Assembly (NCBI RefSeq): GCF_031885415.1
Contig: NZ_CP116871.1
Coordinates: 2,170,001-2,234,000, forward strand
Direction: 5' to 3'
From: Microbacterium forte
GTDB taxonomy: Bacteria > Actinomycetota > Actinomycetes > Actinomycetales > Microbacteriaceae
DNA: 64,000 nt
The notes under the pieces: model-generated
Told to the model about the DNA's origin: nothing
What the model saw: only the letters and a program-made list of their open reading frames with translations
The model's database searches: none
Translations under genes and position numbers: made by a program
Shown: positions 1-64,000 of the stretch, piece after piece
Layout of the letters: each line of letters begins with the position of its first letter
Numbering within the stretch: position 1 is the first letter of the stretch

Positions 1-1
1 C

Positions 2-352
2 CCCGACCGATTGCGTGAATTGGCCCGCTTGCACCCACGGACAGGGCCGCTGGACCGCACCCTCCGATTCGGGGAACTGACCCTCGACATCACGCACCGC
101 AGCCTCCGTTGGCAGAAGCATGCGCTGTTGCTTCCTCCGCGCGAATTCGAACTCCTGCATCAGATCATGCGCGCGTACCCGGAGAGCGTGAGCATTGACA
201 CACTCGCCCTCGCCTTCGGCTCCGACCTTGAGGATCCGCACGCCTCTGTTCGCGTCGCCATGACGAAGCTGCGCGCACGGCTGGCGACTTTCGCCCCCGC
301 ACAAGCCCTCATCGAGACGGTGCGAGTCGCCGGCTACCGGCTCGCGTCCTGA
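2..352 (+). CDS. Response regulator, OmpR-type DNA-binding domain (5' partial)
   Basis: The reading frame is open to the left edge of the window, so this is the C-terminal part of a longer protein. The visible 117 residues form an OmpR/PhoB-type winged helix: a beta-rich start (FGELTLDI), a recognition-helix region around residues 40-85 (LPPREFELL, then SVRVAMTKLRARL) and the typical closing hairpin VRVAGYRL. Proteins of this family bind promoter DNA after phosphorylation of an N-terminal receiver domain, which would lie outside the window. No sensor kinase is visible. The stop codon overlaps the end of the convergent arsC-like gene by 19 bases. What it regulates cannot be told from here. Confidence 0.75.
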   Translation, partial: PDRLRELARLHPRTGPLDRTLRFGELTLDITHRSLRWQKHALLLPPREFELLHQIMRAYPESVSIDTLALAFGSDLEDPHASVRVAMTKLRARLATFAPAQALIETVRVAGYRLAS

Positions 353-1290
353 GGCTCCACTTTGAGCTCGACCAGGAGTTGTAGCACCCGGGCGCGAATG
401 TCGTCTCGAACGCCACGAAGACCGTCTTGGTCGAGCTCCAACGGATCCGGTAGATCCCACTCCATGTAGCGGCGCCCAGGGAAGACGGGGCACGCATCCC
501 CACACCCCATCGTGATGACGTAGTCGGCGGCACGCACCACTTCATCGGTCAGCGGTTTCGGGAACTCTCCCCACAGCTCCACGCCCACTTCCTCGAGCGC
601 AGCGGCAACACGAGGGTGTGCACCCTCCGCCGGTGAGGAACCTGCGGTACGCACGTGCACCCGGCCGCCCGAAAGATGACGTAGCAGGGCTCCAGCCATC
701 TGCGACCGCCCCGCGTTCTGAACGCACACAAACAGGACCTCAGGAGTGTCACGGAGAACCAGGCCCTGACTAGTCGCCAGTGCGTCCAAGCGGTCGGCCG
801 CGTACCGAGCGGTCATCGTCAACAGGTGCTCACGCACTCGCGTTCGCTGGCTCAGCAACAGGTAGCTTTGGGCGACATAACCGGCCACTGTCTCGCGGCT
901 GAAGGTTGAACTGAATCTGTAAGAGAGGTCGTCAACGACGGTGGCCACAGCGCGTGGGAGAGCCGTGACGGGAGCCTCGGGGGTTGTCGGCTCAATCGAC
1001 TCACTCAACAGCAGTCTCCCGAAACGGACCCAGGCATCGACGGTCGGCACCCAGACATCGTCATCGCTGCGGATGAGATCGACGAGCTCCAGCGAGTGGA
1101 TTGCTTGCTCGACGACCGAGAGATCGGCATTCAGCACAACCGCTATGTCCGGCGCTTTGATACCGGAAGCAAGCGCGCTGAGAACACGGAGCGTGTCGGG
1201 GTTACCGAGAACCGACACTTGACCTGCGCGCTCCCGGGCAGCACGCTCGCCGAGAGGGCTTCCCACTCGGTGCTGCGACTCCTCGCTCAC
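334..1290 (-). CDS. arsC: Arsenate reductase (LMW-phosphatase type) with N-terminal HTH-like extension
   Basis: This 318-residue protein ends in a low-molecular-weight phosphatase-type arsenate reductase domain (about residues 180-315). The P-loop is CVQNAGRS (CX5R), followed by an MGCGDACP segment that holds candidate resolving cysteines and an acidic WDLPDP loop. Such enzymes reduce As(V) to As(III), in actinobacteria usually with mycothiol or thioredoxin. In front of the catalytic domain lie a winged-helix-like segment (about 25-95) and a three-helix segment (about 105-170, LSYRFSSTFSRETV), so the protein is about twice the size of a bare ArsC. The start overlaps the stop of the upstream ArsR-family gene by four bases (ATGA), which indicates translational coupling. 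No arsenite efflux pump is visible in the window. Confidence 0.85.
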   Translation of the reverse strand: MSEESQHRVGSPLGERAARERAGQVSVLGNPDTLRVLSALASGIKAPDIAVVLNADLSVVEQAIHSLELVDLIRSDDDVWVPTVDAWVRFGRLLLSESIEPTTPEAPVTALPRAVATVVDDLSYRFSSTFSRETVAGYVAQSYLLLSQRTRVREHLLTMTARYAADRLDALATSQGLVLRDTPEVLFVCVQNAGRSQMAGALLRHLSGGRVHVRTAGSSPAEGAHPRVAAALEEVGVELWGEFPKPLTDEVVRAADYVITMGCGDACPVFPGRRYMEWDLPDPLELDQDGLRGVRDDIRARVLQLLVELKVEPQDASR

Positions 1291-1604
1291 CGCAGAAAAT
1301 CCTCAACGGCGCTGCGGCGCGTCGGGTGCACGGAGAGCCAGCCGAGCTTGCCGTCCTGCTCACGTGCCAGGAACCCGTCGTCCAAGAGAATGCGGACGTG
1401 ATGGGTCACTGTCGGCTGCCGCAGCCCCAGCGCCTCCGTCAGTTGACCTACGGTCGCCCGTTCATCAGCCGAGCCCAGCACGATACTCAAAATCTGGAGA
1501 CGAGTCGGATCAGCGACCGCCCTCAGCGTCCGCGCCAGCTCTTCGGCCGCACCACGATTGAGCGCAGCTCCGACCCGAGGCTTCGGTGCAGGCTGAGCGG
1601 TCAT
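1287..1604 (-). CDS. ArsR-family transcriptional regulator without cysteines
   Basis: This is a 105-residue winged-helix repressor. ADPTRLQIL and the helix-turn-helix TVGQLTEALGLRQPTVTHH followed by VRILLDDGFL are typical of ArsR/SmtB proteins, which leave DNA when they bind a metal(loid). The protein contains no cysteine at all, so the usual thiolate As(III) site of ArsR cannot exist here. It may sense another ligand or use His/Asp residues. It overlaps the downstream arsC by four bases and is first in that two-gene operon. The 76 bases between it and the NACHT gene must hold its promoter; no clear operator palindrome was found there. Confidence 0.85.
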   Translation of the reverse strand: MTAQPAPKPRVGAALNRGAAEELARTLRAVADPTRLQILSIVLGSADERATVGQLTEALGLRQPTVTHHVRILLDDGFLAREQDGKLGWLSVHPTRRSAVEDFLR

Positions 1605-1680
1605 GCCAGGATTCTAGTTGCCGAACCTTGCGACCCCCTCAGACGTGCCGGTGCTCGAAACGTGCGGGACTGAGACGCGA

Positions 1681-4413
1681 CTACTTCGCGAACATGTCGC
1701 CGCGAAGCTTCGACGCGGCGTGCAACCGAAGTAGCTCGATACTGAGGGCTGCGCTTGCCGGACTGCTCTGCGACAAGCTCTTCGCAGCAGCTGCAAGGGC
1801 GGGACGAGCGGCATCCCGCTCAAGAGCAATCAGCATGTCGACCGAGACTCCGAGCGAACGTCCCCGCCAGACAGCACCAGGCGTCTGCAGTTGCTCGACA
1901 AGGAGGAGGACCTCCGCCGTCGGGTTGGATGCCCGGGCGAGAGCGCGTGCGAGGATCGCCGCATCAGCGTGGATCGGTCCGGGTTCGGGTCTGATGTATT
2001 TCCGCCCCTCGGTCAAGGTCGTTCGTGCCTGCTTGGCGAGATCTGACATACCGGCACTATTGTCGCTCAATGCGCGGGTGGCGAGGTTTGCAGGGTTCTC
2101 GCGGCTGAGCTCGTGCAGGGCTTCAAGCACGATGGCCTGCTCTCGCTCGCCTTGCTCCAACGCAGTCGCCAGAAGGTTCGCAACGCCGGCCGGCATGCCA
2201 TCAGCGAGATCTGCGAATTGGTTCACAGCGGCGCTGAGGAGTTTGCGTCGTGTCGCCGGGAACTCGATCCCGAAGTTGTCGAGGTAGAGGTCGCCGGCGA
2301 GGCTCGCGCCGAGGGCTGTGATCGGCGACTCGGCGGCTTGAGTGTCGTATTGAACGACGATGTTGATGAGGTCATCGATGAGGTGCTCTCGACGCTTCAG
2401 CAGGCGGCCCGCCGCGAGCAGCCACGTGTTGCGCCAGTGACTTGATGGAACGAGTTCGCGCAGGTTCTGCAAGACGACCTGTTCGTCACCATCGGTGATC
2501 GCGCGAGCCGCCATGTATTCCTGCAGCGATCGCACCTCGAACTCATACTTCGATGTCTTCGGGGAGACGAGCATGACCAGTCGCTCCGTCGACAGTTTGA
2601 GGAGAGTCGTCGCGATCGACTCCGATTCACTCTCTTCGAACCCAGCCGCGCTCAGCCGGCGGCATAGGATACGGGAGATCTCGGCTTTCGTGAGGATAGC
2701 GTCCGAGTTACCTGGTCGCTCAGTTCTTGCTTGCAGCTTGAGCCCGGCCTGTTCGTGAAGATGGTCGATGTGTGGGCGCAGCGACTTCAGTTCCGTGAAG
2801 GCTTCACTTTTCGCCAGTTCACGGTCGTAGACGACGCGATAGTACCGGTCGAACAGCTCGAATCGATCCGTCGGAAGGTCGACTGCTTCTTCAGCGAGAG
2901 CAGTCATGATCGTCACCTGCAACGGTGTGGTCATCAGTCGTTGCGTCACTCGTTCATGGACGGCCGTGATGAGCCTTTGTGCAACCTGCTCGGCGAGGTC
3001 CGGATCGTCGACCGCCCGCAACGCGGTGAGTGCTTCCGAGTAGCTAATCGCTTCTGTCTCGGTGAGTTCAGACAGGATGATCTGCGTGCAGGGAAACGCA
3101 TCGTCGAACTCCCGCCGGTATCCCTGTGGGCGTGTTGTGGCGACGAAGAGCACGTCCGCCTTCTCAGAGCTGAGCTCGCTCACTAGCGCTGTGACGGCCT
3201 CGATGAGCCGGCTGCGGATCTTCGCGTCAGGCACCTCGTCAAGGCCGTCGAGCACGAGGCATGACGGCCAGGTGCGCAACCAGTCCAGCAACGCCCCTGG
3301 GTCCGACTTCTTCCCCCGAATCAGGATGGAATCTGCAATGTAGGTGAGCAATGAAAACGTCGACGGGGAGGATGCGATTGCGGCCCCCGCCTTTGCCAGC
3401 TCGATCACGAACGGCCACCGACGTTTCTGCGGGTTCGGGATTCCCGCCTTTCTGAGCCGTGCGTCGAGGCCATCGAAGGCGAGCTGCGCCCTCTCGCCGT
3501 ACTCCGCGACGTTTGTGTCAGCGAGGAAGGCGACACGATACGTGTGGGCGATCACTTGGGCGATCGTGCTCTTGCCCTGACCTGGGCCTCCAACGATGAC
3601 CACCCCGCGAGGCCCCCGCCCTGAGACGGTCGACAAGTGGAGGTCTCCGATTTGCACCGTCTCGGCCGCGGTCATCAACCGCAGGTGGCCCTCCTCGCCC
3701 GCGCGCGCCTCCGCAGTGAACGGCAAATCGATAGCGATGTCCGCGAGCCTCACCTTCGACGCGTCGTTGTACCCCGCGTCGCCCGTTCGAACCCATTGCC
3801 TGTTGATGAGCTCGGCGACTGCATGCCCAGCAAGCCGGTCCACCTCGAGAGCTGTCTTTTCCGGGAGCAGTTCGGCGACTTGCGCAAGAAAGTCGCCGGT
3901 GACGATCTGCTCCAGGTATCGCTGTCGAATGGACGTGTGGGTGTCGAGCATGACGCGAATCTCGTCGTAGTCCCACACGTACCACCCACGCAGCCCCAAA
4001 TCTTCCGCGTTGGCTGCAAGAAGCTGGTCGAACTGGTCGCGGCCGCCCGTGTCTTTGGTCCCCGTCAGCACAACGTTGGTGGAGAACAGCAGGTACTCCG
4101 GCGTCTTCTCGCCGACCCTCCTCTTTACGAGCCAACCACGCAGCTCGGAGCGGACCTCGTCAAGGAACCAACGCCAGTCAGCCGTCGTCGATACAGGCTT
4201 CTCGTTGTACTTCATTTGAATGACGCCGTAGCCATCCCACTTCGCGCCCGCCCCGACCGGGAAGTCGACGCGGCCGTCGAACGTGGCGTCGCGCTGCGCG
4301 TCGCGACCTGACCCAAACGGCCGGACACCATTGCCCAGCTCAGCCTTTGCAAGCGCTTGGAGCATGTGCTCGAACTGCTGCCAGCCCATTCGGTTGAGGT
4401 TGTAGTGGCCCAC
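1681..4413 (-). CDS. NACHT-type STAND NTPase with N-terminal restriction-nuclease-like domain (putative defence protein)
   Basis: This is a protein of about 910 residues. The first 100 residues look like a PD-(D/E)XK nuclease of the Mrr kind: FEHML, then GRDAQRDATFDG and YGVIQMKY supply candidate E, D and QxK residues. A P-loop NTPase follows, with Walker A GGPGQGKST near residue 278 and Walker B CLVLDGLDEVPD near 390, the arrangement of NACHT/STAND proteins. A helical region without clear motifs fills residues 600-910. NACHT proteins in bacteria often act as phage sensors that trigger an effector, here plausibly DNA cleavage. The GTG start at 4413 is preferred because GGAGG lies six bases before it; a TTG start 18 bases upstream lacks such a site. 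The 280 bases upstream, to the divergent gene at 4694, show no gene. The biological role is inferred. Confidence 0.75.
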   Translation of the reverse strand: MGHYNLNRMGWQQFEHMLQALAKAELGNGVRPFGSGRDAQRDATFDGRVDFPVGAGAKWDGYGVIQMKYNEKPVSTTADWRWFLDEVRSELRGWLVKRRVGEKTPEYLLFSTNVVLTGTKDTGGRDQFDQLLAANAEDLGLRGWYVWDYDEIRVMLDTHTSIRQRYLEQIVTGDFLAQVAELLPEKTALEVDRLAGHAVAELINRQWVRTGDAGYNDASKVRLADIAIDLPFTAEARAGEEGHLRLMTAAETVQIGDLHLSTVSGRGPRGVVIVGGPGQGKSTIAQVIAHTYRVAFLADTNVAEYGERAQLAFDGLDARLRKAGIPNPQKRRWPFVIELAKAGAAIASSPSTFSLLTYIADSILIRGKKSDPGALLDWLRTWPSCLVLDGLDEVPDAKIRSRLIEAVTALVSELSSEKADVLFVATTRPQGYRREFDDAFPCTQIILSELTETEAISYSEALTALRAVDDPDLAEQVAQRLITAVHERVTQRLMTTPLQVTIMTALAEEAVDLPTDRFELFDRYYRVVYDRELAKSEAFTELKSLRPHIDHLHEQAGLKLQARTERPGNSDAILTKAEISRILCRRLSAAGFEESESESIATTLLKLSTERLVMLVSPKTSKYEFEVRSLQEYMAARAITDGDEQVVLQNLRELVPSSHWRNTWLLAAGRLLKRREHLIDDLINIVVQYDTQAAESPITALGASLAGDLYLDNFGIEFPATRRKLLSAAVNQFADLADGMPAGVANLLATALEQGEREQAIVLEALHELSRENPANLATRALSDNSAGMSDLAKQARTTLTEGRKYIRPEPGPIHADAAILARALARASNPTAEVLLLVEQLQTPGAVWRGRSLGVSVDMLIALERDAARPALAAAAKSLSQSSPASAALSIELLRLHAASKLRGDMFAK

Positions 4414-4693
4414 AGAGTCCCTCCGGGTCAACGTCGACGCCTATGAGGCGCATTAGAGACATTCTGTACCAGTGCTGCTGCCTATCCGGCTGAACCGGCG
4501 AGCGAACGCGTTCGACCGTACGGGGTTCTCCCGGCGACGAGAAACGATCCCAATCCGATCACCAGCGCGCACATTTGAGCCGAGTAGGGCGAGGCCTGAG
4601 CTCCGCCCGCCTGCCATTGAACCGATCGGATCCTCGACGTCAATGCCCAGGGAACCCTCCCCTTCCGGTGAAGGCTCATCTACGCTGTCGCAC

Positions 4694-5344
4694 ATGGATG
4701 AAACCGATGGCCAGCCACGGCCCCGCCCTTGGCAAGCACAGCCATCCACCGATGTGATCGCGGCGTTCACTGACGCCGTCGCTCGGTTGAACGCCGACGG
4801 GGACTTCATCGTTCGAGCGCTGACTGACCAGCTGCTCGCAGAGCGACCGATCGCGGACCAGGAAGAGCTGACGCCGCAGGAGATCAGCTATCTCACCCGG
4901 TCCAAGGCCTTCACGCCCGAGTCGTTCGAGAAGACATCGACTCGGGTTGCTCGCGGCGGTCTTCTGGCGAGCGAAGCGAGCACCCTTCTGACGGGCGTGC
5001 TTCAAACCATGTCCGCGTCCGCAGCCGCTGCCTTCTTGAGTATGGACGAGGACTCGCTCTTCGCCGCCGCCGATCGTGGCGAGTTGTACGCCGTCGATGT
5101 TGCCCACTCCAGACGGTTTCCGTCGTGGCAGTTCAGTCTCTCGTCGCCAGGAAAAATCCTGCCGCACCTGACCGAGATCATCGACATTGTGAAAGACAAA
5201 GGATGGGTGTCGGTATCGGCTCTCATGGCGACGCCCCAGTCGATCATGGTCACCGACGGGCACCAGAGCCCTGTGGAATGGTTCAGGCGCGGCGGCGACG
5301 CGGAGACCCTGGCTCGGATCATCGAGGCTCAGAAGTGGCGATAG
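4694..5344 (+). CDS. Orphan antitoxin-like protein, homologous to the RES-system antitoxin at 9413
   Basis: This 216-residue protein aligns along most of its length with the antitoxin at 9413-10174. Shared points are LT-QE followed by FTPE, a GG, an HTH-like stretch, the pair PSWQF/PRWQF, a PHL and the end segment TPQ...SPVEW/TPIEW. No RES toxin lies next to it; the following gene is convergent. It may be a leftover antitoxin, a regulator, or an antitoxin for a non-RES partner such as one of the two large neighbours. The frame is open upstream to 4472, but the ATG at 4694 is chosen because the upstream part has shadow-like composition. No good Shine-Dalgarno is present; TACGCT eight bases before the ATG could be the -10 of a leaderless transcript. 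Confidence 0.6.
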   Translation: MDETDGQPRPRPWQAQPSTDVIAAFTDAVARLNADGDFIVRALTDQLLAERPIADQEELTPQEISYLTRSKAFTPESFEKTSTRVARGGLLASEASTLLTGVLQTMSASAAAAFLSMDEDSLFAAADRGELYAVDVAHSRRFPSWQFSLSSPGKILPHLTEIIDIVKDKGWVSVSALMATPQSIMVTDGHQSPVEWFRRGGDAETLARIIEAQKWR

Positions 5345-5395
5345 AGCTCCTGCTGGGGACGTGAATTCGTGCGCGCCGCCGCTCTCGCATGTCAC

Positions 5396-8300
5396 CTACG
5401 GCGTTTGGCCTCGAGCTGCGAGAAACTCCGTCGCCGTCTCAACCCGATACCGCTCGTCGACGTAGTTTGCCGGAGTGAGATTTCGGGTTACGAAGAGCGT
5501 GCTCAGGCGAAACTGCTCGCCTTCAGGCGGGTCCCCGAGTCCGAGGCGCGTCGCAATGCTCGCGACGTGGGGCGCTAGTTCGCTCTCCTTGCGGGCTAGC
5601 TGCGTGGCGTAGCAGGGCTTGGCCCCGCGGTCTCCTACCTGGTCCCGGAAGAAGGTGCGCAGTTGGCGTGCCGTCTCAGCGAATCCGTGCACCGACGCAG
5701 GATCCTTCGCCTCGATTAACCAGATGGTGCTATCGCCAGGGCGTCCGCACACGAGGTCAACTTCGGTCGTGAGAATCGGCACGCCGAGTCGCGCGTGGTC
5801 GTTGGGTTTCACGCGGGCGACCGTGGTGTAGCCGAGTTCCTCTAGCCGGTCTTGAAGGAATCTTTCGAACCGAATATTGCGGCGCGCACGGCGATCCGCA
5901 AGCGCGTTGCTGACAGGCTGGGGAACGTCTCCCGCCCAGGGAAGAACTCCTTGGAGGAGGTGGCGGTAGTAGACCTGGAAGGACGTCAGTAAGTACTGCG
6001 GGCTGATAATGAGTCGTCCGTCCGAGTCTTGCACCAGCGGTTGCACGAGGAGCCGGTGACGCCGTGTGCGCGTTTGCCAGGGTTTCCACTCCACGGCTTG
6101 CATCTGGACGGCCGTGCTGGTGAGCATCCGAATAGCGGCGTCAACACGCGTTCTCTGCGACTCATCCGCGTCCGGGCCCAGCGCGTCACAGACCCATGCT
6201 GTTGCCTCGGCCACGGTGACGTGCGCGGTCGTCCTGCTTGGCTCGAACGTTTCCCACTTTGCGAGGGTGGCGAGTGCGGCGAGCATGTCCTGCGACGTCG
6301 CTCCCCATGCCGGCTGGAACGCATCTTCGACGTCGTCTTCTTCGTTCGCCTGTTGCAGCGAGTCGTCGTCTTGAGTGCCGTGCAATCGGACGCTCGCAGC
6401 TGCACGGGTCAGTTCGTCGTTTCGCAGGCCCCACGCCGATGCGTCGGGATGCGGATCGTCGTCAACTGCCAGCTCGTACATCGGGCTGAGGTTGATGACT
6501 GCGGGCGCGACTTGGTGATACATCCGCTCACTCAGCGTGGTCGCGGTGAGGTACGCATCTGCGGCGGCAAGAAGACCGCTCCACTCCTGAGGAGTGATCG
6601 GCTTCACCGCCGCCGGATTGCCCAGGATGCGCAAGGCAGCCTCCACCACGATCTCGTTACACTGACGAAGCTGAAGTGTCTCCGCCGAGAGCTCGGCCGT
6701 GCGGGTGAGCGGATCCCATTCGGTCGCGAGATTCGCTGCGACTCGGGATAGATCGTCTTGCTGATGAATGGCACTGTCCATCACCCCCGCCAGCTGCTCC
6801 ATCCCCGTGAGCACCACCTCGCTCACGTCGTGTCTCTTGATTCCTTCAGTCAGGGTCTCGAGAGCAAGGGGCGCAAGATGCTCGCGGATGAGTCGATTCG
6901 CGTCGTCCGCTCGGTACTCTCCCGGTTGAACGCCGGCGTCGTGGAGTCGTCGTCCCAAAGCCGCAACCATGCGGCTCTCATCAGAGGGTCGTAGACGCCA
7001 CGGATCAGGCAGGTGATTGAGAGTGGTCCGGGCCTGCTTCATCTCCAAGATGAGAAAGGGTCTCGCTGTGCGCCACTGGTCGCGGAGCGCCGCTCCGGTG
7101 TCGATATCCATGCCGCCCGCGCGGAGCAGATCGAACACTGCATCCGCTGTTAGGAGATTCGCCGCGTGCGGATCTCCATTCGCCGAGTCTGCGAATCCCT
7201 CGACATCGATGCGCCACAAGAAGTTGACTGGTTCGTCGACGGCACGCGCGTGCGGGTCGAGATACGGCGTGACCACACCGGGCGGTTCACCCGAGACCGT
7301 TTCCGATGCGTGGAGGTAGAGGACGTATCCGGGCACATCGATCTCCTGGTGCGCGAAACGCCATCGATCACCAAGCGCAGCGAAGCCGTAGATTAGCCCG
7401 CCGCAGAAGTCGAAGAAGAACCGTCGGTGGTCGGCAGATGCTTCCTCCAGGCTCGCCCGTGCCACGGCAACGGGAGGTTCGGTGAGAGCGAGAGACCACC
7501 CGTCAACACTCGGCGCGATGTTGACACCGCGGGTGGCGTCGTACATGGGGTCACCTGCGATCATCGCGACGTTTGCGACGGGCCCCGGGGCGACTTCTGC
7601 CGCTCGGAGGTCTCGAATCGGGGGAAGCCCAACCCTGAGGAGCGCCACTTCGAGATCCGATAGCTCTACCGCTCGATCCCACTCGGCCTCGCCCGCGTGC
7701 GCTTCAAAGTAGACGGCATTGGGTACCACGCCACCCTTGAAAAAAGACTTGCCATTGGCTTTCCATGGCTCCCAGTAGTTGATCGCTTCCCATCCGAAAC
7801 TCTCAGGGAAATCGGGAGCGCTCAGGTCCCGCGTGAATGCGTAGAGATCATCGTCGGACGTAGCCGTTTCCGCGATCCAGGTCAGGTCTTCGAGCGCGAG
7901 TTTTGCTTCGCCGACCGCCTGCGGCACAGCGATGTGACCGGGCGCAGCGAACACCGTCAACGGGATGACCTCCGCGCCCGGCCTGACGGTTCCTCGTCGC
8001 CCGCCCGCCATCCGCACCGGCACAGGGTCTGATTGCGACCTCACCTGTTTCGCCAGCTCCACTGAGCCGATGTATGGCGCCGGCGCGGCCCCCAGGTCGG
8101 GGACGTAGATGACTGAGACGGCGATGAAAGTGGACGGGTTCACCGGCACCAACCACTGAACGTCAATCCCGCGAAGCGGGGAATCGAGGCCTTCGCTGTT
8201 GGGAGGAGCTTCGATCAAGCTGTTGGAAAAGCGCCATAGGGACTGGCGAATCTGGTTCAGGCAAGAACTCCGGAGGGCTCGTCGTGCTTGCCCGTCCCGG

Positions 8301-9154
8301 TCGAGCGCAGACACCAGTTCTCGTACGGCATGGGCCATGATCTCTGGGATGAAAAGTGGCGGCACCCATCGATGTGCACCCGCCGAGTCAGCGAAGCGAA
8401 GGTACCTCCCGAACGGGCTGGAGAGACTCTCCGCGTCGAACGTGGCCCGACTTGCGGAGTTCGTCATCCATTCCAACGCCCTTTCATCAGCTTCACCGAG
8501 TTCGATGTGGTCGAGCGGGTTCAGGTTGAGGAGGGCCCGCGTCGCTTCGTACTCCGCGTCCGGCAGGGAGACCTCGTCGTTGAGCGCGAGGTCCGGGGCT
8601 GGTACCCATGCGTCTGCAAGGTGGCGGGCGCAGAAGTCGCCGTACTTCATCGCCACGTTCACCACGTTTGCGATGCCGAATTGAAATCGTCTGTGAAGCC
8701 GACCGTCTACCGCTTCCGCCATTCTGAGCGCACGCGTGAGGTCGGCGACCGGCCGTTCGGTGAGGCCAGGCACCGCGCGCAGCGGCTCAGAGCCGACCGC
8801 GAGGAAGACAGTTCGAGTCGGGTCGGTGGGGATGAAATCTTCACGCGCCGGGCCGATCCCATAGGTGGTAGCCGCTAGATCGGACAGTGCTTGGATCGAA
8901 GGCAGCGGCTGGTATTCGTCTGGCGCCGGAGCGGCGGAGGCTCGTAGCGCAGCCGCGAAGCTGCTCCCCAATGTCACCGACCGATGCCTGTTGCCGGGGG
9001 ACGTGGCGGCGGCGAAAATCAGCGTCCAGAGCTCGTCCGGATCGTACGCTGAAAAGGCCAGTTCGAGTGCGTCGGGCTCCCGTCGCGCGGCGCTCACCGC
9101 CCGCGGTTGAGATCGAGACCGCTTGCTTCTCCGAGTTTTCTTGCTCTTTCCCAC
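5396..9154 (-). CDS. Unrecognised protein of about 1250 residues with C-terminal PD-(D/E)XK nuclease motif
   Basis: The family is not recognised. The N-terminus is basic (KKTRRSKRSRS). Residues 40-1080 show no motif that can be named, apart from a conserved-looking central block with FFFDFCGGLIYGF. The last 160 residues look like a PD-(D/E)XK nuclease: FERFLQDRLEELGY (E near 1097), TTEVDLVCG (D near 1133) and IWLIEAKDP (E-x-K near 1148-1150), the order found in restriction and repair nucleases. The gene lies between two homologous antitoxin-like genes and near a NACHT NTPase, so defence against foreign DNA is a reasonable guess. The start is uncertain: GTG at 9154 (used), TTG at 9166 or GTG at 9097, none with a clear ribosome site. 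There is no frameshift or in-frame stop. Confidence 0.6.
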   Translation of the reverse strand: MGKSKKTRRSKRSRSQPRAVSAARREPDALELAFSAYDPDELWTLIFAAATSPGNRHRSVTLGSSFAAALRASAAPAPDEYQPLPSIQALSDLAATTYGIGPAREDFIPTDPTRTVFLAVGSEPLRAVPGLTERPVADLTRALRMAEAVDGRLHRRFQFGIANVVNVAMKYGDFCARHLADAWVPAPDLALNDEVSLPDAEYEATRALLNLNPLDHIELGEADERALEWMTNSASRATFDAESLSSPFGRYLRFADSAGAHRWVPPLFIPEIMAHAVRELVSALDRDGQARRALRSSCLNQIRQSLWRFSNSLIEAPPNSEGLDSPLRGIDVQWLVPVNPSTFIAVSVIYVPDLGAAPAPYIGSVELAKQVRSQSDPVPVRMAGGRRGTVRPGAEVIPLTVFAAPGHIAVPQAVGEAKLALEDLTWIAETATSDDDLYAFTRDLSAPDFPESFGWEAINYWEPWKANGKSFFKGGVVPNAVYFEAHAGEAEWDRAVELSDLEVALLRVGLPPIRDLRAAEVAPGPVANVAMIAGDPMYDATRGVNIAPSVDGWSLALTEPPVAVARASLEEASADHRRFFFDFCGGLIYGFAALGDRWRFAHQEIDVPGYVLYLHASETVSGEPPGVVTPYLDPHARAVDEPVNFLWRIDVEGFADSANGDPHAANLLTADAVFDLLRAGGMDIDTGAALRDQWRTARPFLILEMKQARTTLNHLPDPWRLRPSDESRMVAALGRRLHDAGVQPGEYRADDANRLIREHLAPLALETLTEGIKRHDVSEVVLTGMEQLAGVMDSAIHQQDDLSRVAANLATEWDPLTRTAELSAETLQLRQCNEIVVEAALRILGNPAAVKPITPQEWSGLLAAADAYLTATTLSERMYHQVAPAVINLSPMYELAVDDDPHPDASAWGLRNDELTRAAASVRLHGTQDDDSLQQANEEDDVEDAFQPAWGATSQDMLAALATLAKWETFEPSRTTAHVTVAEATAWVCDALGPDADESQRTRVDAAIRMLTSTAVQMQAVEWKPWQTRTRRHRLLVQPLVQDSDGRLIISPQYLLTSFQVYYRHLLQGVLPWAGDVPQPVSNALADRRARRNIRFERFLQDRLEELGYTTVARVKPNDHARLGVPILTTEVDLVCGRPGDSTIWLIEAKDPASVHGFAETARQLRTFFRDQVGDRGAKPCYATQLARKESELAPHVASIATRLGLGDPPEGEQFRLSTLFVTRNLTPANYVDERYRVETATEFLAARGQTP

Positions 9155-9342
9155 GCAAGCATTCAAGCGTAAGCCAACGACATCCGCACTGATTACTGAG
9201 CGTTGAAAGCGTTGCGCCGGGGAGGAAGGTGGCGAAGAGTTGGGGTGCCGCCTCGAACGCGCGGACGACAGGTCTCCTTCAACGCCGCTGCTCCCGGGCC
9301 AGGGAGCTCTTGACCGCTCTCACCTCGTCACCTCGCGGGGGT

Positions 9343-9382
9343 GCATACACGCAAAAGCGCGCGTAAGATATTGCGTGTACGC
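9343..9382. promoter_or_regulatory. Inverted repeat, likely autoregulatory operator of the RES toxin-antitoxin operon
   Basis: TACACGCAA (9346-9354) and TTGCGTGTA (9371-9379) are perfect inverted copies separated by 16 bases. With one mismatch the arms extend to 12 bases, GCATACACGCAA and TTGCGTGTACGC. The site lies 30 bases upstream of the antitoxin ATG, where an antitoxin or toxin-antitoxin complex would repress its own promoter. Confidence 0.6.
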
Positions 9383-9412
9383 GCTAACCAGATGACGACA
9401 CGAGGAGGCAAG

Positions 9413-10174
9413 ATGGCCGTGAAGAAAAGTCGCACTCGTGCCGCCTCCGCTCGCGAGGCGACTGTGAACCGCGGCACAGTGACAGGTCGATTCCTCAACG
9501 GGAACCCGAAGCTCGTCGTGGCGACCAAGGCCCCCGCAAAGACCGACGTACAAGCCGGTGTCGAGCGCCTTGCGCAGGTGGCGAAGACGTCAAACGTCGA
9601 CGTATCCGTGTTCAACGCACTCATCGACGAGCTCGCCGATGCCATGACCGACCGTCAATCGACCGAGCTGGGCCTCACAGAGCAGGAAGCCAACTTCCTG
9701 ATCGAGTCTGGCGATTTCACTCCGGAGGAGCTCGCCGAGGCAGCCGCATTCGTCACCAGCGGTGGGATCGCCAAGCTCGAGCGCGAGACTCACGTGCGCG
9801 CCCTAACCAACACCTACACCGCATCCGAGGTCGCAGCGCTCCTCGGCATCGATGCCTCCAGTGTGCGTCACCGCCAGAGCAAGAACACCTTGTACGGCTT
9901 CCGGGCAGGAAGGATCCGCCTCTACCCTCGATGGCAGTTCATTTCCGGCGATAGGGTCTCGACGATCCCCCACCTCCCGCTGCTCGTCCGAGCGATCCCG
10001 TCCGACTGGGATCCGGCCGACGTCGAAGGCTTCATGACAACACCTCAAGACGACTTGCGGTCGAGCGATGAGTCTGTCGACCCCCAGGAATGGATGACGC
10101 CGATCGAGTGGCTGGCTGCCGCGAAGGATCCTGCACCCGTAGTGGACATCCTCGAAGACGCCGACATCACGTGA
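9413..10174 (+). CDS. Antitoxin of a RES-type toxin-antitoxin pair
   Basis: This 253-residue protein precedes a RES-domain toxin and overlaps it by four bases (GTGA), the usual antitoxin-first order. It has a basic, flexible N-terminus (MAVKKSRTRAAS). A middle helix-turn-helix-like segment YTASEVAALLGIDASSVRHR suggests DNA binding, and the end segment TPIEWLAAAKDPAPVVDIL resembles the C-terminal toxin-binding part of MbcA/ParS-type antitoxins. It is longer than typical Xre/DUF2384 antitoxins. AGGAGG at 9403-9408 decides the start at 9413 over earlier in-frame GTG/ATG codons, which would also place the operator inside the gene. A homologue without toxin lies at 4694. Confidence 0.75.
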   Translation: MAVKKSRTRAASAREATVNRGTVTGRFLNGNPKLVVATKAPAKTDVQAGVERLAQVAKTSNVDVSVFNALIDELADAMTDRQSTELGLTEQEANFLIESGDFTPEELAEAAAFVTSGGIAKLERETHVRALTNTYTASEVAALLGIDASSVRHRQSKNTLYGFRAGRIRLYPRWQFISGDRVSTIPHLPLLVRAIPSDWDPADVEGFMTTPQDDLRSSDESVDPQEWMTPIEWLAAAKDPAPVVDILEDADIT

Positions 10175-10809
10175 GCCCGTCGAACGCGAAAGTCCCCGCA
10201 ACACCCCCGGCGCCGCTCACACTCGACGCGAGTGAGCACCTGAGATCATTCGATGGGATCCTCTGGCGGGTCTTCGCTACGAGAGGTGCTCACCCACAGG
10301 CGTGGGATGAGCTACGGCACTTCGGGCCGATCAGAACCATGCGCTTTGACCCGCATCCCGAGCCGCAGCAGCACCATGCCGATTATGGCGTGACGTACGC
10401 AGCTGCCGGATCTACAACAGCTCTCGGCGAGGTGTTTCAGAAGGGCCGACTAATCAATCGGCGCGTTCGTGGAAACACCCTCGCGGCTTGGCGGCCGACG
10501 CGTGAGCTTCGGTTACTGGATCTCACCAGCAACTGGCCCGTGATCAACGGGACGACCTCTTCGATCCAGATGGGGCCTAAGCGATACACGCGGAACTGGG
10601 CGAATGCGATCCATGACCAGCTTGGGTCGAGCATCGACGGGCTCTACCATGTGTCATCGATCGACTTCGGCCCGATGGTGACGCTGTTCTCGTCCGCCGA
10701 GGGCTCGTTCCCGCCGCTGCCGTTGGTGCACACCCGACTGGACTCATCCAGTGCGAACGTGTACCTCGCGAAAGCCGTGAAAAGGCTCGGCTACCGCGTT
10801 AAGAAATAG
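10171..10809 (+). CDS. RES-domain toxin
   Basis: This 212-residue protein carries the RES domain. LWRVFATRG provides the conserved Arg, a second block reads YGVTYAAAGSTTALGEVF with the conserved Glu, and a later segment reads IDGLYHVSS. RES toxins such as MbcT and ParT are NAD-degrading or ADP-ribosylating enzymes that stop growth when the antitoxin is lost. The GTG start at 10171 overlaps the antitoxin stop (GTGA), so translation is coupled. The open frame extends upstream to 10090, but that part lies inside the antitoxin gene and lacks family features. All main motifs are present, so the toxin looks intact. Confidence 0.85.
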   Translation: MSPSNAKVPATPPAPLTLDASEHLRSFDGILWRVFATRGAHPQAWDELRHFGPIRTMRFDPHPEPQQHHADYGVTYAAAGSTTALGEVFQKGRLINRRVRGNTLAAWRPTRELRLLDLTSNWPVINGTTSSIQMGPKRYTRNWANAIHDQLGSSIDGLYHVSSIDFGPMVTLFSSAEGSFPPLPLVHTRLDSSSANVYLAKAVKRLGYRVKK

Positions 10810-10882
10810 AACCGCCCCAGGACGGCAGTCCGCGATTCTCGGATTATCAGATGACGCTCGATCCACCCGTACTCTCAGTGCT

Positions 10883-11681
10883 ATGCCAAAGCGTTCCACA
10901 TTGCAGACTCTCGGCGGTGCTGTCGAAGGATTCCGGGACTTCGCGGCGGCGATCAAGAGTGGAGTGCCCACGGTTCGAAAGGGGTCAATGGCGGAGGAAG
11001 ATCAAGCCCTCGCAGGAAACATCGTCATCCCTCATGCCATAGTCTCCGGGCTCGTCCTCACCGCTGCGGACCACGTATCCGCCTGGGCGGAGCTTGCCGC
11101 TAGCCCCGAGGAGAACGTGTTGCTCCTTCATATGCAGGCTGACTACACCTTGTTCCGTCCTGTCTTGGAGGGGCTCGCGGAGCTCATCTGGATCCTGGAC
11201 GGCACCGATTCCTCGAGTCCGCAGGGCGCTCGAGATCGCCCGCATCGAGTACAGGCACGGGCTGAAGCTGACGAACGCTCTGCGCAAAGCTCAAACACCA
11301 GATGACAGAACGGAACAAGGAATAGCCGCGCTGGGGCGTTTCCTTAGGACCACCGCGACCAACCTCGGGTCCGATCCAGAGGACGTTCTCAGTGCGCCAT
11401 TGATCGATCCCTCCTCGATCACAAGGAAGATTGCGAGTCGCGTTCCAGGCCCCACGTTGCGGACCTTCAACTATTGGGCGATAACTTCGGCCCACGCGCA
11501 CGGGCAGTTCATCACCACTCTGCGCCACGCGATCGAGACGCGCCCATCTACACCTCAGATGGGCAGGACTCTGTACGAACCAGACGAGGAGTTGATCGCA
11601 GACCTCATCGAGTTCATTGGGACGCTGCTCGAGATCGCAATCAACCTCCTTAACGAACAGGGTTACGAACTTCGACGCTAG
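10883..11681 (+). pseudogene. Hypothetical protein gene split by a +1 frameshift
   Basis: Two overlapping frames read as one protein of about 265 residues. The first frame runs from the ATG at 10883 through YTLFRPVLEGLAELIWILDG. The protein then continues in the +1 frame with RRALEIARIEYRHGLKL and on to the stop at 11681. The switch lies between about 11207 and 11222. After it, the first frame turns into arginine-rich, shadow-like sequence. The pattern RP-LEG, W-LDG, R-RALE looks like a widespread actinobacterial family of unknown function (recognised only loosely). The cause could be a real disabling mutation or a sequencing error. No slippery heptamer or obvious stimulatory hairpin was seen, so programmed frameshifting is unlikely. 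Confidence 0.6.
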
Positions 11682-11837
11682 AGCTGTCCTGCTTGGCCGA
11701 TCGGGGAGCGCTGGGTCGCCGAGATGCGCGCCATGGGGATTCAGAGCTCCCTGAGGCGAGATGTCCGACCCCATCCGTATGATCGAATCAGCCCCTTCGT
11801 GAGGCGGTTCGGTGAGGGAGTGGGCTTCGCGCTTTAC

Positions 11838-11854
11838 ATCGGACTTAGTCCGAT
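11838..11854. promoter_or_regulatory. Perfect palindrome upstream of the alcohol dehydrogenase gene
   Basis: ATCGGACT-T-AGTCCGAT is a perfect 8-bp inverted repeat around one base, about 100 bases before the adh start. It is a good candidate repressor site. The rest of 11682-11954 holds no gene that can be supported; one short open stretch (about 11700-11870) has no start context. Confidence 0.5.
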
Positions 11855-11954
11855 TTCATCGCGATTCTGACATTCGATAATTGAAGTGGCAGGTTCGAGC
11901 GCTCCCGCCTTCCGCACCGCGCGGCAGACCACTCGACCTGCTGGAAGGAAGACA

Positions 11955-13001
11955 ATGAAAGCTCTCCGTTACGTCGAGATCGGCAAGCCGCCCGTCGTCG
12001 TCGACATTCCGATTCCGAAGCCGGGGCCGGGTCAGGTCCTGCTCAAGGTCACCGCTGGCGGCGTCTGCCACTCCGACGACTACGTCATGGGCCTCCCCGA
12101 GAAGGACTACCTCGAGCAGAGCTACCCGCTGCCGCTGACGCTCGGTCATGAAGGCGCCGGCATCGTGCACGAGATCGGTGAGGGCGTCGACTCGACGCTG
12201 AAGGTCGGAGACGCCGTCGCGGTCTACGGACCGTGGGGCTGCGGTCGCTGCCACAACTGCTCGCAGGGCATGGAGAACTACTGCACCAACGCCGCCGCAG
12301 AGGGCATCCGCCCTCCCGGTCTCGGCAGCCAGGGCTCGATGGCCGAGTACATGATCGTCGACGACGCCCGCCACCTCGTGCCGCTCGGCGACCTCGACCC
12401 CGTGCAGAACGTCTCGCTGACCGACGCCGGCCTCACCCCGTACCACGCGATCAAGAGCTCACTCCCGAAGCTCGGTGCAGGCACCTTCGCGGTGGTCATC
12501 GGCACCGGCGGCCTCGGCCACGTCGGCATCCAGATCCTGAAGGCGATCTCGGGCGCCACCGTCATCGCGCTCGACGTGAACGACACCAAGCTCGCCCTCG
12601 CCACCGAGGTGGGTGCCGATCACGTGCTGATCAGCGATGCCTCCGCCGCCGACAAGATCCGCGAGATCACCGGCGGCCTCGGCGCGAACGCCGTGTTCGA
12701 CTTCGTCGGCGCCAACCCGACGATGGCGCTCGCGCAGAGCGTGGCGGCGCTGGATTCCGACGTCACGATCGTCGGCATCGGCGGCGGGACCATGAGCCTC
12801 GGCTTCGGCTCGATCGCCTACGACGCGGCCGTGCGCATCCCCTACTGGGGCTCCCGCTCCGAGCTGATCGAGGTCCTCGACCTCGCCCGCGCGGGCAAGA
12901 TCCACGTGCAGACCGAGACCTACTCGCTCGACGACGGCCCGAAGGCCTACGAGGATCTCGCCGCGAACAGCATCCGCGGTCGCGCAGTCATCGTCCCGTG
13001 A
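11955..13001 (+). CDS. Zinc-dependent NAD alcohol dehydrogenase
   Basis: This is a 348-residue medium-chain dehydrogenase that oxidises alcohols to aldehydes or ketones with NAD. The N-terminal half carries the catalytic zinc motif GHEGAGIVHEIGEGV with Cys in GGVCHSDD, and the structural zinc cysteines in GCGRCHNCSQGMENYC. The Rossmann fold starts at VVIGTGGLGHVGIQ near residue 180, and an Asp (IALDVND) at the end of the second strand favours NAD over NADP. The start at 11955 has GGAAGGAAG just upstream; an upstream open extension lacks family residues. The gene stands alone, followed by a strong hairpin, with a palindrome in its promoter region. The physiological substrate is not known; secondary alcohol dehydrogenases of rhodococci look similar. 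Confidence 0.9.
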   Translation: MKALRYVEIGKPPVVVDIPIPKPGPGQVLLKVTAGGVCHSDDYVMGLPEKDYLEQSYPLPLTLGHEGAGIVHEIGEGVDSTLKVGDAVAVYGPWGCGRCHNCSQGMENYCTNAAAEGIRPPGLGSQGSMAEYMIVDDARHLVPLGDLDPVQNVSLTDAGLTPYHAIKSSLPKLGAGTFAVVIGTGGLGHVGIQILKAISGATVIALDVNDTKLALATEVGADHVLISDASAADKIREITGGLGANAVFDFVGANPTMALAQSVAALDSDVTIVGIGGGTMSLGFGSIAYDAAVRIPYWGSRSELIEVLDLARAGKIHVQTETYSLDDGPKAYEDLAANSIRGRAVIVP

Positions 13002-13006
13002 CGCAC

Positions 13007-13043
13007 GAGCGCCGTGCGGTCGGGCACCGACCGCGCGGCGCTC
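13007..13043. terminator. Bidirectional hairpin terminator
   Basis: A 17-bp stem with a single G-T wobble and a three-base loop (GCA) fills the gap between the convergent adh and methyltransferase genes. Left arm 13007-13023, right arm 13027-13043. The T-tract is weak, as is common in high-GC actinobacteria. Confidence 0.7.
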
Positions 13044-13064
13044 CGTTCACCCTTCCCGGTCAGG

Positions 13065-13748
13065 TCAGAGCGGCGAACCGCCGTCGACCGTCGCAACGAC
13101 CGCGACGATGTGCCCGCCCTTGCGCTCGACCCGGCGCACCGACGCGGGGTCGACGGCATCGCGCTCGAGCATCCGCCACGGCCGTGCCGAGATGTCTGCC
13201 CCGCCCGTCGCGCAGGCCAGACGCGCCAGCGGTGAGAGCACACGCCAGAACCCGTGCGGCGGCTGCATGTCGACGATGCACGCCCGTGCGCCGGGGCGCA
13301 GGCACGCCCGCGCTCGACGCCAGGCCTCTTCTCGCTCGGTGATCACGCTGAGCGAGTAGGTCGCGAGCAGGGCATCCGCACGTCCGTCGCCACCGCCGCG
13401 CAGCTCGGTCACGGTCCGAGTCACCGCTTCGGGTTGCAGCTCTGCGGCATCCGACTCGATCAGGCGCACCCTGTCCCCCCAGCCCTCCCGGTCGATCCGC
13501 CTCTGGGCAACGGCCAGCATCTCGGCGCTGCGATCGATGCCGATCACGACCCCCGACGGCCCCGTCGCGTCGAGCAGCAGCGCGAAGTTCAGACCGGTGC
13601 CGCATCCGAGGTCGACGACGGCGTCGCCGGGGCTCAGGTCGAGCAGAGAGATCCCCGCCAGGCGTCCGGCCCGATACACCGGGCGCTCACCGGAGAGCAC
13701 GTCGTACCACCGCGCACCCACGCCGTAGCGCCGCATCAATGCCGCCAT
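13065..13748 (-). CDS. Class I SAM-dependent methyltransferase
   Basis: This 227-residue protein has the Rossmann-type SAM fold. Motif I is VVDLGCGTGLNFALL near residue 42, an acidic residue ends strand 2 (IGIDRSAEM), and a motif II/III region reads DALLATYSLSVI. The sequence resembles UbiE-like methyltransferases that act on lipids or small molecules; the acceptor is not known. The ATG at 13748 is chosen because GGGAGGG lies just before it. A longer frame to 13829 would run into the divergent reductase gene. It is convergent with adh across a hairpin terminator. Confidence 0.85.
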   Translation of the reverse strand: MAALMRRYGVGARWYDVLSGERPVYRAGRLAGISLLDLSPGDAVVDLGCGTGLNFALLLDATGPSGVVIGIDRSAEMLAVAQRRIDREGWGDRVRLIESDAAELQPEAVTRTVTELRGGGDGRADALLATYSLSVITEREEAWRRARACLRPGARACIVDMQPPHGFWRVLSPLARLACATGGADISARPWRMLERDAVDPASVRRVERKGGHIVAVVATVDGGSPL

Positions 13749-13786
13749 CCGCCCTCCCGCTTCCGGGTCCACTCTAGGCTTCAGGC

Positions 13787-15277
13787 ATGAGCACCCCTTC
13801 TCGCAGACCGGCGCGCGCACTGACCGCACGTGAAGCAGGCGGACGCATGTGGGACCTGGTCGTCATCGGAGCCGGCAGCGCCGGACTCGTCGGGTCGCGC
13901 ACCGCAGCCGCGCTCGGCGCGCGCGTGCTGCTGGTCGAGGCGCACCGGTTCGGCGGCGAATGCCTGCACACCGGCTGCGTGCCGTCGAAGGCGCTCATCG
14001 CGTCGGCCGCCGCCGCACACGCCGCGCGCAGCAGTGCAGGGCTGGGTGTGACCGCGGGCGAGATCCGGGTCGACTTCCCCGCCGTCATGCAGCACGTGCA
14101 CTCCGCGATCCATGACATCGAGCCCGTCGACTCCCCCGAGACGCTCAACCGAGACGGCGTCCACACGCTCGTCGGACGCGCGCGGTTCGATGGCCCTCGA
14201 TCCGTCGTGGTCGGCGGTGAACGCATCGCGTTCCGTGACGCGCTGATCGCCGCGGGAAGCACGCCGGTGCGCACGTCCGTCGAGGGCGAGGCGTCGATCG
14301 ACGTGCTGACGAACGAGACGTTCTGGGATCTGGAGGAACTGCCCGCTCGGCTGCTGGTGCAGGGCGGCGGCGCGATCGGCTGCGAGCTCGCGCAGGCGAT
14401 GGCGCGTCTCGGCAGCGCGGTCACGCTGGTGCACCGGGGCGATCGACTGCTGCCGAAGGAGGATGCCGCGGCGAGCGCTGTCATCCTCGCCGCCCTGCGC
14501 GCGGACGGCGTCGACGTGCGTCTCGGCACGACCGTGCGCGCCTTCGAGTCCCCCGGCTCCGACGACGATCCCTCCCCGTCAGGAACCGCGACGCTGAGCG
14601 ACGGCACGCAGGTCGCATTCGATCGGGCGCTGGCCGCACTGGGTCGTCGCGTCGAGGCCGGAGACCTCGAACTGTCGGCAGCCGGTGTGCGCCTCGATCG
14701 CCGCGGAGCCGTCGACGTCGACGCCTCGCTGCGCACGTCGAACCCGCGCATCCGTGCCGCCGGTGATGTGACCCCGCTGCCGCGGTTCACTCACACCGCC
14801 GGCATGTACGGCAGCGTCGCCGCGACGAACGCCGTGCTCGGGCTCTCCCGCAAGATCGACGCCAATGTCGTGCCACGCATCACGTTCACCTCGCCCGAGG
14901 TCGCGGCCGTCGGCATCACGCCGGACGATGCACCTGGACGAGGGATGCGAGTGGTCGTGCATTCCCACGCTCATCTCGATCGGGCGATCGCCGACGGGCA
15001 CACCGACGGCTTCACGAGCATAGTCGTCGACCGGCGAGGCCGCGTCACCGGCGCCGTCATCGTCGGACCGCGGGCCGGAGAGTCGCTCGCGGAGTACACC
15101 GTGGCGGTGAAGACCGGCATGAACGTGCGCACGGTGGCCACGACGATGCACGCCTATCCGAGCTACTCCGACGCCGGGTGGAATGCCGTCGTGAAGGAGG
15201 CGCAGCGCGGCCTCCGCGGCGGGGCCGTCGCATTCGGCATCCGCGTCCTGGGCCGCATCCATCGTCGCCGCGGCTGA
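13787..15277 (+). CDS. FAD-dependent pyridine nucleotide-disulfide oxidoreductase
   Basis: This 496-residue protein belongs to the class that includes dihydrolipoamide dehydrogenase and mercuric reductase. The order is FAD-binding VVIGAGSAGL (residue 24), redox-active pair CLHTGCVPSK (about 62), NAD(P)-binding motif QGGGAIGCELAQ (about 195), second FAD motif IRAAGDVTPLPRF (about 322) and C-terminal dimerisation domain with the His-Ala-Tyr-Pro segment. The typical HPT-E of lipoamide dehydrogenases is replaced by HAYPSYSDA, as in many family members of unknown substrate. There is no C-terminal vicinal cysteine pair and no HMA domain, so true mercuric reductase activity is unlikely. TAGGCT near 13774 could be a -10 for a leaderless start at 13787; ATG at 13847 is the alternative. 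Confidence 0.85.
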   Translation: MSTPSRRPARALTAREAGGRMWDLVVIGAGSAGLVGSRTAAALGARVLLVEAHRFGGECLHTGCVPSKALIASAAAAHAARSSAGLGVTAGEIRVDFPAVMQHVHSAIHDIEPVDSPETLNRDGVHTLVGRARFDGPRSVVVGGERIAFRDALIAAGSTPVRTSVEGEASIDVLTNETFWDLEELPARLLVQGGGAIGCELAQAMARLGSAVTLVHRGDRLLPKEDAAASAVILAALRADGVDVRLGTTVRAFESPGSDDDPSPSGTATLSDGTQVAFDRALAALGRRVEAGDLELSAAGVRLDRRGAVDVDASLRTSNPRIRAAGDVTPLPRFTHTAGMYGSVAATNAVLGLSRKIDANVVPRITFTSPEVAAVGITPDDAPGRGMRVVVHSHAHLDRAIADGHTDGFTSIVVDRRGRVTGAVIVGPRAGESLAEYTVAVKTGMNVRTVATTMHAYPSYSDAGWNAVVKEAQRGLRGGAVAFGIRVLGRIHRRRG

Positions 15278-15289
15278 GCCCGGCCCGAC

Positions 15290-15940
15290 TCAGCGCAGGC
15301 TGCGGTAGCCGACGACGATGCGCTGCACAGCGCTGACGGCCACGAAGAGCGCCCACACCAACGCGATCTGCCACGCCCAGAACGGCAGGATTAGCCACAG
15401 CGAATGCACGGCGATGGTCTCGGTGCCCTCGGCTATCCGCCCGAGGAAGGAGAGCGACCGCCCGTCGTCTATCGTTCGCCCGGTGCGCTCGGCGATCGAG
15501 GAGAAGGCGAGGAAGGCCGTGCCGTTCACGTAGTAGACGAGGAGCACCAGCAGGAACGGCCACCACGGAGCGCCGAACTGCGCCGTGGCACCGAAGGCGA
15601 CTCCGACGACCGTGGCACCGTAGACGACGAAGTCGGCGGTGATGTCGAGGAATCCGCCCGCGTGGGAGGGCGCGGAGTCCCGCCCCTGCGACTCGGCCAG
15701 CCGTCGGCGGCGTCGGGCGAGGGTGCCGTCGAGACCGTCCGCGATCCGCGAGACGAGCCAGAGCACGAGGGCGACCCACCACAGCTGGAGCCCGGCCGTG
15801 ACGGCGGATGCGACGCCGAGCGCGAGACCGAGCACCGTCAGGCGGTCGGGAGTGATCCCCGGGCGGTCGAGGGCGGCGGCCGTCACCTCGAGTGGTCGGG
15901 CGAGCACGGCCCGCAGAGAACGGTCAAGCATCGTGGCCAC
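15290..15940 (-). CDS. CDP-alcohol phosphatidyltransferase family membrane protein
   Basis: This 216-residue integral membrane protein carries the CDP-alcohol phosphotransferase motif: DGLDGTLARRR followed, after an insertion of about ten residues relative to the usual spacing, by GGFLDITADF, which supplies the last metal-binding Asp pair. These enzymes join CDP-alcohols to an alcohol acceptor to make phospholipids. Several hydrophobic segments surround the motif. The GTG start has AGAGGA upstream and lies within the end of the preceding DedA-like gene (17-base overlap), so the two are co-translated. The exact lipid product cannot be told. Confidence 0.85.
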   Translation of the reverse strand: MATMLDRSLRAVLARPLEVTAAALDRPGITPDRLTVLGLALGVASAVTAGLQLWWVALVLWLVSRIADGLDGTLARRRRRLAESQGRDSAPSHAGGFLDITADFVVYGATVVGVAFGATAQFGAPWWPFLLVLLVYYVNGTAFLAFSSIAERTGRTIDDGRSLSFLGRIAEGTETIAVHSLWLILPFWAWQIALVWALFVAVSAVQRIVVGYRSLR

Positions 15941-16643
15941 TCGCAGTCCTCTGCGCCGACGACGAGCGGTCTCCGCCGCGGCGACGCAGGATCGCCGCCG
16001 TCACGACGCCGCCGAGGATGAGCACGCCCAGCACGGCCACCGCGATCCAGAAGGGCGGTCCGAGCTCGAGTCCGAACGCGCCGAGCGCCACATAGGCGGC
16101 GGACCCGGGGAGGATGCCGATGGCCGTGCCCAGCGCGTAGTCGCGTCGTCGCACCGCCGTCAGTCCCGCGCCGTAGTTGATGAGCGTGAACGGGATGATC
16201 GGCACCAGCCGAGCGCCGAGGACGGCGAGGAATCCGCGGTACGCGAGGGCGGCGTCGAGGCGCGCGACCCGAGCCCCGGTGAGCCGCTCGACCGCCTCTC
16301 TGCCGAGCGCTCGACCGATCACGAACGACGCGGCGGCGCCCAGCAGAGCACCGACGTAGACGAGCACCAGGGCGAGCCAGAATCCCCACACGAGACCCGC
16401 CGCGATCGTGAGCAGATTCTTGGGCACCGGTGTCAGCGTGAGGGCGGCGTACCCCGCCACGAAGAGCAGCGCGCCGCCCGGTCCGAGGCTCGCCGCCCAG
16501 TCACGCACCGCGTCGATGTCGCTCGGAGCGAGGAAATACCCAACCGTTCCGACGAGGGCGACGAACAGGAGGAGAAGCACGAGGCGGACGATCGCCGACC
16601 GCTTCGAGGGGGCGTCTCTGACACGCGAATCACCAGCGTCCAC
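15924..16643 (-). CDS. TVP38/TMEM64 (DedA/VTT superfamily) membrane protein
   Basis: This 239-residue membrane protein starts with a strong transmembrane helix (VRLVLLLLFVALVGTVGYFL). The VTT-type core follows: LTPVPKNLLTIAAGLVWG, GALLGAAASFVIGRALGR, then GARLVPIIPFTLINYGAGL and GILPGSAAYVALGAFG. Proteins of this group act in membrane lipid homeostasis, probably as scramblases or flippases. Pairing with a CDP-alcohol phosphatidyltransferase fits a lipid role. The GTG start is supported by GGGGAGG seven bases upstream. It is divergent from the Ynj-like binding protein across 75 bases. Confidence 0.85.
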   Translation of the reverse strand: MDAGDSRVRDAPSKRSAIVRLVLLLLFVALVGTVGYFLAPSDIDAVRDWAASLGPGGALLFVAGYAALTLTPVPKNLLTIAAGLVWGFWLALVLVYVGALLGAAASFVIGRALGREAVERLTGARVARLDAALAYRGFLAVLGARLVPIIPFTLINYGAGLTAVRRRDYALGTAIGILPGSAAYVALGAFGLELGPPFWIAVAVLGVLILGGVVTAAILRRRGGDRSSSAQRTASGHDA

Positions 16644-16718
16644 AGCATCCTCCCCGACTCCTATACCCTAGCCCGGCGCGATATGCCGATACACCGATTC
16701 CGAAGCGAGGAACCCCTG

Positions 16719-17960
16719 ATGAGCAGCATCGCACGACGACCTCGGAGAACCGCAGCCCTCGCTCTCGCCGTGCCGCTGCTCGCCCTCACGGCCTGCGCGG
16801 CACCCGAGAGCAGCGCGTCGACGGCATACGACGACTGGGATGCCGTGCTCGCGGATGCCGAGGGTCAGACCGTGCAGCTGTGGATGTACGGCGGCGACGA
16901 CCAGGGCAACGCCTACGTCGACGACATCCTCACCCCGGCCGTCGCGGAGTACGGAGTGACGCTCGAGCGCGTGCCCGTGACCGATACGGGAGATGCGCTG
17001 AACCGCGTCTTCACCGAGATCCAGGCCGGCCGCTCCGACGGCACGGTCGACCTCATCTGGGTCAACGGCGACAACTTCCGCACCGGCAAGGAGGCCGATG
17101 CCTGGCTGTGCGACTGGACCGACCTGCTGCCGTCGATGGCTGCCACCGATCCCGACGACCCGCTGCTGCAGTCGGACTTCGGCACGCCCGTCGACGGCTG
17201 CGAAGCCCCGTGGCACAAGGCGCAGTTCACGCTCGCCTACAACGCCGAGGCGATCCCCGACCCGCCGACGACCCTCGCCGGGGTGCTCGACTGGGCCGAA
17301 GCCCACCCCGGACGCTTCACCTACCCCGCCCCGCCGGACTTCACCGGTTCGGTGTTCGTTCGCGAGGTGCTGGCGAGCGTCTCGGGCGGCGCCGACGAGG
17401 TGCCCGCGGCGTACTCGGACAAGGCCTTCGACGAGCTGAGCCCTGCTCTCTACGACCGACTGAGCGAACTGGCCCCGAGCCTGTGGCGCGGCGGTGACAC
17501 GTATCCCGCGAACGAAGCCGAGCTCGGTCAGCTCTTCGCCGACCGTCAGATCGACATGACGATGACCTACGGCCCCGCGACACTCACCGATCTCGTCGCC
17601 GACGGGACGTACCCGCCGGAGACCACCGTGCTGCCACTCGAGGACGGCACCGTGGGCAACGCGAGCTTCCTCGGCCTGCCCGCCAACTCCGACTCGATCG
17701 CGGGGGCGATGGTCGTCGCGAACGTCGCACTCTCGGTGGAGCAGCAGGCTGCGAAGGCCCAGCCCGACGTATGGGGCCAGTTCACGGTGCTCGACATCGA
17801 GAGCCTGCCGGACGACGACCGCGCCCTGTTCGACGCCCTCCCGACGTCGCCGGTCGTGCCAGGGTACGAGGTGCTCTCCGAGAACGCGCACGGTGAGCTC
17901 GCTGCCGAGTGGGTCCCCGCGCTCGACGAGGGCTGGCGGACGGGCGTGCTCGACCGATGA
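16719..17960 (+). CDS. ABC transporter substrate-binding lipoprotein, YnjB-like
   Basis: This 413-residue protein has a lipoprotein signal peptide (RRPRRTAALALAVP, lipobox LTAC with Cys near residue 28). It then matches the YnjB-type binding proteins, with VQLWMYGGDDQGNAYVDDIL, DLIWVNGDNF and MTMTYGPATLTDL. It would capture a solute outside the membrane and deliver it to the two permeases that follow. The substrate of Ynj systems is not established; thiamine-like compounds and metals have been suggested. The start at 16719 follows GCGAGGA; an in-frame ATG at 16683 is possible but lies before the ribosome site. The stop overlaps the next gene by four bases. Confidence 0.85.
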   Translation: MSSIARRPRRTAALALAVPLLALTACAAPESSASTAYDDWDAVLADAEGQTVQLWMYGGDDQGNAYVDDILTPAVAEYGVTLERVPVTDTGDALNRVFTEIQAGRSDGTVDLIWVNGDNFRTGKEADAWLCDWTDLLPSMAATDPDDPLLQSDFGTPVDGCEAPWHKAQFTLAYNAEAIPDPPTTLAGVLDWAEAHPGRFTYPAPPDFTGSVFVREVLASVSGGADEVPAAYSDKAFDELSPALYDRLSELAPSLWRGGDTYPANEAELGQLFADRQIDMTMTYGPATLTDLVADGTYPPETTVLPLEDGTVGNASFLGLPANSDSIAGAMVVANVALSVEQQAAKAQPDVWGQFTVLDIESLPDDDRALFDALPTSPVVPGYEVLSENAHGELAAEWVPALDEGWRTGVLDR

Positions 17961-18832
17961 GCTTCGCGCCGGTGGCGCGCCGTCGTGGGAGCGCCCGTCA
18001 GCTCCTCCGCGGCACGCTGCTGGTGCTGCCCGCCGCCCTCGCGACGCTGCTCGTCGTGGGCGGCGGCATCGGCGCCACGCTGCTCCAGGCCCTCGGACTC
18101 ATGCCCATCGCGGGTCCCGTGACCCCCGGGATCGACGCCTTCCTCGCGCACCCGCGCGACCTCGCCGCCGCTACGGGGGTGTCGATCGCCGTCGCCGCCG
18201 CGTCGACCGTGATCGCCGTCGTCATCGGCACGGGCGCTGCGGTCGTCATCGCGTCCGGTCGCGCGGGCAGTCGCCTGCTCGCCGCCCTCGGCGCGACGAC
18301 CGTGACCGTGCCGCACCTCATCGGCGCCGCCACCATCGGGCTGCTGCTCTCCGACGCTGGCGTCCTGCCCCGACTGCTCGGGATCCCGCCCGAGTCGTGG
18401 GCGCCCTGGGTGGGGGGTTCGTTGTGGGGTGCCGTGATCGCCGAGTTCGCCTGGAAGGAGTCCGCCTTCGTCGCGCTCGTCGTCACGGGCACCCTCGCCA
18501 CCCGGATCGCCACCTACGACGAGGCGGCCGCGCTGCTCGGCGCCGGCCGGCGGCGGCGCTTCCGTCATGTGCTGCTGCCCCTGACCGCGCCGACGATCGT
18601 CATCTGCGCCGCGATCAGCTTCGTCTACGCTCTCGGGTCGTACGAGGTGGCGTGGCTGCTCGGTCGCACCTACCCCGAGCCACTGCCCGTGCTCGCCGTG
18701 CGGCTGTTCCAGGGCGTCTCGCTGGCATCTCGTCCCGAGGCAGCGGCCGTCGCGCTCGTGACCTGCGCGATCTCGCTCGCCGTCGTGGCCCTCACTTTCG
18801 CGGCGCTCCGGCGCACGGCCGTCTGGCGGTGA
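17957..18832 (+). CDS. ABC transporter permease, YnjC-like (first)
   Basis: This 291-residue permease has about six transmembrane helices and the inner-membrane EAA loop (YDEAAALLGAGRRRRFRHVLLP) that docks on the ATPase. It starts at an ATGA overlap with the binding-protein gene, so translation is coupled. Together with the next two genes it forms a complete importer. The single long YnjC permease of enterobacteria appears here as two half-size proteins. Confidence 0.85.
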   Translation: MSFAPVARRRGSARQLLRGTLLVLPAALATLLVVGGGIGATLLQALGLMPIAGPVTPGIDAFLAHPRDLAAATGVSIAVAAASTVIAVVIGTGAAVVIASGRAGSRLLAALGATTVTVPHLIGAATIGLLLSDAGVLPRLLGIPPESWAPWVGGSLWGAVIAEFAWKESAFVALVVTGTLATRIATYDEAAALLGAGRRRRFRHVLLPLTAPTIVICAAISFVYALGSYEVAWLLGRTYPEPLPVLAVRLFQGVSLASRPEAAAVALVTCAISLAVVALTFAALRRTAVWR

Positions 18833-18836
18833 TCGG

Positions 18837-19787
18837 ATGCCGTCGCCGACCCTGCCGATGCAGAGCACCCCCACCATGCAGAGCACCCGAACCATGCAGA
18901 GCACCCTCACCACGCCACGAGGCGCCGGCCGTGTCATCCGCGTGGCGCTGACGATGCTGCTGGTGGCCTGGTTCGCTCTGCCGTTCCTCCCCCTCGTGCT
19001 CTGGGCGTCCGCCGACGCCTGGTCGTTTCCGTCTCCCCTGTCCACGGCATGGGGAGTGCAGGGCCTCGAGGAGGCTCTGGGCTTCGGCCTGGTGCCGGGA
19101 TTCGACCGGTCCGTGCTGCTCGGATCGGTCGTCGCCGCGGTCGCCACACCGCTCGGCGCCCTCGCCGCGCGGGCGCTGACCTTCGGCACCGTACCCTTCC
19201 CTCGCACGGTCTCGGCGCTGCTGCTCGCACCCATCGCCCTGCCGCCGTTCGCCGCGGTCCTCGGCGTCAACGTGCTGCTGCTGCGCGCATATGTGCCTCC
19301 GATCGTCGGCGTGGTCCTGGTGCTCGTCGTGCTCGCTCTGCCGTACACGACGTTCGTGATGCGCGCGGCGTACGGCGCCTACGACCTGTCATACGAAGAG
19401 GAGGCGCGACTGCTCGGCGCCACGCCCTCTCAAGTGCTGCGCCGCGTGCACCTGCCGATGATCGCCCCCGCGCTCGCGCGGGCCGCGTTCCTCGCCTTCC
19501 TCGTCGCGTGGAGCGACTACATCGTGACGGTCATCGTCGGCGGCGGCGAGCTCGTCACCCTTCCGCTGATCGTGGCAGGAGCCGCCGCCGGTCTCGGCAA
19601 CGACGCCGCCGTCGCCGTCATGTCCCTCGGAGCGGTCATCCCCCCGGTGCTCCTCCTCGTCGCCGTCCTGACCCTGCGTGGATCCGGCCGAGCCGCTGGC
19701 GGAAGGCGCCGCAGGCCATCCGCTCCCCCGAACACCACCTCCGCCGCCTCGTCTTCCCACCCCACGACCCCAGGAGCTTCCGCGTGA
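18837..19787 (+). CDS. ABC transporter permease, YnjC-like (second)
   Basis: This 316-residue protein has about six membrane helices and the EAA loop (YEEEARLLGATPSQVLRRVHLP). The stretch before the first helix is unusual: three tandem 18-base units, each with an in-frame ATG, encode MQST-(P/R/L)-T three times (18858-18911). The true start is therefore uncertain among 18837, 18858, 18876 and 18894; the first is used. The C-terminal tail is long and polar. The stop overlaps the ATPase start as GTGA. Confidence 0.8.
   Translation: MPSPTLPMQSTPTMQSTRTMQSTLTTPRGAGRVIRVALTMLLVAWFALPFLPLVLWASADAWSFPSPLSTAWGVQGLEEALGFGLVPGFDRSVLLGSVVAAVATPLGALAARALTFGTVPFPRTVSALLLAPIALPPFAAVLGVNVLLLRAYVPPIVGVVLVLVVLALPYTTFVMRAAYGAYDLSYEEEARLLGATPSQVLRRVHLPMIAPALARAAFLAFLVAWSDYIVTVIVGGGELVTLPLIVAGAAAGLGNDAAVAVMSLGAVIPPVLLLVAVLTLRGSGRAAGGRRRRPSAPPNTTSAASSSHPTTPGASA
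18858..18911 (+). repeat. Three tandem 18-base units with in-frame ATG codons
   Basis: The units ATGCAGAGCACCCCCACC, ATGCAGAGCACCCGAACC and ATGCAGAGCACCCTCACC follow each other without a gap at the 5' end of the second permease gene. They differ only in the fifth codon. Copy-number change would add or remove possible start codons without shifting frame. Confidence 0.9.
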
Positions 19788-20836
19788 GCGCCGACCTCGT
19801 CCTCGACGGACTCGACAAGAGATTCCCCGGCTCGCCGACGCCTGCACTGCGGGCCTTCTCTCTCACGGTGGCCGCCGGCACCTGCACGGCCGTGCTCGGC
19901 CCCAGCGGGTCGGGCAAGAGCACCCTGCTGCGGGTCATCGCCGGACTGGAAGACCCGGATGCCGGAACGGTGCGCATCGGCGGCACGGATGTCGCCGGGG
20001 TCGCGGCGGAGCGTCGTGGAGTCGGGATGGTGTTCCAGCGCTCGCTGCTGTTCCCGCACCTCTCGATCCTCGACAACGTCGCGTTCTCCGACCGCGTGTC
20101 GGGCATGAGCCGCAGGGCTGCGCGATCCCGCGCCGACGACTACCTCGAGATGGTGCAGCTGCAGGGGTTCGGCGACCGCCGGGTCGGCGAGCTGTCGGGT
20201 GGTCAGGAGCAGCGGGTCGCGATCGCTCGGGCTCTCGCCGCTGAGCCGGCGGTGCTGCTGCTCGATGAGCCGTTCAGCGCTCTCGATCCCGCGCTGCGCA
20301 GCGACATGCACGACCTTCTCGAGGCCGTGCGCCGCGCGGTCTCGCCCACCATCGTGCTGGTCACACACGATCGAGACGAGGCGGCACGGGCGTCGGATCG
20401 CATCGCCCTGGTCGAGCACGGCGTGCTGCTGCACGAGGGCACCGTGCGCGAGGCGTACCGCCAGCCGCAGAATCTGCGAGCGGCGCAGCTCATGGGAGGT
20501 CGGAACGCGATCGCCGGCGAGGTTCGCGACGGGCGTCACCACAGCGCGCTCGGCTCGGTGCCGGTGCCGCCTGAGACACCGACAGGTGCCGGAACACTTG
20601 TGATCCGGCAGGAGGACGTGGCCGTGCTCGCAGACGACGGCGATCGGGCGGTGCCGTCGGGCGCGATCTCGGGCGTCGTGGAGTCGGTCCGGGTGACCGG
20701 TGCGCGGTCCGACATCGTCGTGCGCTGCGGCGACGCCGCGTTGCATGCCGAGGCGCCACCGACGCAGCGGTGTCAGCTCGGCGACCGTGTGCGGCTCGCG
20801 CTGCCGACCACGGCCGTTCACGTGATCGCCGGCTGA
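19784..20836 (+). CDS. ABC transporter ATP-binding protein, YnjD-like
   Basis: This 350-residue ATPase powers the Ynj-like importer. Walker A is GPSGSGKST (about residue 38), the Q-loop is VFQRSLLFPH, the signature is LSGGQEQRVAIARAL, Walker B is VLLLDEPFSALDP, and the switch His is in VTHDRDEA. About 110 residues after the ATPase core form a TOBE-like regulatory domain (VIRQEDVAVL, then SGVVESVRVTGARSDIVVRC), as in sulfate/spermidine/iron type importers. The GTG start at 19784 overlaps the permease stop and has AGGAG upstream. It is the last gene of the operon, convergent with the radical SAM gene 46 bases away. Confidence 0.9.
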   Translation: MSADLVLDGLDKRFPGSPTPALRAFSLTVAAGTCTAVLGPSGSGKSTLLRVIAGLEDPDAGTVRIGGTDVAGVAAERRGVGMVFQRSLLFPHLSILDNVAFSDRVSGMSRRAARSRADDYLEMVQLQGFGDRRVGELSGGQEQRVAIARALAAEPAVLLLDEPFSALDPALRSDMHDLLEAVRRAVSPTIVLVTHDRDEAARASDRIALVEHGVLLHEGTVREAYRQPQNLRAAQLMGGRNAIAGEVRDGRHHSALGSVPVPPETPTGAGTLVIRQEDVAVLADDGDRAVPSGAISGVVESVRVTGARSDIVVRCGDAALHAEAPPTQRCQLGDRVRLALPTTAVHVIAG

Positions 20837-20882
20837 TCCCGCCACCGACGCCGGGCTCCTCGGCGCAGACGGCCGTCGCGGA

Positions 20883-22367
20883 TCAGCGGGTGGTGGCTCG
20901 GGACGCGCCCGTCTCCCGCACGCCCGTGAGACCTGAAGGCCGAGAGACCACCTGCGGTTCGGCGCCGTCGCGGACCGAGGGGATCGGCAGCAGTCGTCGC
21001 AGTTCGATGTTCTCGATCGGATCGAGAACGGAATGCTGCACGCACGCCGGAACCAGGCGCCCGTCCTCCGGGTGCGCCATCGCGTACATGCACGAGCCGA
21101 GGCGCTCCTGCGTCTCCTTGAGCAGCGGGTCGTCGGCGACGATGCCCTGTTCCATGAGCTTCCACGCAGGATCGACCTGCTCGGCATCCATGAAGTTGTG
21201 CACCACGAAGGTCTTGAACGAGACCTTGCCTCGGCGTGCCTCACGCAGCACGCGACGCAGTCCGCCGGCACGGCGGAGCACGCGTCGGGCGAGACCGAAG
21301 AGCGGAGGGATGTCGCCCGGGTGGCCGGCGATCGCACGGACGACCTTCACCACGAGCACCGGCTTCGGGATGCCGCCGAAGATCATGCCGCCGAAGTGGT
21401 CGAGGAATCGGTCGCGCGCCGCGATGTCCTTCGGGTCGTCGGGGTCGAGCAGCGCTGCGAAACCGCCGCCGACACGCACGCCGACCGTCGACCGGTTGCA
21501 CCGCGGGTCGCCGAACTGCGTCGCCTGCCAGGGCAGCTTGTGCCCCGCACCCGCCTCGATCCGCTCCCATACGGCGTCGATCGTGACCTCGCCGAAGTCC
21601 TCCCGCCACCGCCGATCGTCGCCGATGAACGCGGCCGGCTGGAAGGACATCATGTCGAACGGCATCTCGAGCACGTCGCGGGTGACCTGCTCGACCTCGT
21701 CGACATTCGACGGCGTGACGGTCATGTTGTGCGCGAGGTAGCTGTCGACGCCGTGGTCGCGCTTGAGATCGATGAACATCTGCGCGAACTTCTCGCGGAA
21801 CGGGTTGAGCTCGGCCTCGCTGTGCGGCCGCACCGCACCCTTGCGCCCCCGCATGAGCGAGTCGAAGTGGGCGGCGAACGACACCTTGTCGAACCTCGGC
21901 TTGCGATCCTCGTCGAGCACCACGTCGAGAAGGTAGTCGTATTCGAAGTCACCGTGGGTCATCGACATCGGCTCACGCCCGACCGCTCGCATGGCGAGAA
22001 GCGCCTGGGCGTGGTCTTCGGCCGACAGCAGGCTGACTTCGCCGCCGATCAGCTGCGCGTGAGCTCGCGGCCCCCGCACCTGGCGCAGGTAGGACATCTG
22101 TCGCGCGACGTTGTCGACCGTGTGGTCGCCGTCGATGCGCACCTTGTTGGCGTCAGCCGAGTGGTAGCAGGGCGAACACGTGAGGTTGCACTTGGGGAAG
22201 ACGCCGTGCGTTCCCTCGCATCCCACGGCGCAGCGTCCGAGGAGCTGGTTCGGCGTCTTCGCATGCTCGGGCAGCTCCGACCAGCGGACGGCGAGAGCGC
22301 GGCGCGTCTCGGGATGGATCGGGCGCGTCTCGAGCTCGATCCGCTTGAGCGTCTTTGCGAGTCTCAT
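20883..22367 (-). CDS. Radical SAM protein of unknown substrate
   Basis: This 494-residue protein has a CX3CX2C cluster motif, CNLTCSPCY, near residue 60, which binds a 4Fe-4S cluster and SAM. Two more cysteines sit just before it (LGRCAVGCEG), and others lie further on (DPRCNRST, GSCMYAM, PACVQHS), so an additional cluster is possible. The middle part (GGEVSLLSAEDHAQALLAMR, then MTHGDFEYDYL) follows the radical SAM barrel. The start at 22367 is chosen for the AGAGGAAG ribosome site; a longer frame to 22472 begins with a GTG lacking one. It stands alone behind a palindrome at 22489. No partner or peptide substrate gene is visible. Confidence 0.8.
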   Translation of the reverse strand: MRLAKTLKRIELETRPIHPETRRALAVRWSELPEHAKTPNQLLGRCAVGCEGTHGVFPKCNLTCSPCYHSADANKVRIDGDHTVDNVARQMSYLRQVRGPRAHAQLIGGEVSLLSAEDHAQALLAMRAVGREPMSMTHGDFEYDYLLDVVLDEDRKPRFDKVSFAAHFDSLMRGRKGAVRPHSEAELNPFREKFAQMFIDLKRDHGVDSYLAHNMTVTPSNVDEVEQVTRDVLEMPFDMMSFQPAAFIGDDRRWREDFGEVTIDAVWERIEAGAGHKLPWQATQFGDPRCNRSTVGVRVGGGFAALLDPDDPKDIAARDRFLDHFGGMIFGGIPKPVLVVKVVRAIAGHPGDIPPLFGLARRVLRRAGGLRRVLREARRGKVSFKTFVVHNFMDAEQVDPAWKLMEQGIVADDPLLKETQERLGSCMYAMAHPEDGRLVPACVQHSVLDPIENIELRRLLPIPSVRDGAEPQVVSRPSGLTGVRETGASRATTR

Positions 22368-22488
22368 GGGCTTCCTCTCGACCAGGCGAGCGTCCGCACC
22401 GTCGACGGGCTCGATGTCCGAGAGTTGTTCGACGCCGAACCGATCTCGGATTGCATCCGATTCTCGCACCACGTCTGCACTGCCGCAC

Positions 22489-22504
22489 AGATGTCACGAC
22501 ATCT
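22489..22504. promoter_or_regulatory. Perfect palindrome between copB and the radical SAM gene
   Basis: AGATGTC-AC-GACATCT has perfect 7-bp arms. It lies just past the copB stop and about 120 bases before the radical SAM start. It may be an operator for the latter or a short terminator stem for the copper operon. Confidence 0.4.
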
Positions 22505-22518
22505 CTGCGATCAGTTCC

Positions 22519-24642
22519 TCACCGCCCCAGAACGGCCCGGACGCTCGCCTCGGGAGACAGATCGATGCGACGCAGCAGCTGCGCATTGAGAGCGACGACG
22601 ATCGTCGACAGCGACATCAGCACGGCTCCGACCGACATGGGGAGGACGAATCCGACGGGCGCCAGGATGCCGGCGGCGAGCGGCACCGAGAGCAGGTTGT
22701 ACCCGGCCGCCCACCAGAGGTTCTGCGTCATCTTGCGGTAGGCGGCACGGGAGAGCTCGATCACGGAGACCACCGACCGGGGGTCGGAGCTCGCGAGGAT
22801 CACGCCGGCCGAGGCGATGGCCACGTCGGTGCCGGCACCGATCGCGATGCCGACGTCGGCCTGAGCCAGCGCGGGGGCATCGTTGACGCCGTCGCCGACC
22901 ATCGCGACCTTCTTGCCCTCGGCCTGCAGCTCCTTGACCTTCGCGGACTTGTCCTCGGGGCGCACACCGGCGAACACCCGGTCGATGCCGAGGTCGGTCG
23001 CCACGGATTCGGCCACGGCCTGGGCGTCACCGGTGATCATGACCACTTCGACACCGAGGCGGTGCAGGGCGTCGACAGCGTCACGAGACTCCGGGCGCAC
23101 CTCGTCGGCGAGCTTCACTCCTCCGGCCACCTGCCCGTCGACGATCACGTGCAGGATGATGGCACCCTCGCCTCGCCATGCGACGGCGGCGGCGATCTCT
23201 CGGCCTCCGACCTCGTCGAGGAGCTTCGGCCCGCCCACGCGGATCTCGCTGTCATCGACGGTGGCGGTCACTCCCACCGCAGGAGATGACGAGAAGCTCG
23301 AGGCCTTAGACACGGTCAGGCCTCTGTCTTCGGCCGCGCGCACGATGGCGCGAGCCAGCGGATGCTCGCTGTCGGCCTCTGCGGATGCGGCGAGCGCGAG
23401 CAGGCGGTCGGCGTCGATGCCACCGATCGATTCGACGGCGGTGACGGTCGGTGCGCCCTTTGTCAGCGTGCCCGTCTTGTCGAACAGCACGGCGTCGACG
23501 GTGCGCATGCTCTCGAGCGCCAGGCGGTCCTTGACGAGCACACCGCCCCGGGCAGCGCGCTCCGTGGCGATCGAGACGACCAGCGGGATCGCGAGGCCGA
23601 GCGCATGCGGGCAGGCGATGACGAGCACGGTGATGCTGCGCACGACGGCGGCATCCGGATCTCCGACGAGAGTCCACACCAGCGCGGTGAGAGCCGCCGA
23701 GACCAGGGCGAACCAGAAGAGCAGTGCGGCTGCGCGGTCGGCGATGCGCTGCGCCCGGGACGACGAGTTCTGCGCGTTGACCACCAGGCGCTGGATGCCG
23801 GCGAGTGCGGTGTCGTCGCCGGTGGCGGTGATCTCGACCCGCAGGCCGGAGTCGGTCGCGACAGTGCCCGCGGTCACCGTGTCTCCCTTCGTGCGGGTGA
23901 CGGGGCGGGACTCGCCCGTGACCATCGACTCATCCATCGCGGCTGCCCCGTCGATGACACGACCGTCGGCCGGAACGCTCGCTCCGGGGCGCACGACGAC
24001 GACATCGCCGACGACGAGATCGGCGGGTGCGACCATGACGATCGCGTCACCGTCGACCCGTTCGGCCTCGTCGGGCAGCAGCGCGGCGAGGGAGTCGAGC
24101 GCAGAGGTCGTCTGCGCGAGGGATCTCATCTCGATCCAGTGGCCGAGCAGCATGATGACGATGAGGAGGGCGAGCTCCCACCAGAACTCGAGCTCGTGGT
24201 GGAGGATTCCGAGGGTCGCGCCCCACGAGGCGAAGAACGCGACGGTGATCGCGAGGGCGATCAGCAGCATCATCCCCGGCGTGCGCGCCCTGAGTTCGCC
24301 GATCGCACCCGAGAGGAACGGCCATCCGCCCCACGCGTACATGACGGTGCCGAGCACCGGAGAGACGAACCGCGCCCCGTCGGCGACGTCGTAGCCGAAG
24401 ATCATCGCGAACATCGGCGAGAACGCCACCACCGGCACCGCGATGGCGAGGTTGATCCAGAACAGGCGCCGGAACTGGCCGACGTGGTCGCCGTGCCCGG
24501 CGTGACCACCGTGCCCCTCGTGCCCGGCGTGCCCCGCGTGACCACCGTGGCCCTCGTGACCTCCGTCTGCGTCCTGAGCGTGGTGATCGTGAGTGACGTG
24601 CTGGTCGCCGGCGCTTCCCTCGGCGTGGTGCGTGCTCATCAT
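22519..24642 (-). CDS. copB: Heavy-metal P1B-type ATPase, CopB-like (CPH type)
   Basis: This 707-residue metal-exporting P-type ATPase has CPH rather than CPC in its membrane metal site (VIACPHALGLA), the mark of CopB-type copper/silver pumps. The N-terminus is a His/Gly-rich tail with about 15 histidines in the first 55 residues (repeats of GHGGHAGH) in place of an HMA domain. Also present are the actuator motif MVTGES, the phosphorylation site DKTGTLT, the HP pair (DSEHPLA) and the hinge [14 protein letters not shown]. It is the last gene of the copper operon, 67 bases after the CopA-type pump. A GGGAGA precedes the double ATG start. Confidence 0.9.
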   Translation of the reverse strand: MMSTHHAEGSAGDQHVTHDHHAQDADGGHEGHGGHAGHAGHEGHGGHAGHGDHVGQFRRLFWINLAIAVPVVAFSPMFAMIFGYDVADGARFVSPVLGTVMYAWGGWPFLSGAIGELRARTPGMMLLIALAITVAFFASWGATLGILHHELEFWWELALLIVIMLLGHWIEMRSLAQTTSALDSLAALLPDEAERVDGDAIVMVAPADLVVGDVVVVRPGASVPADGRVIDGAAAMDESMVTGESRPVTRTKGDTVTAGTVATDSGLRVEITATGDDTALAGIQRLVVNAQNSSSRAQRIADRAAALLFWFALVSAALTALVWTLVGDPDAAVVRSITVLVIACPHALGLAIPLVVSIATERAARGGVLVKDRLALESMRTVDAVLFDKTGTLTKGAPTVTAVESIGGIDADRLLALAASAEADSEHPLARAIVRAAEDRGLTVSKASSFSSSPAVGVTATVDDSEIRVGGPKLLDEVGGREIAAAVAWRGEGAIILHVIVDGQVAGGVKLADEVRPESRDAVDALHRLGVEVVMITGDAQAVAESVATDLGIDRVFAGVRPEDKSAKVKELQAEGKKVAMVGDGVNDAPALAQADVGIAIGAGTDVAIASAGVILASSDPRSVVSVIELSRAAYRKMTQNLWWAAGYNLLSVPLAAGILAPVGFVLPMSVGAVLMSLSTIVVALNAQLLRRIDLSPEASVRAVLGR

Positions 24643-24709
24643 GAGTGCTGTCTCCCGTGTCGGGTGTGGTTCTCAGTGTCTCTCTTCGGGGTGCGCGACA
24701 TCGCCCGGG

Positions 24710-26977
24710 TCACCGCGGGATGACACTCCGGAACCCCCGCAGGCGCAGGCTGTTGCCGACGACGAAGACGCTCGACAGTGCCATCGCTGCGCCGGCCAGC
24801 ATGGGGTTGAGCATTCCGAGCGCGGCGACCGGGATGGCCGCGACGTTGTAGGCGAAGGCCCAGAACAGGTTGGTCTTGATGGTTCCGAGGGTCTTTCGCG
24901 ACAGTCGGATCGCGTCGACCGCGCTGCGCAGGTCTCCGCGCACCAGGGTGATGTCGGATGCCTCGATCGCGACGTCCGCCCCGGTGCCCATCGCGATGCC
25001 GAGGTCGGCCTGCGCGAGTGCGGGGGCGTCGTTGACGCCGTCACCGATCATCGCGACGACCTTTCCCTCGCGCTGCAGTCGCGTGACGACGTCGACCTTG
25101 TCCTTCGGCAGGACTTCGGCGATGACCTGGTCGATCCCGACCTCTGCCGCGATGCGCCTGGCGACCGCGTCGTTGTCGCCGGTGAGGAGGATGGGGGTCA
25201 GCCCGATCGCCGTGAACTGGGCGATCGCTTCGGCGCTGCTCGGCTTCACCGTGTCGGCCACGACCAGGATGCCGCGCGCCTGCCCGTCCCAGCCCACCGC
25301 GACGACGGTCTTGCCTTCGCTCTCGGCGCGGGCCTTCGTCGACGCCAGCTCGCGGCTCAGCGTCTGCGACCACTCGGCGAGGAGCGAGTCTCGGCCGACG
25401 AGCACGGCGTGACCGTCGACGATCCCCTGCACTCCCTTGCCTTCGACGTTCGTGAAGTCCTCGGGCGTCGGCAGAGCTCCGACCTCCTGCGTCGCGCCCT
25501 TGGCGATCGCCTGGCCGATCGGGTGCTCCGAGGCATCCTCCAGCGCGCCGGCCAGCCGCAGGAGTTCCGCGCGTTCGGTGCCGGGCTCGACGACCACGTC
25601 GACGAGCGTCATCTTGCCGTTGGTGACCGTGCCCGTCTTGTCGAGCACGACGGTGTCGACCGCGCGGGTGGACTCCAGCACCTCCGGACCCTTGATGAGC
25701 ACGCCCATCTGCGCACCCCGCCCGGTGCCGACCAGCAGCGCGGTGGGTGTCGCCAGGCCCAGTGCGCACGGGCACGCGATCACGAGCACGGCCACCGCCG
25801 CGGTGAATGCCGCGGCCACGGGGAACCCCGCGCCGAGCCAGCCGCCCAGCGCGACGACGGCGATCACGATCACGATCGGCACGAAGACGCCTGAGATCCG
25901 GTCGGCGAGACGCTGGACCTCCGCCTTCCCGGTCTGAGCGTCTTCGACGAGCTGGGCCATCTGCGCCAGCTGCGTGTCGGAGCCGATCCGGGTGGCGCGC
26001 ACCACGAGCCGGCCGCCGACGTTGGTCGTGGCACCGGTGACGACGTCGCCCTCTGCGACCTCGACCGGCATCGCTTCACCCGTGAGCATCGATGCATCGA
26101 CGGCAGACGTGCCCGAGACCACGACACCGTCGGTCGCGATCTTCTCTCCCGGCCGCACGACGAACTGGTCTCCCACCTGCAGATCCTCGACCGGGATCTT
26201 CGTCTCCACACCACCGCGCAGCACCGCGACGTCCTTCGCGCCGAGCTCGAGCAGCGCGCGCAGGGCTGCGCCGGCCTGCTTCTTCGACCGCTTCTCGAAG
26301 TAGCGCCCGGCGAGGATGAACATCGTCACCCCGGCACCGACCTCGAGGTAGATGTTCGCCGCCCCGTCGGAGGGGGCCAGTGCGAACTCGAACGGGTGGG
26401 TCATGCCGGGGGTGCCGGCCGTGCCGAAGAACAGCGCGTAGAGCGACCACAGGAATGCGGCCGATGTGCCCAGGGAGATGAGCGTGTCCATCGTCGCGGT
26501 GCCGTGCCTGAGGTTCATCCATGCGGCCCGGTGGAACGGCCACGCCGCCCAGAGGATCACCGGGGCCGCGAGTGCGAGCGAGGCCCACTGCCAGTACGTG
26601 AACTGCAGCGCCGGGATCATGGCCATCGCGATCACCGGCACCGTCAGCACGATCGCACCGATCAGGCGGTTGCGCAGCGACCGCAGCTCAGGGTCTGCGG
26701 TGCCCTCACCGGCGGAGGCGGCATCGTTCTTCGAGCCCTTCGGTGCGGGGATCGACGCCGAGTACCCCGTCTTCTCGATTTCTGCGATCAGCGCCGCCGG
26801 ATCATACCCGTCCGGCACGGTGACCTTCGCCTTCTCGGTCGCATAGTTGACGGTCGCCACGACACCATCGAGCTTGTTCAGCTTCTTCTCGATCCGCATC
26901 GCGCAGGAGGCGCAGGTCATGCCGCCTATCTCCAGTTCGACTCCGGTCCCTGCGTTCGCAGGTGCTGACGTGCTCAT
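24710..26977 (-). CDS. copA: Copper-exporting P1B-type ATPase, CopA-like
   Basis: This 755-residue pump has one N-terminal HMA domain with the copper site GMTCASC (about residue 20) and the membrane metal site [13 protein letters not shown]. Catalytic motifs are [26 protein letters not shown] and [13 protein letters not shown]. It would export Cu(I) and receive copper from the CopZ-like chaperone encoded first in the operon. The ATG at 26977 follows AGAAGGA; a frame extension to 27001 lacks such a site. A hairpin at 27008-27028 lies between this gene and the upstream one. Confidence 0.92.
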
Positions 26978-27007
26978 GTTCGTTCCTTCTCTGGCTTCCA
27001 TCTGTGG

Positions 27008-27028
27008 GCCGCAGCGATCAGCTGCGGC
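27008..27028. other. Intra-operon hairpin upstream of copA
   Basis: GCCGCAGC and GCTGCGGC form a perfect 8-bp stem with a five-base loop between the secreted metal protein gene and copA. It may reduce read-through or stabilise the upstream mRNA, so that chaperone and binding protein are made in larger amounts than the pumps. Confidence 0.5.
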
Positions 27029-27046
27029 AGGGGCGACGGCTGACGG

Positions 27047-28009
27047 TCAGTGCCCGTCGTCGTGCGAATCGCCCTCGGTTTCGGTCACGCCCTGCGCCTG
27101 AGCGGCATCGAGCACGAACTCGGCCGTATGCACCGTGCCGTCCACCTGGAAGTCCAGGTACAGCAGGTACCGCCCCGCGGTCGGGGCCTCTGCGGCGAAC
27201 GCGATCTCGGGCCCCGACGTCTCGCCCGCTTCGGGCTCATCACCCGCGGCGTGCACGTGCAGGTACGCGAGGTCGCCGTCGCGCAGCGCCACGAGGTGGC
27301 CGAACGCGCCGAGATACGGCTCCAGGGCGGTGACCGGGCGACCGTCCTGTGCGACCGTCACAGTGAGATCGCTCGCCACTCCTGCTTCGAGGGCGCCGTC
27401 GAGCGAGACCGTGAAGCCATCGACCTCCGCGACGCGGGTCGGCTGCGGCGCGACGGGTGCGAACTCACCCGCCACCTGGACAGTGCGCGTGAGAGTGAGC
27501 GACGCAGCATCCGCCTGGGCCGGGGTGAAGTCCGCGAAGACGCGGTAGGTTCCGGCATCTGTCCACTCCCAGGGAAGCGACCACGTTCCCGTGGCCTCGT
27601 CGAGCACCGGATGGACGTGTCGGAACCGGCTCCCGTCTGAGCGCACCACGATCAGGTGCAGATCCTTGTCGTGCGCCGTCGCGTAGTCCGTGACGGGGAC
27701 GCCGGCGGCGTCTTCGATCCGGAATGCCAGTGCACCGGGTTCGCCCGGGGATGCCGGCGCCTCGATCGGCGACAGCACATATCCGTCGAGACCGAGCGAC
27801 AGGCCCTTCAGGTCGTCTGCAGCGGCACTCGCCGCGTCATCCGCGCCGACAGCACTCTCGGCGTGACCATTGTGATCGTCCACTTCCGCCCCCTTCGTCC
27901 AGTCGCTGACCGCGCTCGCGGGAACGATGACGCCGGCGAGCCCGAAGGCCGCGCCGAACGCCACCACGAGGCCCGCCCCGAACAGGCCGAGCCGTGCGCC
28001 GGCGTTCAT
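27047..28009 (-). CDS. Membrane-anchored or secreted copper-resistance protein, His-rich
   Basis: This 320-residue protein has one N-terminal hydrophobic segment (LGLFGAGLVVAFGAAFGLAGVIV), a signal anchor or signal peptide. The outside part is beta-rich and has clustered histidines: DDHNGHAES, then AHDKDLHLIVVRSDGSRFRHVHP (two parts), then FGHLVALRDGDLAYLHVHAA, and a His-rich end (DSHDDGH). The HL-V-R-D-L--HVHP pattern occurs twice, suggesting two metal-binding beta domains. It starts in an ATGA overlap with the CopZ-like gene and sits before copA, so copper binding outside the membrane is likely. No enzyme motif is seen. Confidence 0.75.
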   Translation of the reverse strand: MNAGARLGLFGAGLVVAFGAAFGLAGVIVPASAVSDWTKGAEVDDHNGHAESAVGADDAASAAADDLKGLSLGLDGYVLSPIEAPASPGEPGALAFRIEDAAGVPVTDYATAHDKDLHLIVVRSDGSRFRHVHPVLDEATGTWSLPWEWTDAGTYRVFADFTPAQADAASLTLTRTVQVAGEFAPVAPQPTRVAEVDGFTVSLDGALEAGVASDLTVTVAQDGRPVTALEPYLGAFGHLVALRDGDLAYLHVHAAGDEPEAGETSGPEIAFAAEAPTAGRYLLYLDFQVDGTVHTAEFVLDAAQAQGVTETEGDSHDDGH

Positions 28010-28221
28010 GCCGTCCGCACCGCCGAATAGCCTGCCTCTGCGACGGCGGCCAGGACCTGCGCATCGTCGACCGACGTCGAGCCGGTGACGACGAGCTTTC
28101 CGGTCTGGGCGCTCACCTGGACGTCTTCGACGCCGGGGATCTCGGAGACCTCTTCGCGCACCGACATCTCGCAGTGCCCGCAGGTCATGCCCGTCACCTG
28201 GAACTCGTTCTTCGTCATCAT
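28006..28221 (-). CDS. copZ: Copper chaperone, CopZ-like HMA protein
   Basis: This 71-residue heavy-metal-associated domain has the Cu(I) site GMTCGHC near residue 12 and the ferredoxin-like pattern ending VLAAVAEAGYSAV. It carries Cu(I) in the cytoplasm to the CopA-type pump. It is the first gene of the four-gene copper operon. Start is the first of two ATGs after GGATGGAGA; the upstream open frame runs through the CsoR-type operator. The stop overlaps the next start by four bases. Confidence 0.9.
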   Translation of the reverse strand: MMTKNEFQVTGMTCGHCEMSVREEVSEIPGVEDVQVSAQTGKLVVTGSTSVDDAQVLAAVAEAGYSAVRTA

Positions 28222-28240
28222 GTCTCCATCCCTCGTTCTA

Positions 28241-28258
28241 GTACCCCTGGGGGGTATT
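28241..28258. promoter_or_regulatory. CsoR-type copper operator, proximal copy
   Basis: GTACCCCTGGGGGGTATT matches the known CsoR operator pattern (ATACCC then GGGGTAT). It lies 20 bases upstream of copZ. CsoR leaves such sites when it binds Cu(I), so the operon should be copper-induced. No csoR gene is in the window. Confidence 0.75.
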
Positions 28259-28270
28259 AAAAACAAGCGT

Positions 28271-28287
28271 ATACCCTCTCGGGGTAT
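28271..28287. promoter_or_regulatory. CsoR-type copper operator, distal copy
   Basis: ATACCCTCTCGGGGTAT is a second operator, about 30 bases further upstream. The two sites are on nearly the same DNA face (start-to-start 30 bases, close to three helical turns). This could allow two tetramers to bind cooperatively. Confidence 0.75.
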
Positions 28288-28350
28288 TCCGCGATGGGTC
28301 GATGACTTCGCGCGACCGCAGCTGTCGCGCGCGAGGCCGGTGCCGCTACC

Positions 28351-29889
28351 TCAGCACGCCTCCTCTGCGACGGCGACGCGCACCTCGCGCAGCGCTCCCC
28401 CCACGGCCGCCAGCGAACAGGTGCGATGAGAGGAGGCGGGGATCAACGCGGTGAGCACCCGATCGCCGTCCTCCGCGAACAGCTCGAGCGATGCCACCCG
28501 GTCGTTCAGCGCGTCGATCCAGATCTCCCAGGCGACATCACCCGCACGCGCGACGGGCATCGACATCGACCCGCCCACCCCCGCAGGCGGAACCACGTCG
28601 GGGCGAACGACGTCGATGCGCCCGCTCGCGTGGCTCTGCCGGATGACGACCTCGCCGGCATCCCCGGCCCCGATGCGGAGTTCGACGCTGTCGGCATCTC
28701 CGAAGGTCGCCGTGACACGGATCCGCACCGCGTCCGCGAGCGCAGCATCCGCCGACCCCGCACCCGCCGGCCCCGCGCCCACAGCGACACGACCCGTCAG
28801 CGAGCCGAGCTCGATGATCTCGTCGGCCCCGACCTCGATCGCCGGCGCCTGCCGCAGACGCACCGCGCCGCTGCCGTCGCGGGTGAGCGAGAGCCTGCGG
28901 GGAAGAGTCATCGCGCTGCGGTACTCGGATGAGTCATCGTGCGGGATGCTGCCGGCGTACCGCCAGTTGTCCATCCAGGCGATCAGCGTTCGCTCGTGCG
29001 CGGCGAGGCCGTCGAACGTGACGCCGGCGTAGCAGTCGGGGCCGAAGTCGACCCAGCCGAACGCCTCGAGCTCGTCACGCGACTGGCTGCGGTCGACCAG
29101 GAGTTCGGGCGCGGGGGTCGGAAGGGGCGCAGTCGGCCGGAAGGTCGTGCCGTCGAACTCGCCCACGACGTAGTGGGTCCCCGAGCCGCCGGCGATGCCT
29201 CCCGGGTTGAGGCTGATGAGCAGCACCCACCGCGCATCGTCCTCATCGCCGTCGATCGCCAGCCTGAACATGTCCGGGCACTCCCAGACCCCGCCGACGG
29301 GGCCGGCCGGACCGTAGGACGACAGGTAGGTCCACGTCTTGAGGTCGTCGGAGCGGTGGAACAGCACCTGGCGGTCCTCCGCCTCGACCGCGACCATGAC
29401 CCAGTAGCCGTCGCCCCCGTCGTCGTAGCGGAACACCTTCGGATCGCGGAAGTCGCTCGTGCCCCGGTCGAGCACCGGGTTGCCCCGATACTTCGTCCAG
29501 ACGTATCCGCCGTCGGTGCTGTACGCGAGAGCCTGCGCCTGGTGCCCGTCCGCGGCCGCCGTGTAGAGCGCCACCAGCGGAGGCTCCTCGGCCGTGCCGA
29601 ACCCTGAGGTGTTGCCGTGATCGACCACGACGGAGCCGGAGTAGATCTGCTCCGTGTCGTCCCAGAGGATCGCCGGCTCGTGCTCGGTCCATCGCGCGAG
29701 ATCGGTGCTCGTCGCGTGGCCCCAGCTGAGATGGGCGTGCTCGCTGCCCTGCGGGTTGTACTGGAAGTACAGGTGGTACAGACCGTCGTGGAAGACGAGA
29801 CCGTTCGGATCGTTCATCCAGTTGTTGCGCGGAGCGAAGTGCAGTCGCGGGCTCAGGGTGCGGACCGGGGGAAGGTCAGTGGGGGTCAC
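28351..29889 (-). CDS. Glycoside hydrolase family 32 (fructosidase/levanase/sucrase type)
   Basis: This 512-residue enzyme cleaves beta-fructosides such as sucrose, inulin or levan. The three catalytic blocks of family 32 are clear: NNWMNDPNG near residue 25 (nucleophile Asp), FRDPKVFR near 150 (transition-state Asp) and WECPDMF near 200 (acid/base Glu). A C-terminal beta-sandwich follows. No signal peptide is visible, so it probably acts in the cytoplasm on imported sugar. It is the last gene of the ABC-importer operon, 37 bases after the second permease. The GTG start has only a weak ribosome site. Confidence 0.92.
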   Translation of the reverse strand: MTPTDLPPVRTLSPRLHFAPRNNWMNDPNGLVFHDGLYHLYFQYNPQGSEHAHLSWGHATSTDLARWTEHEPAILWDDTEQIYSGSVVVDHGNTSGFGTAEEPPLVALYTAAADGHQAQALAYSTDGGYVWTKYRGNPVLDRGTSDFRDPKVFRYDDGGDGYWVMVAVEAEDRQVLFHRSDDLKTWTYLSSYGPAGPVGGVWECPDMFRLAIDGDEDDARWVLLISLNPGGIAGGSGTHYVVGEFDGTTFRPTAPLPTPAPELLVDRSQSRDELEAFGWVDFGPDCYAGVTFDGLAAHERTLIAWMDNWRYAGSIPHDDSSEYRSAMTLPRRLSLTRDGSGAVRLRQAPAIEVGADEIIELGSLTGRVAVGAGPAGAGSADAALADAVRIRVTATFGDADSVELRIGAGDAGEVVIRQSHASGRIDVVRPDVVPPAGVGGSMSMPVARAGDVAWEIWIDALNDRVASLELFAEDGDRVLTALIPASSHRTCSLAAVGGALREVRVAVAEEAC

Positions 29890-29926
29890 CGGGGCAGTCG
29901 TCTTTCTACTTGATGGGGGGCGTGCG

Positions 29927-30760
29927 TCATTTGCCGACGCCCGCCGTGAGTCCTTCGCGCAGAGGCTTCTGCCCGAAGAAGAACACCAGGAGTGCGGGGA
30001 TCATCGAGAGGATCACACCGGCGAGCACCGTCGAGACGCTGCCGGTGCCGAGGTTGCCCTGCAGCGTCACCAGGCCGAGTGGCAGCGTGAAGTTCTGATC
30101 GCTGATGGTCATGATGAGAGGTCGGAAGAACTCGTTCCAGTGATAGTTGAAGGCGAGGATGCCGACGATCGCGAGCCCGGGGGTGGCCAGCGGGAGATAG
30201 ACGCCGAAGAACGTGCGCCAGGGCCCGGCCCCGTCGAGCTGGGCGGCCTCACCCAGCTCGGTCGGGATGCCCATGAAGTACTGCCGCATCAGGAATGTGC
30301 CGAAAGCGGTGGGAAGCGCAGGCACGATGAGAGCGAGGAGGGTGTCGGCGAGCCCCATGCCCCTCACCAGCATGAACACGGGGACGATCGTCACCTGCAG
30401 CGGAACCATCATCGTCGCGAGGATCAGCGCGAACATCAGCTTCTTGTGACGGAACTCGAACTTCGCGAAGACGTAGCCGGCCATCGCGGCGGAGAGCATC
30501 TGGCCGGCGGCGACCAGCAGCACCACCAGGGCGCTGTTCCACGCGTAGAGCCAGATCGGGATCTTGGTGAAGACGTCGGCGAAGGCTCCGAAACCCACGT
30601 TGACCTCTTGGGTCACGCTGTCGGTCGGCGACAGCGCCGTGATCAGGGTCCAGACGACGGGCCCGAGGGTCAGCAGTGCCGCGAGTCCGAGCAGGGCGAA
30701 CTTGCCGCCCGTGCCGAGCGTGTAGAGCCAGGAGCGCTTCGTAACCACTGTCGTTGTCAT
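29927..30760 (-). CDS. Carbohydrate ABC transporter permease, MalG-like
   Basis: This 277-residue permease has six membrane helices and the EAA loop (PTELGEAAQLDGAGPWRTFFGVYLP) of CUT1-family sugar importers. GAGG sits six bases before the ATG at 30760; a GTG at 30772 overlapping the previous stop is the other option. It pairs with the upstream permease and lipid- or Tat-exported binding protein to import a sugar, presumably the GH32 substrate. No ATPase gene is in the operon, so a shared MsiK-like ATPase elsewhere is expected. Confidence 0.88.
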   Translation of the reverse strand: MTTTVVTKRSWLYTLGTGGKFALLGLAALLTLGPVVWTLITALSPTDSVTQEVNVGFGAFADVFTKIPIWLYAWNSALVVLLVAAGQMLSAAMAGYVFAKFEFRHKKLMFALILATMMVPLQVTIVPVFMLVRGMGLADTLLALIVPALPTAFGTFLMRQYFMGIPTELGEAAQLDGAGPWRTFFGVYLPLATPGLAIVGILAFNYHWNEFFRPLIMTISDQNFTLPLGLVTLQGNLGTGSVSTVLAGVILSMIPALLVFFFGQKPLREGLTAGVGK

Positions 30761-30768
30761 GATGGGCC

Positions 30769-31707
30769 TCACCCGTAGAAGACGAATCGGCGGCTCAGCC
30801 GGAACTGGATGGCCGTGACGAGCATGATCAGAAGGGTCAGCACGATGCCGATGGCCGACGCTCCACCGAAATCGAGCTGTCGGAACGCGGACTCGTAGAT
30901 CACCATCACGGCCGTGCGGGTCTCGTCACCGGGGCCACCGCGGGTCAGCACCCACGGCTGGTCGAAGATCTGCAGGGCGTTGATGATCGCCATGACGGAT
31001 GCCACGAGCAGCGTCGGGCTCACCAGGGGCAGCGTGATCATGCGGAACTGGGTCCATCCCGCCGCACCGTCGAGGGCGGACGCCTCATAGACCTCACTCG
31101 GGATCGCGGCGAGCCCGCCGATGAAGAGCAGGAACGTGAACCCGAAGTTCTGCCACACGTAGACCAGGAGCACCACGACCTTCGCGCCGAGTCCGGTCGT
31201 CAACCATCCGACATCCGCGATGCCGATCAGATTCAACGTCTGATTCACCAGGCCGAACTCCTGGTTGAACAGGTACGCCATGATCAGCGAGACGGAGGCG
31301 GCCGACAGGATCAGCGGGAAGAACAGCGCCGACCGGAAGAAGGTGCGCAGCCAGTTCGGCATCTTCGACTGGACGAGCACCGCGAGCACCAGTGCGACCC
31401 CGAGCTGCAGGATGACGGCGACGACGACGAAGCCGATGGTGTTCAGGAACGACACGCTCACCGTCGGGTTGGCCGCCAGATCGACGAAGTTGTCGAACCC
31501 GACGAAGACCGGGTCGGAGATGATGTCCCAGCGGAAGAAGGCCAGGACGAACGATCCGATGATCGGGACGAAGTTGAACAGCCCGAGCCCGATGAGGGTG
31601 GGCGCCAGGAAGACCCAGATGATCGATCGTCCCGAGCGGGCGACCGTGCCGGTCTCGCGCCGGGATCCCGGCGGCACGGTGAGAGTGCGGGTGGTGTTCT
31701 CGGACAT
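30769..31707 (-). CDS. Carbohydrate ABC transporter permease, MalF-like
   Basis: This 312-residue permease starts with a polar cytoplasmic tail (SENTTRTLTVPPGS) and then has six helices, with the EAA loop IPSEVYEASALDGAAGWTQF. The ATG at 31707 overlaps the binding-protein stop by one base (TGATG) and GGGGGAAA precedes it. It is the partner of the MalG-like permease. A much longer open frame upstream in this phase is only a shadow of the binding-protein gene. Confidence 0.88.
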   Translation of the reverse strand: MSENTTRTLTVPPGSRRETGTVARSGRSIIWVFLAPTLIGLGLFNFVPIIGSFVLAFFRWDIISDPVFVGFDNFVDLAANPTVSVSFLNTIGFVVVAVILQLGVALVLAVLVQSKMPNWLRTFFRSALFFPLILSAASVSLIMAYLFNQEFGLVNQTLNLIGIADVGWLTTGLGAKVVVLLVYVWQNFGFTFLLFIGGLAAIPSEVYEASALDGAAGWTQFRMITLPLVSPTLLVASVMAIINALQIFDQPWVLTRGGPGDETRTAVMVIYESAFRQLDFGGASAIGIVLTLLIMLVTAIQFRLSRRFVFYG

Positions 31708-33089
31708 CAGTTTCCCCCCAGCGCGAGCTCGAGATCTCGCTGCATGGTCTCGAGCCCTCGGCGGACGCCGGATGGGCCGTTCGTGATGGTCGACACCACG
31801 TTCTTGAGCAGAGCGGACTCGACAGCGGCCTGCTGCGGAGGCGCCGGCATCGGACCGGTGTCGGGGAACTTGTCGAGAGTGTCGTAGAAGACCTCCCAGT
31901 GCGCAGGCCCCACCCCCGCGCCATAGAGCTCGGCGTTGAGGGAGCGACGAGGGAGTGACGAGTCGGGCTTCGGGTGGGCGATCGTCATGCCCTCGACCGA
32001 GACGCAGTACTTGAGCCACTCCCATGCCTCGTCCTTGCGGGGCGAGGTCTCCATGATCGCGTAGCCGCCCGCCCCGAACTGGTGCCGTTGCCCCGCCATC
32101 CTCGGGAAGTAGGTCACGTCGTAGGCGTCGTTCGCGACGCCCGCCTCTTCGAGGCCGCTGACCCAGAAGCCTCCCGCGGGGGTCATCCCGACCGAGCCGG
32201 TGGAGAACAGGGAGACCAGCTCGTTTCCGCCACCCTGTGCGGGGTTCGCGGCGAGCCCCTCCGAGACCATGCGCTCGAGCACCGAGAAGCTCTCGATCGC
32301 GTGCTCGTTGAGGGCGTCGGCCTGCTTCCACACGTAGCCGCCGCTGCGGGCCGGCTGGCCGGGGTAGAAGCGGTCCCACAGCCAGTCGCCGCCGCTCGCC
32401 TTCTCCTCGTGCAGGAAGCTGGTGTTGTTGACGTACAGCCAGGGGACGACGCCGCCCCACAACCGGTTGTTCCAGAAGTACGGCAGGAACTGCCCCGAAG
32501 CGCTCTTCTTCATCGCACGGGCGGTGCCGAGGAAATCCTCCAGCGTCCAGTTGTCGGCGGGGCGTTCCAGCCCCGCGCGATCCATCGCCGTCGTGCTGTA
32601 GAAGACGTTCGCCGCATTGAAGTTGTCGGGCATCTGGAACAGGCTGCCCTGGTACATGAACGCCTCGATGAGGGTCGGGTTCACGTCGTCGAAGTACTCC
32701 TGCATCTCCGACGCGTCGCGGCGCACATACTCGTCGAGAGGATGCGCGAGGCGCGATGCGAAGAGCTGCGCCCCCTCGGTCGCGACCGTGACGACGTCGG
32801 GCGGCGTGCCCGCGGCGATCATCGTGAGGATCTTCGCGAAGTACTCGCTCCAGTCCTGTCCTTGAATGGCCACGATGCGCACGGTGATGCCGGGGTGCTT
32901 GCGCTGGAAGCCGTCGACCAGCGCCTGACGCGCCACGGCGTCCTGCGCAGTGCCGAAGAGGGCGACGGTCAGAGTGTCTGTGCCGCGGCCGGGGATGTCG
33001 GCTCCGGTGAGTCTCGGCCACGAGACGACGGTGCCCACGATGCCCAGACCGATCGCGCCGAGCAGAGCCCTGCGAGTGAGATCAACCAC
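31707..33089 (-). CDS. Sugar ABC transporter substrate-binding protein with Tat-like signal
   Basis: This 460-residue extracytoplasmic binding protein of the CUT1 type has an N-terminal twin-arginine-like signal, LTRRALLGAIGLGIVGTVVSW, cut here to its key RR plus hydrophobic core, without a lipobox Cys. The mature part has DTLTVALFGTAQDAV, ITVRIVAIQGQDW and PPDVVTVATEG. GTG at 33089 is chosen because AGGAGA lies seven bases upstream; the frame is open further but would cover an operator. It is the first gene of the fructan operon and divergent from the LacI regulator. Confidence 0.85.
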   Translation of the reverse strand: MVDLTRRALLGAIGLGIVGTVVSWPRLTGADIPGRGTDTLTVALFGTAQDAVARQALVDGFQRKHPGITVRIVAIQGQDWSEYFAKILTMIAAGTPPDVVTVATEGAQLFASRLAHPLDEYVRRDASEMQEYFDDVNPTLIEAFMYQGSLFQMPDNFNAANVFYSTTAMDRAGLERPADNWTLEDFLGTARAMKKSASGQFLPYFWNNRLWGGVVPWLYVNNTSFLHEEKASGGDWLWDRFYPGQPARSGGYVWKQADALNEHAIESFSVLERMVSEGLAANPAQGGGNELVSLFSTGSVGMTPAGGFWVSGLEEAGVANDAYDVTYFPRMAGQRHQFGAGGYAIMETSPRKDEAWEWLKYCVSVEGMTIAHPKPDSSLPRRSLNAELYGAGVGPAHWEVFYDTLDKFPDTGPMPAPPQQAAVESALLKNVVSTITNGPSGVRRGLETMQRDLELALGGN

Positions 33090-33146
33090 GATGTTCTCTC
33101 CTGAGTGAATGACTTCAGAGCGAGGGAATCGAGTCCCGCCCGCGAA

Positions 33147-33162
33147 GCTAAATTGATTCAGC
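33147..33162. promoter_or_regulatory. LacI-type operator, copy 1 (fructan operon)
   Basis: GCTAAATTGATTCAGC is a near-perfect 16-base palindrome (two mismatched pairs). It lies about 58 bases before the binding-protein start, in the divergent promoter region. Its sequence is similar to copy 2 at 33206, and the LacI gene next door is the likely binder. Confidence 0.65.
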
Positions 33163-33205
33163 ATCGCCGAGGTTAGCATCGTCGATCCGGGGCCGCAATG
33201 ATTTT

Positions 33206-33221
33206 GCTAAATCAATTCAAC
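33206..33221. promoter_or_regulatory. LacI-type operator, copy 2
   Basis: GCTAAATCAATTCAAC shares GCTAAAT and ATTCA with copy 1. The start-to-start distance is 59 bases. It lies 65 bases before the lacI-family start, so the repressor may control itself and the divergent operon, perhaps by looping. Confidence 0.6.
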
Positions 33222-33285
33222 CAGCGTGGTTCCGGGGTGCCGCATGCACTGCCTAAGCTGGGGATGTCACGACAGGAGGAACCCG

Positions 33286-34311
33286 GTGCCGAAGAACGTC
33301 GATCGCAGGCCGACGCTCGCCGACGTCGCCGCGCTCTCGGGCATGTCCAAGACCGCCGTGAGCATGATCCTGAACGACCGACCGGGTTCACGTCTCTCCG
33401 CCGACGCGGCACGCCGGGTGCGGGCAGCAGCGGAGGAACTCGGCTATCGGCCGAATCCCGCCGCCCAGAGTCTGCGCCTCGGCAAGACGAAGACTCTGGG
33501 ATTCATCTCGGATCAGATCACCGTGACCCGCTATGCCTCCGAGATGATCCGCGGCCTGCTGTCCGCGGCGAAGGAGCACGGCCACACCGTTCTGATCGCC
33601 GAGACGGAGGGCGATGACGCGACCATCTCCGACGAGATCCAGGCGATGATCGACCGCCGGGTCGACGGCATCCTGATCGGGCTCCTCGGCGCCCGCATGA
33701 TCGAGGTGCCCGAGACCCCCGCCGACGTGCCGGTCGTGATCGTCAACGGCACGTCGACGACGGGGCACCCCTCCGTACTCCCCGACGAGCGGACCGCCGG
33801 CCATGCGATGGCGCGCCTGCTCACGGATGCCGGCCACCGCCGGGTCGGCGTGATCGGCAACAACCCGCGTGCGGTGTCGTCTCCCCGGCACTCGGTGACC
33901 ATCGGCCCGAGATTCGACGGCATCCGCGCCGCCTTCGCCGAGGCCGGCGTCGATCCGTTCATCATGGACGTCCCCGAGTGGAACCCCGACATCGGATACT
34001 CGCGCACGCTGCAGATGCTCGACGCGCACCCCGACCTCACGGCGATCCTGGCCGGCAACGACGGAGTGGCCTTCGGCACGTATCAGGCGATCGCCGAGCG
34101 AGGGCTTCGAGTTCCCGACGACATCTCCGTCGCCTCCTTCGACGACGAGGAGCTCGCCGGCTTCCAGCGACCGGGACTCACGACCGCGCGACTCCCCTAC
34201 GACGTGATGGGGCGCACCGCGGTCGAGATGCTGCTCGGCGAGCGCCCGCTCGACGCGGTGCTGATCCCGATGCCGGTCGTCGAGCGCGCCTCGATCCGCT
34301 CTCTGGGCTGA
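33286..34311 (+). CDS. LacI-family repressor of the fructan/sucrose locus
   Basis: This 341-residue LacI-type repressor has the N-terminal helix-turn-helix TLADVAALSGMSKTAVSMIL with hinge NPAAQSLRLGKT, then a periplasmic-binding-protein fold with TAILAGNDGVAFGTYQAI and ISVASFDDEELAGF. The GTG start at 33286 has AGGAGG seven bases upstream, which decides it over the longer open frame. It is divergent from the binding-protein/permease/GH32 operon, with two similar operators between them; the likely inducer is a fructoside or its breakdown product. Confidence 0.9.
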   Translation: MPKNVDRRPTLADVAALSGMSKTAVSMILNDRPGSRLSADAARRVRAAAEELGYRPNPAAQSLRLGKTKTLGFISDQITVTRYASEMIRGLLSAAKEHGHTVLIAETEGDDATISDEIQAMIDRRVDGILIGLLGARMIEVPETPADVPVVIVNGTSTTGHPSVLPDERTAGHAMARLLTDAGHRRVGVIGNNPRAVSSPRHSVTIGPRFDGIRAAFAEAGVDPFIMDVPEWNPDIGYSRTLQMLDAHPDLTAILAGNDGVAFGTYQAIAERGLRVPDDISVASFDDEELAGFQRPGLTTARLPYDVMGRTAVEMLLGERPLDAVLIPMPVVERASIRSLG

Positions 34312-34370
34312 CCGAGAAAAATCCATTCACGCGCATCCATCCCCCTTCTGCGGGCGTAGGCTGGAGAGAA

Positions 34371-34383
34371 GGACGGACCGTCC
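34371..34383. promoter_or_regulatory. Perfect short palindrome upstream of the SDR gene
   Basis: GGACGG-A-CCGTCC lies 45 bases before the SDR start and just after a TAGGCT that could be a -10. A TetR-like operator is possible, but no linked regulator supports it. Confidence 0.35.
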
Positions 34384-34428
34384 GAGAAGATCTCCCGGCA
34401 CCGCGACCGTCCGGAAGAGGAGTCACTC

Positions 34429-35181
34429 GTGGCTCAGTACGACGTCTCGAACCGCTCGGCGATCGTGACGGGAGCAGGCAGCGGAATCGGACGCTCGACC
34501 GCTCTCCTGCTCGCTCAGAACGGCGCATCCGTCGTCGTGAACGACCTGAACGCGGAGCACGCGAACGCGGTCGTCGACGAGATCCGCGCCGCCGGCGGCA
34601 TCGCCGAGGCATCGGTCGGAGATGCGACCGACACCGCCTGGATCGCCAGCTCGGTCGAGCTCGCGAACACGCTCGCTCCGCTGCGCATCGGCGTCAACAA
34701 CGCCGGCATCGGCGGAGCATCCGCCCCCACCGCCGAATACGACGACGCCGCGTGGGACAAGGTCATCTCGATCAACCTCAACGCCGTCTTCCGCAATATG
34801 AAGGCGCAGATCCCCTCGATCCTCGCGAACGGCGGCGGCTCCGTCGTGAACATCGCCTCGATCCTCGGCAGCGTCGGTTTCGCGAACTCGCCCGCCTACG
34901 TCGCCGCCAAGCACGCGGTCGTCGGCATGACCAAGTCGGCCGCCCTCGAGTACTCCGCCCAGGGCGTGCGCGTGAACTCGGTCGGCCCCGGGTTCATCGA
35001 CACCCCGCTGCTCGCGAGCATGGATGCCGCTGCGAAGAACTTCCTCGTCAGCAAGCACCCGATCGGCCGTCTCGGTCAGGCCGACGAGGTCGCGAACCTC
35101 ATCGCCTTCCTCGCCAGCGACGCCGCCAGCTTCATCACCGGCAGCTACCACCTCGTCGACGGCGGCTACACCGCCCTCTGA
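34429..35181 (+). CDS. Short-chain dehydrogenase/reductase
   Basis: This 250-residue classical SDR has cofactor motif TGAGSGIGRS (residue 14), an acidic residue at the end of strand 2 (VVNDLNAEH) that favours NAD, the NNAG motif, a catalytic Ser in NIASILGS, and YVAAK with the catalytic Tyr and Lys. The end GSYHLVDGGYTAL is typical. The GTG start is supported by GAGGAG. It lies between the fructan locus and the catabolic region, and its substrate is unknown. It is followed by a repeat-rich gap and then by a convergent HisD-like gene. Confidence 0.9.
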   Translation: MAQYDVSNRSAIVTGAGSGIGRSTALLLAQNGASVVVNDLNAEHANAVVDEIRAAGGIAEASVGDATDTAWIASSVELANTLAPLRIGVNNAGIGGASAPTAEYDDAAWDKVISINLNAVFRNMKAQIPSILANGGGSVVNIASILGSVGFANSPAYVAAKHAVVGMTKSAALEYSAQGVRVNSVGPGFIDTPLLASMDAAAKNFLVSKHPIGRLGQADEVANLIAFLASDAASFITGSYHLVDGGYTAL

Positions 35182-35217
35182 GGTTCAATGGCCGCGCGGG
35201 TCTCGCAGTGCGGCACA

Positions 35218-35292
35218 TCTGCAGGACGAAAGCACGGATGCAGGACTCAACCATCCGCATGATCCTGCATCCGTGCCTCGGTCCTGCATCCG
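35218..35292. repeat. 75-base palindromic intergenic repeat, copy 1
   Basis: The unit has a 29-base left arm, a 17-base loop and a 29-base right arm. GCACGGATGCAGG (35232-35244) pairs perfectly with CCTGCATCCGTGC (35264-35276). CGGATGCAGGAC also pairs with GTCCTGCATCCG at the right end, so alternative hairpins can form. The gap 35182-35490 holds only these repeats. Confidence 0.85.
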
Positions 35293-35364
35293 ACACCGGT
35301 CAGGTCCCGCATCCGCCGGCATCCGGCCCCACCTCCGGCGCCGCAGCCCAGGCACCCCGGTCCG

Positions 35365-35439
35365 TCTGCAGGACGACAGCACGGATGCAGGACGAGATCG
35401 GCGATCCCGCCCTGCATCCGTGCCTCGGTCCTGCATCCG
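35365..35439. repeat. 75-base palindromic intergenic repeat, copy 2
   Basis: This copy has exactly the same length as copy 1. The left arm differs by one base (AAAG versus ACAG), the right arm is identical, and the 17-base loop is largely different. Conserved arms with a changed loop suggest selection on a stem, or spread of the arms as a mobile unit. A partial third arm, CGGATGCAGGACGA, lies at 35462-35475. Confidence 0.85.
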
Positions 35440-35490
35440 GCCCCGACCTACCCGTCGCGACCGGATGCAGGACGATGGCGGCACGCCCCG

Positions 35491-36807
35491 TCAGGCGAGA
35501 CGGTCCAACCGCAGCGTGGCCGTCGCGCTGTGTGCGGCCATCCCCTCGGAGTCGGAGATCACCTGCACGGCGTTCGCGAGCTCGGGCGTCGCCTCGCGGC
35601 TGATGCGCTGATAGGTGAGAGGCTTCAGGAAGCGCGAGACCGAGAGACCCGCGCTGTGCTTCGCCCCACCCGCGGTCGGCAGCACGTGGTTGGTGCCGGC
35701 CATGCCCTTGTCCGAGTAAGCCACGGTGCTCCAGGGCCCGAGGAAGATCGAGCCGTAGTTGCGCAGATTCTCGTGGTACCACTCGTCATCGGCCGTGAGC
35801 AGCTCGAGGTGCTCGGGGGCGAGGTCATCCATGAGGGCCGCGGCGGTCTCGCGATCCTTCGCGACCGTGACGACACCGTAGTCGCGCCAGGCGGCACCCG
35901 CGATGTCGACCGTCGCCAGCGTCTCGAGCTGCCGTTCGATCTCCGCGATCACAGCGTGGCCGTGCTCCTCGGATGTCGTGATGAGCGCCGCAGGCGAGTT
36001 CGGCCCGTGCTCCGCCTGCCCCAACAGGTCTGCGGCCACGAGCACTGGGTCGGCGGTCTCGTCGGAGATCACGGCGACCTCGCTCGGACCCGCGAGCAGG
36101 TCGATCGCGACCGTGCCGAAGAGCTGACGCTTGGCCTCGGCCACGAACGCGTTGCCCGCGCCGACGAGCATGTCGACGGGCAGATCGCCGAGCAGCCCGT
36201 AGGCCATGGCCGCGAGCGCCTGCACCCCGCCGATCACGAAGACGCGGTCGACCCCCGAGAGGTGCGCGGCGTAGACGACGGCGTCGTTCGCTCCGCCGTC
36301 GGGCTGCGGAGGCGTGCAGGCGATCACGGTCGGCACACCCGCCGCCTTCGCCACGCCCACGGTCATGAAGGCGCTCGCCGTGAGCGGGAACCGACCGGCC
36401 GGCAGGTACGCACCGACGCGCGATACGGGGATGTACTTGGCGCCGGTCACGATGCCGGGAACGAACTCGGTCTCGAAGTCGGTCAGGTGCTCGCGGGAGG
36501 CGCGCGCGAACGCCTGCGTGCGCTCGGCCCCCAGTTCGATCGCCGCGCGCAGATCCGGGTCGAGGCGGTCTCCGCTGCTCGCGATCTGCTCGGCGGTGAG
36601 CTCGATGTCGGCACCCTGGTAGTTGTCGAGCGTGCGTGCGTAATCGAGCACGGCATCGAGACCGCGCTCGCGGATGTCGGCGAGCATGCTCGTGACGGTC
36701 TCGATGACGGCCGGATCGCGCTGCGCGGCGGGTGCGTCGATGAGCGGGGTCTTGAGGTGATGGAAGTCGCCGTCGTAGCGGGCGAGGACAGCTGAGGAGT
36801 AACGCAT
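35491..36807 (-). CDS. Histidinol-dehydrogenase-family enzyme, first copy (probably catabolic)
   Basis: This 438-residue HisD-family protein has the family's zinc and catalytic blocks: GQAEHGPNSPA, LAPEHLELL with the Glu-His pair, AYSDKGMAGTNHVLPT and, near the end, SEGMAAHSATATLR. Family enzymes oxidise an alcohol to a carboxylate in two NAD-dependent steps. No histidine-biosynthesis gene lies nearby. The surrounding LysR, nitrilase, cupin and SnoaL-like genes suggest a degradative role, as in the HpsN branch. It is divergent from the LysR gene, which probably controls it. It differs clearly from the second copy at 42118, so the two are not a recent duplication. Confidence 0.8.
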   Translation of the reverse strand: MRYSSAVLARYDGDFHHLKTPLIDAPAAQRDPAVIETVTSMLADIRERGLDAVLDYARTLDNYQGADIELTAEQIASSGDRLDPDLRAAIELGAERTQAFARASREHLTDFETEFVPGIVTGAKYIPVSRVGAYLPAGRFPLTASAFMTVGVAKAAGVPTVIACTPPQPDGGANDAVVYAAHLSGVDRVFVIGGVQALAAMAYGLLGDLPVDMLVGAGNAFVAEAKRQLFGTVAIDLLAGPSEVAVISDETADPVLVAADLLGQAEHGPNSPAALITTSEEHGHAVIAEIERQLETLATVDIAGAAWRDYGVVTVAKDRETAAALMDDLAPEHLELLTADDEWYHENLRNYGSIFLGPWSTVAYSDKGMAGTNHVLPTAGGAKHSAGLSVSRFLKPLTYQRISREATPELANAVQVISDSEGMAAHSATATLRLDRLA

Positions 36808-36883
36808 GCAGGAAGGCTAGATCCGCTGCATCCACGAGACAAGCCTGATGATCCGTGCCAATCCATCGGGTTTACCATTGGCT

Positions 36884-37810
36884 ATGACCATCACGCAGCT
36901 GACGGCCTTCCTCGCGGCGCTCGACGACGGCTCGTTCACGGCGGCGGGCAGGACTCTGGGCATGACGCAGGCCTCCGTCTCCGAGCTCGTCGCGCGCCTC
37001 GAACGCGAACTCGGCGTGACCCTCTTCACCCGCGGCAGCAGGCGCCTCGTGCCGACGGCCGCCGCGCTCGAGCTGCGCCCCCACGCGGCGCAGGCCGTGA
37101 GCGCGGTGCAGAACGGCATCGACACCATCCAGGCGCTCACGTCGCTGGACCGCGGCACCTGCACGTTCGGCGTGCTGCGCAACGCGGCCTACTACGCGCT
37201 CGCGGATCTGGCCGAGACCTTCCATCACCGGCATCCGAACGTGCGACTGCGGCTCGTCGGCATCAACTCGGCGCACGTCGCCCGCTCGATCGCCGCCGGC
37301 GAGCTCGAAGCCGGCCTGCTGGTTCTTCCGGTCGACGAGGACGGCCTCGAGGTGCGCCCGCTGTTCCGCGACGAGGTGCTCTATGCCTCGGCCACCCGCG
37401 AGCCCGACGCCCCGGCCGTCTCGATCGACGAGGTCGCCGACGCCAAGCTCGTGCTCTACGACGCGTTCGCCGGATGGGACGACCCGACGCGGCGCCAGCT
37501 TCTCGAACGCGCCCGACTCCGGGGCCTCACGCTCGACCCCGCCGTCGAAGTCGAGCACGTCGAGACGGCGCTCAGCCTGGTCGCCGCGGGTACGGCCGAC
37601 ACGATCGTGTCTCGGTCCATCGCGGAGTCCGAGGCTTTTCCCACCGGCATCCGCACGTTCCCGTTCGCCGAACCGATGCACGACACGATCGCCCTCGTGC
37701 AGCGCCAAGGCGTGCTGCTCTCACCGGCCACCCAGAAGCTCGCCGAGCTGGCGGAGCGGATGCTGCGCGAACGCCTGCCCGAGCACGAGGGGCGCACGGC
37801 TCTCGGCTGA
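36884..37810 (+). CDS. LysR-family transcriptional regulator
   Basis: This 308-residue regulator begins with the LysR winged helix (QLTAFLAALDDGSFTAAGRTLGMTQASVSELVARLE in two blocks) and continues with the periplasmic-binding-like effector domain. LysR proteins usually activate a divergent gene when a pathway intermediate binds, here the HisD-like gene 76 bases away. The ATG at 36884 fits the family start; a frame extension upstream lacks it. Confidence 0.88.
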   Translation: MTITQLTAFLAALDDGSFTAAGRTLGMTQASVSELVARLERELGVTLFTRGSRRLVPTAAALELRPHAAQAVSAVQNGIDTIQALTSLDRGTCTFGVLRNAAYYALADLAETFHHRHPNVRLRLVGINSAHVARSIAAGELEAGLLVLPVDEDGLEVRPLFRDEVLYASATREPDAPAVSIDEVADAKLVLYDAFAGWDDPTRRQLLERARLRGLTLDPAVEVEHVETALSLVAAGTADTIVSRSIAESEAFPTGIRTFPFAEPMHDTIALVQRQGVLLSPATQKLAELAERMLRERLPEHEGRTALG

Positions 37811-37828
37811 CCGCACCCCGGGACCCGC

Positions 37829-38707
37829 TCAGTACAGGTCGGCCCGACGGTCGGCGAACAGGTCGTTGTGTGGCGGGAGCGCCTTGCTGCGGACGGCATC
37901 GAGCGACAGCACGGCGGTCGCCCCCATCACGGCCCGGAACGCGACGATCCACCCCTGCTCGTCGATGATCGCCGTGCCGTCTGTCCAGTCGACCCCGCGC
38001 TCGGAGCCCCACCGATCGGCGATCACGACGGGCAGCCTCGACGACCTGGCCGATGCCATCGCCTGGATGAGCTCGGGAGCATGCTCACCTGTGGGGCGCG
38101 GAACGAGCGGCCAGTTGACCGGAAGTGCGAGCACGTCAGCGCCCGCCAGTGCCAGCCGACGGGGCACCTCCGGGAACTCGTTGTCGTAGCAGAGTGCCAC
38201 GCCGAGACGGCCGAACGGGGCATCGACGACGAGCCCCGCCTCTGATCCGCTGTCGAAGACCAGCTTCTCGGCGCCCCAGAGGTGCGCCTTGCGGTAGTCG
38301 GCGAGGCGCAGATCGCGGGTGAGGACCGCGGCGGTGTTGAACAGACGATCGCCGTCGCTCTCGGCATACCCCACCACGATCACGGCGCCCTCGGGGATCG
38401 CCTCCTGCACCGACGACCACCGCGGGTCGCCGGTGGTCAGAGCGGCGCCGAGCGCCTCGTCCCGATCGGCGAACACGTAGCCGCTCGTTGCCAGCTCCGG
38501 CAGCACGATCAGCTGAGCGCCGCGGCGCGCGGCCGCGGCGATCGCCGAGCGGATGCGGTCGAGGTTGCCGTCGACATCGCCGATCACGATCTCGGGTGAG
38601 ATCGCGGCGACACGCAGCGAACCGGCATCCGCTGCTCCGACACCCGCGGAGGAGGCGCCGGAGCGCGAGGAGCCGGAAGCCCCTCGCGCCCCTGCGATCT
38701 CAGTCAT
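37829..38707 (-). CDS. Nitrilase-superfamily carbon-nitrogen hydrolase
   Basis: This 292-residue protein of the nitrilase superfamily hydrolyses an amide, nitrile or carbamoyl C-N bond. The catalytic triad is visible: Glu in LPELATSGY, Lys in YRKAHLWG and Cys in ALCYDNEFPEVP. The first 30 residues are Gly/Ser/Ala-rich and probably disordered. The start overlaps the cupin stop by eight bases, so the two are co-translated, in the order SnoaL-like, cupin, nitrilase. The substrate is unknown. Confidence 0.85.
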   Translation of the reverse strand: MTEIAGARGASGSSRSGASSAGVGAADAGSLRVAAISPEIVIGDVDGNLDRIRSAIAAAARRGAQLIVLPELATSGYVFADRDEALGAALTTGDPRWSSVQEAIPEGAVIVVGYAESDGDRLFNTAAVLTRDLRLADYRKAHLWGAEKLVFDSGSEAGLVVDAPFGRLGVALCYDNEFPEVPRRLALAGADVLALPVNWPLVPRPTGEHAPELIQAMASARSSRLPVVIADRWGSERGVDWTDGTAIIDEQGWIVAFRAVMGATAVLSLDAVRSKALPPHNDLFADRRADLY

Positions 38708-39869
38708 CCTCGGTGGCGGTGACCATCACTCCGAGAGGGGCCAGGTAGCCGTTGGGGTCGATGGTCCAGTCGGCGGCGGCCGCCGCCTCGACGACCTCCG
38801 GAGCCCACTCGAGGTAGACGCGGTCGTCGCCGCCGTTGATCACGAGCACCGTTCCGGTTCCGGTCTCATCGCCCTCGACGCAGACGTACGAGCGCCAGCT
38901 GCCCTCGGGCACCGAGAAGGTGTCGCCCGCGCCCAGCGTGACCGCGGTCGACGGGTCGCCGTTGAGGGTGACCTCCCACCGGCCGGTCTTGAACAGCAGC
39001 GCCTGCGTCTTGTCATGGCGGTGGCGAAGCACGCCCTGTCCCGCCTCGGCACGCACCCACGCGAGGTTGAACGAGTGCGGCTCGGTCACGTTCGGCACCT
39101 GGCGGCGGTTCTCGCTCATGCCGTAGCCGATGGCGGTGGCGAGCTCGACGTGGCCGCCGTCGACCGCTGCGCAGAGCAGTGCCGCCGACGAGTACTTGCG
39201 GTCACCCGGCTGGATGACCCGCGAGCGCATGTCCTCGACCGTGTAGGTCGTGAGCTCGTCGATGTAGTGCTGCTTCATCGGCGTGATCAGGGGCACGTCG
39301 TCGGGGAGCACATCTCCCGCGACCGTGTCGATGAGCTTGTTGTCGGCCGTGAGGTGCAGGCCGTACGACTCCGCCTCGCGAAGCACCGACGGACCCCAGA
39401 TGATGCCGCCGTTGTCATCGCGGCCGAGCACCGTGTAGAGGATGCCGTCGTCCGGCCCCTCGTTCGTGAAGCCGCGGAAGATCCAGGTGGGGATCGTGAC
39501 GATGTCACCGTCGTGGCTGATGTACTCGCCCTGCTTGCCGTCGACCCCCCAGCGGAGTCGGAACTCGCCGCCGAGGTTGATGAACACCTCTGCGGTGAAG
39601 TGCAGGTGCAGGTTGTTCGAGATGCCGTTCGGCATGCCGGCGGCCCCGGTGTTGAAGCCGTGGTTCACCTCGAGGTTCACGTACTGGCTCGCGTTCTGCG
39701 AGACACCGGCGCCGATGAACGAGTAGTTCTCCTTGCGGTCGGAACCCGGGGTGCGGCAGTCGATGAACGCCGAGTTGCACGGCACCCAGTCGGACCGACG
39801 GATGGTGCGGCGTGCGATCTCGTCCGCGGGGACGATGACGTCGACCTGGTCGACGATGGCGTTGCTCAT
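38700..39869 (-). CDS. Double-cupin protein (putative dioxygenase or isomerase)
   Basis: This 389-residue protein has two cupin barrels. The first has the metal-ligand block HLHFTAEVFINLGGEF (His, His, Glu) near residue 95, and the second has HRHDKTQALLFKTGRW (His, His, Gln) near 275. In both, the second cupin motif lacks the usual His (PTWIFRGF, PEGSWRSY), so metal binding may be weak or may use other residues. Bicupins include gentisate-type dioxygenases, oxalate decarboxylases and quercetinases, and the sequence cannot choose between these. GGAGAAGAAG precedes the ATG. Confidence 0.75.
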   Translation of the reverse strand: MSNAIVDQVDVIVPADEIARRTIRRSDWVPCNSAFIDCRTPGSDRKENYSFIGAGVSQNASQYVNLEVNHGFNTGAAGMPNGISNNLHLHFTAEVFINLGGEFRLRWGVDGKQGEYISHDGDIVTIPTWIFRGFTNEGPDDGILYTVLGRDDNGGIIWGPSVLREAESYGLHLTADNKLIDTVAGDVLPDDVPLITPMKQHYIDELTTYTVEDMRSRVIQPGDRKYSSAALLCAAVDGGHVELATAIGYGMSENRRQVPNVTEPHSFNLAWVRAEAGQGVLRHRHDKTQALLFKTGRWEVTLNGDPSTAVTLGAGDTFSVPEGSWRSYVCVEGDETGTGTVLVINGGDDRVYLEWAPEVVEAAAAADWTIDPNGYLAPLGVMVTATEDD

Positions 39870-39899
39870 TTCTTCTTCTCCTTGTCGATCAGTCGCTGA

Positions 39900-40880
39900 T
39901 CAGTAGATGTTGCTGAAGGCCGCAGGCTCGTCGCCGCGAACGCCCGCGATCTGGGCGCGCAGGGCGATGTCGTCCCACAGGCGCACCTCTTTGACGAGGG
40001 CTCCCTGGTGGAATGTGAACTGCGAGATGCCGATCAGGTCGATCGGCTTGCCGGTGAGGCTGCCGTAGTTCGGCACGCCGTTGTAGTCGCCCACGAACTT
40101 CCAGGTGACGGCGACGCGCAGGCCCGCATAGCGCACGTCGTAGTTGGTCTGGATGTCGCGGATCTCGAACTGTCCCGCGGGGAACGACTCGAGGAACCGC
40201 AGCAGCGCCCGACGGTAGCCCTCGGGACGGATGACGACCCGGTTGCCGACCGTGAGCAGCACGAGGTCGCGGTGGAAGAACTTCTCGACCTTCTGCAGGT
40301 CGCGGTCGTTCCAGACCGTCTGGATCATGTCGATCACGGTCTCGACCTCGGAGCGGTAGTCGTCGGGGCGCGCACCGGAGTCGCCCCTCGCGATCGGATC
40401 GGCGGGGGCCGGCTCGGTCCACGATCCGGTGTACCCGCGGAAGGCCTGGGCGCGGGCGAGCTCATCGACGTCGAGGCCGCTCTCGAGCGCACCGGCGAGC
40501 GAGTCCCGCACCACCCACTCCTCGACCATGCGCCCCTTGCGGTACAGGCAGTTGGCGATCGTGCGGCTGTGCGACGACGTCTGCAGATGTCCGGAGAGCA
40601 CGAGGTGCGAGCTGAGGAATGCGTCGTCTCCACGGGCCTCCCAGATCACGTCCTCCGCCTGGCCGGTGCGATCGGGCGTCGCCGAGATGCGCATGAGCGT
40701 TCCCTCGATGACCTCCTGCCGCGTGGTCGAGGTGCCGTAGGCGCCGTGCACGATCGAGTCGGGCTCGTAGTTTTCGCGGATGAAGCTGATCGACCGATCG
40801 ACCCAGATCAGATCGGTGACCTCACGGATGAAGTCGTCGGGGTCTTTGTACGGCAGGTAAGCAACCGGGTCGAGAGACAC
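39900..40880 (-). CDS. Tandem SnoaL/NTF2-like domain protein
   Basis: This 326-residue protein has two domains of the SnoaL/NTF2-like fold, about residues 20-140 and 185-310. Repeated features are WVDRSISFIRENYEPDSIVHGAYG in the first and WNDRDLQKVEKFFHRDLVLL in the second. Such folds occur in polyketide cyclases, isomerases and small-substrate hydrolases. The GTG at 40880 is chosen since AAGGAG lies eight bases before it; a GTG nine bases upstream overlaps that site. An ATACGTAT-type operator lies upstream (40945), so it probably heads the SnoaL-cupin-nitrilase operon under the LacI regulator next door. Confidence 0.75.
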   Translation of the reverse strand: MSLDPVAYLPYKDPDDFIREVTDLIWVDRSISFIRENYEPDSIVHGAYGTSTTRQEVIEGTLMRISATPDRTGQAEDVIWEARGDDAFLSSHLVLSGHLQTSSHSRTIANCLYRKGRMVEEWVVRDSLAGALESGLDVDELARAQAFRGYTGSWTEPAPADPIARGDSGARPDDYRSEVETVIDMIQTVWNDRDLQKVEKFFHRDLVLLTVGNRVVIRPEGYRRALLRFLESFPAGQFEIRDIQTNYDVRYAGLRVAVTWKFVGDYNGVPNYGSLTGKPIDLIGISQFTFHQGALVKEVRLWDDIALRAQIAGVRGDEPAAFSNIY

Positions 40881-40944
40881 GCTTTTCACTCCTTCGAGAC
40901 GCGAAGCTGCGGTTCATCGGTGATCGCTGGCTTCGTCTTCGTCA

Positions 40945-40960
40945 GTGTATGCGTATGCAC
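40945..40960. promoter_or_regulatory. LacI-regulon operator, SnoaL/cupin/nitrilase operon
   Basis: GTGTATGCGTATGCAC is an imperfect palindrome (core ATGCGTAT) close to the sites at 42088, 49039 and 49094. It lies 65 bases before the SnoaL-like start. Confidence 0.6.
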
Positions 40961-41015
40961 AAACCAGCGCAAGAGACGATCCTGCGCACACGGTGATCAT
41001 CGCCGAGCGGCGGGG

Positions 41016-42017
41016 TCAGCCGGCGTGCGGGGCCGCGAGGGTGCGCCGCGACACGAAAGCGGATTCGAACCGCGTCTTCTCGAGTGCGGCGTCCGGGTCC
41101 TCGATGCGACGCACGATGAGGTCTGCGGCGGTGCGCGCCATGCCGGCGATGTCGTATCCGATCGTGGCCAGGTCGATGATGGGCCAGGCAGCCTCGGGGA
41201 GATCGTCGAAGCCGAGGACCGAGAGGTCCTCCGGCACGCGCAGACCCGCGCGGTGGGCGGCGTTGAGCGCCCCGTATGCGACCACGTCGTTGCCGCAGAA
41301 CAGGAGGGTCGGGCGGTCTGCTCCGGCGAGGATCTCGGATGCCGCCGCCTCACCCTCGGCCGCTCCGTACGGGACCCGCCGCACATCGCTCTCGTGCAGC
41401 GTCACGCCCTCGGCGACGAGGGCGTCGCGCAAGGCCGCCTCCCGGCTCTGCGCCGTGCTGGTGTTGCTCGGTCCGAGCACCGCTCCCACGCGCGTGTGAC
41501 CGAGTTCGACCGCCCGCCGGACAGCGTCGCGATAGCCCGGCGCGGGATCGACGACGGTGGCATCCGCCTCGACGAATGAGCCGGTGCGATTGAAGTACAC
41601 GAACGGCAGGCCGCGGTCCTTCAGGCGCAACGGTGCGACGGACTCGACCGTGGTGGTCGCGAGGATCACGCCGTCGAGACCGTTGGCGAGCAGCCGTTCG
41701 ACGATCGTGTCGTTGTCGGCCGACTCGGTGTGCAGCATCAGCTGGTAGCCGAGGGTCTCGAGCTCCCGGTGCACCGGGGCGATGATGTGCGAGTAGAACT
41801 GGTTGTCGAGATCGGTCAGCAGCAGGCCGATGCGCCGGGTTCGACCCGACGACAGGGCACGCCCCGCCTCGCTCGGCACGTAGCCCAGCAGCTGGGCCGC
41901 TTCGCGCACCCTGAGCTTCGTCGCCTCGGACACTCGCGCATCGTCGCGCAGCGCCCGAGACACCGTCGGCTGCGAGACACCCGCCAAGCGGGCCACATCA
42001 CGACTCGTGACGACCAT
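41016..42017 (-). CDS. LacI-family repressor of the catabolic region
   Basis: This 333-residue repressor has an N-terminal helix-turn-helix (TSRDVARLAGVSQPTVSRAL) and hinge segment (SEAGRALSSGRTRRIG). The ligand domain includes PTLLFCGNDVVAYGAL and LSVLGFDDLPEAAWP. The ATG at 42017 has GGGGGAGG upstream, which excludes the longer open frame. It is divergent from the HpsN-like operon, and the gap carries an ATACGTAT palindrome. Matching sites occur before the SnoaL-like gene and the ABC binding-protein gene, so this protein is the best candidate regulator for three operons. Confidence 0.9.
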   Translation of the reverse strand: MVVTSRDVARLAGVSQPTVSRALRDDARVSEATKLRVREAAQLLGYVPSEAGRALSSGRTRRIGLLLTDLDNQFYSHIIAPVHRELETLGYQLMLHTESADNDTIVERLLANGLDGVILATTTVESVAPLRLKDRGLPFVYFNRTGSFVEADATVVDPAPGYRDAVRRAVELGHTRVGAVLGPSNTSTAQSREAALRDALVAEGVTLHESDVRRVPYGAAEGEAAASEILAGADRPTLLFCGNDVVAYGALNAAHRAGLRVPEDLSVLGFDDLPEAAWPIIDLATIGYDIAGMARTAADLIVRRIEDPDAALEKTRFESAFVSRRTLAAPHAG

Positions 42018-42087
42018 CTGGCGCCTCCCCCTCGATCTCACGGATTCTACTGCTCTTGACGCCCGAATGCATACGCGGTCATAATCA

Positions 42088-42103
42088 GCACATACGTATG
42101 CAA
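42088..42103. promoter_or_regulatory. LacI-regulon operator, HpsN-like operon
   Basis: GCACATACGTATGCAA contains the perfect 10-base palindrome CATACGTATG. It lies 15 bases before the HisD-like start, between the divergent regulator and its target. A half-site TGCATACG lies at 42068. Confidence 0.75.
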
Positions 42104-42117
42104 CGGAAGGAAGGGCC

Positions 42118-43449
42118 ATGCCCCTGCATCTCAAGACCGCGCCGACGAAGACGTTCGCGGACACCGCTCAGCAGGACGTCGCCGAGCGGGTGAGGGGAAT
42201 CATCGGCGACATCCGCGAGAACGGCGACGTCGCCGTGCGTCGGTATGCCGAGCAGTTCGACAACTGGAGTCGCGACTCGTACCGACTCTCCGATGAGGAG
42301 ATCACGGAGATCATCGGCACGCTCGATGCACAGGTGATCACCGACATCGAGTTCGTGCAGAGCCAGGTGCGCCGTTTCGCGCAGGCGCAGCGCGATTCAC
42401 TGGTCGACATCGAGGTCGAGACCCTTCCAGGGGTGTTCCTCGGCCAGAAGCACGTGCCCGTGCAGGCCGCAGGGGCATACATCCCCGGAGGCAAGTACCC
42501 GCTGACGGCGTCCGCGCACATGACGATCATCACCGCCAAGGTGGCGGGGGTCCCTCGGGTCGTCGCGTGCACCCCGCCCATCCGCGGCGAGATCCCCGCT
42601 GCGACCGTGGCCGCGATGAAGATGGCCGGCGCCGACGAGATCTACATCCTCGGAGGAGTCCAGGCCGTCGCCGCGATGGCCGTCGGCACCGACTCGATCG
42701 AGCCGGTGAACATGATCGCCGGGCCGGGCAACGCCTACGTCGCCGAGGCCAAGCGGCAGCTGTTCGGTGAAGTCGGCATCGACCTGTTCGCCGGCCCCAC
42801 CGAGATCCTCATCGTCGCCGACGAGCACGCCGACCCGTTCTTCACCGCGGTCGACCTGCTCTCTCAGGCGGAGCACGGACCCGACTCGCCCGCCGTGCTC
42901 GTCACGACGTCGCAGGCGCTGGCCGAAGAGGTCATGGACTGGATCGAGAAGATCCTTCCCGGCATGCCCACGCGCGACTACGCGGGCCCGGCCTGGCGCG
43001 ACTGGGGTCAGGTGATCGTCGCCGACGATCTCGACGAGGCCTATCGGATCGCCGACGACTTCGCCTTCGAGCACGTGCAGATCTTCACCCAGAATCCGCG
43101 CGAGGCTCTGACGAAGATGCACGACTACGGCGCGCTGTTCCTCGGCGAGAACACGTGCGTCTCATACGGCGACAAGGTGATCGGCACCAACCACGTGCTG
43201 CCGACGCTCGGCGCTGCCCGGTACACGGGCGGGCTCTGGGTCGGCAAGTATCTGCGCACCGTGACGTACCAGGAGGTGCAGAACACCGAGTCGTCGGCCG
43301 AGCTCGGCGCCGTCTGCGGGCGCGCTGCCCGGGTCGAGCTGTTCGAGGGCCACGCCCGCTCGGGTGACGCCCGTGCCTGGCGTCATGCCGGCACGGAATT
43401 CGCCTGGATTGAAGAGAGCCACGCCGCGGTCGGCGCGGAGACGCGATGA
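42118..43449 (+). CDS. Histidinol-dehydrogenase-family enzyme, second copy (HpsN-like)
   Basis: This 443-residue protein has all HisD-family blocks: SQAEHGPDSPA, DFAFEHVQIF with Glu-His, YGDKVIGTNHVLPT and the end FEGHARSGDAR. This last segment is typical of the non-biosynthetic branch that includes HpsN (sulfopropanediol dehydrogenase). It would turn a primary alcohol into an acid using NAD. It heads an operon with an SDR and an HpcH/HpaI aldolase, with four-base and one-base overlaps. Sulfolactate-degrading genes are absent, so sulfopropanediol is not a safe guess for the substrate. GGAAGGAAGG precedes the ATG, and an operator palindrome lies just upstream. Confidence 0.85.
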   Translation: MPLHLKTAPTKTFADTAQQDVAERVRGIIGDIRENGDVAVRRYAEQFDNWSRDSYRLSDEEITEIIGTLDAQVITDIEFVQSQVRRFAQAQRDSLVDIEVETLPGVFLGQKHVPVQAAGAYIPGGKYPLTASAHMTIITAKVAGVPRVVACTPPIRGEIPAATVAAMKMAGADEIYILGGVQAVAAMAVGTDSIEPVNMIAGPGNAYVAEAKRQLFGEVGIDLFAGPTEILIVADEHADPFFTAVDLLSQAEHGPDSPAVLVTTSQALAEEVMDWIEKILPGMPTRDYAGPAWRDWGQVIVADDLDEAYRIADDFAFEHVQIFTQNPREALTKMHDYGALFLGENTCVSYGDKVIGTNHVLPTLGAARYTGGLWVGKYLRTVTYQEVQNTESSAELGAVCGRAARVELFEGHARSGDARAWRHAGTEFAWIEESHAAVGAETR

Positions 43450-44204
43450 CCGACCTCTCCGGTCGCACGGCAGTGGTCACCGGCGGCGGCAGCGGACTCG
43501 GGGCGGCCATCGCCCGGTCGCTGCACGCCGCCGGTGCGCACGTCGTGGTGGTCGGGCGCGACGCCGCGAAGCTCGACCGCGTCGCGGCCGACCTCGGGTC
43601 ACGGGCGCGGGGGATATCGTGCGACGTGTCCGACCCGGCATCCGTCGACGCGCTCCGCGAGCAGCTCGCCGGCACCGATGTCTCGATCCTGGTGAACAAC
43701 GCCGGCATCCCCGGCCCCGTCGCGGCTCTGACCGACATCGACGTCGCCGACTGGGACGAGGTGTTCGCCGTGAACGTGCGCGGCACCTTCCTGCTCTGCA
43801 AGGCGCTGCTGCCCGGAATGGTGGAGCGCGGCGACGGCGACGTCATCAACGTGGCATCCGTCTCTGGCAAGCGTCCGCTCGCGCATCGCACCCCCTACTG
43901 CGCCTCGAAGATGGCCGTGATCGGACTCACGTCGACGCTCGCGTTCGAGGTCGGCCCCGCCGGCGTGCGTGTGAACTCGCTCTCCCCCGGCCCGGTGCAG
44001 GGCCCACGGATGGAACGCAACTTCCGCCTCGAGGCCGAGCGCTCGGGCACGAGCATCGACGTTGCCGAGCAGGCGTTCGTGTCGCGTGCGGCTCTCGGCC
44101 GCATGGTGACGGAAGAAGAGGTCGGCGCGGCGGTCATCGCGATGCTCGCGATGCCGGGCATGTGCGGCGCCGACATCGACCTCTCGGCCGGGATGGTGGC
44201 CTGA
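43446..44204 (+). CDS. Short-chain dehydrogenase/reductase of the HpsN-like operon
   Basis: This 252-residue classical SDR has cofactor motif TGGGSGLGAA, NNAG in VNNAGIPGP, catalytic Ser in VASVSGKRP and YCASK holding the Tyr and Lys. An Arg after strand 2 (VVVGRDAAK) may favour NADP. It starts in an ATGA overlap with the HisD-like gene and ends in a TGATG overlap with the aldolase, so the three are made together. A middle role, oxidising a secondary alcohol between acid formation and aldol cleavage, is plausible. Confidence 0.9.
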   Translation: MTDLSGRTAVVTGGGSGLGAAIARSLHAAGAHVVVVGRDAAKLDRVAADLGSRARGISCDVSDPASVDALREQLAGTDVSILVNNAGIPGPVAALTDIDVADWDEVFAVNVRGTFLLCKALLPGMVERGDGDVINVASVSGKRPLAHRTPYCASKMAVIGLTSTLAFEVGPAGVRVNSLSPGPVQGPRMERNFRLEAERSGTSIDVAEQAFVSRAALGRMVTEEEVGAAVIAMLAMPGMCGADIDLSAGMVA

Positions 44205-44944
44205 TGCCGTCGCTGCGCGCCAGGGCACGGGCGGGTGAGAAGCTGATCGGCGCCCTGCTGCGGATGCCGTCGGAAGAGCTCGTCGAGATGCTCGCCGTCG
44301 CCGCGTTCGACTTCGTACTGATCGACTGCGAGCACGGACCGGCCGACCTCGTCGCGCTGCGTCAGCACATCGCGCTCGCGCAGGTGCACGACGTGCCGGT
44401 CATCGTGCGCGTCGGCGAGGGCGATCGGGATCAGATCCTACGGGTGCTCGATCAGGGAGCCGAGGGCATCTTGGCTCCGCACCTCGACACGACAGCGGAT
44501 GCCGAGGCGCTGGTCGCCGCGGCGATGTACCCCCCGGTCGGGTCGCGCGGCTTCGCGACGTACAGCCGGGCAGGGCGCTTCGGCCTCGTCGACCCCGCCG
44601 ACCACCGCGAGTGGTGGCTCGAGAACACTCTGGTGCTCGGCATGATCGAGTCGCCCCGCGGCGTCACGAACGTCGATGCGCTCGTCACTGTGCCGCGCCT
44701 CGACGGCATCATGGTCGGTCCGGCCGATCTCGCGGCCAGCTCCGGCCCGGATGATCAGCCTGTGCCGCAGGCCATCGCCGCCGTGCACTCGGCCCTCGCA
44801 CGCGCCGGTTCCCTGCGCATGGACATCGTCGGCACGCGGGATGCGGCAAGCGCGGCCTTCACCGCCGGCGCCGACCTCGTGGTCTACAACCTCGCCTCCT
44901 CCCTCATGGCGCATCTGCGCGGACTGGCGACGCCCGAGCGCTGA
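44204..44944 (+). CDS. HpcH/HpaI-family aldolase
   Basis: This 246-residue class II, metal-dependent aldolase cleaves or forms 2-keto-3-deoxy acids, usually giving pyruvate and an aldehyde. Family features are FDFVLIDCEHGPADL (metal-binding Glu), VIVRVGEGD with the catalytic Arg, GAEGILAPHLDTTADAE, MYPPVGSRGFATYSRAGRFG and a metal Asp in DGIMVGPADLAAS. It is the last gene of the operon and its start overlaps the SDR stop by one base. It is followed by a tandem repeat and a long hairpin. Confidence 0.9.
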   Translation: MPSLRARARAGEKLIGALLRMPSEELVEMLAVAAFDFVLIDCEHGPADLVALRQHIALAQVHDVPVIVRVGEGDRDQILRVLDQGAEGILAPHLDTTADAEALVAAAMYPPVGSRGFATYSRAGRFGLVDPADHREWWLENTLVLGMIESPRGVTNVDALVTVPRLDGIMVGPADLAASSGPDDQPVPQAIAAVHSALARAGSLRMDIVGTRDAASAAFTAGADLVVYNLASSLMAHLRGLATPER

Positions 44945-44952
44945 GCCCGCCG

Positions 44953-45057
44953 CCGCATCCCCACCCTCGGGCCTCGCGGCCGCATCCCGACCCCTCGGGC
45001 CTCGCGGCCGCATCCCACCCCTCGGGACCCGCGGCCTCATCCCCACCCCTCGGGAGG
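44953..45057. repeat. Tandem array of four 27-28 base units
   Basis: Units begin at 44953, 44980, 45008 and 45035. The common pattern is CCGCATCCC-ACCCCTCGG then GCCTCGCGG; the last unit is cut short at GGGAGG, where a long hairpin begins. The array lies between the convergent aldolase and alpha/beta hydrolase genes. Confidence 0.85.
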
Positions 45058-45120
45058 AGAACTGCGCTTCGGGAGGAGAGACTCTCGGATTCTCTCCTCC
45101 CCGGGCGCAGTCCTCCTCCC
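45052..45120. terminator. 69-base two-stem hairpin, probable bidirectional terminator
   Basis: The outer arms 45052-45067 and 45105-45120 pair over 16 bases with one mismatch. The inner arms GGGAGGAGAGA (45071-45081) and TCTCTCCTCCC (45091-45101) pair perfectly over 11 bases. The position between convergent genes fits termination from both sides; the internal repetition of GGGAGGAGA also suggests a mobile palindromic element. Confidence 0.7.
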
Positions 45121-45159
45121 AAGAGGACGCCGCGCGACGGCGCCCGAGCGTCTGCGGGC

Positions 45160-45870
45160 TCAGATGCGGAGGTGCGAGCGCCACGACCCCACGAGTCCAC
45201 CGAATTCCCGCGGCCTCTCGAGCGGCAGCAGGTGGCCGGCATCCAGAGACACGAGCCGTGCGTCCGGCATCGCCGACACGATCTCGGTGTGGAAGCGCGG
45301 CGGGCAGATGACGTCGTCGAGTCCTGAGACGACGAGCGTCGGCATGGTCAGTCCGCCCAGTCGCGACAGCAGATCGGTGCGTGTGAGCTGCATCCGCAGC
45401 TGAGCCCGCAGCCGCTCGGCCCCGGTCTCCTCGCCCATGCGCAGCGTGCGCTCCACGAGGTCGGGACGATCTCGCACGACGTCCTCTCCGAGCAGAGGCT
45501 GGAGGATGCTGTCCTGCAGCGCTCGCGGCTCAGCACCACCTTCGAGAGCATCCAGCCAGCTCGTCCAGCCGGAGCGCTGCGCATCGGTCGGCGCCTTGGC
45601 GTTGGTCGACACGAGGCAGAGCCCCGCGACACGCGTCGGGGCGGCGAGCGCGAGCGCCATGCCGACGATGCCGCCGAGCGAGTGCCCGACCACGATGAAC
45701 GAATCGGGCAGCTCGTCGAGCAGCGCGTCGACCTGCTCCGCGACGGTGGGGCGATCCAGCACCGGCCGGATCGCCCCACCTGCTCCCCCTCCGAAACCGC
45801 CGTCCTCCCATAGATCGGCGGTGCAGTTCATGCCGGCCAGCAGCACGAGCGGCGGCACCGCGACCGCCAT
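45160..45870 (-). CDS. Alpha/beta hydrolase
   Basis: This 236-residue protein of the alpha/beta-hydrolase fold has the nucleophile elbow GHSLGG (Ser near residue 64), an acid residue in VSGLDDVICPP and a His in SLDAGHLLPLERP. The short N-terminus and compact cap (residues 90-165) resemble esterases and lactonases. It begins one base after the stop of the second permease gene, so it belongs to the ABC-importer operon and may open an ester or lactone of the imported compound. No signal peptide is present. Confidence 0.88.
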   Translation of the reverse strand: MAVAVPPLVLLAGMNCTADLWEDGGFGGGAGGAIRPVLDRPTVAEQVDALLDELPDSFIVVGHSLGGIVGMALALAAPTRVAGLCLVSTNAKAPTDAQRSGWTSWLDALEGGAEPRALQDSILQPLLGEDVVRDRPDLVERTLRMGEETGAERLRAQLRMQLTRTDLLSRLGGLTMPTLVVSGLDDVICPPRFHTEIVSAMPDARLVSLDAGHLLPLERPREFGGLVGSWRSHLRI

Positions 45871-45871
45871 G

Positions 45872-46780
45872 TCAGCCCTTCACAGCGCCGTCGCTGAGGC
45901 CGGCGACGAGGTACTTCTGCGCGATGAACGCGATCACGAACACCGGGATCGTGAGCAGCATGGATGCGGCGCCCGCCTGTTGCAGCATCGGCAGGGTCTG
46001 CCCGAGCTGGGTGGCGATGAAGACCGGCACGGTCTTCGACGAGGTGTCGGTGAGCACGAGAGCCGTCAGGTACTCCTGGAACGCGAACAGGAACACGAAG
46101 ATGCCGGCCGTCAGGATGCCGGGGCCCATCAGCGGGATCATGACTCTGCGCAGCATCCCGATCCTGGTGCAGCCGTCGATCATGGCGGCCTCGTCGAGCT
46201 CCCGGGGGATCTCGGCGAAGAAGTTGCGCAGCAGCCAGATCGTGAACGGCTGGTTGATCGCGACCAGGGCGATCGCCAACGCGAACGTCGTGTCGTAGAT
46301 GCCGAGCGCCCTGCTGATGTCGTACATCGGCAGCACGACCGAGAAGCGCGGGAGCGCCCGGAAGATCAGGGCGAGCACCAGCAGCAGCGCCGAAACATAG
46401 CTCGGGAACCTCGAGAGCGCGTACGCCGCGGGGATGCCGATGACCAGCGCGAGCACGGTCGAGACGACGGCGACCACGAGGGTGTTGACGAGGTAGTCCG
46501 CGAAGTAGGTCGTCTCCCACAGGTTGACGAAGGCCTGCAGCGTGGGCTCGTAGTCCCAGAACACCGGCGGGTTCGAGAACGCGACGTCTGTGGGCTTCGT
46601 GACCGACAGCGCCATCCAGATGAACGGGCTGAGCATCACGATGCAGAGGATGCCGAGCAGCAGTCCGGTGATGACCGGGGGGCGGTTCGGCCCGCGCCGC
46701 TTGCGCTTCGATGCGCCGCTGGTGATGATCGCCCGGGTGGAGAGCTCGGAGTCGGAGAGCTCGGAGGTCGTGAGGCTCAT
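45872..46780 (-). CDS. Sugar-type ABC transporter permease, MalG-like (catabolic region)
   Basis: This 302-residue permease has six helices and the EAA loop (IPRELDEAAMIDGCTRIGMLRRVMIP) of the CUT1 family. The N-terminal 30 residues are polar and basic. It starts in an ATGA overlap with the MalF-like gene. The importer has no ATPase gene in the operon. Together with the binding protein at 47722 it probably brings in the substrate of the HpsN-like pathway. Confidence 0.88.
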   Translation of the reverse strand: MSLTTSELSDSELSTRAIITSGASKRKRRGPNRPPVITGLLLGILCIVMLSPFIWMALSVTKPTDVAFSNPPVFWDYEPTLQAFVNLWETTYFADYLVNTLVVAVVSTVLALVIGIPAAYALSRFPSYVSALLLVLALIFRALPRFSVVLPMYDISRALGIYDTTFALAIALVAINQPFTIWLLRNFFAEIPRELDEAAMIDGCTRIGMLRRVMIPLMGPGILTAGIFVFLFAFQEYLTALVLTDTSSKTVPVFIATQLGQTLPMLQQAGAASMLLTIPVFVIAFIAQKYLVAGLSDGAVKG

Positions 46781-47649
46781 CGTTCTGCCTTCGCTTCCTT
46801 GAAGATGCCCCGGATGAACGGGATCAGCATGATGAGGATGAGGACGATGGTGAGCACGTTGATCGCGCTGCCGAGGCCGAGGTTCTGTGCGCCGTCGGCG
46901 AAGGCGACCGAGTAGACGTAGAGCATGATCGACTCGTTGCCGATCGACTGCGCCTGCGGCGACAGGGGGATCAGGTTGTCGAACATCCTCAGGACGTCCA
47001 TGATCGTGATCAGCGTCACGAACCCGAGCACCCCGCGAATGGTCGGGATGATCACGCTGATGTGGGTCTGGAAGGCGTTCGCTCCGTCGATCTTCGCGGC
47101 TTCCTTCAGTTCGTTCGGCACCCCCTGCAGCCCCGCCAGGATGATCAGCATCGCGAACGGGAGCATCGACCAGACAGTGTTCGCGATCACGAGGATCGCG
47201 TTGGGAACCTGGTCGGTGAACCAGAGCACCTGGGTGCCGCCCATCAACCCGATGAACCGGTTGACGACGCCGCCGAAGCTGTCGTCGAACAGCCACGAGA
47301 ACGCCACAGCCCCCACGAGGTTGGGCAGCACATACGAGACGAGCAGGATGCCGAGTACCAGCGGACGGGACGTCGTGATCCTGTTGACGCCTGTCGCGAT
47401 GATGTACCCGAACACGAGCAGGATCACGGTCGTGATGACCGTGACGATCACGGTGAAGGCGACCGCCCGGTGGAAGCGCGGATCAGTCAGCGCGTAGACG
47501 AAGTTGTCGAGCCCGACGAACGATCCGGGTGAGCCGTAGCGGACCTGCTCGAAGCTCCACTGCACCGTGCGCACCAGGGGGAGCACGAGGAGCGCCCCCA
47601 TCACCAGCAGGCTCGGTGCGAAGAGCAACCAGAACTCGCGTGTCTTCAT
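46777..47649 (-). CDS. Sugar-type ABC transporter permease, MalF-like (catabolic region)
   Basis: This 290-residue permease begins almost directly with a helix (FWLLFAPSLLVMGALLVLPLV) and has the EAA loop (VPNELKEAAKIDGANAFQTHISVIIP). It pairs with the MalG-like permease. It follows the binding-protein gene after a 72-base gap that contains a strong hairpin, which should lower its expression relative to the binding protein. Confidence 0.88.
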   Translation of the reverse strand: MKTREFWLLFAPSLLVMGALLVLPLVRTVQWSFEQVRYGSPGSFVGLDNFVYALTDPRFHRAVAFTVIVTVITTVILLVFGYIIATGVNRITTSRPLVLGILLVSYVLPNLVGAVAFSWLFDDSFGGVVNRFIGLMGGTQVLWFTDQVPNAILVIANTVWSMLPFAMLIILAGLQGVPNELKEAAKIDGANAFQTHISVIIPTIRGVLGFVTLITIMDVLRMFDNLIPLSPQAQSIGNESIMLYVYSVAFADGAQNLGLGSAINVLTIVLILIMLIPFIRGIFKEAKAER

Positions 47650-47669
47650 AAGCGTCCTCCCTTGGACGA

Positions 47670-47701
47670 GCTGTGGCCTGAACTCGCGCTCAGGCCACAG
47701 C
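47670..47701. other. Intra-operon hairpin after the binding-protein gene
   Basis: GCTGTGGCCTGA and TCAGGCCACAGC form a perfect 12-bp stem with an eight-base loop, between the binding-protein stop and the permease start. This is the position where other sugar importers carry stabilising or attenuating hairpins that give an excess of binding protein over permease. Confidence 0.7.
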
Positions 47702-47721
47702 CGCGGACCGGCGGTCCTGGA

Positions 47722-49029
47722 TCAGCCGACGAAGGACTCGCCGGTTGCCTGCATCTGCGCCAGCCCGTCGTCGACGGAGACGTTGCCGTTGAGGATCTCG
47801 ACGAGGATCGGGCGGATCTCGTTCGTCAGGTCGGCCAGCACCGGCGACACGATCGGCGGCATCGCCGAGGCGATCGAGTCGTTGGCGGCGGCGCCGTACG
47901 GCGAGTTCTCTTCGGTGACCATCCCCTCGCGGGCCGGGTAGGCCGCCGGAACGGATGCCGTCGACGCGTCTTCGCTGACGGCCGAGGCCATCATCTGGAA
48001 GAGCATGTCGTGGTCGAGCTTCGTGTTGAACGGAATCGACCATCCGTCGATCGACAGGCGGTTGTAGGAGTAGTCGGCGTCAGTCGTGAGCTTGGGCGCC
48101 CCCGCGAAGCCGAACGAGTCGGAGAGCTTCGAGTTCTCCGGCAGCGTCAGGTCGATCATCCGGCCCGAGAACATGATCGACATGGCCGCAGTGCCGTTGA
48201 ACATCTGCTGCTGCACCTTGGGCTGGTCGAAGGTCGTGACCTGCGGATCCATGTACGGCTTGAGCGCGAGCATCGCCTCGACGGCTTGCTTGGCCTCGGG
48301 GCCGTCGAGCGTCACGTCGCCGTCGGCGTTCACGAAGTCGGCGCCGAGCGAGTTCATCGCGGCCTGGAAACCGGTGGAGACGTCGCTCGTCGCGAGCCAC
48401 GGCAGCGCGATCGGGTAGTCCATGAGCCCCTCGGCCTGGATCGCCTCGGCGGCGGAGATCATCTCGTCGAAGGTGGTCGGCACCTCGAGCCCCAGGTCGT
48501 CGAAGACATCCGTGCGGTATGCCATGACGAACATCTGCGCCTGCATCGGGATGGCGTAGATGTCGCCGTCGTACGACATGCCCTCCACCATCGACTCGCT
48601 GATCTCGCCCAGACCGTAGTCGTCGGCATACTTGTCCCAGAGGTCGTTCAGCGGAACGAGCTTCTTCTCTTCGGCAAAGCCCGGGATGACGAATCCGTAG
48701 GTTTCGAGGATGTCGTAGGTGCCCGAGTCGCCGGCGAGCGTCGCCGTGGTCTTGGTCACCTGCCCGCCGAAGTCGATCGGGTCGTGCTTCAGCGTCACGT
48801 CGTCGTTCGAACAGCTCGACACCATGGTGTCGGTGAACGGGTCGATCGCCGAGGAGTTGTAGGCGAGGACGTTGACCGTGGTCTTGCCCTCCGGAGCCGT
48901 GTAGTCACACGACACCGTTGTCGAGTTCGCGTTGTCGGTGCGGGTCCCGGCGCCGCAGCTGGAGAGGGCGATCATGCCCACCGCTGCGAGGGCGAGTACC
49001 GGCAGTGCCCGATGCTTGATATGTCCCAT
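47722..49029 (-). CDS. ABC transporter substrate-binding lipoprotein (catabolic region)
   Basis: This 435-residue protein has a lipoprotein signal (LPVLALAAVGMIALSSC, Cys near residue 25). It continues as a CUT1-type binding protein with VNVLAYNSSAIDPF, YDILETYGFVIPGFAEEKKLVPL and AAMSIMFSGRMIDL. It is first in the importer operon. The start has no Shine-Dalgarno; the operator ATACGTAT and a TATACC that may be the -10 lie 10-20 bases before the ATG, so the transcript is likely leaderless or nearly so and the repressor would block the promoter directly. Confidence 0.85.
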   Translation of the reverse strand: MGHIKHRALPVLALAAVGMIALSSCGAGTRTDNANSTTVSCDYTAPEGKTTVNVLAYNSSAIDPFTDTMVSSCSNDDVTLKHDPIDFGGQVTKTTATLAGDSGTYDILETYGFVIPGFAEEKKLVPLNDLWDKYADDYGLGEISESMVEGMSYDGDIYAIPMQAQMFVMAYRTDVFDDLGLEVPTTFDEMISAAEAIQAEGLMDYPIALPWLATSDVSTGFQAAMNSLGADFVNADGDVTLDGPEAKQAVEAMLALKPYMDPQVTTFDQPKVQQQMFNGTAAMSIMFSGRMIDLTLPENSKLSDSFGFAGAPKLTTDADYSYNRLSIDGWSIPFNTKLDHDMLFQMMASAVSEDASTASVPAAYPAREGMVTEENSPYGAAANDSIASAMPPIVSPVLADLTNEIRPILVEILNGNVSVDDGLAQMQATGESFVG

Positions 49030-49038
49030 GACGCTGAT

Positions 49039-49054
49039 GGTATACGTATGCAAC
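49039..49054. promoter_or_regulatory. LacI-regulon operator, ABC-importer operon (proximal)
   Basis: GGTATACGTATGCAAC shares ATACGTATGCAA with the site at 42088. It lies about ten bases before the binding-protein ATG, over the likely -10 region. Confidence 0.75.
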
Positions 49055-49093
49055 GGACTTAGGGAAGCCTATATTCCAGGAATTCTTGAGGAT

Positions 49094-49108
49094 TGAATAC
49101 GTATACTG
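49094..49108. promoter_or_regulatory. LacI-regulon operator, ABC-importer operon (distal)
   Basis: TGAATACGTATACTG has the same ATACGTAT core, 55 bases upstream of the proximal site. The pair could support looping. The gap 49030-49164 contains no gene. Confidence 0.7.
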
Positions 49109-49164
49109 CCGAAACCCGCGGCATGGTGGGCGCGGAGGGGTCTGGACATGCCCGCCGCTGCCGA

Positions 49165-50388
49165 CTACCCCCGTGGACGACGCTTCTCGAGCACTCCGGC
49201 AAGCAGCACCGCGACCACCGCCGCGGCCGGCGCCACGATCAAACCCGCACGCAGGCTCTCGGTGTCGGCGATGAAGCCGACGAACGGCGGCGACAGCAGG
49301 AAACCGATGCGCAGCAACCACGACACGATCGTGAGACCGGCCCCCGGGCGCAGACCCGGCAGCTCATCGGCCGCATGCATGGCCGCGGGGATGAGCGTCG
49401 CGATGCCGAAGCCGACGGCGGCGAATCCGGCGATCGTTCCGGGCACGCTCGGGAAGATGAGCGCGAGGGCCATTCCCCCTGCGGCGATCAGGCCCCCGAC
49501 TCGGGCCACGGCGCGCTGGCCGAAGCGGTCGGTCATGCCGTCGCCCAGTATCCGTCCGATGAACTGCGCGCCCACCAGAGCGATGAATCCGAGGGGCGCG
49601 ACCGCGGCAGCGGCGCCGAGCGAGTCGCTGAGGTACAGGGTCGCCCACGAGTTGCCGGCGTCCTCGGCGATCGCCCCGGCCATCGCGATGAGCGTGAGCG
49701 CGATGAGGATCATCACCGTCCGCGGGCTCACACCGCGGCGCACCGCGGTCTGCAGTTCGACCGGTTCAGCGGTCGCCTCGGCATCCGCTTCTTCATCACG
49801 GCCGGGGAGGCAGAACCAGAGTGCCGTGAAGGCCACGGCTGCGAACACCGCAGTCGAGATGCCCAGGTGCACGCCGAGAGGCAGCTGCAGGGCGATCGCC
49901 GCCGCGGCCATGCCTCCACCCAGCACCGCGCCGATCGACCAGATGGCGTGGAACGAGTTGATGATCGAACGGCCGTAGCGCCGCTGCACTCGCAGACCGT
50001 GCGCATTCTGCGCGACGTCGGTGATCGCATCGAACGCGCCGCCGAGCAGCAGGGCGACGGCGAACAGGATGCCGGACGGTGCGAAGGCTGCCGCGAGCAG
50101 CCCGAGGCCGGTGCAGATCGTGCCGATCACCGCGATTCGCGCCGAACCGAAGCGGCGGATCAGCACGGCGGCGAACAGTCCGGCGGCGATGGCTCCGGCG
50201 GGGAAGGCGGCGATCGCGAGTCCGTAGCCGGCATTGTCGAGGTCGAGGGCGGCCTTGATCTCGGGGTAGCGAGGCAGGATGTTGGCGAACAGCGCACCGT
50301 TCGTGAGGAACAGCGCCGAGACGGCGATCCGCGCACGTCGGGTCGTCTGGTCCGCGACGGGGCGTCGAATCGATTCGATCGAGGTCAT
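49165..50388 (-). CDS. MFS transporter
   Basis: This 407-residue membrane protein has about 12 helices and a central polar loop (GRDEEADAEATAEPVELQ). The first half has ALFLTNGALFANILPRYPEIK and the second GAQFIGRILGDGMTDRFGQRAV, a copy of the MFS loop 2-3 motif. It resembles YbjJ-like transporters of unknown substrate. It lies beyond the operators of the ABC-importer operon and is transcribed in the same direction, so it is unlikely to be part of that unit. Confidence 0.85.
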   Translation of the reverse strand: MTSIESIRRPVADQTTRRARIAVSALFLTNGALFANILPRYPEIKAALDLDNAGYGLAIAAFPAGAIAAGLFAAVLIRRFGSARIAVIGTICTGLGLLAAAFAPSGILFAVALLLGGAFDAITDVAQNAHGLRVQRRYGRSIINSFHAIWSIGAVLGGGMAAAAIALQLPLGVHLGISTAVFAAVAFTALWFCLPGRDEEADAEATAEPVELQTAVRRGVSPRTVMILIALTLIAMAGAIAEDAGNSWATLYLSDSLGAAAAVAPLGFIALVGAQFIGRILGDGMTDRFGQRAVARVGGLIAAGGMALALIFPSVPGTIAGFAAVGFGIATLIPAAMHAADELPGLRPGAGLTIVSWLLRIGFLLSPPFVGFIADTESLRAGLIVAPAAAVVAVLLAGVLEKRRPRG

Positions 50389-50460
50389 GGCAACGACGGT
50401 ACACGCCTCAGCTCGTCGCCGAAAATCGCCCTTTGCGACGCGGGCGTCGCCTGCCTGAGA

Positions 50461-50751
50461 TCAGCCCAGCAGCGGTTCGACCTGGGCAGACCCCTCGGCG
50501 GTCGCCGACGCCGCGGCGATCGCGGCCTTCGCGTCATCGAGGCGATCGAACTGGCCGATGAAATCGGACTGCGCCCCGAATGCGCGGAAGCCCTCGCGCG
50601 GCGTCCCGGTGATCGAACCGAGGAACTGACGTCGGTCATTGCCGACGTGGAAGCCGGGGTCGACCTCCACCCACAGCCCTCGGGGCCGGGATGCCGAGCG
50701 CACCCGTGCACTGGTCACAGCCTTGGCGGCGTTCCTGATGCGTGCGGACAT
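50461..50751 (-). CDS. Small hypothetical protein
   Basis: This 96-residue soluble protein is not recognised. It begins basic (SARIRNAAKAVTSARVRSASRP) and ends in an alanine-rich helix (DDAKAAIAAASATAEGSA). It starts three bases after the stop of the gene at 50755 and is probably co-transcribed with it. Confidence 0.5.
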   Translation of the reverse strand: MSARIRNAAKAVTSARVRSASRPRGLWVEVDPGFHVGNDRRQFLGSITGTPREGFRAFGAQSDFIGQFDRLDDAKAAIAAASATAEGSAQVEPLLG

Positions 50752-50754
50752 GGT

Positions 50755-51084
50755 TCACGCACTCATCGCATGCAGGGTGCGCGAGCCGTCGACCACCCGG
50801 GCGAACTCGTCACGGGTCAGATCGAGGCCTCCCGCGGAGCTCGCAGCGTTCATCATCGCCACCACCAGCGCACGATCGACATCCGCCTCCTGCGTCATCG
50901 AGAAGCGCAGCGGAATCGATGCGTGCACCCAGATCGTCTCTGCGACACCGTCGCCCATCGCGAGCGTGAGCGGGAAGGACTCGTTTCGCCGCAGCTTCGT
51001 CACGATCACGAGCCGCAGGTGCGTCATCAACCGATCGTCGAGCTCGATCGGCGTTGCTGTGTTGCCGTACGTCAGACGTCCCAT
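50755..51084 (-). CDS. Small conserved protein resembling the DUF7882-type family of Microbacteriaceae
   Basis: This 109-residue protein opens with MGRLTYGNTATPIELDDR and has LRLVIVTKLRRNESFPLTLA, features of a small family seen mostly in Microbacteriaceae. The family is sometimes mislabelled as ATP-dependent DNA ligase. No ligase motif (KxDG) is present. Function is unknown. A 5-5-5 palindrome (51125-51139) lies about 40 bases upstream and matches two other sites near MarR genes, so the gene is probably repressed by the neighbouring MarR protein. Confidence 0.65.
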   Translation of the reverse strand: MGRLTYGNTATPIELDDRLMTHLRLVIVTKLRRNESFPLTLAMGDGVAETIWVHASIPLRFSMTQEADVDRALVVAMMNAASSAGGLDLTRDEFARVVDGSRTLHAMSA

Positions 51085-51124
51085 GATCTCTCCCTCAGAC
51101 GAACATTACGTTGAGAAATAGATT

Positions 51125-51139
51125 ACTAGGTTACCTAGC
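51125..51139. promoter_or_regulatory. MarR-type operator, site 1
   Basis: ACTAG-GTTAC-CTAGC, preceded by GATT, lies upstream of the gene at 50755-51084 and just past the marR stop. The inner CTAGGT-T-ACCTAG is a perfect palindrome. Confidence 0.65.
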
Positions 51140-51155
51140 TAAATCACAGTCCGAC

Positions 51156-51605
51156 CTAGGGGAGGTCGCCGATCTCCTCGGCCAGGCGTCGCAGGAACCG
51201 GGTGATCGCATCGGTCTGCTCCGGGGTGAACTCGCTGGCGAGCGACTCGATGCGCTGCGTCAGCTCATCGGCCTGCGCGTTGAGATCGCGGAGGGACGGG
51301 CGCAGCACCTTGGAGCGGGCATCGGCAGGGTGCGGCGCCACGACGATCTGACCGCGCTCTTGAAGTCGACGCAGCAGGCTCGTGATCGCCGCCGTGCTGA
51401 CGTTCAGATGAGCGGCGAGGCCACCCGGCGTGGCGGGGGCGTCGTCAGGGGCGTCGAGGATGTACCTCATCGCCTCCCTGTCGGTGTCGTTCGGCGCGCG
51501 CACCGCGGCAAGGCGTCGCCCGAACTGGGCCTCGGCCCTGCGAAGTTCGTCGACACGCGCGACGAGTTCGGTCGCCCGCGTCGTCGTCTCAGTCCTGCTG
51601 CTCAT
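51156..51605 (-). CDS. MarR-family transcriptional regulator
   Basis: This 149-residue winged-helix protein of the MarR type reads TDREAMRYILDAP, then TPGGLAAHLNVSTAAITSLLRRLQERGQIV, then the wing PHPADARSKVLRPS, and closes with long dimerisation helices. The loop has DAR where most MarR proteins have DRR. It lies upstream of the two small genes 50461 and 50755, with one candidate operator before each transcription start (51125 and 51648), which suggests autoregulation. Confidence 0.88.
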   Translation of the reverse strand: MSSRTETTTRATELVARVDELRRAEAQFGRRLAAVRAPNDTDREAMRYILDAPDDAPATPGGLAAHLNVSTAAITSLLRRLQERGQIVVAPHPADARSKVLRPSLRDLNAQADELTQRIESLASEFTPEQTDAITRFLRRLAEEIGDLP

Positions 51606-51647
51606 GCGTCACCCCCTGACCCTTCCATGGTACTCGACAAACAGGTA

Positions 51648-51662
51648 ACCAGGTTGCCTAGC
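51648..51662. promoter_or_regulatory. MarR-type operator, site 2
   Basis: ACCAG-GTTGC-CTAGC lies between the marR start (51605) and the divergent gene at 51726. It matches site 1 at most positions. Confidence 0.6.
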
Positions 51663-51725
51663 GAAATCCAATGCGACCAGCCACTCTGATGAAGTGAGAT
51701 GATGGGATTCTGGGAAAGGGGCCTC

Positions 51726-51983
51726 ATGGTCGAGCGATTCGCACTCGAGGATGCCGGGTACATCATGTACGCCGACATGATCGACCGTCTGCGCGCGGAC
51801 TTCCCCTCCGTGCCTGCGTGGCGGATCGATCAGATCGTCACCGCCGAACACGACGCGATCACCGGCGGGATACTCCGTATCGTGCCGGCCGAGGTCGAGT
51901 CCGGCGCGGCCGAGATGCTCGCACGCGAGGCGGAACCCCGTGGAAGTGAAGAAAGCCTGAGCGATGATGGCGAGGTGGCGTGA
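51726..51983 (+). CDS. Small helical protein of unknown function
   Basis: This 85-residue acidic protein is not recognised. The first 55 residues (DAGYIMYADMIDRLRADFPS, then WRIDQIVTAEHDAITGG) look like a three-helix domain; the tail is Glu/Ser-rich. AAAGGGG lies before the ATG at 51726, and an in-frame ATG pair at 51699 is less likely. The stop overlaps the next MarR start (TGATG), so the two are co-translated. Confidence 0.6.
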   Translation: MVERFALEDAGYIMYADMIDRLRADFPSVPAWRIDQIVTAEHDAITGGILRIVPAEVESGAAEMLAREAEPRGSEESLSDDGEVA

Positions 51984-52540
51984 TGGAGCGCTCTGAGGAG
52001 TTCAGCCGTTCCGGCTACTGGTATCCCGAGGCCGACAGCGCCAGCACCGTCGACGTCCTGAACCTGCTGCGCCGCTACCGCGCGGCCGAGACCGCGATGC
52101 GGGAACGCACACGCATCTCGATGAAGATGAACGAGACCGACCTCGTCGCCCTGCGTTTCCTGCTGCGCGAGCAGCGGGCCGGCCGCATCGTGCGAGCCAT
52201 CGACATCGCCCGCATGCTCGACATCTCCACCGCATCGACGACGACGCTCATCGACCGCCTGGAGAAGGGCGGGCACGCGAGGCGAGAGCCGCACCCGACC
52301 GATCGACGTGCCGGAATCGTGGTGCCGACGGTCAGCAGCGACGACGAGGTTCGCGAGACCCTCGGTGCGATGCACAGGCGGATGCTGGCACTGGTCGACG
52401 AGATGAGCGACAAGGAGCGCGCCGTGGTCACGCGGTTCCTCGCCGGCATGACCTCGGCCATCGAAGAGGCGTCCGATCTCGACCAGGAACTGCGCGAGGT
52501 CATCCGCTCGCACGAGGAATCCGAGTCCTCCGGCGAGTGA
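51983..52540 (+). CDS. MarR-family transcriptional regulator (second)
   Basis: This 185-residue MarR-type protein has IVRAIDIARMLDISTASTTTLIDRLEKGGH as helix-turn-helix and HPTDRRAGIVVPT as the wing with the conserved DRR. The first 40 residues (YWYPEADSASTVDVLNLLRRYR) are an extra helical extension. ATG at 51983 or GTG at 51980 is the start. It is convergent with the MHS-type transporter across a hairpin. Confidence 0.85.
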   Translation: MERSEEFSRSGYWYPEADSASTVDVLNLLRRYRAAETAMRERTRISMKMNETDLVALRFLLREQRAGRIVRAIDIARMLDISTASTTTLIDRLEKGGHARREPHPTDRRAGIVVPTVSSDDEVRETLGAMHRRMLALVDEMSDKERAVVTRFLAGMTSAIEEASDLDQELREVIRSHEESESSGE

Positions 52541-52549
52541 TCGTCGAGA

Positions 52550-52570
52550 GCCGGCCGACGATCGGCCGGC
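52550..52570. terminator. Bidirectional hairpin
   Basis: GCCGGCCGA and TCGGCCGGC form a perfect 9-bp stem with a three-base loop between the convergent marR-type and MFS genes. Confidence 0.6.
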
Positions 52571-52585
52571 CACCCGACGCTCCGA

Positions 52586-54163
52586 TCAGGCCCTGTCGAC
52601 GTCGCCCTTCGCCTGAGCGTCCGCCTCTCCCTCGGCATCCGCTGCGACCGCCACCCGCTCGGGGAACAGCTCATCGAGATCGAGGTCGGGATTCTCCTCC
52701 TGCGTCTCGACCAGCTCGACGGCCTCCTCGATGGTCTGCACGCTCGGCATCGCTCCGGGCAGCGGTCGGCGCGCCGACTCCTTGAGCACGATCACGGCGA
52801 TGAAGCCGGCGACCGATGTGCCGATCACATAGAAGGCCGGTGCCAGCGACGAGCCGGTGAGCTGCACGAGCGCCTCCATCACCACGGGCGCGGTGCCTGC
52901 GAAGAGCGCGACGGCGAGGTTGTACGAGATGCCCATGCCGCCGTAGCGCGACGACGTGGGGAAGAGCGCGGGCAGCGACGACGCGAGGTTCGCCACGTAG
53001 AACGTCACCGGGAAGGCCAGCAGCACGAGCCCGAGCAGCGTCGACCAGATCTCGCCGTGCATCATGAACAGGAACGACGGCACCGCGAGCACGATCGCCG
53101 AGATCGAGCCGATGAACAGCACCCTCTTGCGCCCGATGCGGTCGGACAGCTTGCCGGTGAGCGGGATGCAGAGCGCCATCGCCACGAGCACGGGCAGGGT
53201 GAGCAGAGTGCCGTGCACCTCGTCGTAGCCCAGAGTGCCGGTGAGGTAGGTCGGTATGTACGAGGTGAGCGCGTACCCGACGGTGTTGGCGGCGGCCACG
53301 AGCACGAACGCCGTGAGCAGCTCGCGCCAGTACGCGCGGATCAGCGCGATGACGCCCTTCGGCGCATCCGGCGAGGCCTGAGCGTCGTCAGCCGCGCGCT
53401 TCGCCGCGTCCTGCGCCTCCTGGAACGCCGGGGTGTCCTCGATCTTGAGACGGAAGTAGATCGCGATGAGTCCGAGCGGCAGCGCGACGAGGAACGGGAT
53501 GCGCCAGGCGAAGCCCTGCATCGTCTCCGCCGAGAGCGTCAGCTGCAGGATCGACACGAACGCGGCACCGATCGCGAAGCCCATGTACGACCCGAGGTCG
53601 AGCAGCGACGCATAGAAGCCGCGACTCTTGTCGGGTGCGTACTCGGTGATGAACGTCGTGGCACCGGCATACTCTCCACCGGTCGAGAAGCCCTGTGCGA
53701 GCTTGAGCACGATGAGCAGGATCGGCGCCCAGATGCCGATCACCGAGAAGTCGGGCAGCACGCCGATGAGGAACGTCGCCGCCGCCATCATGATCAGCGT
53801 GAAGGCCAGCACGCGCTGGCGGCCGAGACGATCACCGAGCTGGCCGAGCACGACGCCGCCGAGCGGACGGGCGACGAAGGTCACGGCGAACACGCCGAGT
53901 GAGAACAGCGACTGCGCTCCGGCGGACGCATCCGGCAGGAACGCGCGTCCGATGATCACGGCGAGATAGCCGTAGACGCCGATGTCGTACCACTCCATGA
54001 GGTTGCCGACCACGGTGCCGGCGACGGCGCGACGCAGCATCGGGCGGTCGACCACGGTGACATCGTCGACCGTGAGTCGTCGCGGTTCGTCCGTCACCGG
54101 CCGCAGGCGACGGATCAGTCGCTGCCACAGGCTCAGGGGGGTGCTCTTCATGGGATCGGACAT
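52586..54163 (-). CDS. MFS transporter of the metabolite:H+ symporter type (ProP-like)
   Basis: This 525-residue transporter has 12 helices. Typical of the MHS family are GNLMEWYDIGVYGYLA in the first helix, VARPLGGVVLGQLGDRLGRQ in loop 2-3, GFSTGGEYAGATTFITEYAP and, in the second half, LTGKLSDRIGRKRVL. Substrates in this family are proline, betaine, citrate, ketoglutarate or shikimate; the exact one is unknown. The long acidic C-terminal tail (EENPDLDLDELFPERV) recalls the osmosensing tails of ProP but has no coiled coil that can be recognised. The ATG at 54163 follows AGAAGGAAG. Confidence 0.88.
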   Translation of the reverse strand: MSDPMKSTPLSLWQRLIRRLRPVTDEPRRLTVDDVTVVDRPMLRRAVAGTVVGNLMEWYDIGVYGYLAVIIGRAFLPDASAGAQSLFSLGVFAVTFVARPLGGVVLGQLGDRLGRQRVLAFTLIMMAAATFLIGVLPDFSVIGIWAPILLIVLKLAQGFSTGGEYAGATTFITEYAPDKSRGFYASLLDLGSYMGFAIGAAFVSILQLTLSAETMQGFAWRIPFLVALPLGLIAIYFRLKIEDTPAFQEAQDAAKRAADDAQASPDAPKGVIALIRAYWRELLTAFVLVAAANTVGYALTSYIPTYLTGTLGYDEVHGTLLTLPVLVAMALCIPLTGKLSDRIGRKRVLFIGSISAIVLAVPSFLFMMHGEIWSTLLGLVLLAFPVTFYVANLASSLPALFPTSSRYGGMGISYNLAVALFAGTAPVVMEALVQLTGSSLAPAFYVIGTSVAGFIAVIVLKESARRPLPGAMPSVQTIEEAVELVETQEENPDLDLDELFPERVAVAADAEGEADAQAKGDVDRA

Positions 54164-54218
54164 CGTGCCATCTTCCTTCTCTTGCGGCATCCGCGTCGTA
54201 CGACAGGCCGCACACAAG

Positions 54219-54248
54219 GCGGGGAGGCGGCATACGCCGCCTCCCCGC
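54219..54248 (-). terminator. Strong hairpin terminator after the csbD-like gene
   Basis: GCGGGGAGGCGGC and GCCGCCTCCCCGC pair perfectly over 13 bases around an ATAC loop, just downstream of the csbD stop on the minus strand and upstream of the MHS transporter. Confidence 0.75.
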
Positions 54249-54263
54249 TCTGTGTCACTGTTG

Positions 54264-54437
54264 TCAGTTGTTGAAAGCGTCCTTGACGTTCTCGCCAGCC
54301 TGCTTGACGTTGGCCTTCGCCTGGTCGGCGCGGCCCTCCGCCTCGAGCTTCTCGTTGTCGGTCACCTTGCCTACGGCTTCCTTCGCCTTGCCGGCGAGGT
54401 CCTGCGCGGTGTTCTTGATCTTGTCATCGAGTCCCAT
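54264..54437 (-). CDS. CsbD-family stress protein
   Basis: This 57-residue, lysine- and alanine-rich helical protein begins MGLDDKIKNTAQDLAGKAKE and contains GKVTDNEKLEAEGRADQAK, the CsbD signature. Such proteins are abundant under general stress and of unknown biochemical role. GAAAGGA precedes the ATG. It is short enough to be missed by size cut-offs. A 13-bp hairpin terminates it. Confidence 0.9.
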   Translation of the reverse strand: MGLDDKIKNTAQDLAGKAKEAVGKVTDNEKLEAEGRADQAKANVKQAGENVKDAFNN

Positions 54438-54493
54438 GGGGGATCCTTTCTCTTACCAGCGGTGGTCTGCGGTCGGGGTGCTGTGATGTCGTC

Positions 54494-54742
54494 TCACAGG
54501 GGGATGTCGAGCGCGGAGGCCGCCAGCGGCAGGGTTGCCGCGGCGATGACCGCGATGAGGCCGGCGACTCCGGCGGACTTCCAGAGGGGCGGTCGCGCAG
54601 GGGCCACCGGGACGCGTCGGATCCCCGTCGAACGGCCGACGGCCGCGCGGGCGGAGAGCGGAGCGACGTCGACGGGGTCGATCGGAACGAGACGGCGCGA
54701 TCGGAGGTCGCGGCGTGTGCGGTACTGCGCTGCTGTCGACAT
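54494..54742 (-). CDS. Small membrane protein, unknown function
   Basis: This 82-residue protein has a basic, arginine-rich first half (YRTRRDLRSRRLVP) and one membrane helix near the end (SAGVAGLIAVIAAATLPLAAS). GAAGGGG precedes the ATG. It lies 56 bases upstream of csbD in the same direction, and a MarR-like palindrome (54769) lies before it. Confidence 0.6.
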   Translation of the reverse strand: MSTAAQYRTRRDLRSRRLVPIDPVDVAPLSARAAVGRSTGIRRVPVAPARPPLWKSAGVAGLIAVIAAATLPLAASALDIPL

Positions 54743-54768
54743 GATTCCCCTTCCTCGGTGAAAAGATT

Positions 54769-54783
54769 ACTAGATGAACTAGT
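54769..54783. promoter_or_regulatory. MarR-type operator, site 3
   Basis: ACTAG-ATGAA-CTAGT, preceded by GATT as in site 1, has perfect 5-base arms. It lies between the divergent small membrane protein gene (54742) and the NAD-binding protein gene (54833), so it could control both. Confidence 0.6.
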
Positions 54784-54832
54784 GATTCGCCAGCCTAGTG
54801 AAAACTTCAGGATTCGCGCCTACGCTCGAGTC

Positions 54833-56461
54833 ATGACCGAGCTCACGCAGCCCACCGGGCACGAAGAAGCCCTGCGCGCCCTCCCCCGCGACGACGGATC
54901 GGCACCTCGCGCGCTGGTGCTCGGTGCCACCGGATACATCGGCGGGCGGCTGACCCCGCGACTGCTGAACGCCGGATATCGGGTGCGCGCACTGGCCCGT
55001 GACGCCGCGCGTGCGGCATCCTTCCCCTGGGGTCCCGACTGCGAGATCGTCGAGGGCTCGGCCGATGACGCCGAAGCCGTCGCCGAGGCCATGACGGATG
55101 TCGACGTGGTCTACTACCTGATCCACTCGATGACCGCGGGCAAGGGGTTCGAAGAGAGCGACGAACGAGCGGCCACCACGGTGGCGGATGCCGCGGCCAA
55201 GGCCGGAGTGCGCCGGATCGTGTACCTCGGCGGACTGCATCCCGAGGACGCGAAGCTGTCGCCGCACCTCCGCTCCCGCGTGAGGGTGGGCGAGATCTTC
55301 CTCGAGTCGGGCGTGCCCACGCTCGTGCTGCAGGCGGGCGTCGTGATCGGCTCGGGGTCTGCATCGTTCGAGATGATCCGCCACCTCACCGATGTGCTGC
55401 CCTACATGCCGGCGCCGAAGTGGGTGCGCAACCGCATCCAGCCGATCGCCGTGCGCGACGTGCTGCACTATTTGTTGGGCGCTGCCCGCGTCGACGACGA
55501 CGTGAACCGCGCGGTCGACATCGGCGGACCCGACGTGCTGCGATACGGCCAGATGATGAACGGATACGCGCTCGAAGCCGGACTCCGTCAGCGTGCGATC
55601 GCCGCGCTGCCGGTGCTGACCCCCGGTCTCGCGTCGCACTGGGTCAATCTCGTGACCCCGGTTCCGCGGTCGATCGCCCGCCCGCTGGTCGCGTCGTTGC
55701 AGAACGAGTGCATCGTGAAGGACCACGCGATCGATGACCTCATTCCGCAGCCGGACGGCGGGCTGACCCCGTATCGCACGGCGGTCTCGCTCGCGCTGGG
55801 TCGCGACGCCGCAGACACCATCGAGACGAGCTGGAAGGATGCCGAGGTCTCGGGCGCCCCGAGCGATTCGCTGCCGAGCGACCCCGACTGGGCCGGCCGC
55901 ACGGTGTTCACCGATACGCGCAAGCTGCGCACCGACGCACCGGTCGACGGCCTGTGGCGCGTGATCATCGGCATCGGCGGCTCGAACGGCTGGTACTCGT
56001 CGAAGTTCCTGTGGGCCGTGCGCGGGTGGATGGACCGCCTCGTCGGCGGCGTGGGCCTTCGGCGTGGGCGCCGCAGCAAGGCCGAGGCGCGCGTCGGCGA
56101 CGCCATCGACTTCTGGCGCGTCGAGGCCGTCGAAGAGCCCGGCCGCAAGACCGACTCCTCCCCCGCGAGCGGCGGACTGCTGCGCCTGCGCGCCGAGATG
56201 AAGGTTCCTGGCGATGCGTGGCTCGAGCTGCGCGCGCTGCCCGATGGCGACGGGTCGCGCTACGAGCAGCGCGCCGTGTTCTTCCCCCGAGGGCTCGCCG
56301 GTCGGCTGTACTGGCTCGGTGTGCTGCCGTTCCACGGCTTCATCTTCGCGGGCATGGCGGCGAAGATCACCGCCGCCGCGGCCGTGCCGGTCGAGACCGT
56401 CGCGGGTGACGAGACCGCTCCGGGCGAGACCGCTGCCGAGTCGGAGACGGCCGCGGTCTGA
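54833..56461 (+). CDS. Two-domain protein: NAD(P)-binding atypical SDR plus DUF2867-like domain
   Basis: This 542-residue protein starts with an NmrA/atypical SDR Rossmann domain: ALVLGATGYIGGRLTPRLL near residue 30, IVEGSADDAEAV, then VVYYLIHSM and RIVYLGGLHP. From about residue 320 a second, lipid/START-like domain (DUF2867 type) follows, with TDTRKLRTDAPVDGLWRVI, GIGGSNGWYSSKFLWAVRGWMDR (two parts), DFWRVEAVE and YEQRAVFFPRGLAGRLYW. The TACGCT six bases before the ATG fits a leaderless start. A redox or sensor role is possible; the substrate is unknown. A MarR-like palindrome lies in its promoter. Confidence 0.85.
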   Translation: MTELTQPTGHEEALRALPRDDGSAPRALVLGATGYIGGRLTPRLLNAGYRVRALARDAARAASFPWGPDCEIVEGSADDAEAVAEAMTDVDVVYYLIHSMTAGKGFEESDERAATTVADAAAKAGVRRIVYLGGLHPEDAKLSPHLRSRVRVGEIFLESGVPTLVLQAGVVIGSGSASFEMIRHLTDVLPYMPAPKWVRNRIQPIAVRDVLHYLLGAARVDDDVNRAVDIGGPDVLRYGQMMNGYALEAGLRQRAIAALPVLTPGLASHWVNLVTPVPRSIARPLVASLQNECIVKDHAIDDLIPQPDGGLTPYRTAVSLALGRDAADTIETSWKDAEVSGAPSDSLPSDPDWAGRTVFTDTRKLRTDAPVDGLWRVIIGIGGSNGWYSSKFLWAVRGWMDRLVGGVGLRRGRRSKAEARVGDAIDFWRVEAVEEPGRKTDSSPASGGLLRLRAEMKVPGDAWLELRALPDGDGSRYEQRAVFFPRGLAGRLYWLGVLPFHGFIFAGMAAKITAAAAVPVETVAGDETAPGETAAESETAAV

Positions 56462-56523
56462 GTCCGCCTGCGCGACTCGCGTGCGCATCCCGCGCGCGGG
56501 GTCGATGTCGCATCGCGACTCGC

Positions 56524-56581
56524 GTGCGGGGTCGATTTCGCACCGGAAACGGCTGATTCGGATGCACTTTCGACCCCGCAC
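56524..56581. terminator. Intergenic inverted repeat between convergent genes
   Basis: GTGCGGGGTCGA (56524-56535) and TCGACCCCGCAC (56570-56581) pair perfectly over 12 bases with a 34-base loop. A shorter direct repeat, CGCGACTCGCGTGCG, occurs at about 56471 and 56514. It could act as terminator or be a repetitive extragenic element. Confidence 0.5.
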
Positions 56582-56612
56582 CGCGTACGGACCGGCGCCG
56601 CGACGCGTGAGG

Positions 56613-58607
56613 TCAGGAAGGGCGCTCGGCGAGGCCGGAGGGGTCCGATCCTGCGTCCGCACCTGCACCCGCATCCGCATCCGCACCTGCATCCGCATCC
56701 GCATCCGTGGAGCTGGCGGCGTCGGCGGGGATGATGTCGATCGCCTCGGTGGCCGTCGCGTAGACCTCGGCCAGGCTGTCGTCGACGTCGGCCTCGTCGA
56801 TCCAGGCGAGGTCGTCTCCCGAGTGGTCGTACTCGACCGGCACGAGGGCGAAGTCGTCGCCGTACTCCTCGAGACCGGCCATGACGCTGTGGCGCACGGC
56901 CATGCGGGCATAGCGCTCGCGCAGGATCATCGGGTCGCGCCGCAGGTCCTTCATGAACGCGACCATCATGAACGCCATGATCACCGCGAACGGCAGAGCG
57001 GCGATGATCGTGACGTTCTGCAGCGATCTCAGACCGCTGCCCTCTTCGCCGGTGACGAGCAGCACCGCGGCGATCACGCCGACCAGGACTCCCCACACCA
57101 CGGCGACCCAGCGAGACGGCTCGGGGCGGCCCTGCTGCGAGAGCGTGCCCATCACGAGTGAGGCCGAATCGGCTCCGGTGATGAAGAAGATCGAGATGAG
57201 CAGGATCAGGACGATGCTGGTGATCAGCGGGAACGGCAGGTTCTCGAGCACGCCGAAGAGCACTTCCTCCGGCGGATCGACCGAGAGGTTCGCGCCGTTC
57301 ATCTGCTGCTGGATCGCCGTCGTGCCGAAGATCGCGAACCACACGAGCGAGATCACGGCGGGCACGACGATGACGACCGAGACGAACTGGCGCAGCGTGC
57401 GGCCGCGCGAGATCTTGGCGATGAACATGCCGACGAACGGCGACCACGAGATCCACCACGCCCAGTAGAAGATCGTCCAGCTCGACAGGAACATCTGCGC
57501 CTCATCGCCCTGCGATGCCGAGCGGGCGACCATCTCGGGCAGGTCGCCGAGGAACTGCACGGCGACGGAGGGGATGACGTTGAGGATGAGCAGCGTCGGA
57601 CCGACGAAGAACACGAAGAAGGCGAGCAGCAGCGCGACGACCGCGTTGATGTTGGAGAGCGCGCGGATGCCCTTCGATACGCCCGATACGGCAGATGCGA
57701 TGAAGCAGGCCGTGAGCACGGCGATCGCGGCGATGAGCACGCCGTTGCCGAGCTCGCCGATGCCGCTCACGATCTCGACGCCGTGGCCGATCTGCAGTGC
57801 GCCGAGGCCGAGTGATGCGGCGGTGCCGAACAGCGTGACGATGATCGAGAAGATGTCGATCGTGCGGCCGAGCGGGCCCGTGGTGCGGCCCTCACCCAGC
57901 AGCGGGGCGAAGATCGACGAGATCAACGGGGTGCGGCCGCGGCGGAACGCGCCGTAGGCGATCGCGCCACCGACGAGCGCGTAGAACGCCCACGCCTGAG
58001 GTCCCCAGTGGTAGAGGACCTGGGCCTGCGCGGTGTGCATGGCCTCGAGAGTGTCGGCCTCGACGGTGCCGGGCGGCGGGTTCTCGAAGAAGGTGAGCGG
58101 CTCGGCGGCGCCCCAGAAGACGAGCCCGATGCCCATGCCGGCGGCGAAGAGCATCGAGATCCACGAGAACATCGAGAACTCGGGCTCTTCGTCGTCACGG
58201 CCGAGGGGGATGCGTCCGTAGCGGCTGAAGCCGATGAACAGCATGAAGACGAGGATGACCGTGGCGATCGTCGTGAAGAAGAAGCCGAAGTACTCGACGA
58301 CCCATGCGAGCACGGTGGACGTCGTGCCCGAGAGGTTGTCGCCCGCGAAGACTCCCCATGCGATGAAGGCGACTGTCAGCGCGACGGCGATGCCGAAGAC
58401 GAGCGGATCGGTGCGATAGGTGCGCCCGGTCTCTTCGACCGAGACCCCTGGCACGAGCGCGGGGTGCACGCCGCGCGGCGGCACGGCCGCGATGTCGCGG
58501 ACGATCTTCTGGGCGGCTTCCGTGGCCTTCGCAGCCTGTCGGACTGCGGCGGTGTTGGTCTTCGGAGCGTCGGTCCGTGAGGTGGGGGTGTCGTCCGGAG
58601 TGTCCAT
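56613..58607 (-). CDS. BCCT-family betaine/carnitine/choline transporter
   Basis: This 664-residue transporter imports a quaternary amine such as glycine betaine or choline, likely for osmoprotection. The BCCT signature is clear, IFYWAWWISWSPFVGMFIAK followed by ISRGRT, with aromatic residues of the substrate box. Twelve helices are expected, beginning near residue 65. The C-terminal tail is long and acidic and ends in an Asp/Ala repeat (DADADAGADADAGAGADAG). Long charged tails sense osmotic state in BetP. The ATG at 58607 is used; ATG at 58625 adds six residues. Confidence 0.92.
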   Translation of the reverse strand: MDTPDDTPTSRTDAPKTNTAAVRQAAKATEAAQKIVRDIAAVPPRGVHPALVPGVSVEETGRTYRTDPLVFGIAVALTVAFIAWGVFAGDNLSGTTSTVLAWVVEYFGFFFTTIATVILVFMLFIGFSRYGRIPLGRDDEEPEFSMFSWISMLFAAGMGIGLVFWGAAEPLTFFENPPPGTVEADTLEAMHTAQAQVLYHWGPQAWAFYALVGGAIAYGAFRRGRTPLISSIFAPLLGEGRTTGPLGRTIDIFSIIVTLFGTAASLGLGALQIGHGVEIVSGIGELGNGVLIAAIAVLTACFIASAVSGVSKGIRALSNINAVVALLLAFFVFFVGPTLLILNVIPSVAVQFLGDLPEMVARSASQGDEAQMFLSSWTIFYWAWWISWSPFVGMFIAKISRGRTLRQFVSVVIVVPAVISLVWFAIFGTTAIQQQMNGANLSVDPPEEVLFGVLENLPFPLITSIVLILLISIFFITGADSASLVMGTLSQQGRPEPSRWVAVVWGVLVGVIAAVLLVTGEEGSGLRSLQNVTIIAALPFAVIMAFMMVAFMKDLRRDPMILRERYARMAVRHSVMAGLEEYGDDFALVPVEYDHSGDDLAWIDEADVDDSLAEVYATATEAIDIIPADAASSTDADADAGADADAGAGADAGSDPSGLAERPS
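56651..56708 (-). repeat. Low-complexity Asp/Ala repeat in the BCCT C-terminus
   Basis: The plus strand reads as repeated GCATCC/GCACCT hexamers and codes on the minus strand for alternating Asp, Ala and Gly. Such a tract is prone to slippage in units of six bases, which keeps the frame. Confidence 0.8.
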
Positions 58608-58654
58608 GGGAACCAATTCTCCCATGCCGGCATTCTGCGGCCGGGGTCGGCCCG

Positions 58655-60346
58655 TCAGCGCGGCTGGCGGCGACCGCCGAAGACCGAGTGCAGCAGGGGC
58701 AGTGCCGAGACGCAGATGAGCGTGATGCCGAGCGGCGGGATCGAGGGCACCAGCAGCGCGCCGCCGACGAGCATCGCGGCGAAGAGCACCCCCGAGCCGA
58801 TGCGGCGCGCGATGCCTTCGAGTCGGTCGAGGCGGCGTTCGAGGGCCGAGGTGTCGAACGTGACGTTGCCGTCGTCGACGCGGGTGATGATCGCGTCGAT
58901 GCGCTTGGGCAGGCGGTATGTGACGGCGGCGGTCTCCATGGCCTGCTGCGCCATGTCCTGCATGAGGTTGCCCGATTCGTCGCGCAGCAGCCGTGCGGCG
59001 TAGGGCTCGGCAGCATCCCACACGTTGAACGAGGGGTCGAGGCTCGAGCACATGCCCGAGGTCAGCGACACGGCGCGGATCAGCAGCAGCATGTTCTCGG
59101 GCAGCTGCAACGGCAGCGAGCGCACCATGTCGCCGAACTCGTCGGCGAAGTCCGTGAACTCACGGGGGTCGACCTTGCTCAGCTCGGCGAAGCCCATGCC
59201 GCCGAAGCGGGCGAACAGCGCACGGAGCGCCCGTTCGAGCTCGGCGGTGTCGGCCGACGGCAGCAGCACGCCGATCTCCTGCGCCGCGGTGACGAGCCCG
59301 CGGCTGTCGCGACCGGCGACCGCGATCAGCAGCGTGCGCAGGCCGTCGCGAAGGTTGTCCGGCACCTCGGCCATCATGCCGAAGTCGATGAAGGTCAGGC
59401 GGAAGTTCCTGCCGGTGGCGGATGCCGGCTCCGGCGTCACGAAGATGTTGCCGGGGTGCGGGTCGGCGTGCACGAAGCTGTGCGTGAACACCTGATCGAA
59501 CATGACCTCCGCGAACACGTCGGCGACCTCCGACGGATCGATGCCCGCCGCACGCAGAGCATCGGTGTCGTTGATCTTGATCGCCGTGACGTCGGACAGC
59601 GTGAGCACGCGGCGCGTCGACCGCTCCCAGACGATCTCGGGGGCGTCGACGCGAGCATCCCCGGCGAAGTTCTCCCGGAACCGCTCGGCGCTCGCGGCCT
59701 CGTGCAGGTAGTCGATCTCCTCGAGGCTGGTCTGGGCGAACTCCTCGACGAGGCCGGGGGCGTCGACGCGGTCGCTGACGAGCCTGACGCGCATCGCCCA
59801 GCGAGCGACGCGGCGCAGCGCCGCGAGGTCGACCGCGACGATCTCGTCGATGCCCGGACGCTGCACCTTGACGACGACGTTCGCGAGTCCGGTGTCGACG
59901 GCATCCTGCGCCGACAGGCGGGCTCGGTGCGCCTGGCCCAGGGATGCCGCGGCCACCGGATTCTCGTCGAACCAGGCATACGCCTGCTCCAGCGGCATGC
60001 CGAGTTCGGCCTCGGCGGCCGCGCGGATGCCGGTGAACGGCACCGCCGGAACCTCGTCCTGCAGGCCCTCGAGCTCTTTCGTGATCTCAGGGGGCAGCAC
60101 GTCGAGGCGCGACGACATGAACTGCCCGACCTTGATCATGAGTCCGCCGAGCTCGACCGCGAGCACGTGGAACCGCTTCGCGAAGCGCTGCATGCGCGGG
60201 GCGCGGGTGCGCTCGGCGATCGAGCTCATGCCGAAGCGCGGCAGCACGAGCTCGAACCACCAGACCTTGATGAACTCGCGCGCCGCGAACGACAGGATGC
60301 GGCGGTACCGGGCACGATGGGCGCCCTGCGCCGCAGCATCCGTCAT
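58655..60346 (-). CDS. AarF/UbiB-family atypical kinase
   Basis: This 563-residue protein of the ABC1/UbiB kinase-like family has KxGQ in LMIKVGQFMSSR, the Ala-rich loop VAAASLGQAHRA, the Lys in VVVKVQRPG, the catalytic loop FVHADPHPGNIFV and the metal Asp in TFIDFGMMAEV. Two hydrophobic C-terminal helices (GSGVLFAAMLVGGALLVPSI) anchor it in the membrane, as in UbiB. The family supports isoprenoid quinone or other lipid metabolism. It follows the PadR gene after 24 bases and is probably controlled by it. Confidence 0.9.
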   Translation of the reverse strand: MTDAAAQGAHRARYRRILSFAAREFIKVWWFELVLPRFGMSSIAERTRAPRMQRFAKRFHVLAVELGGLMIKVGQFMSSRLDVLPPEITKELEGLQDEVPAVPFTGIRAAAEAELGMPLEQAYAWFDENPVAAASLGQAHRARLSAQDAVDTGLANVVVKVQRPGIDEIVAVDLAALRRVARWAMRVRLVSDRVDAPGLVEEFAQTSLEEIDYLHEAASAERFRENFAGDARVDAPEIVWERSTRRVLTLSDVTAIKINDTDALRAAGIDPSEVADVFAEVMFDQVFTHSFVHADPHPGNIFVTPEPASATGRNFRLTFIDFGMMAEVPDNLRDGLRTLLIAVAGRDSRGLVTAAQEIGVLLPSADTAELERALRALFARFGGMGFAELSKVDPREFTDFADEFGDMVRSLPLQLPENMLLLIRAVSLTSGMCSSLDPSFNVWDAAEPYAARLLRDESGNLMQDMAQQAMETAAVTYRLPKRIDAIITRVDDGNVTFDTSALERRLDRLEGIARRIGSGVLFAAMLVGGALLVPSIPPLGITLICVSALPLLHSVFGGRRQPR

Positions 60347-60370
60347 GTGTCGTCCCTGGGTCGTGTGCGA

Positions 60371-60958
60371 TCAGTCCTGAGCGAGGATCGAGTACAGCCT
60401 ACGGCGGGCCTCATCGAGGATCTCGACCGCCTGCTGCACCTGCTCGGTACTGCCGCTGCGACCGACCGCTGCGGCGGCGGCCGCGAGGTCGACACCGGCC
60501 TTCGGCAGTGCGCTGTAGCGGGGGTTGTCGTGCGAGCCCTCGCCCTTCGACTGCGACTCCCACGGGGCAGGGGTCTCGGTGTGCTCGGCGGCGACGGCAC
60601 GGCCGGCCTCGGTGAGCGAGTAGGTCTTGCGACCGTTCTGCTCATCGGCCTCGATGAGGCCCTCGTCGGCGAGCAGCTGCAGCGTGGGGTAGACCGAGCC
60701 TGCGCTGGGCTTCCACGAACCGCCGCTGCGATCGGCGATCTCGTTGATGATCTGGTAGCCGTGCATCGGCTTCTCGGCGAGCAGCGACAGCACCGCGGTG
60801 CGGACGTCTCCCTTCGCCATGCGCGAGCCGCCGCTGGGGCGCTGCTCGAACGTCTTGCGGAGCTGGTCCATGGCATCGAAGATCGCGGATGCGGGTCCGC
60901 CGGGGCCCGAGCCGAAGCCGGATCCGCCGAACGGGTTCGAGGGGAATGCGTTGTTCAT
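60371..60958 (-). CDS. PadR-family transcriptional regulator
   Basis: This 195-residue regulator has a glycine-rich N-terminus (NPFGGSGFGSGPGG), then the PadR winged helix: AVLSLLAEKPMHGYQIINEI, WKPSAGSVYPTLQLLADEGLI and GRKTYSLTEAGRA. A shorter C-terminal dimerisation region follows. GGGAGG precedes the ATG. A perfect 14-base palindrome lies 31 bases upstream, typical of PadR autoregulation; the UbiB-like gene downstream would follow the same control. Confidence 0.9.
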   Translation of the reverse strand: MNNAFPSNPFGGSGFGSGPGGPASAIFDAMDQLRKTFEQRPSGGSRMAKGDVRTAVLSLLAEKPMHGYQIINEIADRSGGSWKPSAGSVYPTLQLLADEGLIEADEQNGRKTYSLTEAGRAVAAEHTETPAPWESQSKGEGSHDNPRYSALPKAGVDLAAAAAAVGRSGSTEQVQQAVEILDEARRRLYSILAQD

Positions 60959-60988
60959 GATGACCTCCCGGAAGGGTGAGCGATAGTC

Positions 60989-61002
60989 AACGATATATCG
61001 TT
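60989..61002. promoter_or_regulatory. PadR operator palindrome
   Basis: AACGATATATCGTT is perfectly symmetrical and AT-rich in a GC-rich background. It lies upstream of padR and 147 bases before the divergent glycosyltransferase, so it could act on both. Confidence 0.7.
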
Positions 61003-61148
61003 AAGGCTGAGTGCCGGGTGGGAATCCGGCATCGTCGAGAAACTCCGGCGGATGTGCGCAGCTCACACCCAGGGGCGCTGACGCGCACTGCACGCACGGG
61101 CTCCTGAAAGCAAGCCCCCTGCGCTCCACAGCCGACGATGTTTCACTG

Positions 61149-62729
61149 ATGTCGATGTCGAATTCTGCTGCCGTTTCCCCTGCGTCCACTTCCATCCGGG
61201 TGAGCGTGGTCGTCCCTGTGTTCCGACCGGGAGCGGCATTCGACGAACTCATCGACTCCCTCGACCGACAGACGCTCGATCACGACCGGTTCGAGGTGCT
61301 GCTGTGCGACGACGGCTCGGGCGAGGAGACGGCCGCGCGATTGGTCGAGATCGCGCGCGATCGCGACTACGTGCGCGTGGCGTACCTTGCGCATTCGGGG
61401 TGGCCGGGAACCCCGCGCAACCACGGCATCGACGATGCACGCGGCACGTACATCCAGTTCGTCGATCAGGACGACTGGCTCTACGACGGCGCCCTCGAAG
61501 CCCTCTGCGACTATGCCGACCAGCACTCCTCCGATGTCGTGGTGGGCAAGGAGGTCGGCATCGGCCGCCGGCTGCCGAGCCGGATCTTCCGGAAGGACGT
61601 GCCCCGGGCGCGCCTCGGCGAGGATCCGCTGCTCGAGATGCTGACGCCGCACAAGATGTTCCGCACCTCGTTCCTGCGCGAGAACCGCATCCGCTTCCCC
61701 GACGGCAAGGTGCGGCTCGAAGATCACCTGTTCGTGATGCGGGCATACTTCGAGGCGTCGACGATCTCGATCCTCGCGAGCCAGCCCTGCTACGCGTGGG
61801 TCAAGCATGCGGGCAGCGCGAGCTCGTCGCGCATCGAGCCGGAGACGTACTTCCCTCATCTCGAGGCCGTTCTCGACCTGGTCGAGCGTTTCACCGAGCC
61901 CGGGCGACTGCGCGACAGGCTGCTGCGTCACTGGTTCCGCGGAAAGATCCTGAAGCGGCTGACCGGCAAGAAGTTCCTCGGCTATCCGGATGAGTATCGC
62001 GACTGTCTGATCGACGTGGTCGGGCCGCTCGCGAAGCGCCGATTCGGACCGGGCGTCGACGGCGGCCTGTCGTTCCCGAACCGCATCCGGGCAGGGCTGC
62101 TGCGCGCCGATCGGCGGGCCGACCTGGTGAGCTTCGCACGGTTCGAGATGGAGATGAAATGCCGCGCGGTCGTGACGTCGGCCCGGTGGTCGCGGGGTGG
62201 CGGCCTGTATCTGACGTTCGACGTCTCGGTCACCCGCGATGGACAGGAAGCCCTCGTGTTCGAACACGGCACGGGGCGTCTGACCTCGTTGCCGGTGTCG
62301 ATGGACGGCCTGCCGACCGCTCTGCTCGAAGCAGGGCGCGAGCTGCAGAACGATCAGGTCGAGCTGGTGCTGCGCGACAAGGCCGCAGGGGTCGAGCGTC
62401 GCATCGCCTCCGTGCATCCGCGCAGCCTCGGTGCGATCTCGGTCGCGATCGATCCGCTGAAGGTGTTCGGGCCTGCCGACGAGTCACGCGGCGCGAAGCT
62501 GTTCGTGACGGTCAGGCGGGCGGGGTGGACGTTCGACGTGCCCCTCACCGCGGATGCCGAGACCCTCGCGGCCGCGGGGCACTCGCCGCTGCTCGCGGGT
62601 CGCACGTGCACGCCGGTCGTCGGGCGTGGCGGTTCTGTCGAGCTGCGCCGGCAGTGGCCCGGTGGGCGGCTCAAGGACCTGGCCGGCCGTGCGGTGCGCC
62701 GCGTGCGGAGCGGGTCGCGCAAGAAGTGA
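61149..62729 (+). CDS. Family 2 glycosyltransferase
   Basis: This 526-residue protein has a GT-A domain in residues 15-260: VSVVVPVFRPGAAFDELI, VLLCDDGSGEETA and the DxD-like FVDQDDWLYDGA, with GTPRNHGIDDARG between. The second half (from about 330) is a beta-rich domain with the repeated look of a carbohydrate-recognition or cell-wall-anchoring module. It probably transfers a sugar to cell-surface glycan or teichoic-acid-like polymer. Two nearby ATGs (61149 and 61155) are possible starts, neither with a strong ribosome site. It is convergent with the methionine aminopeptidase, three bases apart. Confidence 0.85.
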   Translation: MSMSNSAAVSPASTSIRVSVVVPVFRPGAAFDELIDSLDRQTLDHDRFEVLLCDDGSGEETAARLVEIARDRDYVRVAYLAHSGWPGTPRNHGIDDARGTYIQFVDQDDWLYDGALEALCDYADQHSSDVVVGKEVGIGRRLPSRIFRKDVPRARLGEDPLLEMLTPHKMFRTSFLRENRIRFPDGKVRLEDHLFVMRAYFEASTISILASQPCYAWVKHAGSASSSRIEPETYFPHLEAVLDLVERFTEPGRLRDRLLRHWFRGKILKRLTGKKFLGYPDEYRDCLIDVVGPLAKRRFGPGVDGGLSFPNRIRAGLLRADRRADLVSFARFEMEMKCRAVVTSARWSRGGGLYLTFDVSVTRDGQEALVFEHGTGRLTSLPVSMDGLPTALLEAGRELQNDQVELVLRDKAAGVERRIASVHPRSLGAISVAIDPLKVFGPADESRGAKLFVTVRRAGWTFDVPLTADAETLAAAGHSPLLAGRTCTPVVGRGGSVELRRQWPGGRLKDLAGRAVRRVRSGSRKK

Positions 62730-62732
62730 CGA

Positions 62733-63521
62733 TCAGCGCGGGAGCGTGAGGATCTCGGCTCCGGTCTCGGTGATCGCGATCGTGTGCTCGGTGTGGGCTG
62801 TGCGGCAGCCGGTGGCGCTGCGGAGGGTCCAGCCGTCGGCGTCGGTCACCAGCACGTCGGTGTCGACCATGACCCACGGTTCGAGCGCGAGCAGCAGACC
62901 AGGGCGCAGCGTGTAGCCACGACCGGGGCGCCCAGCGTTCGCGACGTGCGGGTCCTGATGCATCGTCGAGCCGATGCCATGGCCCCCGAACTCGAGGTTG
63001 ATCGGGTAGCCGGCATCGCCGAGCACCGTGCCGATCGCGTGCGAGAGGTCGCCGATGCGGGCGCCCGGGCGGGCGACGGCGATGGCCGCGGCGAGCGCCC
63101 GTTCGGTCGCGTCGATCATCGCCAGATCCGCGGATGCGGCATCGTCGGTGGATCCGACACTGTCGCCGACCACGAAGCTGATGGCGGCATCCGCCGAGAT
63201 CCCGTGCAGAGTGACCGCGAGATCGAGGGTGAGCAGGTCGCCGTCCGCGAGCGCGTAGTCGTGCGGCATCCCGTGCAGCACCGCATCGTTCACCGCGGTG
63301 CAGACGTAGTGTCCGAAGGGCCCGCGGCCGAACGACGGGGCGTAGTCGACGTAGCAGGACACTGCGCCGGCGTCCTCGATCATCTGCTTCGTCCAGCGGT
63401 CGAGGTCGAGCAGGTTCACGCCGACCGTCGTGCGCTGCTTCAGCGACTGCAGGATGCTGCCGACGAGCGCCCCGGCATCCCTCGCCCGGGCGAGCTGGTC
63501 GTCGTTGAGGATCTCGATCAT
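62733..63521 (-). CDS. map: Type I methionine aminopeptidase
   Basis: This 262-residue enzyme removes the N-terminal Met from new proteins. The five metal ligands are visible: Asp in LLTLDLAVTL, Asp in ISADAAISF, His in GGHGIGSTMHQDPHV, Glu in LALEPWVMV and Glu in HTEHTIAI. The ISADAA in place of the common NGW-GD is a small deviation. It stands apart from ribosomal genes, so it is probably an additional copy. It is divergent from an XRE regulator with a direct repeat between them. Confidence 0.9.
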   Translation of the reverse strand: MIEILNDDQLARARDAGALVGSILQSLKQRTTVGVNLLDLDRWTKQMIEDAGAVSCYVDYAPSFGRGPFGHYVCTAVNDAVLHGMPHDYALADGDLLTLDLAVTLHGISADAAISFVVGDSVGSTDDAASADLAMIDATERALAAAIAVARPGARIGDLSHAIGTVLGDAGYPINLEFGGHGIGSTMHQDPHVANAGRPGRGYTLRPGLLLALEPWVMVDTDVLVTDADGWTLRSATGCRTAHTEHTIAITETGAEILTLPR

Positions 63522-63558
63522 TGTGGTCTCCGCATTCGGCGTCGTGGTCAGTCCAATA

Positions 63559-63586
63559 ACTATCCCGGTAATACTATCCCGGTATT
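63559..63586. promoter_or_regulatory. Tandem 14-base repeats in the divergent map/XRE promoter
   Basis: ACTATCCCGGTAAT and ACTATCCCGGTATT follow each other directly and differ by one base. Each contains TATCCCGGTA, with internal symmetry around CCGG. A dimeric XRE protein could bind them; TATTAG in the second copy could be the -10 of the XRE gene. Confidence 0.65.
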
Positions 63587-63597
63587 AGAATGGGCAC

Positions 63598-63879
63598 ATG
63601 ATGGTTCGCATGCCCCTGACTCCCGCCGAGGTCGAACGCGGAGAGCGTCTCGGCGCCCTGCTGCGGCGAGCGCGCGGCGAGCGGTCGATGCTGAGCGTCG
63701 CCCTCGACGCGGGCGTCTCACCCGAGACTCTGCGCAAGATCGAGTCGGGTCGGGTCGCGACTCCCGCCTTCTCGACCATCGCGGCGATCGCCGGTGTGCT
63801 GCACCTCTCGCTCGATTCGGTCTGGGCCGAGATCGAGCCGCCGGTGCACGCGATCGGTCGTGCGCAGGTCGCGTCCTGA
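63598..63879 (+). CDS. XRE-family helix-turn-helix regulator
   Basis: This 93-residue protein is a single Cro/C1-type helix-turn-helix: RLGALLRRARGERSMLSVA, then LDAGVSPETLRKIESGRVATPAFSTIAAIA (in two blocks), with the conserved IESG. It is likely a repressor acting on the tandem repeats just upstream, controlling itself and perhaps map. It is followed after one base by an SDR gene and may be in the same operon. Confidence 0.85.
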   Translation: MMVRMPLTPAEVERGERLGALLRRARGERSMLSVALDAGVSPETLRKIESGRVATPAFSTIAAIAGVLHLSLDSVWAEIEPPVHAIGRAQVAS

Positions 63880-63880
63880 G

Positions 63881-64000
63881 ATGGCGCATGCGCTGATCAC
63901 GGGCAGCTCGCGAGGCATCGGTCGCGCGGTCGCTCAGGCGTTCGCCCGCCGAGGCGACCATGTCGTCGTGCACTACGGCCGCGATCGGGATGCCGCAGAG
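63881..64000 (+). CDS. Short-chain dehydrogenase/reductase (3' partial)
   Basis: Only the first 40 residues lie in the window. The cofactor motif TGSSRGIGRAVA and the strand-2 segment VVVHYGRDRDAA are clear, and the Arg may favour NADP. The ATG lies one base after the XRE stop codon. Confidence 0.85.
   Translation, partial: MAHALITGSSRGIGRAVAQAFARRGDHVVVHYGRDRDAAE

What the first reader, a model, noticed from the sequence alone, without database searches (positions are those of the whole stretch)
5396..9154. Unrecognised protein of about 1250 residues with a C-terminal PD-(D/E)XK motif, flanked by two homologous antitoxin-like genes
The final 160 residues show E near 1097, VD near 1133 and EAK near 1148, in restriction-type order. 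The other 1000 residues match no family I can name. The position between two related antitoxin-like genes and beside a NACHT protein suggests a single-gene immune nuclease or the effector of a multi-gene system. This is the best candidate for a new defence protein in the window.
Basis: partly seen in the sequence, partly recalled or inferred. Interest (0 to 1): 0.8.

Follow-up and report, generated by a model that had tools for sequence, protein, structure and literature searches.

The report
Actinobacterial branch of Upx defence nuclease
A bacterial gene that looked like an unknown protein is a distant, previously unlabelled relative of Upx, a one-gene anti-virus nuclease, so it is probably an immune protein that cuts DNA during phage attack.

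The parts
5396..9154 (-). Upx-like single-gene protein, 1252 aa (GTG start; TTG at 9166 possible)
5399..5920 (-). C-terminal PD-(D/E)XK nuclease domain, residues about 1079-1252
5864..5866 (-). codon of E1097 (catalytic motif, helix A)
   Evidence: E in 51 of 51 aligned sequences with a residue
5756..5758 (-). codon of D1133 (catalytic motif)
   Evidence: D in 50 of 50 with a residue
5705..5713 (-). codons of E1148-A1149-K1150 (E-x-K)
   Evidence: E and K in 50 of 50 each; aligned with ECK of Upx 9wuf
7940..8293 (-). possible N-terminal restriction-endonuclease-like fold without catalytic motif, core residues about 288-405
7655..7954 (-). most conserved stretch outside the nuclease, residues 401-500 (WEAINYWEPW...HAGEAEW), function unknown
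4472..5344 (+). antitoxin-like gene, convergent with the Upx-like gene; judged not part of the system
   Evidence: homologous to 9341-10174; found only in the window clade and, diverged, in L005
9341..10174 (+). antitoxin-like gene, divergent from the Upx-like gene; beside the RES gene
10090..10809 (+). RES-domain toxin-like gene
   Evidence: PF08808 E 5.2e-8
1681..4431 (-). NACHT/AAA-type ATPase, neighbour in the same island

Best explanation
The gene encodes a one-protein anti-phage defence system: a divergent actinobacterial branch of the Upx family. The C-terminal PD-(D/E)XK domain is the effector and most likely cuts DNA, using E1097, D1133, E1148 and K1150. The other thousand or so residues hold it in check and recognise an infection signal. 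There is no canonical Walker A motif, so ATP-driven DNA translocation is unlikely and the trigger is probably direct binding of phage DNA or a phage protein. Part of the N-terminal half seems to have a restriction-endonuclease-like fold that has lost its catalytic residues and may serve in DNA binding, dimerisation or control. Shown here: homology, shared fold with solved Upx, conserved active site, absence of a constant neighbour, horizontal spread and defence-island company. Inferred: nuclease activity, substrate, trigger, and whether the cell survives. My split: Upx-family membership 0.93; nuclease effector 0.8; defence function 0.85; N-terminal part as sensor 0.5.
Against: No activity was measured. 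PADLOC's Upx profile aligns over only about 12% of its length, and none of the 53 homologue clusters found carries the precomputed Pfam label PF28173 that all 14 Upx-clade clusters carry, so the branch lies well outside Upx as catalogued. Identity to 9wuf is about 12% and rmsd is high, so trigger and target may have changed. L011 showed no defence gene in the 4 proteins scanned, and L008 and L013 gave only weak hits. In a control of 10 distant window ORFs (not checked to be real genes), 1 also hit PADLOC, mad3 at 108 bits. I could not open the Upx discovery paper, so the anti-phage activity of Upx itself rests on passages of citing papers and recall.
Confidence: 0.78

Rival explanations
1. It is a modification-dependent or sequence-specific (type IV- or type II-like) restriction enzyme that cuts incoming DNA directly, without an infection-sensing step.
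Against: 1252 residues is far more than a type II or IV nuclease usually needs (recalled). Pfam found no DNA-modification reader domain. A methyltransferase-like gene does lie at 13065-13829(-), but it has no match in the other loci compared. The name 'Restriction endonuclease' may be automatic.
Confidence: 0.25
2. It is the toxin or effector of a multi-gene system with the flanking antitoxin-like genes, RES toxin and NACHT ATPase.
For: All are adjacent and kept together in the window, L002-L004, L006 and L007; one antitoxin-like gene also adjoins the gene in L005.
Against: No homologue of any of them was detected in the fetched flanks of L008-L014 by blastp (E<=1e-8) or phmmer (E<=0.01) on ORFs of 70 aa or more. 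The antitoxin-like genes are on the opposite strand. The 9341-10174 gene has a RES gene beside it.
Confidence: 0.06
3. It is a housekeeping or repair nuclease.
For: The nuclease domain resembles Hjc, EndoMS and other repair nucleases at middling Z.
Against: No match in 238 of 247 genomes of the genus, horizontally moved, near varying defence genes, and with distant relatives on Streptomyces plasmids.
Confidence: 0.02

Closest known systems
Upx (single-gene anti-phage system; PADLOC PDLC02221; PDB 9wuf)
   Same: One gene of about 1.2-1.3 thousand residues, full-length profile homology, same overall fold, C-terminal PD-(D/E)XK with E, D and ExK aligned.
   Different: About 12% identity; PADLOC's profile sees only about 150 C-terminal residues; the homologue clusters lack the PF28173 label of the Upx clade; named hosts are actinobacteria; its highly conserved segment at residues 401-500 is only loosely matched in Upx-clade rows.
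Streptomyces plasmid proteins P0055/P0056 (unnamed, 1248/1245 aa)
   Same: hhalign of A1 with P0055: E 1.5e-26 over 1093 columns; same C-terminal motif.
   Different: Best local BLAST segments only 26-29% identical to the window protein and no PADLOC hit at E<=1.
Nt.BspD6I / FokI-type nucleases
   Same: Fold-level resemblance of the C-terminal domain and of the N-terminal region 120-487.

Membership tests
Upx | Single large protein of about 1270 aa without obligatory partner | tested here: met
   1252 aa; no neighbour shared by all 14 loci within the fetched flanks
Upx | Homology over the whole length, not only the nuclease | tested here: met
   hhalign 1126 columns, E 1.7e-17, controls E>=0.15; Upx-clade A2 itself matches 9wuf over 40-1252, E 1.8e-215. 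Against 9wuf directly the A1 profile aligned only 662-1166
Upx | Same overall fold as solved Upx | tested here: met
Upx | C-terminal PD-(D/E)XK active site at the homologous place | tested here: met
Upx | Recognition by the existing Upx profile over most of its length | tested here: not met
   E 1.1e-4 but only positions 1050-1200 of 1271. PADLOC's own cut-offs were not held. Hence 'new branch of the family', not 'an Upx as catalogued'
Upx | Protects against phage; depends on the nuclease residues | not testable with these tools
   needs a bench assay
Type IV restriction (McrBC-like) | NTP-driven motor subunit or domain | tested here: not met
   no canonical Walker A in 53 of 53 and 16 of 16. 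Motor-less type IV enzymes are not excluded
Toxin-antitoxin pair with the flanking genes | Conserved linkage of effector and antitoxin | tested here: not met
   linkage found only in one clade plus L005

The most novel reading that the evidence does not exclude
Upx-family proteins are tandem restriction-fold proteins: an N-terminal pseudo-nuclease (residues about 288-405, catalytic residues lost in the actinobacterial branch and, by eye, in the 9wuf protein) followed by an active C-terminal nuclease. The dead copy works as the DNA- or phage-sensing and gating part. In Rhizobiales relatives the N-terminal copy may still carry D304...E315-A-K317 and be active, which would make these double nucleases and give a natural series from two active sites to one.
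Probability: 0.35. Interest if true: 0.6.

Novelty: new variant of a known kind. Interest (0 to 1): 0.42.

Why it matters
It extends a scarcely characterised single-gene defence family into actinobacteria, in a branch that the PADLOC and Pfam profiles tried here largely miss, and gives many natural variants with which to map what the thousand non-nuclease residues do. If the N-terminal restriction-like fold is confirmed, it offers a direct, testable handle on how Upx senses infection without a motor or a partner protein.

Tried and rejected
Multi-gene system with the NACHT, RES and antitoxin genes: rejected because the linkage is clade-specific.

ATP-driven restriction: no canonical Walker A; other nucleotide-binding motifs were not tested.

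Phage or viral origin: no relative found in viral contigs (two peptide patterns, 77 stretches, none a relative), phage records or predicted viral structures at E<=0.001.

Second active nuclease in the N-terminal half of the window branch: motif in 1 of 53 only. LEAK at the aligned place is in 10 of 16 rows of A2 and replaced in the other 6; the aligned 9wuf stretch has no ExK (read by eye).

JetC-like hit of the 1146-aa neighbour in L008 (27 bits): probably coiled coil, because three genes around it are TetR-like, Maf and a dicarboxylate symporter; not counted as defence.

Promoter scan upstream: no sigma-70-like site, uninformative for an actinobacterium.

Paper searches for Upx listed no paper that by title or abstract is about its mechanism or structure. 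I saw listings only; the lists were cut. Of the 7 papers holding both 'Upx' and 'phage' I looked at passages of three and did not open the other four. Papers outside the held library were not seen.

Full report
WHAT IS THERE. The finding's coordinates hold one intact gene on the minus strand, 5396-9154 (GTG) with a possible earlier TTG at 9166, 1252 residues. The plus strand read in the frame of base 5396 is broken by stops. The window lies in a 3.75-Mb single-contig genome (completeness given as 100) with one copy of the gene. The closest named relatives are Microbacterium; M. algeriense G1 carries a 99.9% identical protein.

FAMILY. A search of about 5.8 billion proteins (7993 best candidates scored) gave 52 homologue clusters at 37-96% identity; the minority that bear a source's name are Microbacterium, Leucobacter, Microcella, Arthrobacter and Curtobacterium. 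A profile search added one cluster. The window protein and the 52 were aligned (A1, 53 rows). E1097 is E in 51 of 51 rows with a residue, and D1133, E1148 and K1150 are unchanged in 50 of 50. By blocks of 50, residues 401-500 and 1101-1200 are the most conserved, with 101-150 close behind. Pfam has no match to the window protein at E<=1, nor to the three other members scanned, P0043, P0046 and P0051.

UPX. PADLOC gave one hit, Upx, E 1.1e-4, over residues 1024-1173 only. 7 of 7 other members gave Upx at E 3.6e-7 to 0.011; in P0046 two unrelated models ranked above it. In the PDB the only hit at E<=1 was 9wuf_A, 1272 aa (profile E 1.7e-9 over residues 662-1166). The printed 525-residue stretch of that chain scores 1025 bits to PADLOC's Upx model, and the entry is titled 'Cryo-EM structure of Upx', released 2026-02-11. 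I then collected Upx-clade proteins from alphaproteobacteria and Deinococcus, 16 rows in alignment A2, which match 9wuf from 40 to 1252 at E 1.8e-215. Profile-profile comparison of A1 with A2 aligns 1126 columns (27-1253 with 10-1241), E 1.7e-17. The same program gave E 0.88 for the reversed A2 and 0.15-0.93 for 8 column shuffles. Streptomyces plasmids carry further relatives: P0055 is a full-length relative by hhalign (E 1.5e-26), and P0056 is nearly identical to it (97%), although PADLOC sees nothing in either.

NEIGHBOURHOOD. Among 14 loci from named genomes, with about 8 kb of flank where the contig allowed, the Upx-like gene is the only gene common to all (mechanical ORFs of 70 aa or more, blastp E<=1e-8; L015, Bifidobacterium, holds only two small remnant frames, and L005 is broken into two frames). 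Homologues of the NACHT, RES and both antitoxin-like genes recur only in the close Microbacterium loci L002-L004, L006 and L007; a diverged copy of one antitoxin-like gene adjoins the gene in L005. Of the 8 loci L005 and L008-L014, 19 neighbour proteins were scanned with PADLOC (the 10 and 9 of the 10; not every ORF; the tenth, from L002, gave no hit). Strong hits: L010 Avs3a 1081 bits and PifA 180 bits, L012 PDC-S73 403, L009 PDC-S58 146, L005 2TM effector 144. L014's relative of the L010 Avs3a is 88% identical but was not itself scanned. Weak: L013 (29 bits), L008 (27 bits, probably coiled coil). None in 4 proteins of L011. L015 was not scanned. As a control, 1 of 10 distant window ORFs hit, 19049-20836(+) against mad3 at 108 bits, by the models hit probably an ABC-type ATPase (the ORFs were not checked to be real genes). 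A Deinococcus Upx-clade gene is next to Avs2 (316 bits).

SPREAD. 9 of 247 genomes of the genus, 4 of 299 of the family draw and 4 of 396 of the phylum draw have a match at E<=0.001 (the draws overlap and include the own genome). Microbacterium L009, L011 and L014 are 84-88% identical to Leucobacter L010 but 52-53% to the window's Microbacterium protein, which I read as horizontal transfer. The gene has 63.4% GC against 68.7% for window 12-64 kb.

MECHANISM. The solved, named relative, the invariant active site, the lack of a canonical Walker A motif (0 of 53 and 0 of 16), the lack of a strongly hydrophobic segment, and the changing defence company point to a self-contained defence nuclease. 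What it senses and whether it cuts phage DNA only or the host's too is not known. That Upx protects against phage is, as I recall, from Gao et al. 2020, which I could not open. I saw that paper cited for Upx in a table of nucleic-acid-degrading systems in PMC10855318 (passages), and Upx counted among anti-phage systems in PMC12629846 (passages) and PMC12824646 (passages).

VERDICT. The protein is not a new system but a divergent actinobacterial branch of Upx that the profiles tried here do not catalogue.

Noticed in passing
window 1681-4431 (-): NACHT/AAA protein whose first 120 residues look by eye like a restriction-type nuclease domain (GSGRDAQRDATFDG...VIQMKY); possible NACHT defence protein, 94-100% identical to its copies in five close loci.
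   Followed up: partly
window 4472-5344 (+): Antitoxin-like gene related to the antitoxin-like gene 9341-10174 but with no RES gene seen beside it; a diverged copy adjoins the broken Upx-like gene in L005.
   Followed up: partly
window 334-1604 (-): Low-molecular-weight phosphatase-like gene and an ArsR-family regulator, perhaps an arsenic-resistance pair, next to the defence genes.
   Followed up: no
L032 and L035 (Streptomyces plasmids): A Upx-like gene followed by the same block of small hypothetical genes (mechanical ORFs 86-99% identical) on two different large linear plasmids.
   Followed up: no
L005 8001-11752: The Microbacterium suaedae homologue is split into two frames; a 2TM CBASS-type effector and a PIN-domain protein lie downstream.
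   Followed up: no
L015 8031-9069: Bifidobacterium subtile carries what look like degraded remnants of the gene.
   Followed up: no
P0057-P0070: All 14 Upx-clade clusters carry the precomputed label PF28173.1; scanning one of them, P0057, against the held Pfam copy did not return that family, and its name is unknown to me.
   Followed up: partly
protein residues 401-500 (window 7655-7954): Motif WEAINYWEPWxxNGKxFFKGG...HAGEAEW is as conserved as the nuclease but has no Pfam match; a weaker W-xx-W pattern is aligned in some Streptomyces and Upx-clade rows.
   Followed up: partly
window 13065-13829 (-): Class I methyltransferase-like gene about 4 kb from the Upx-like gene, with no match in the other loci compared.
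   Followed up: no
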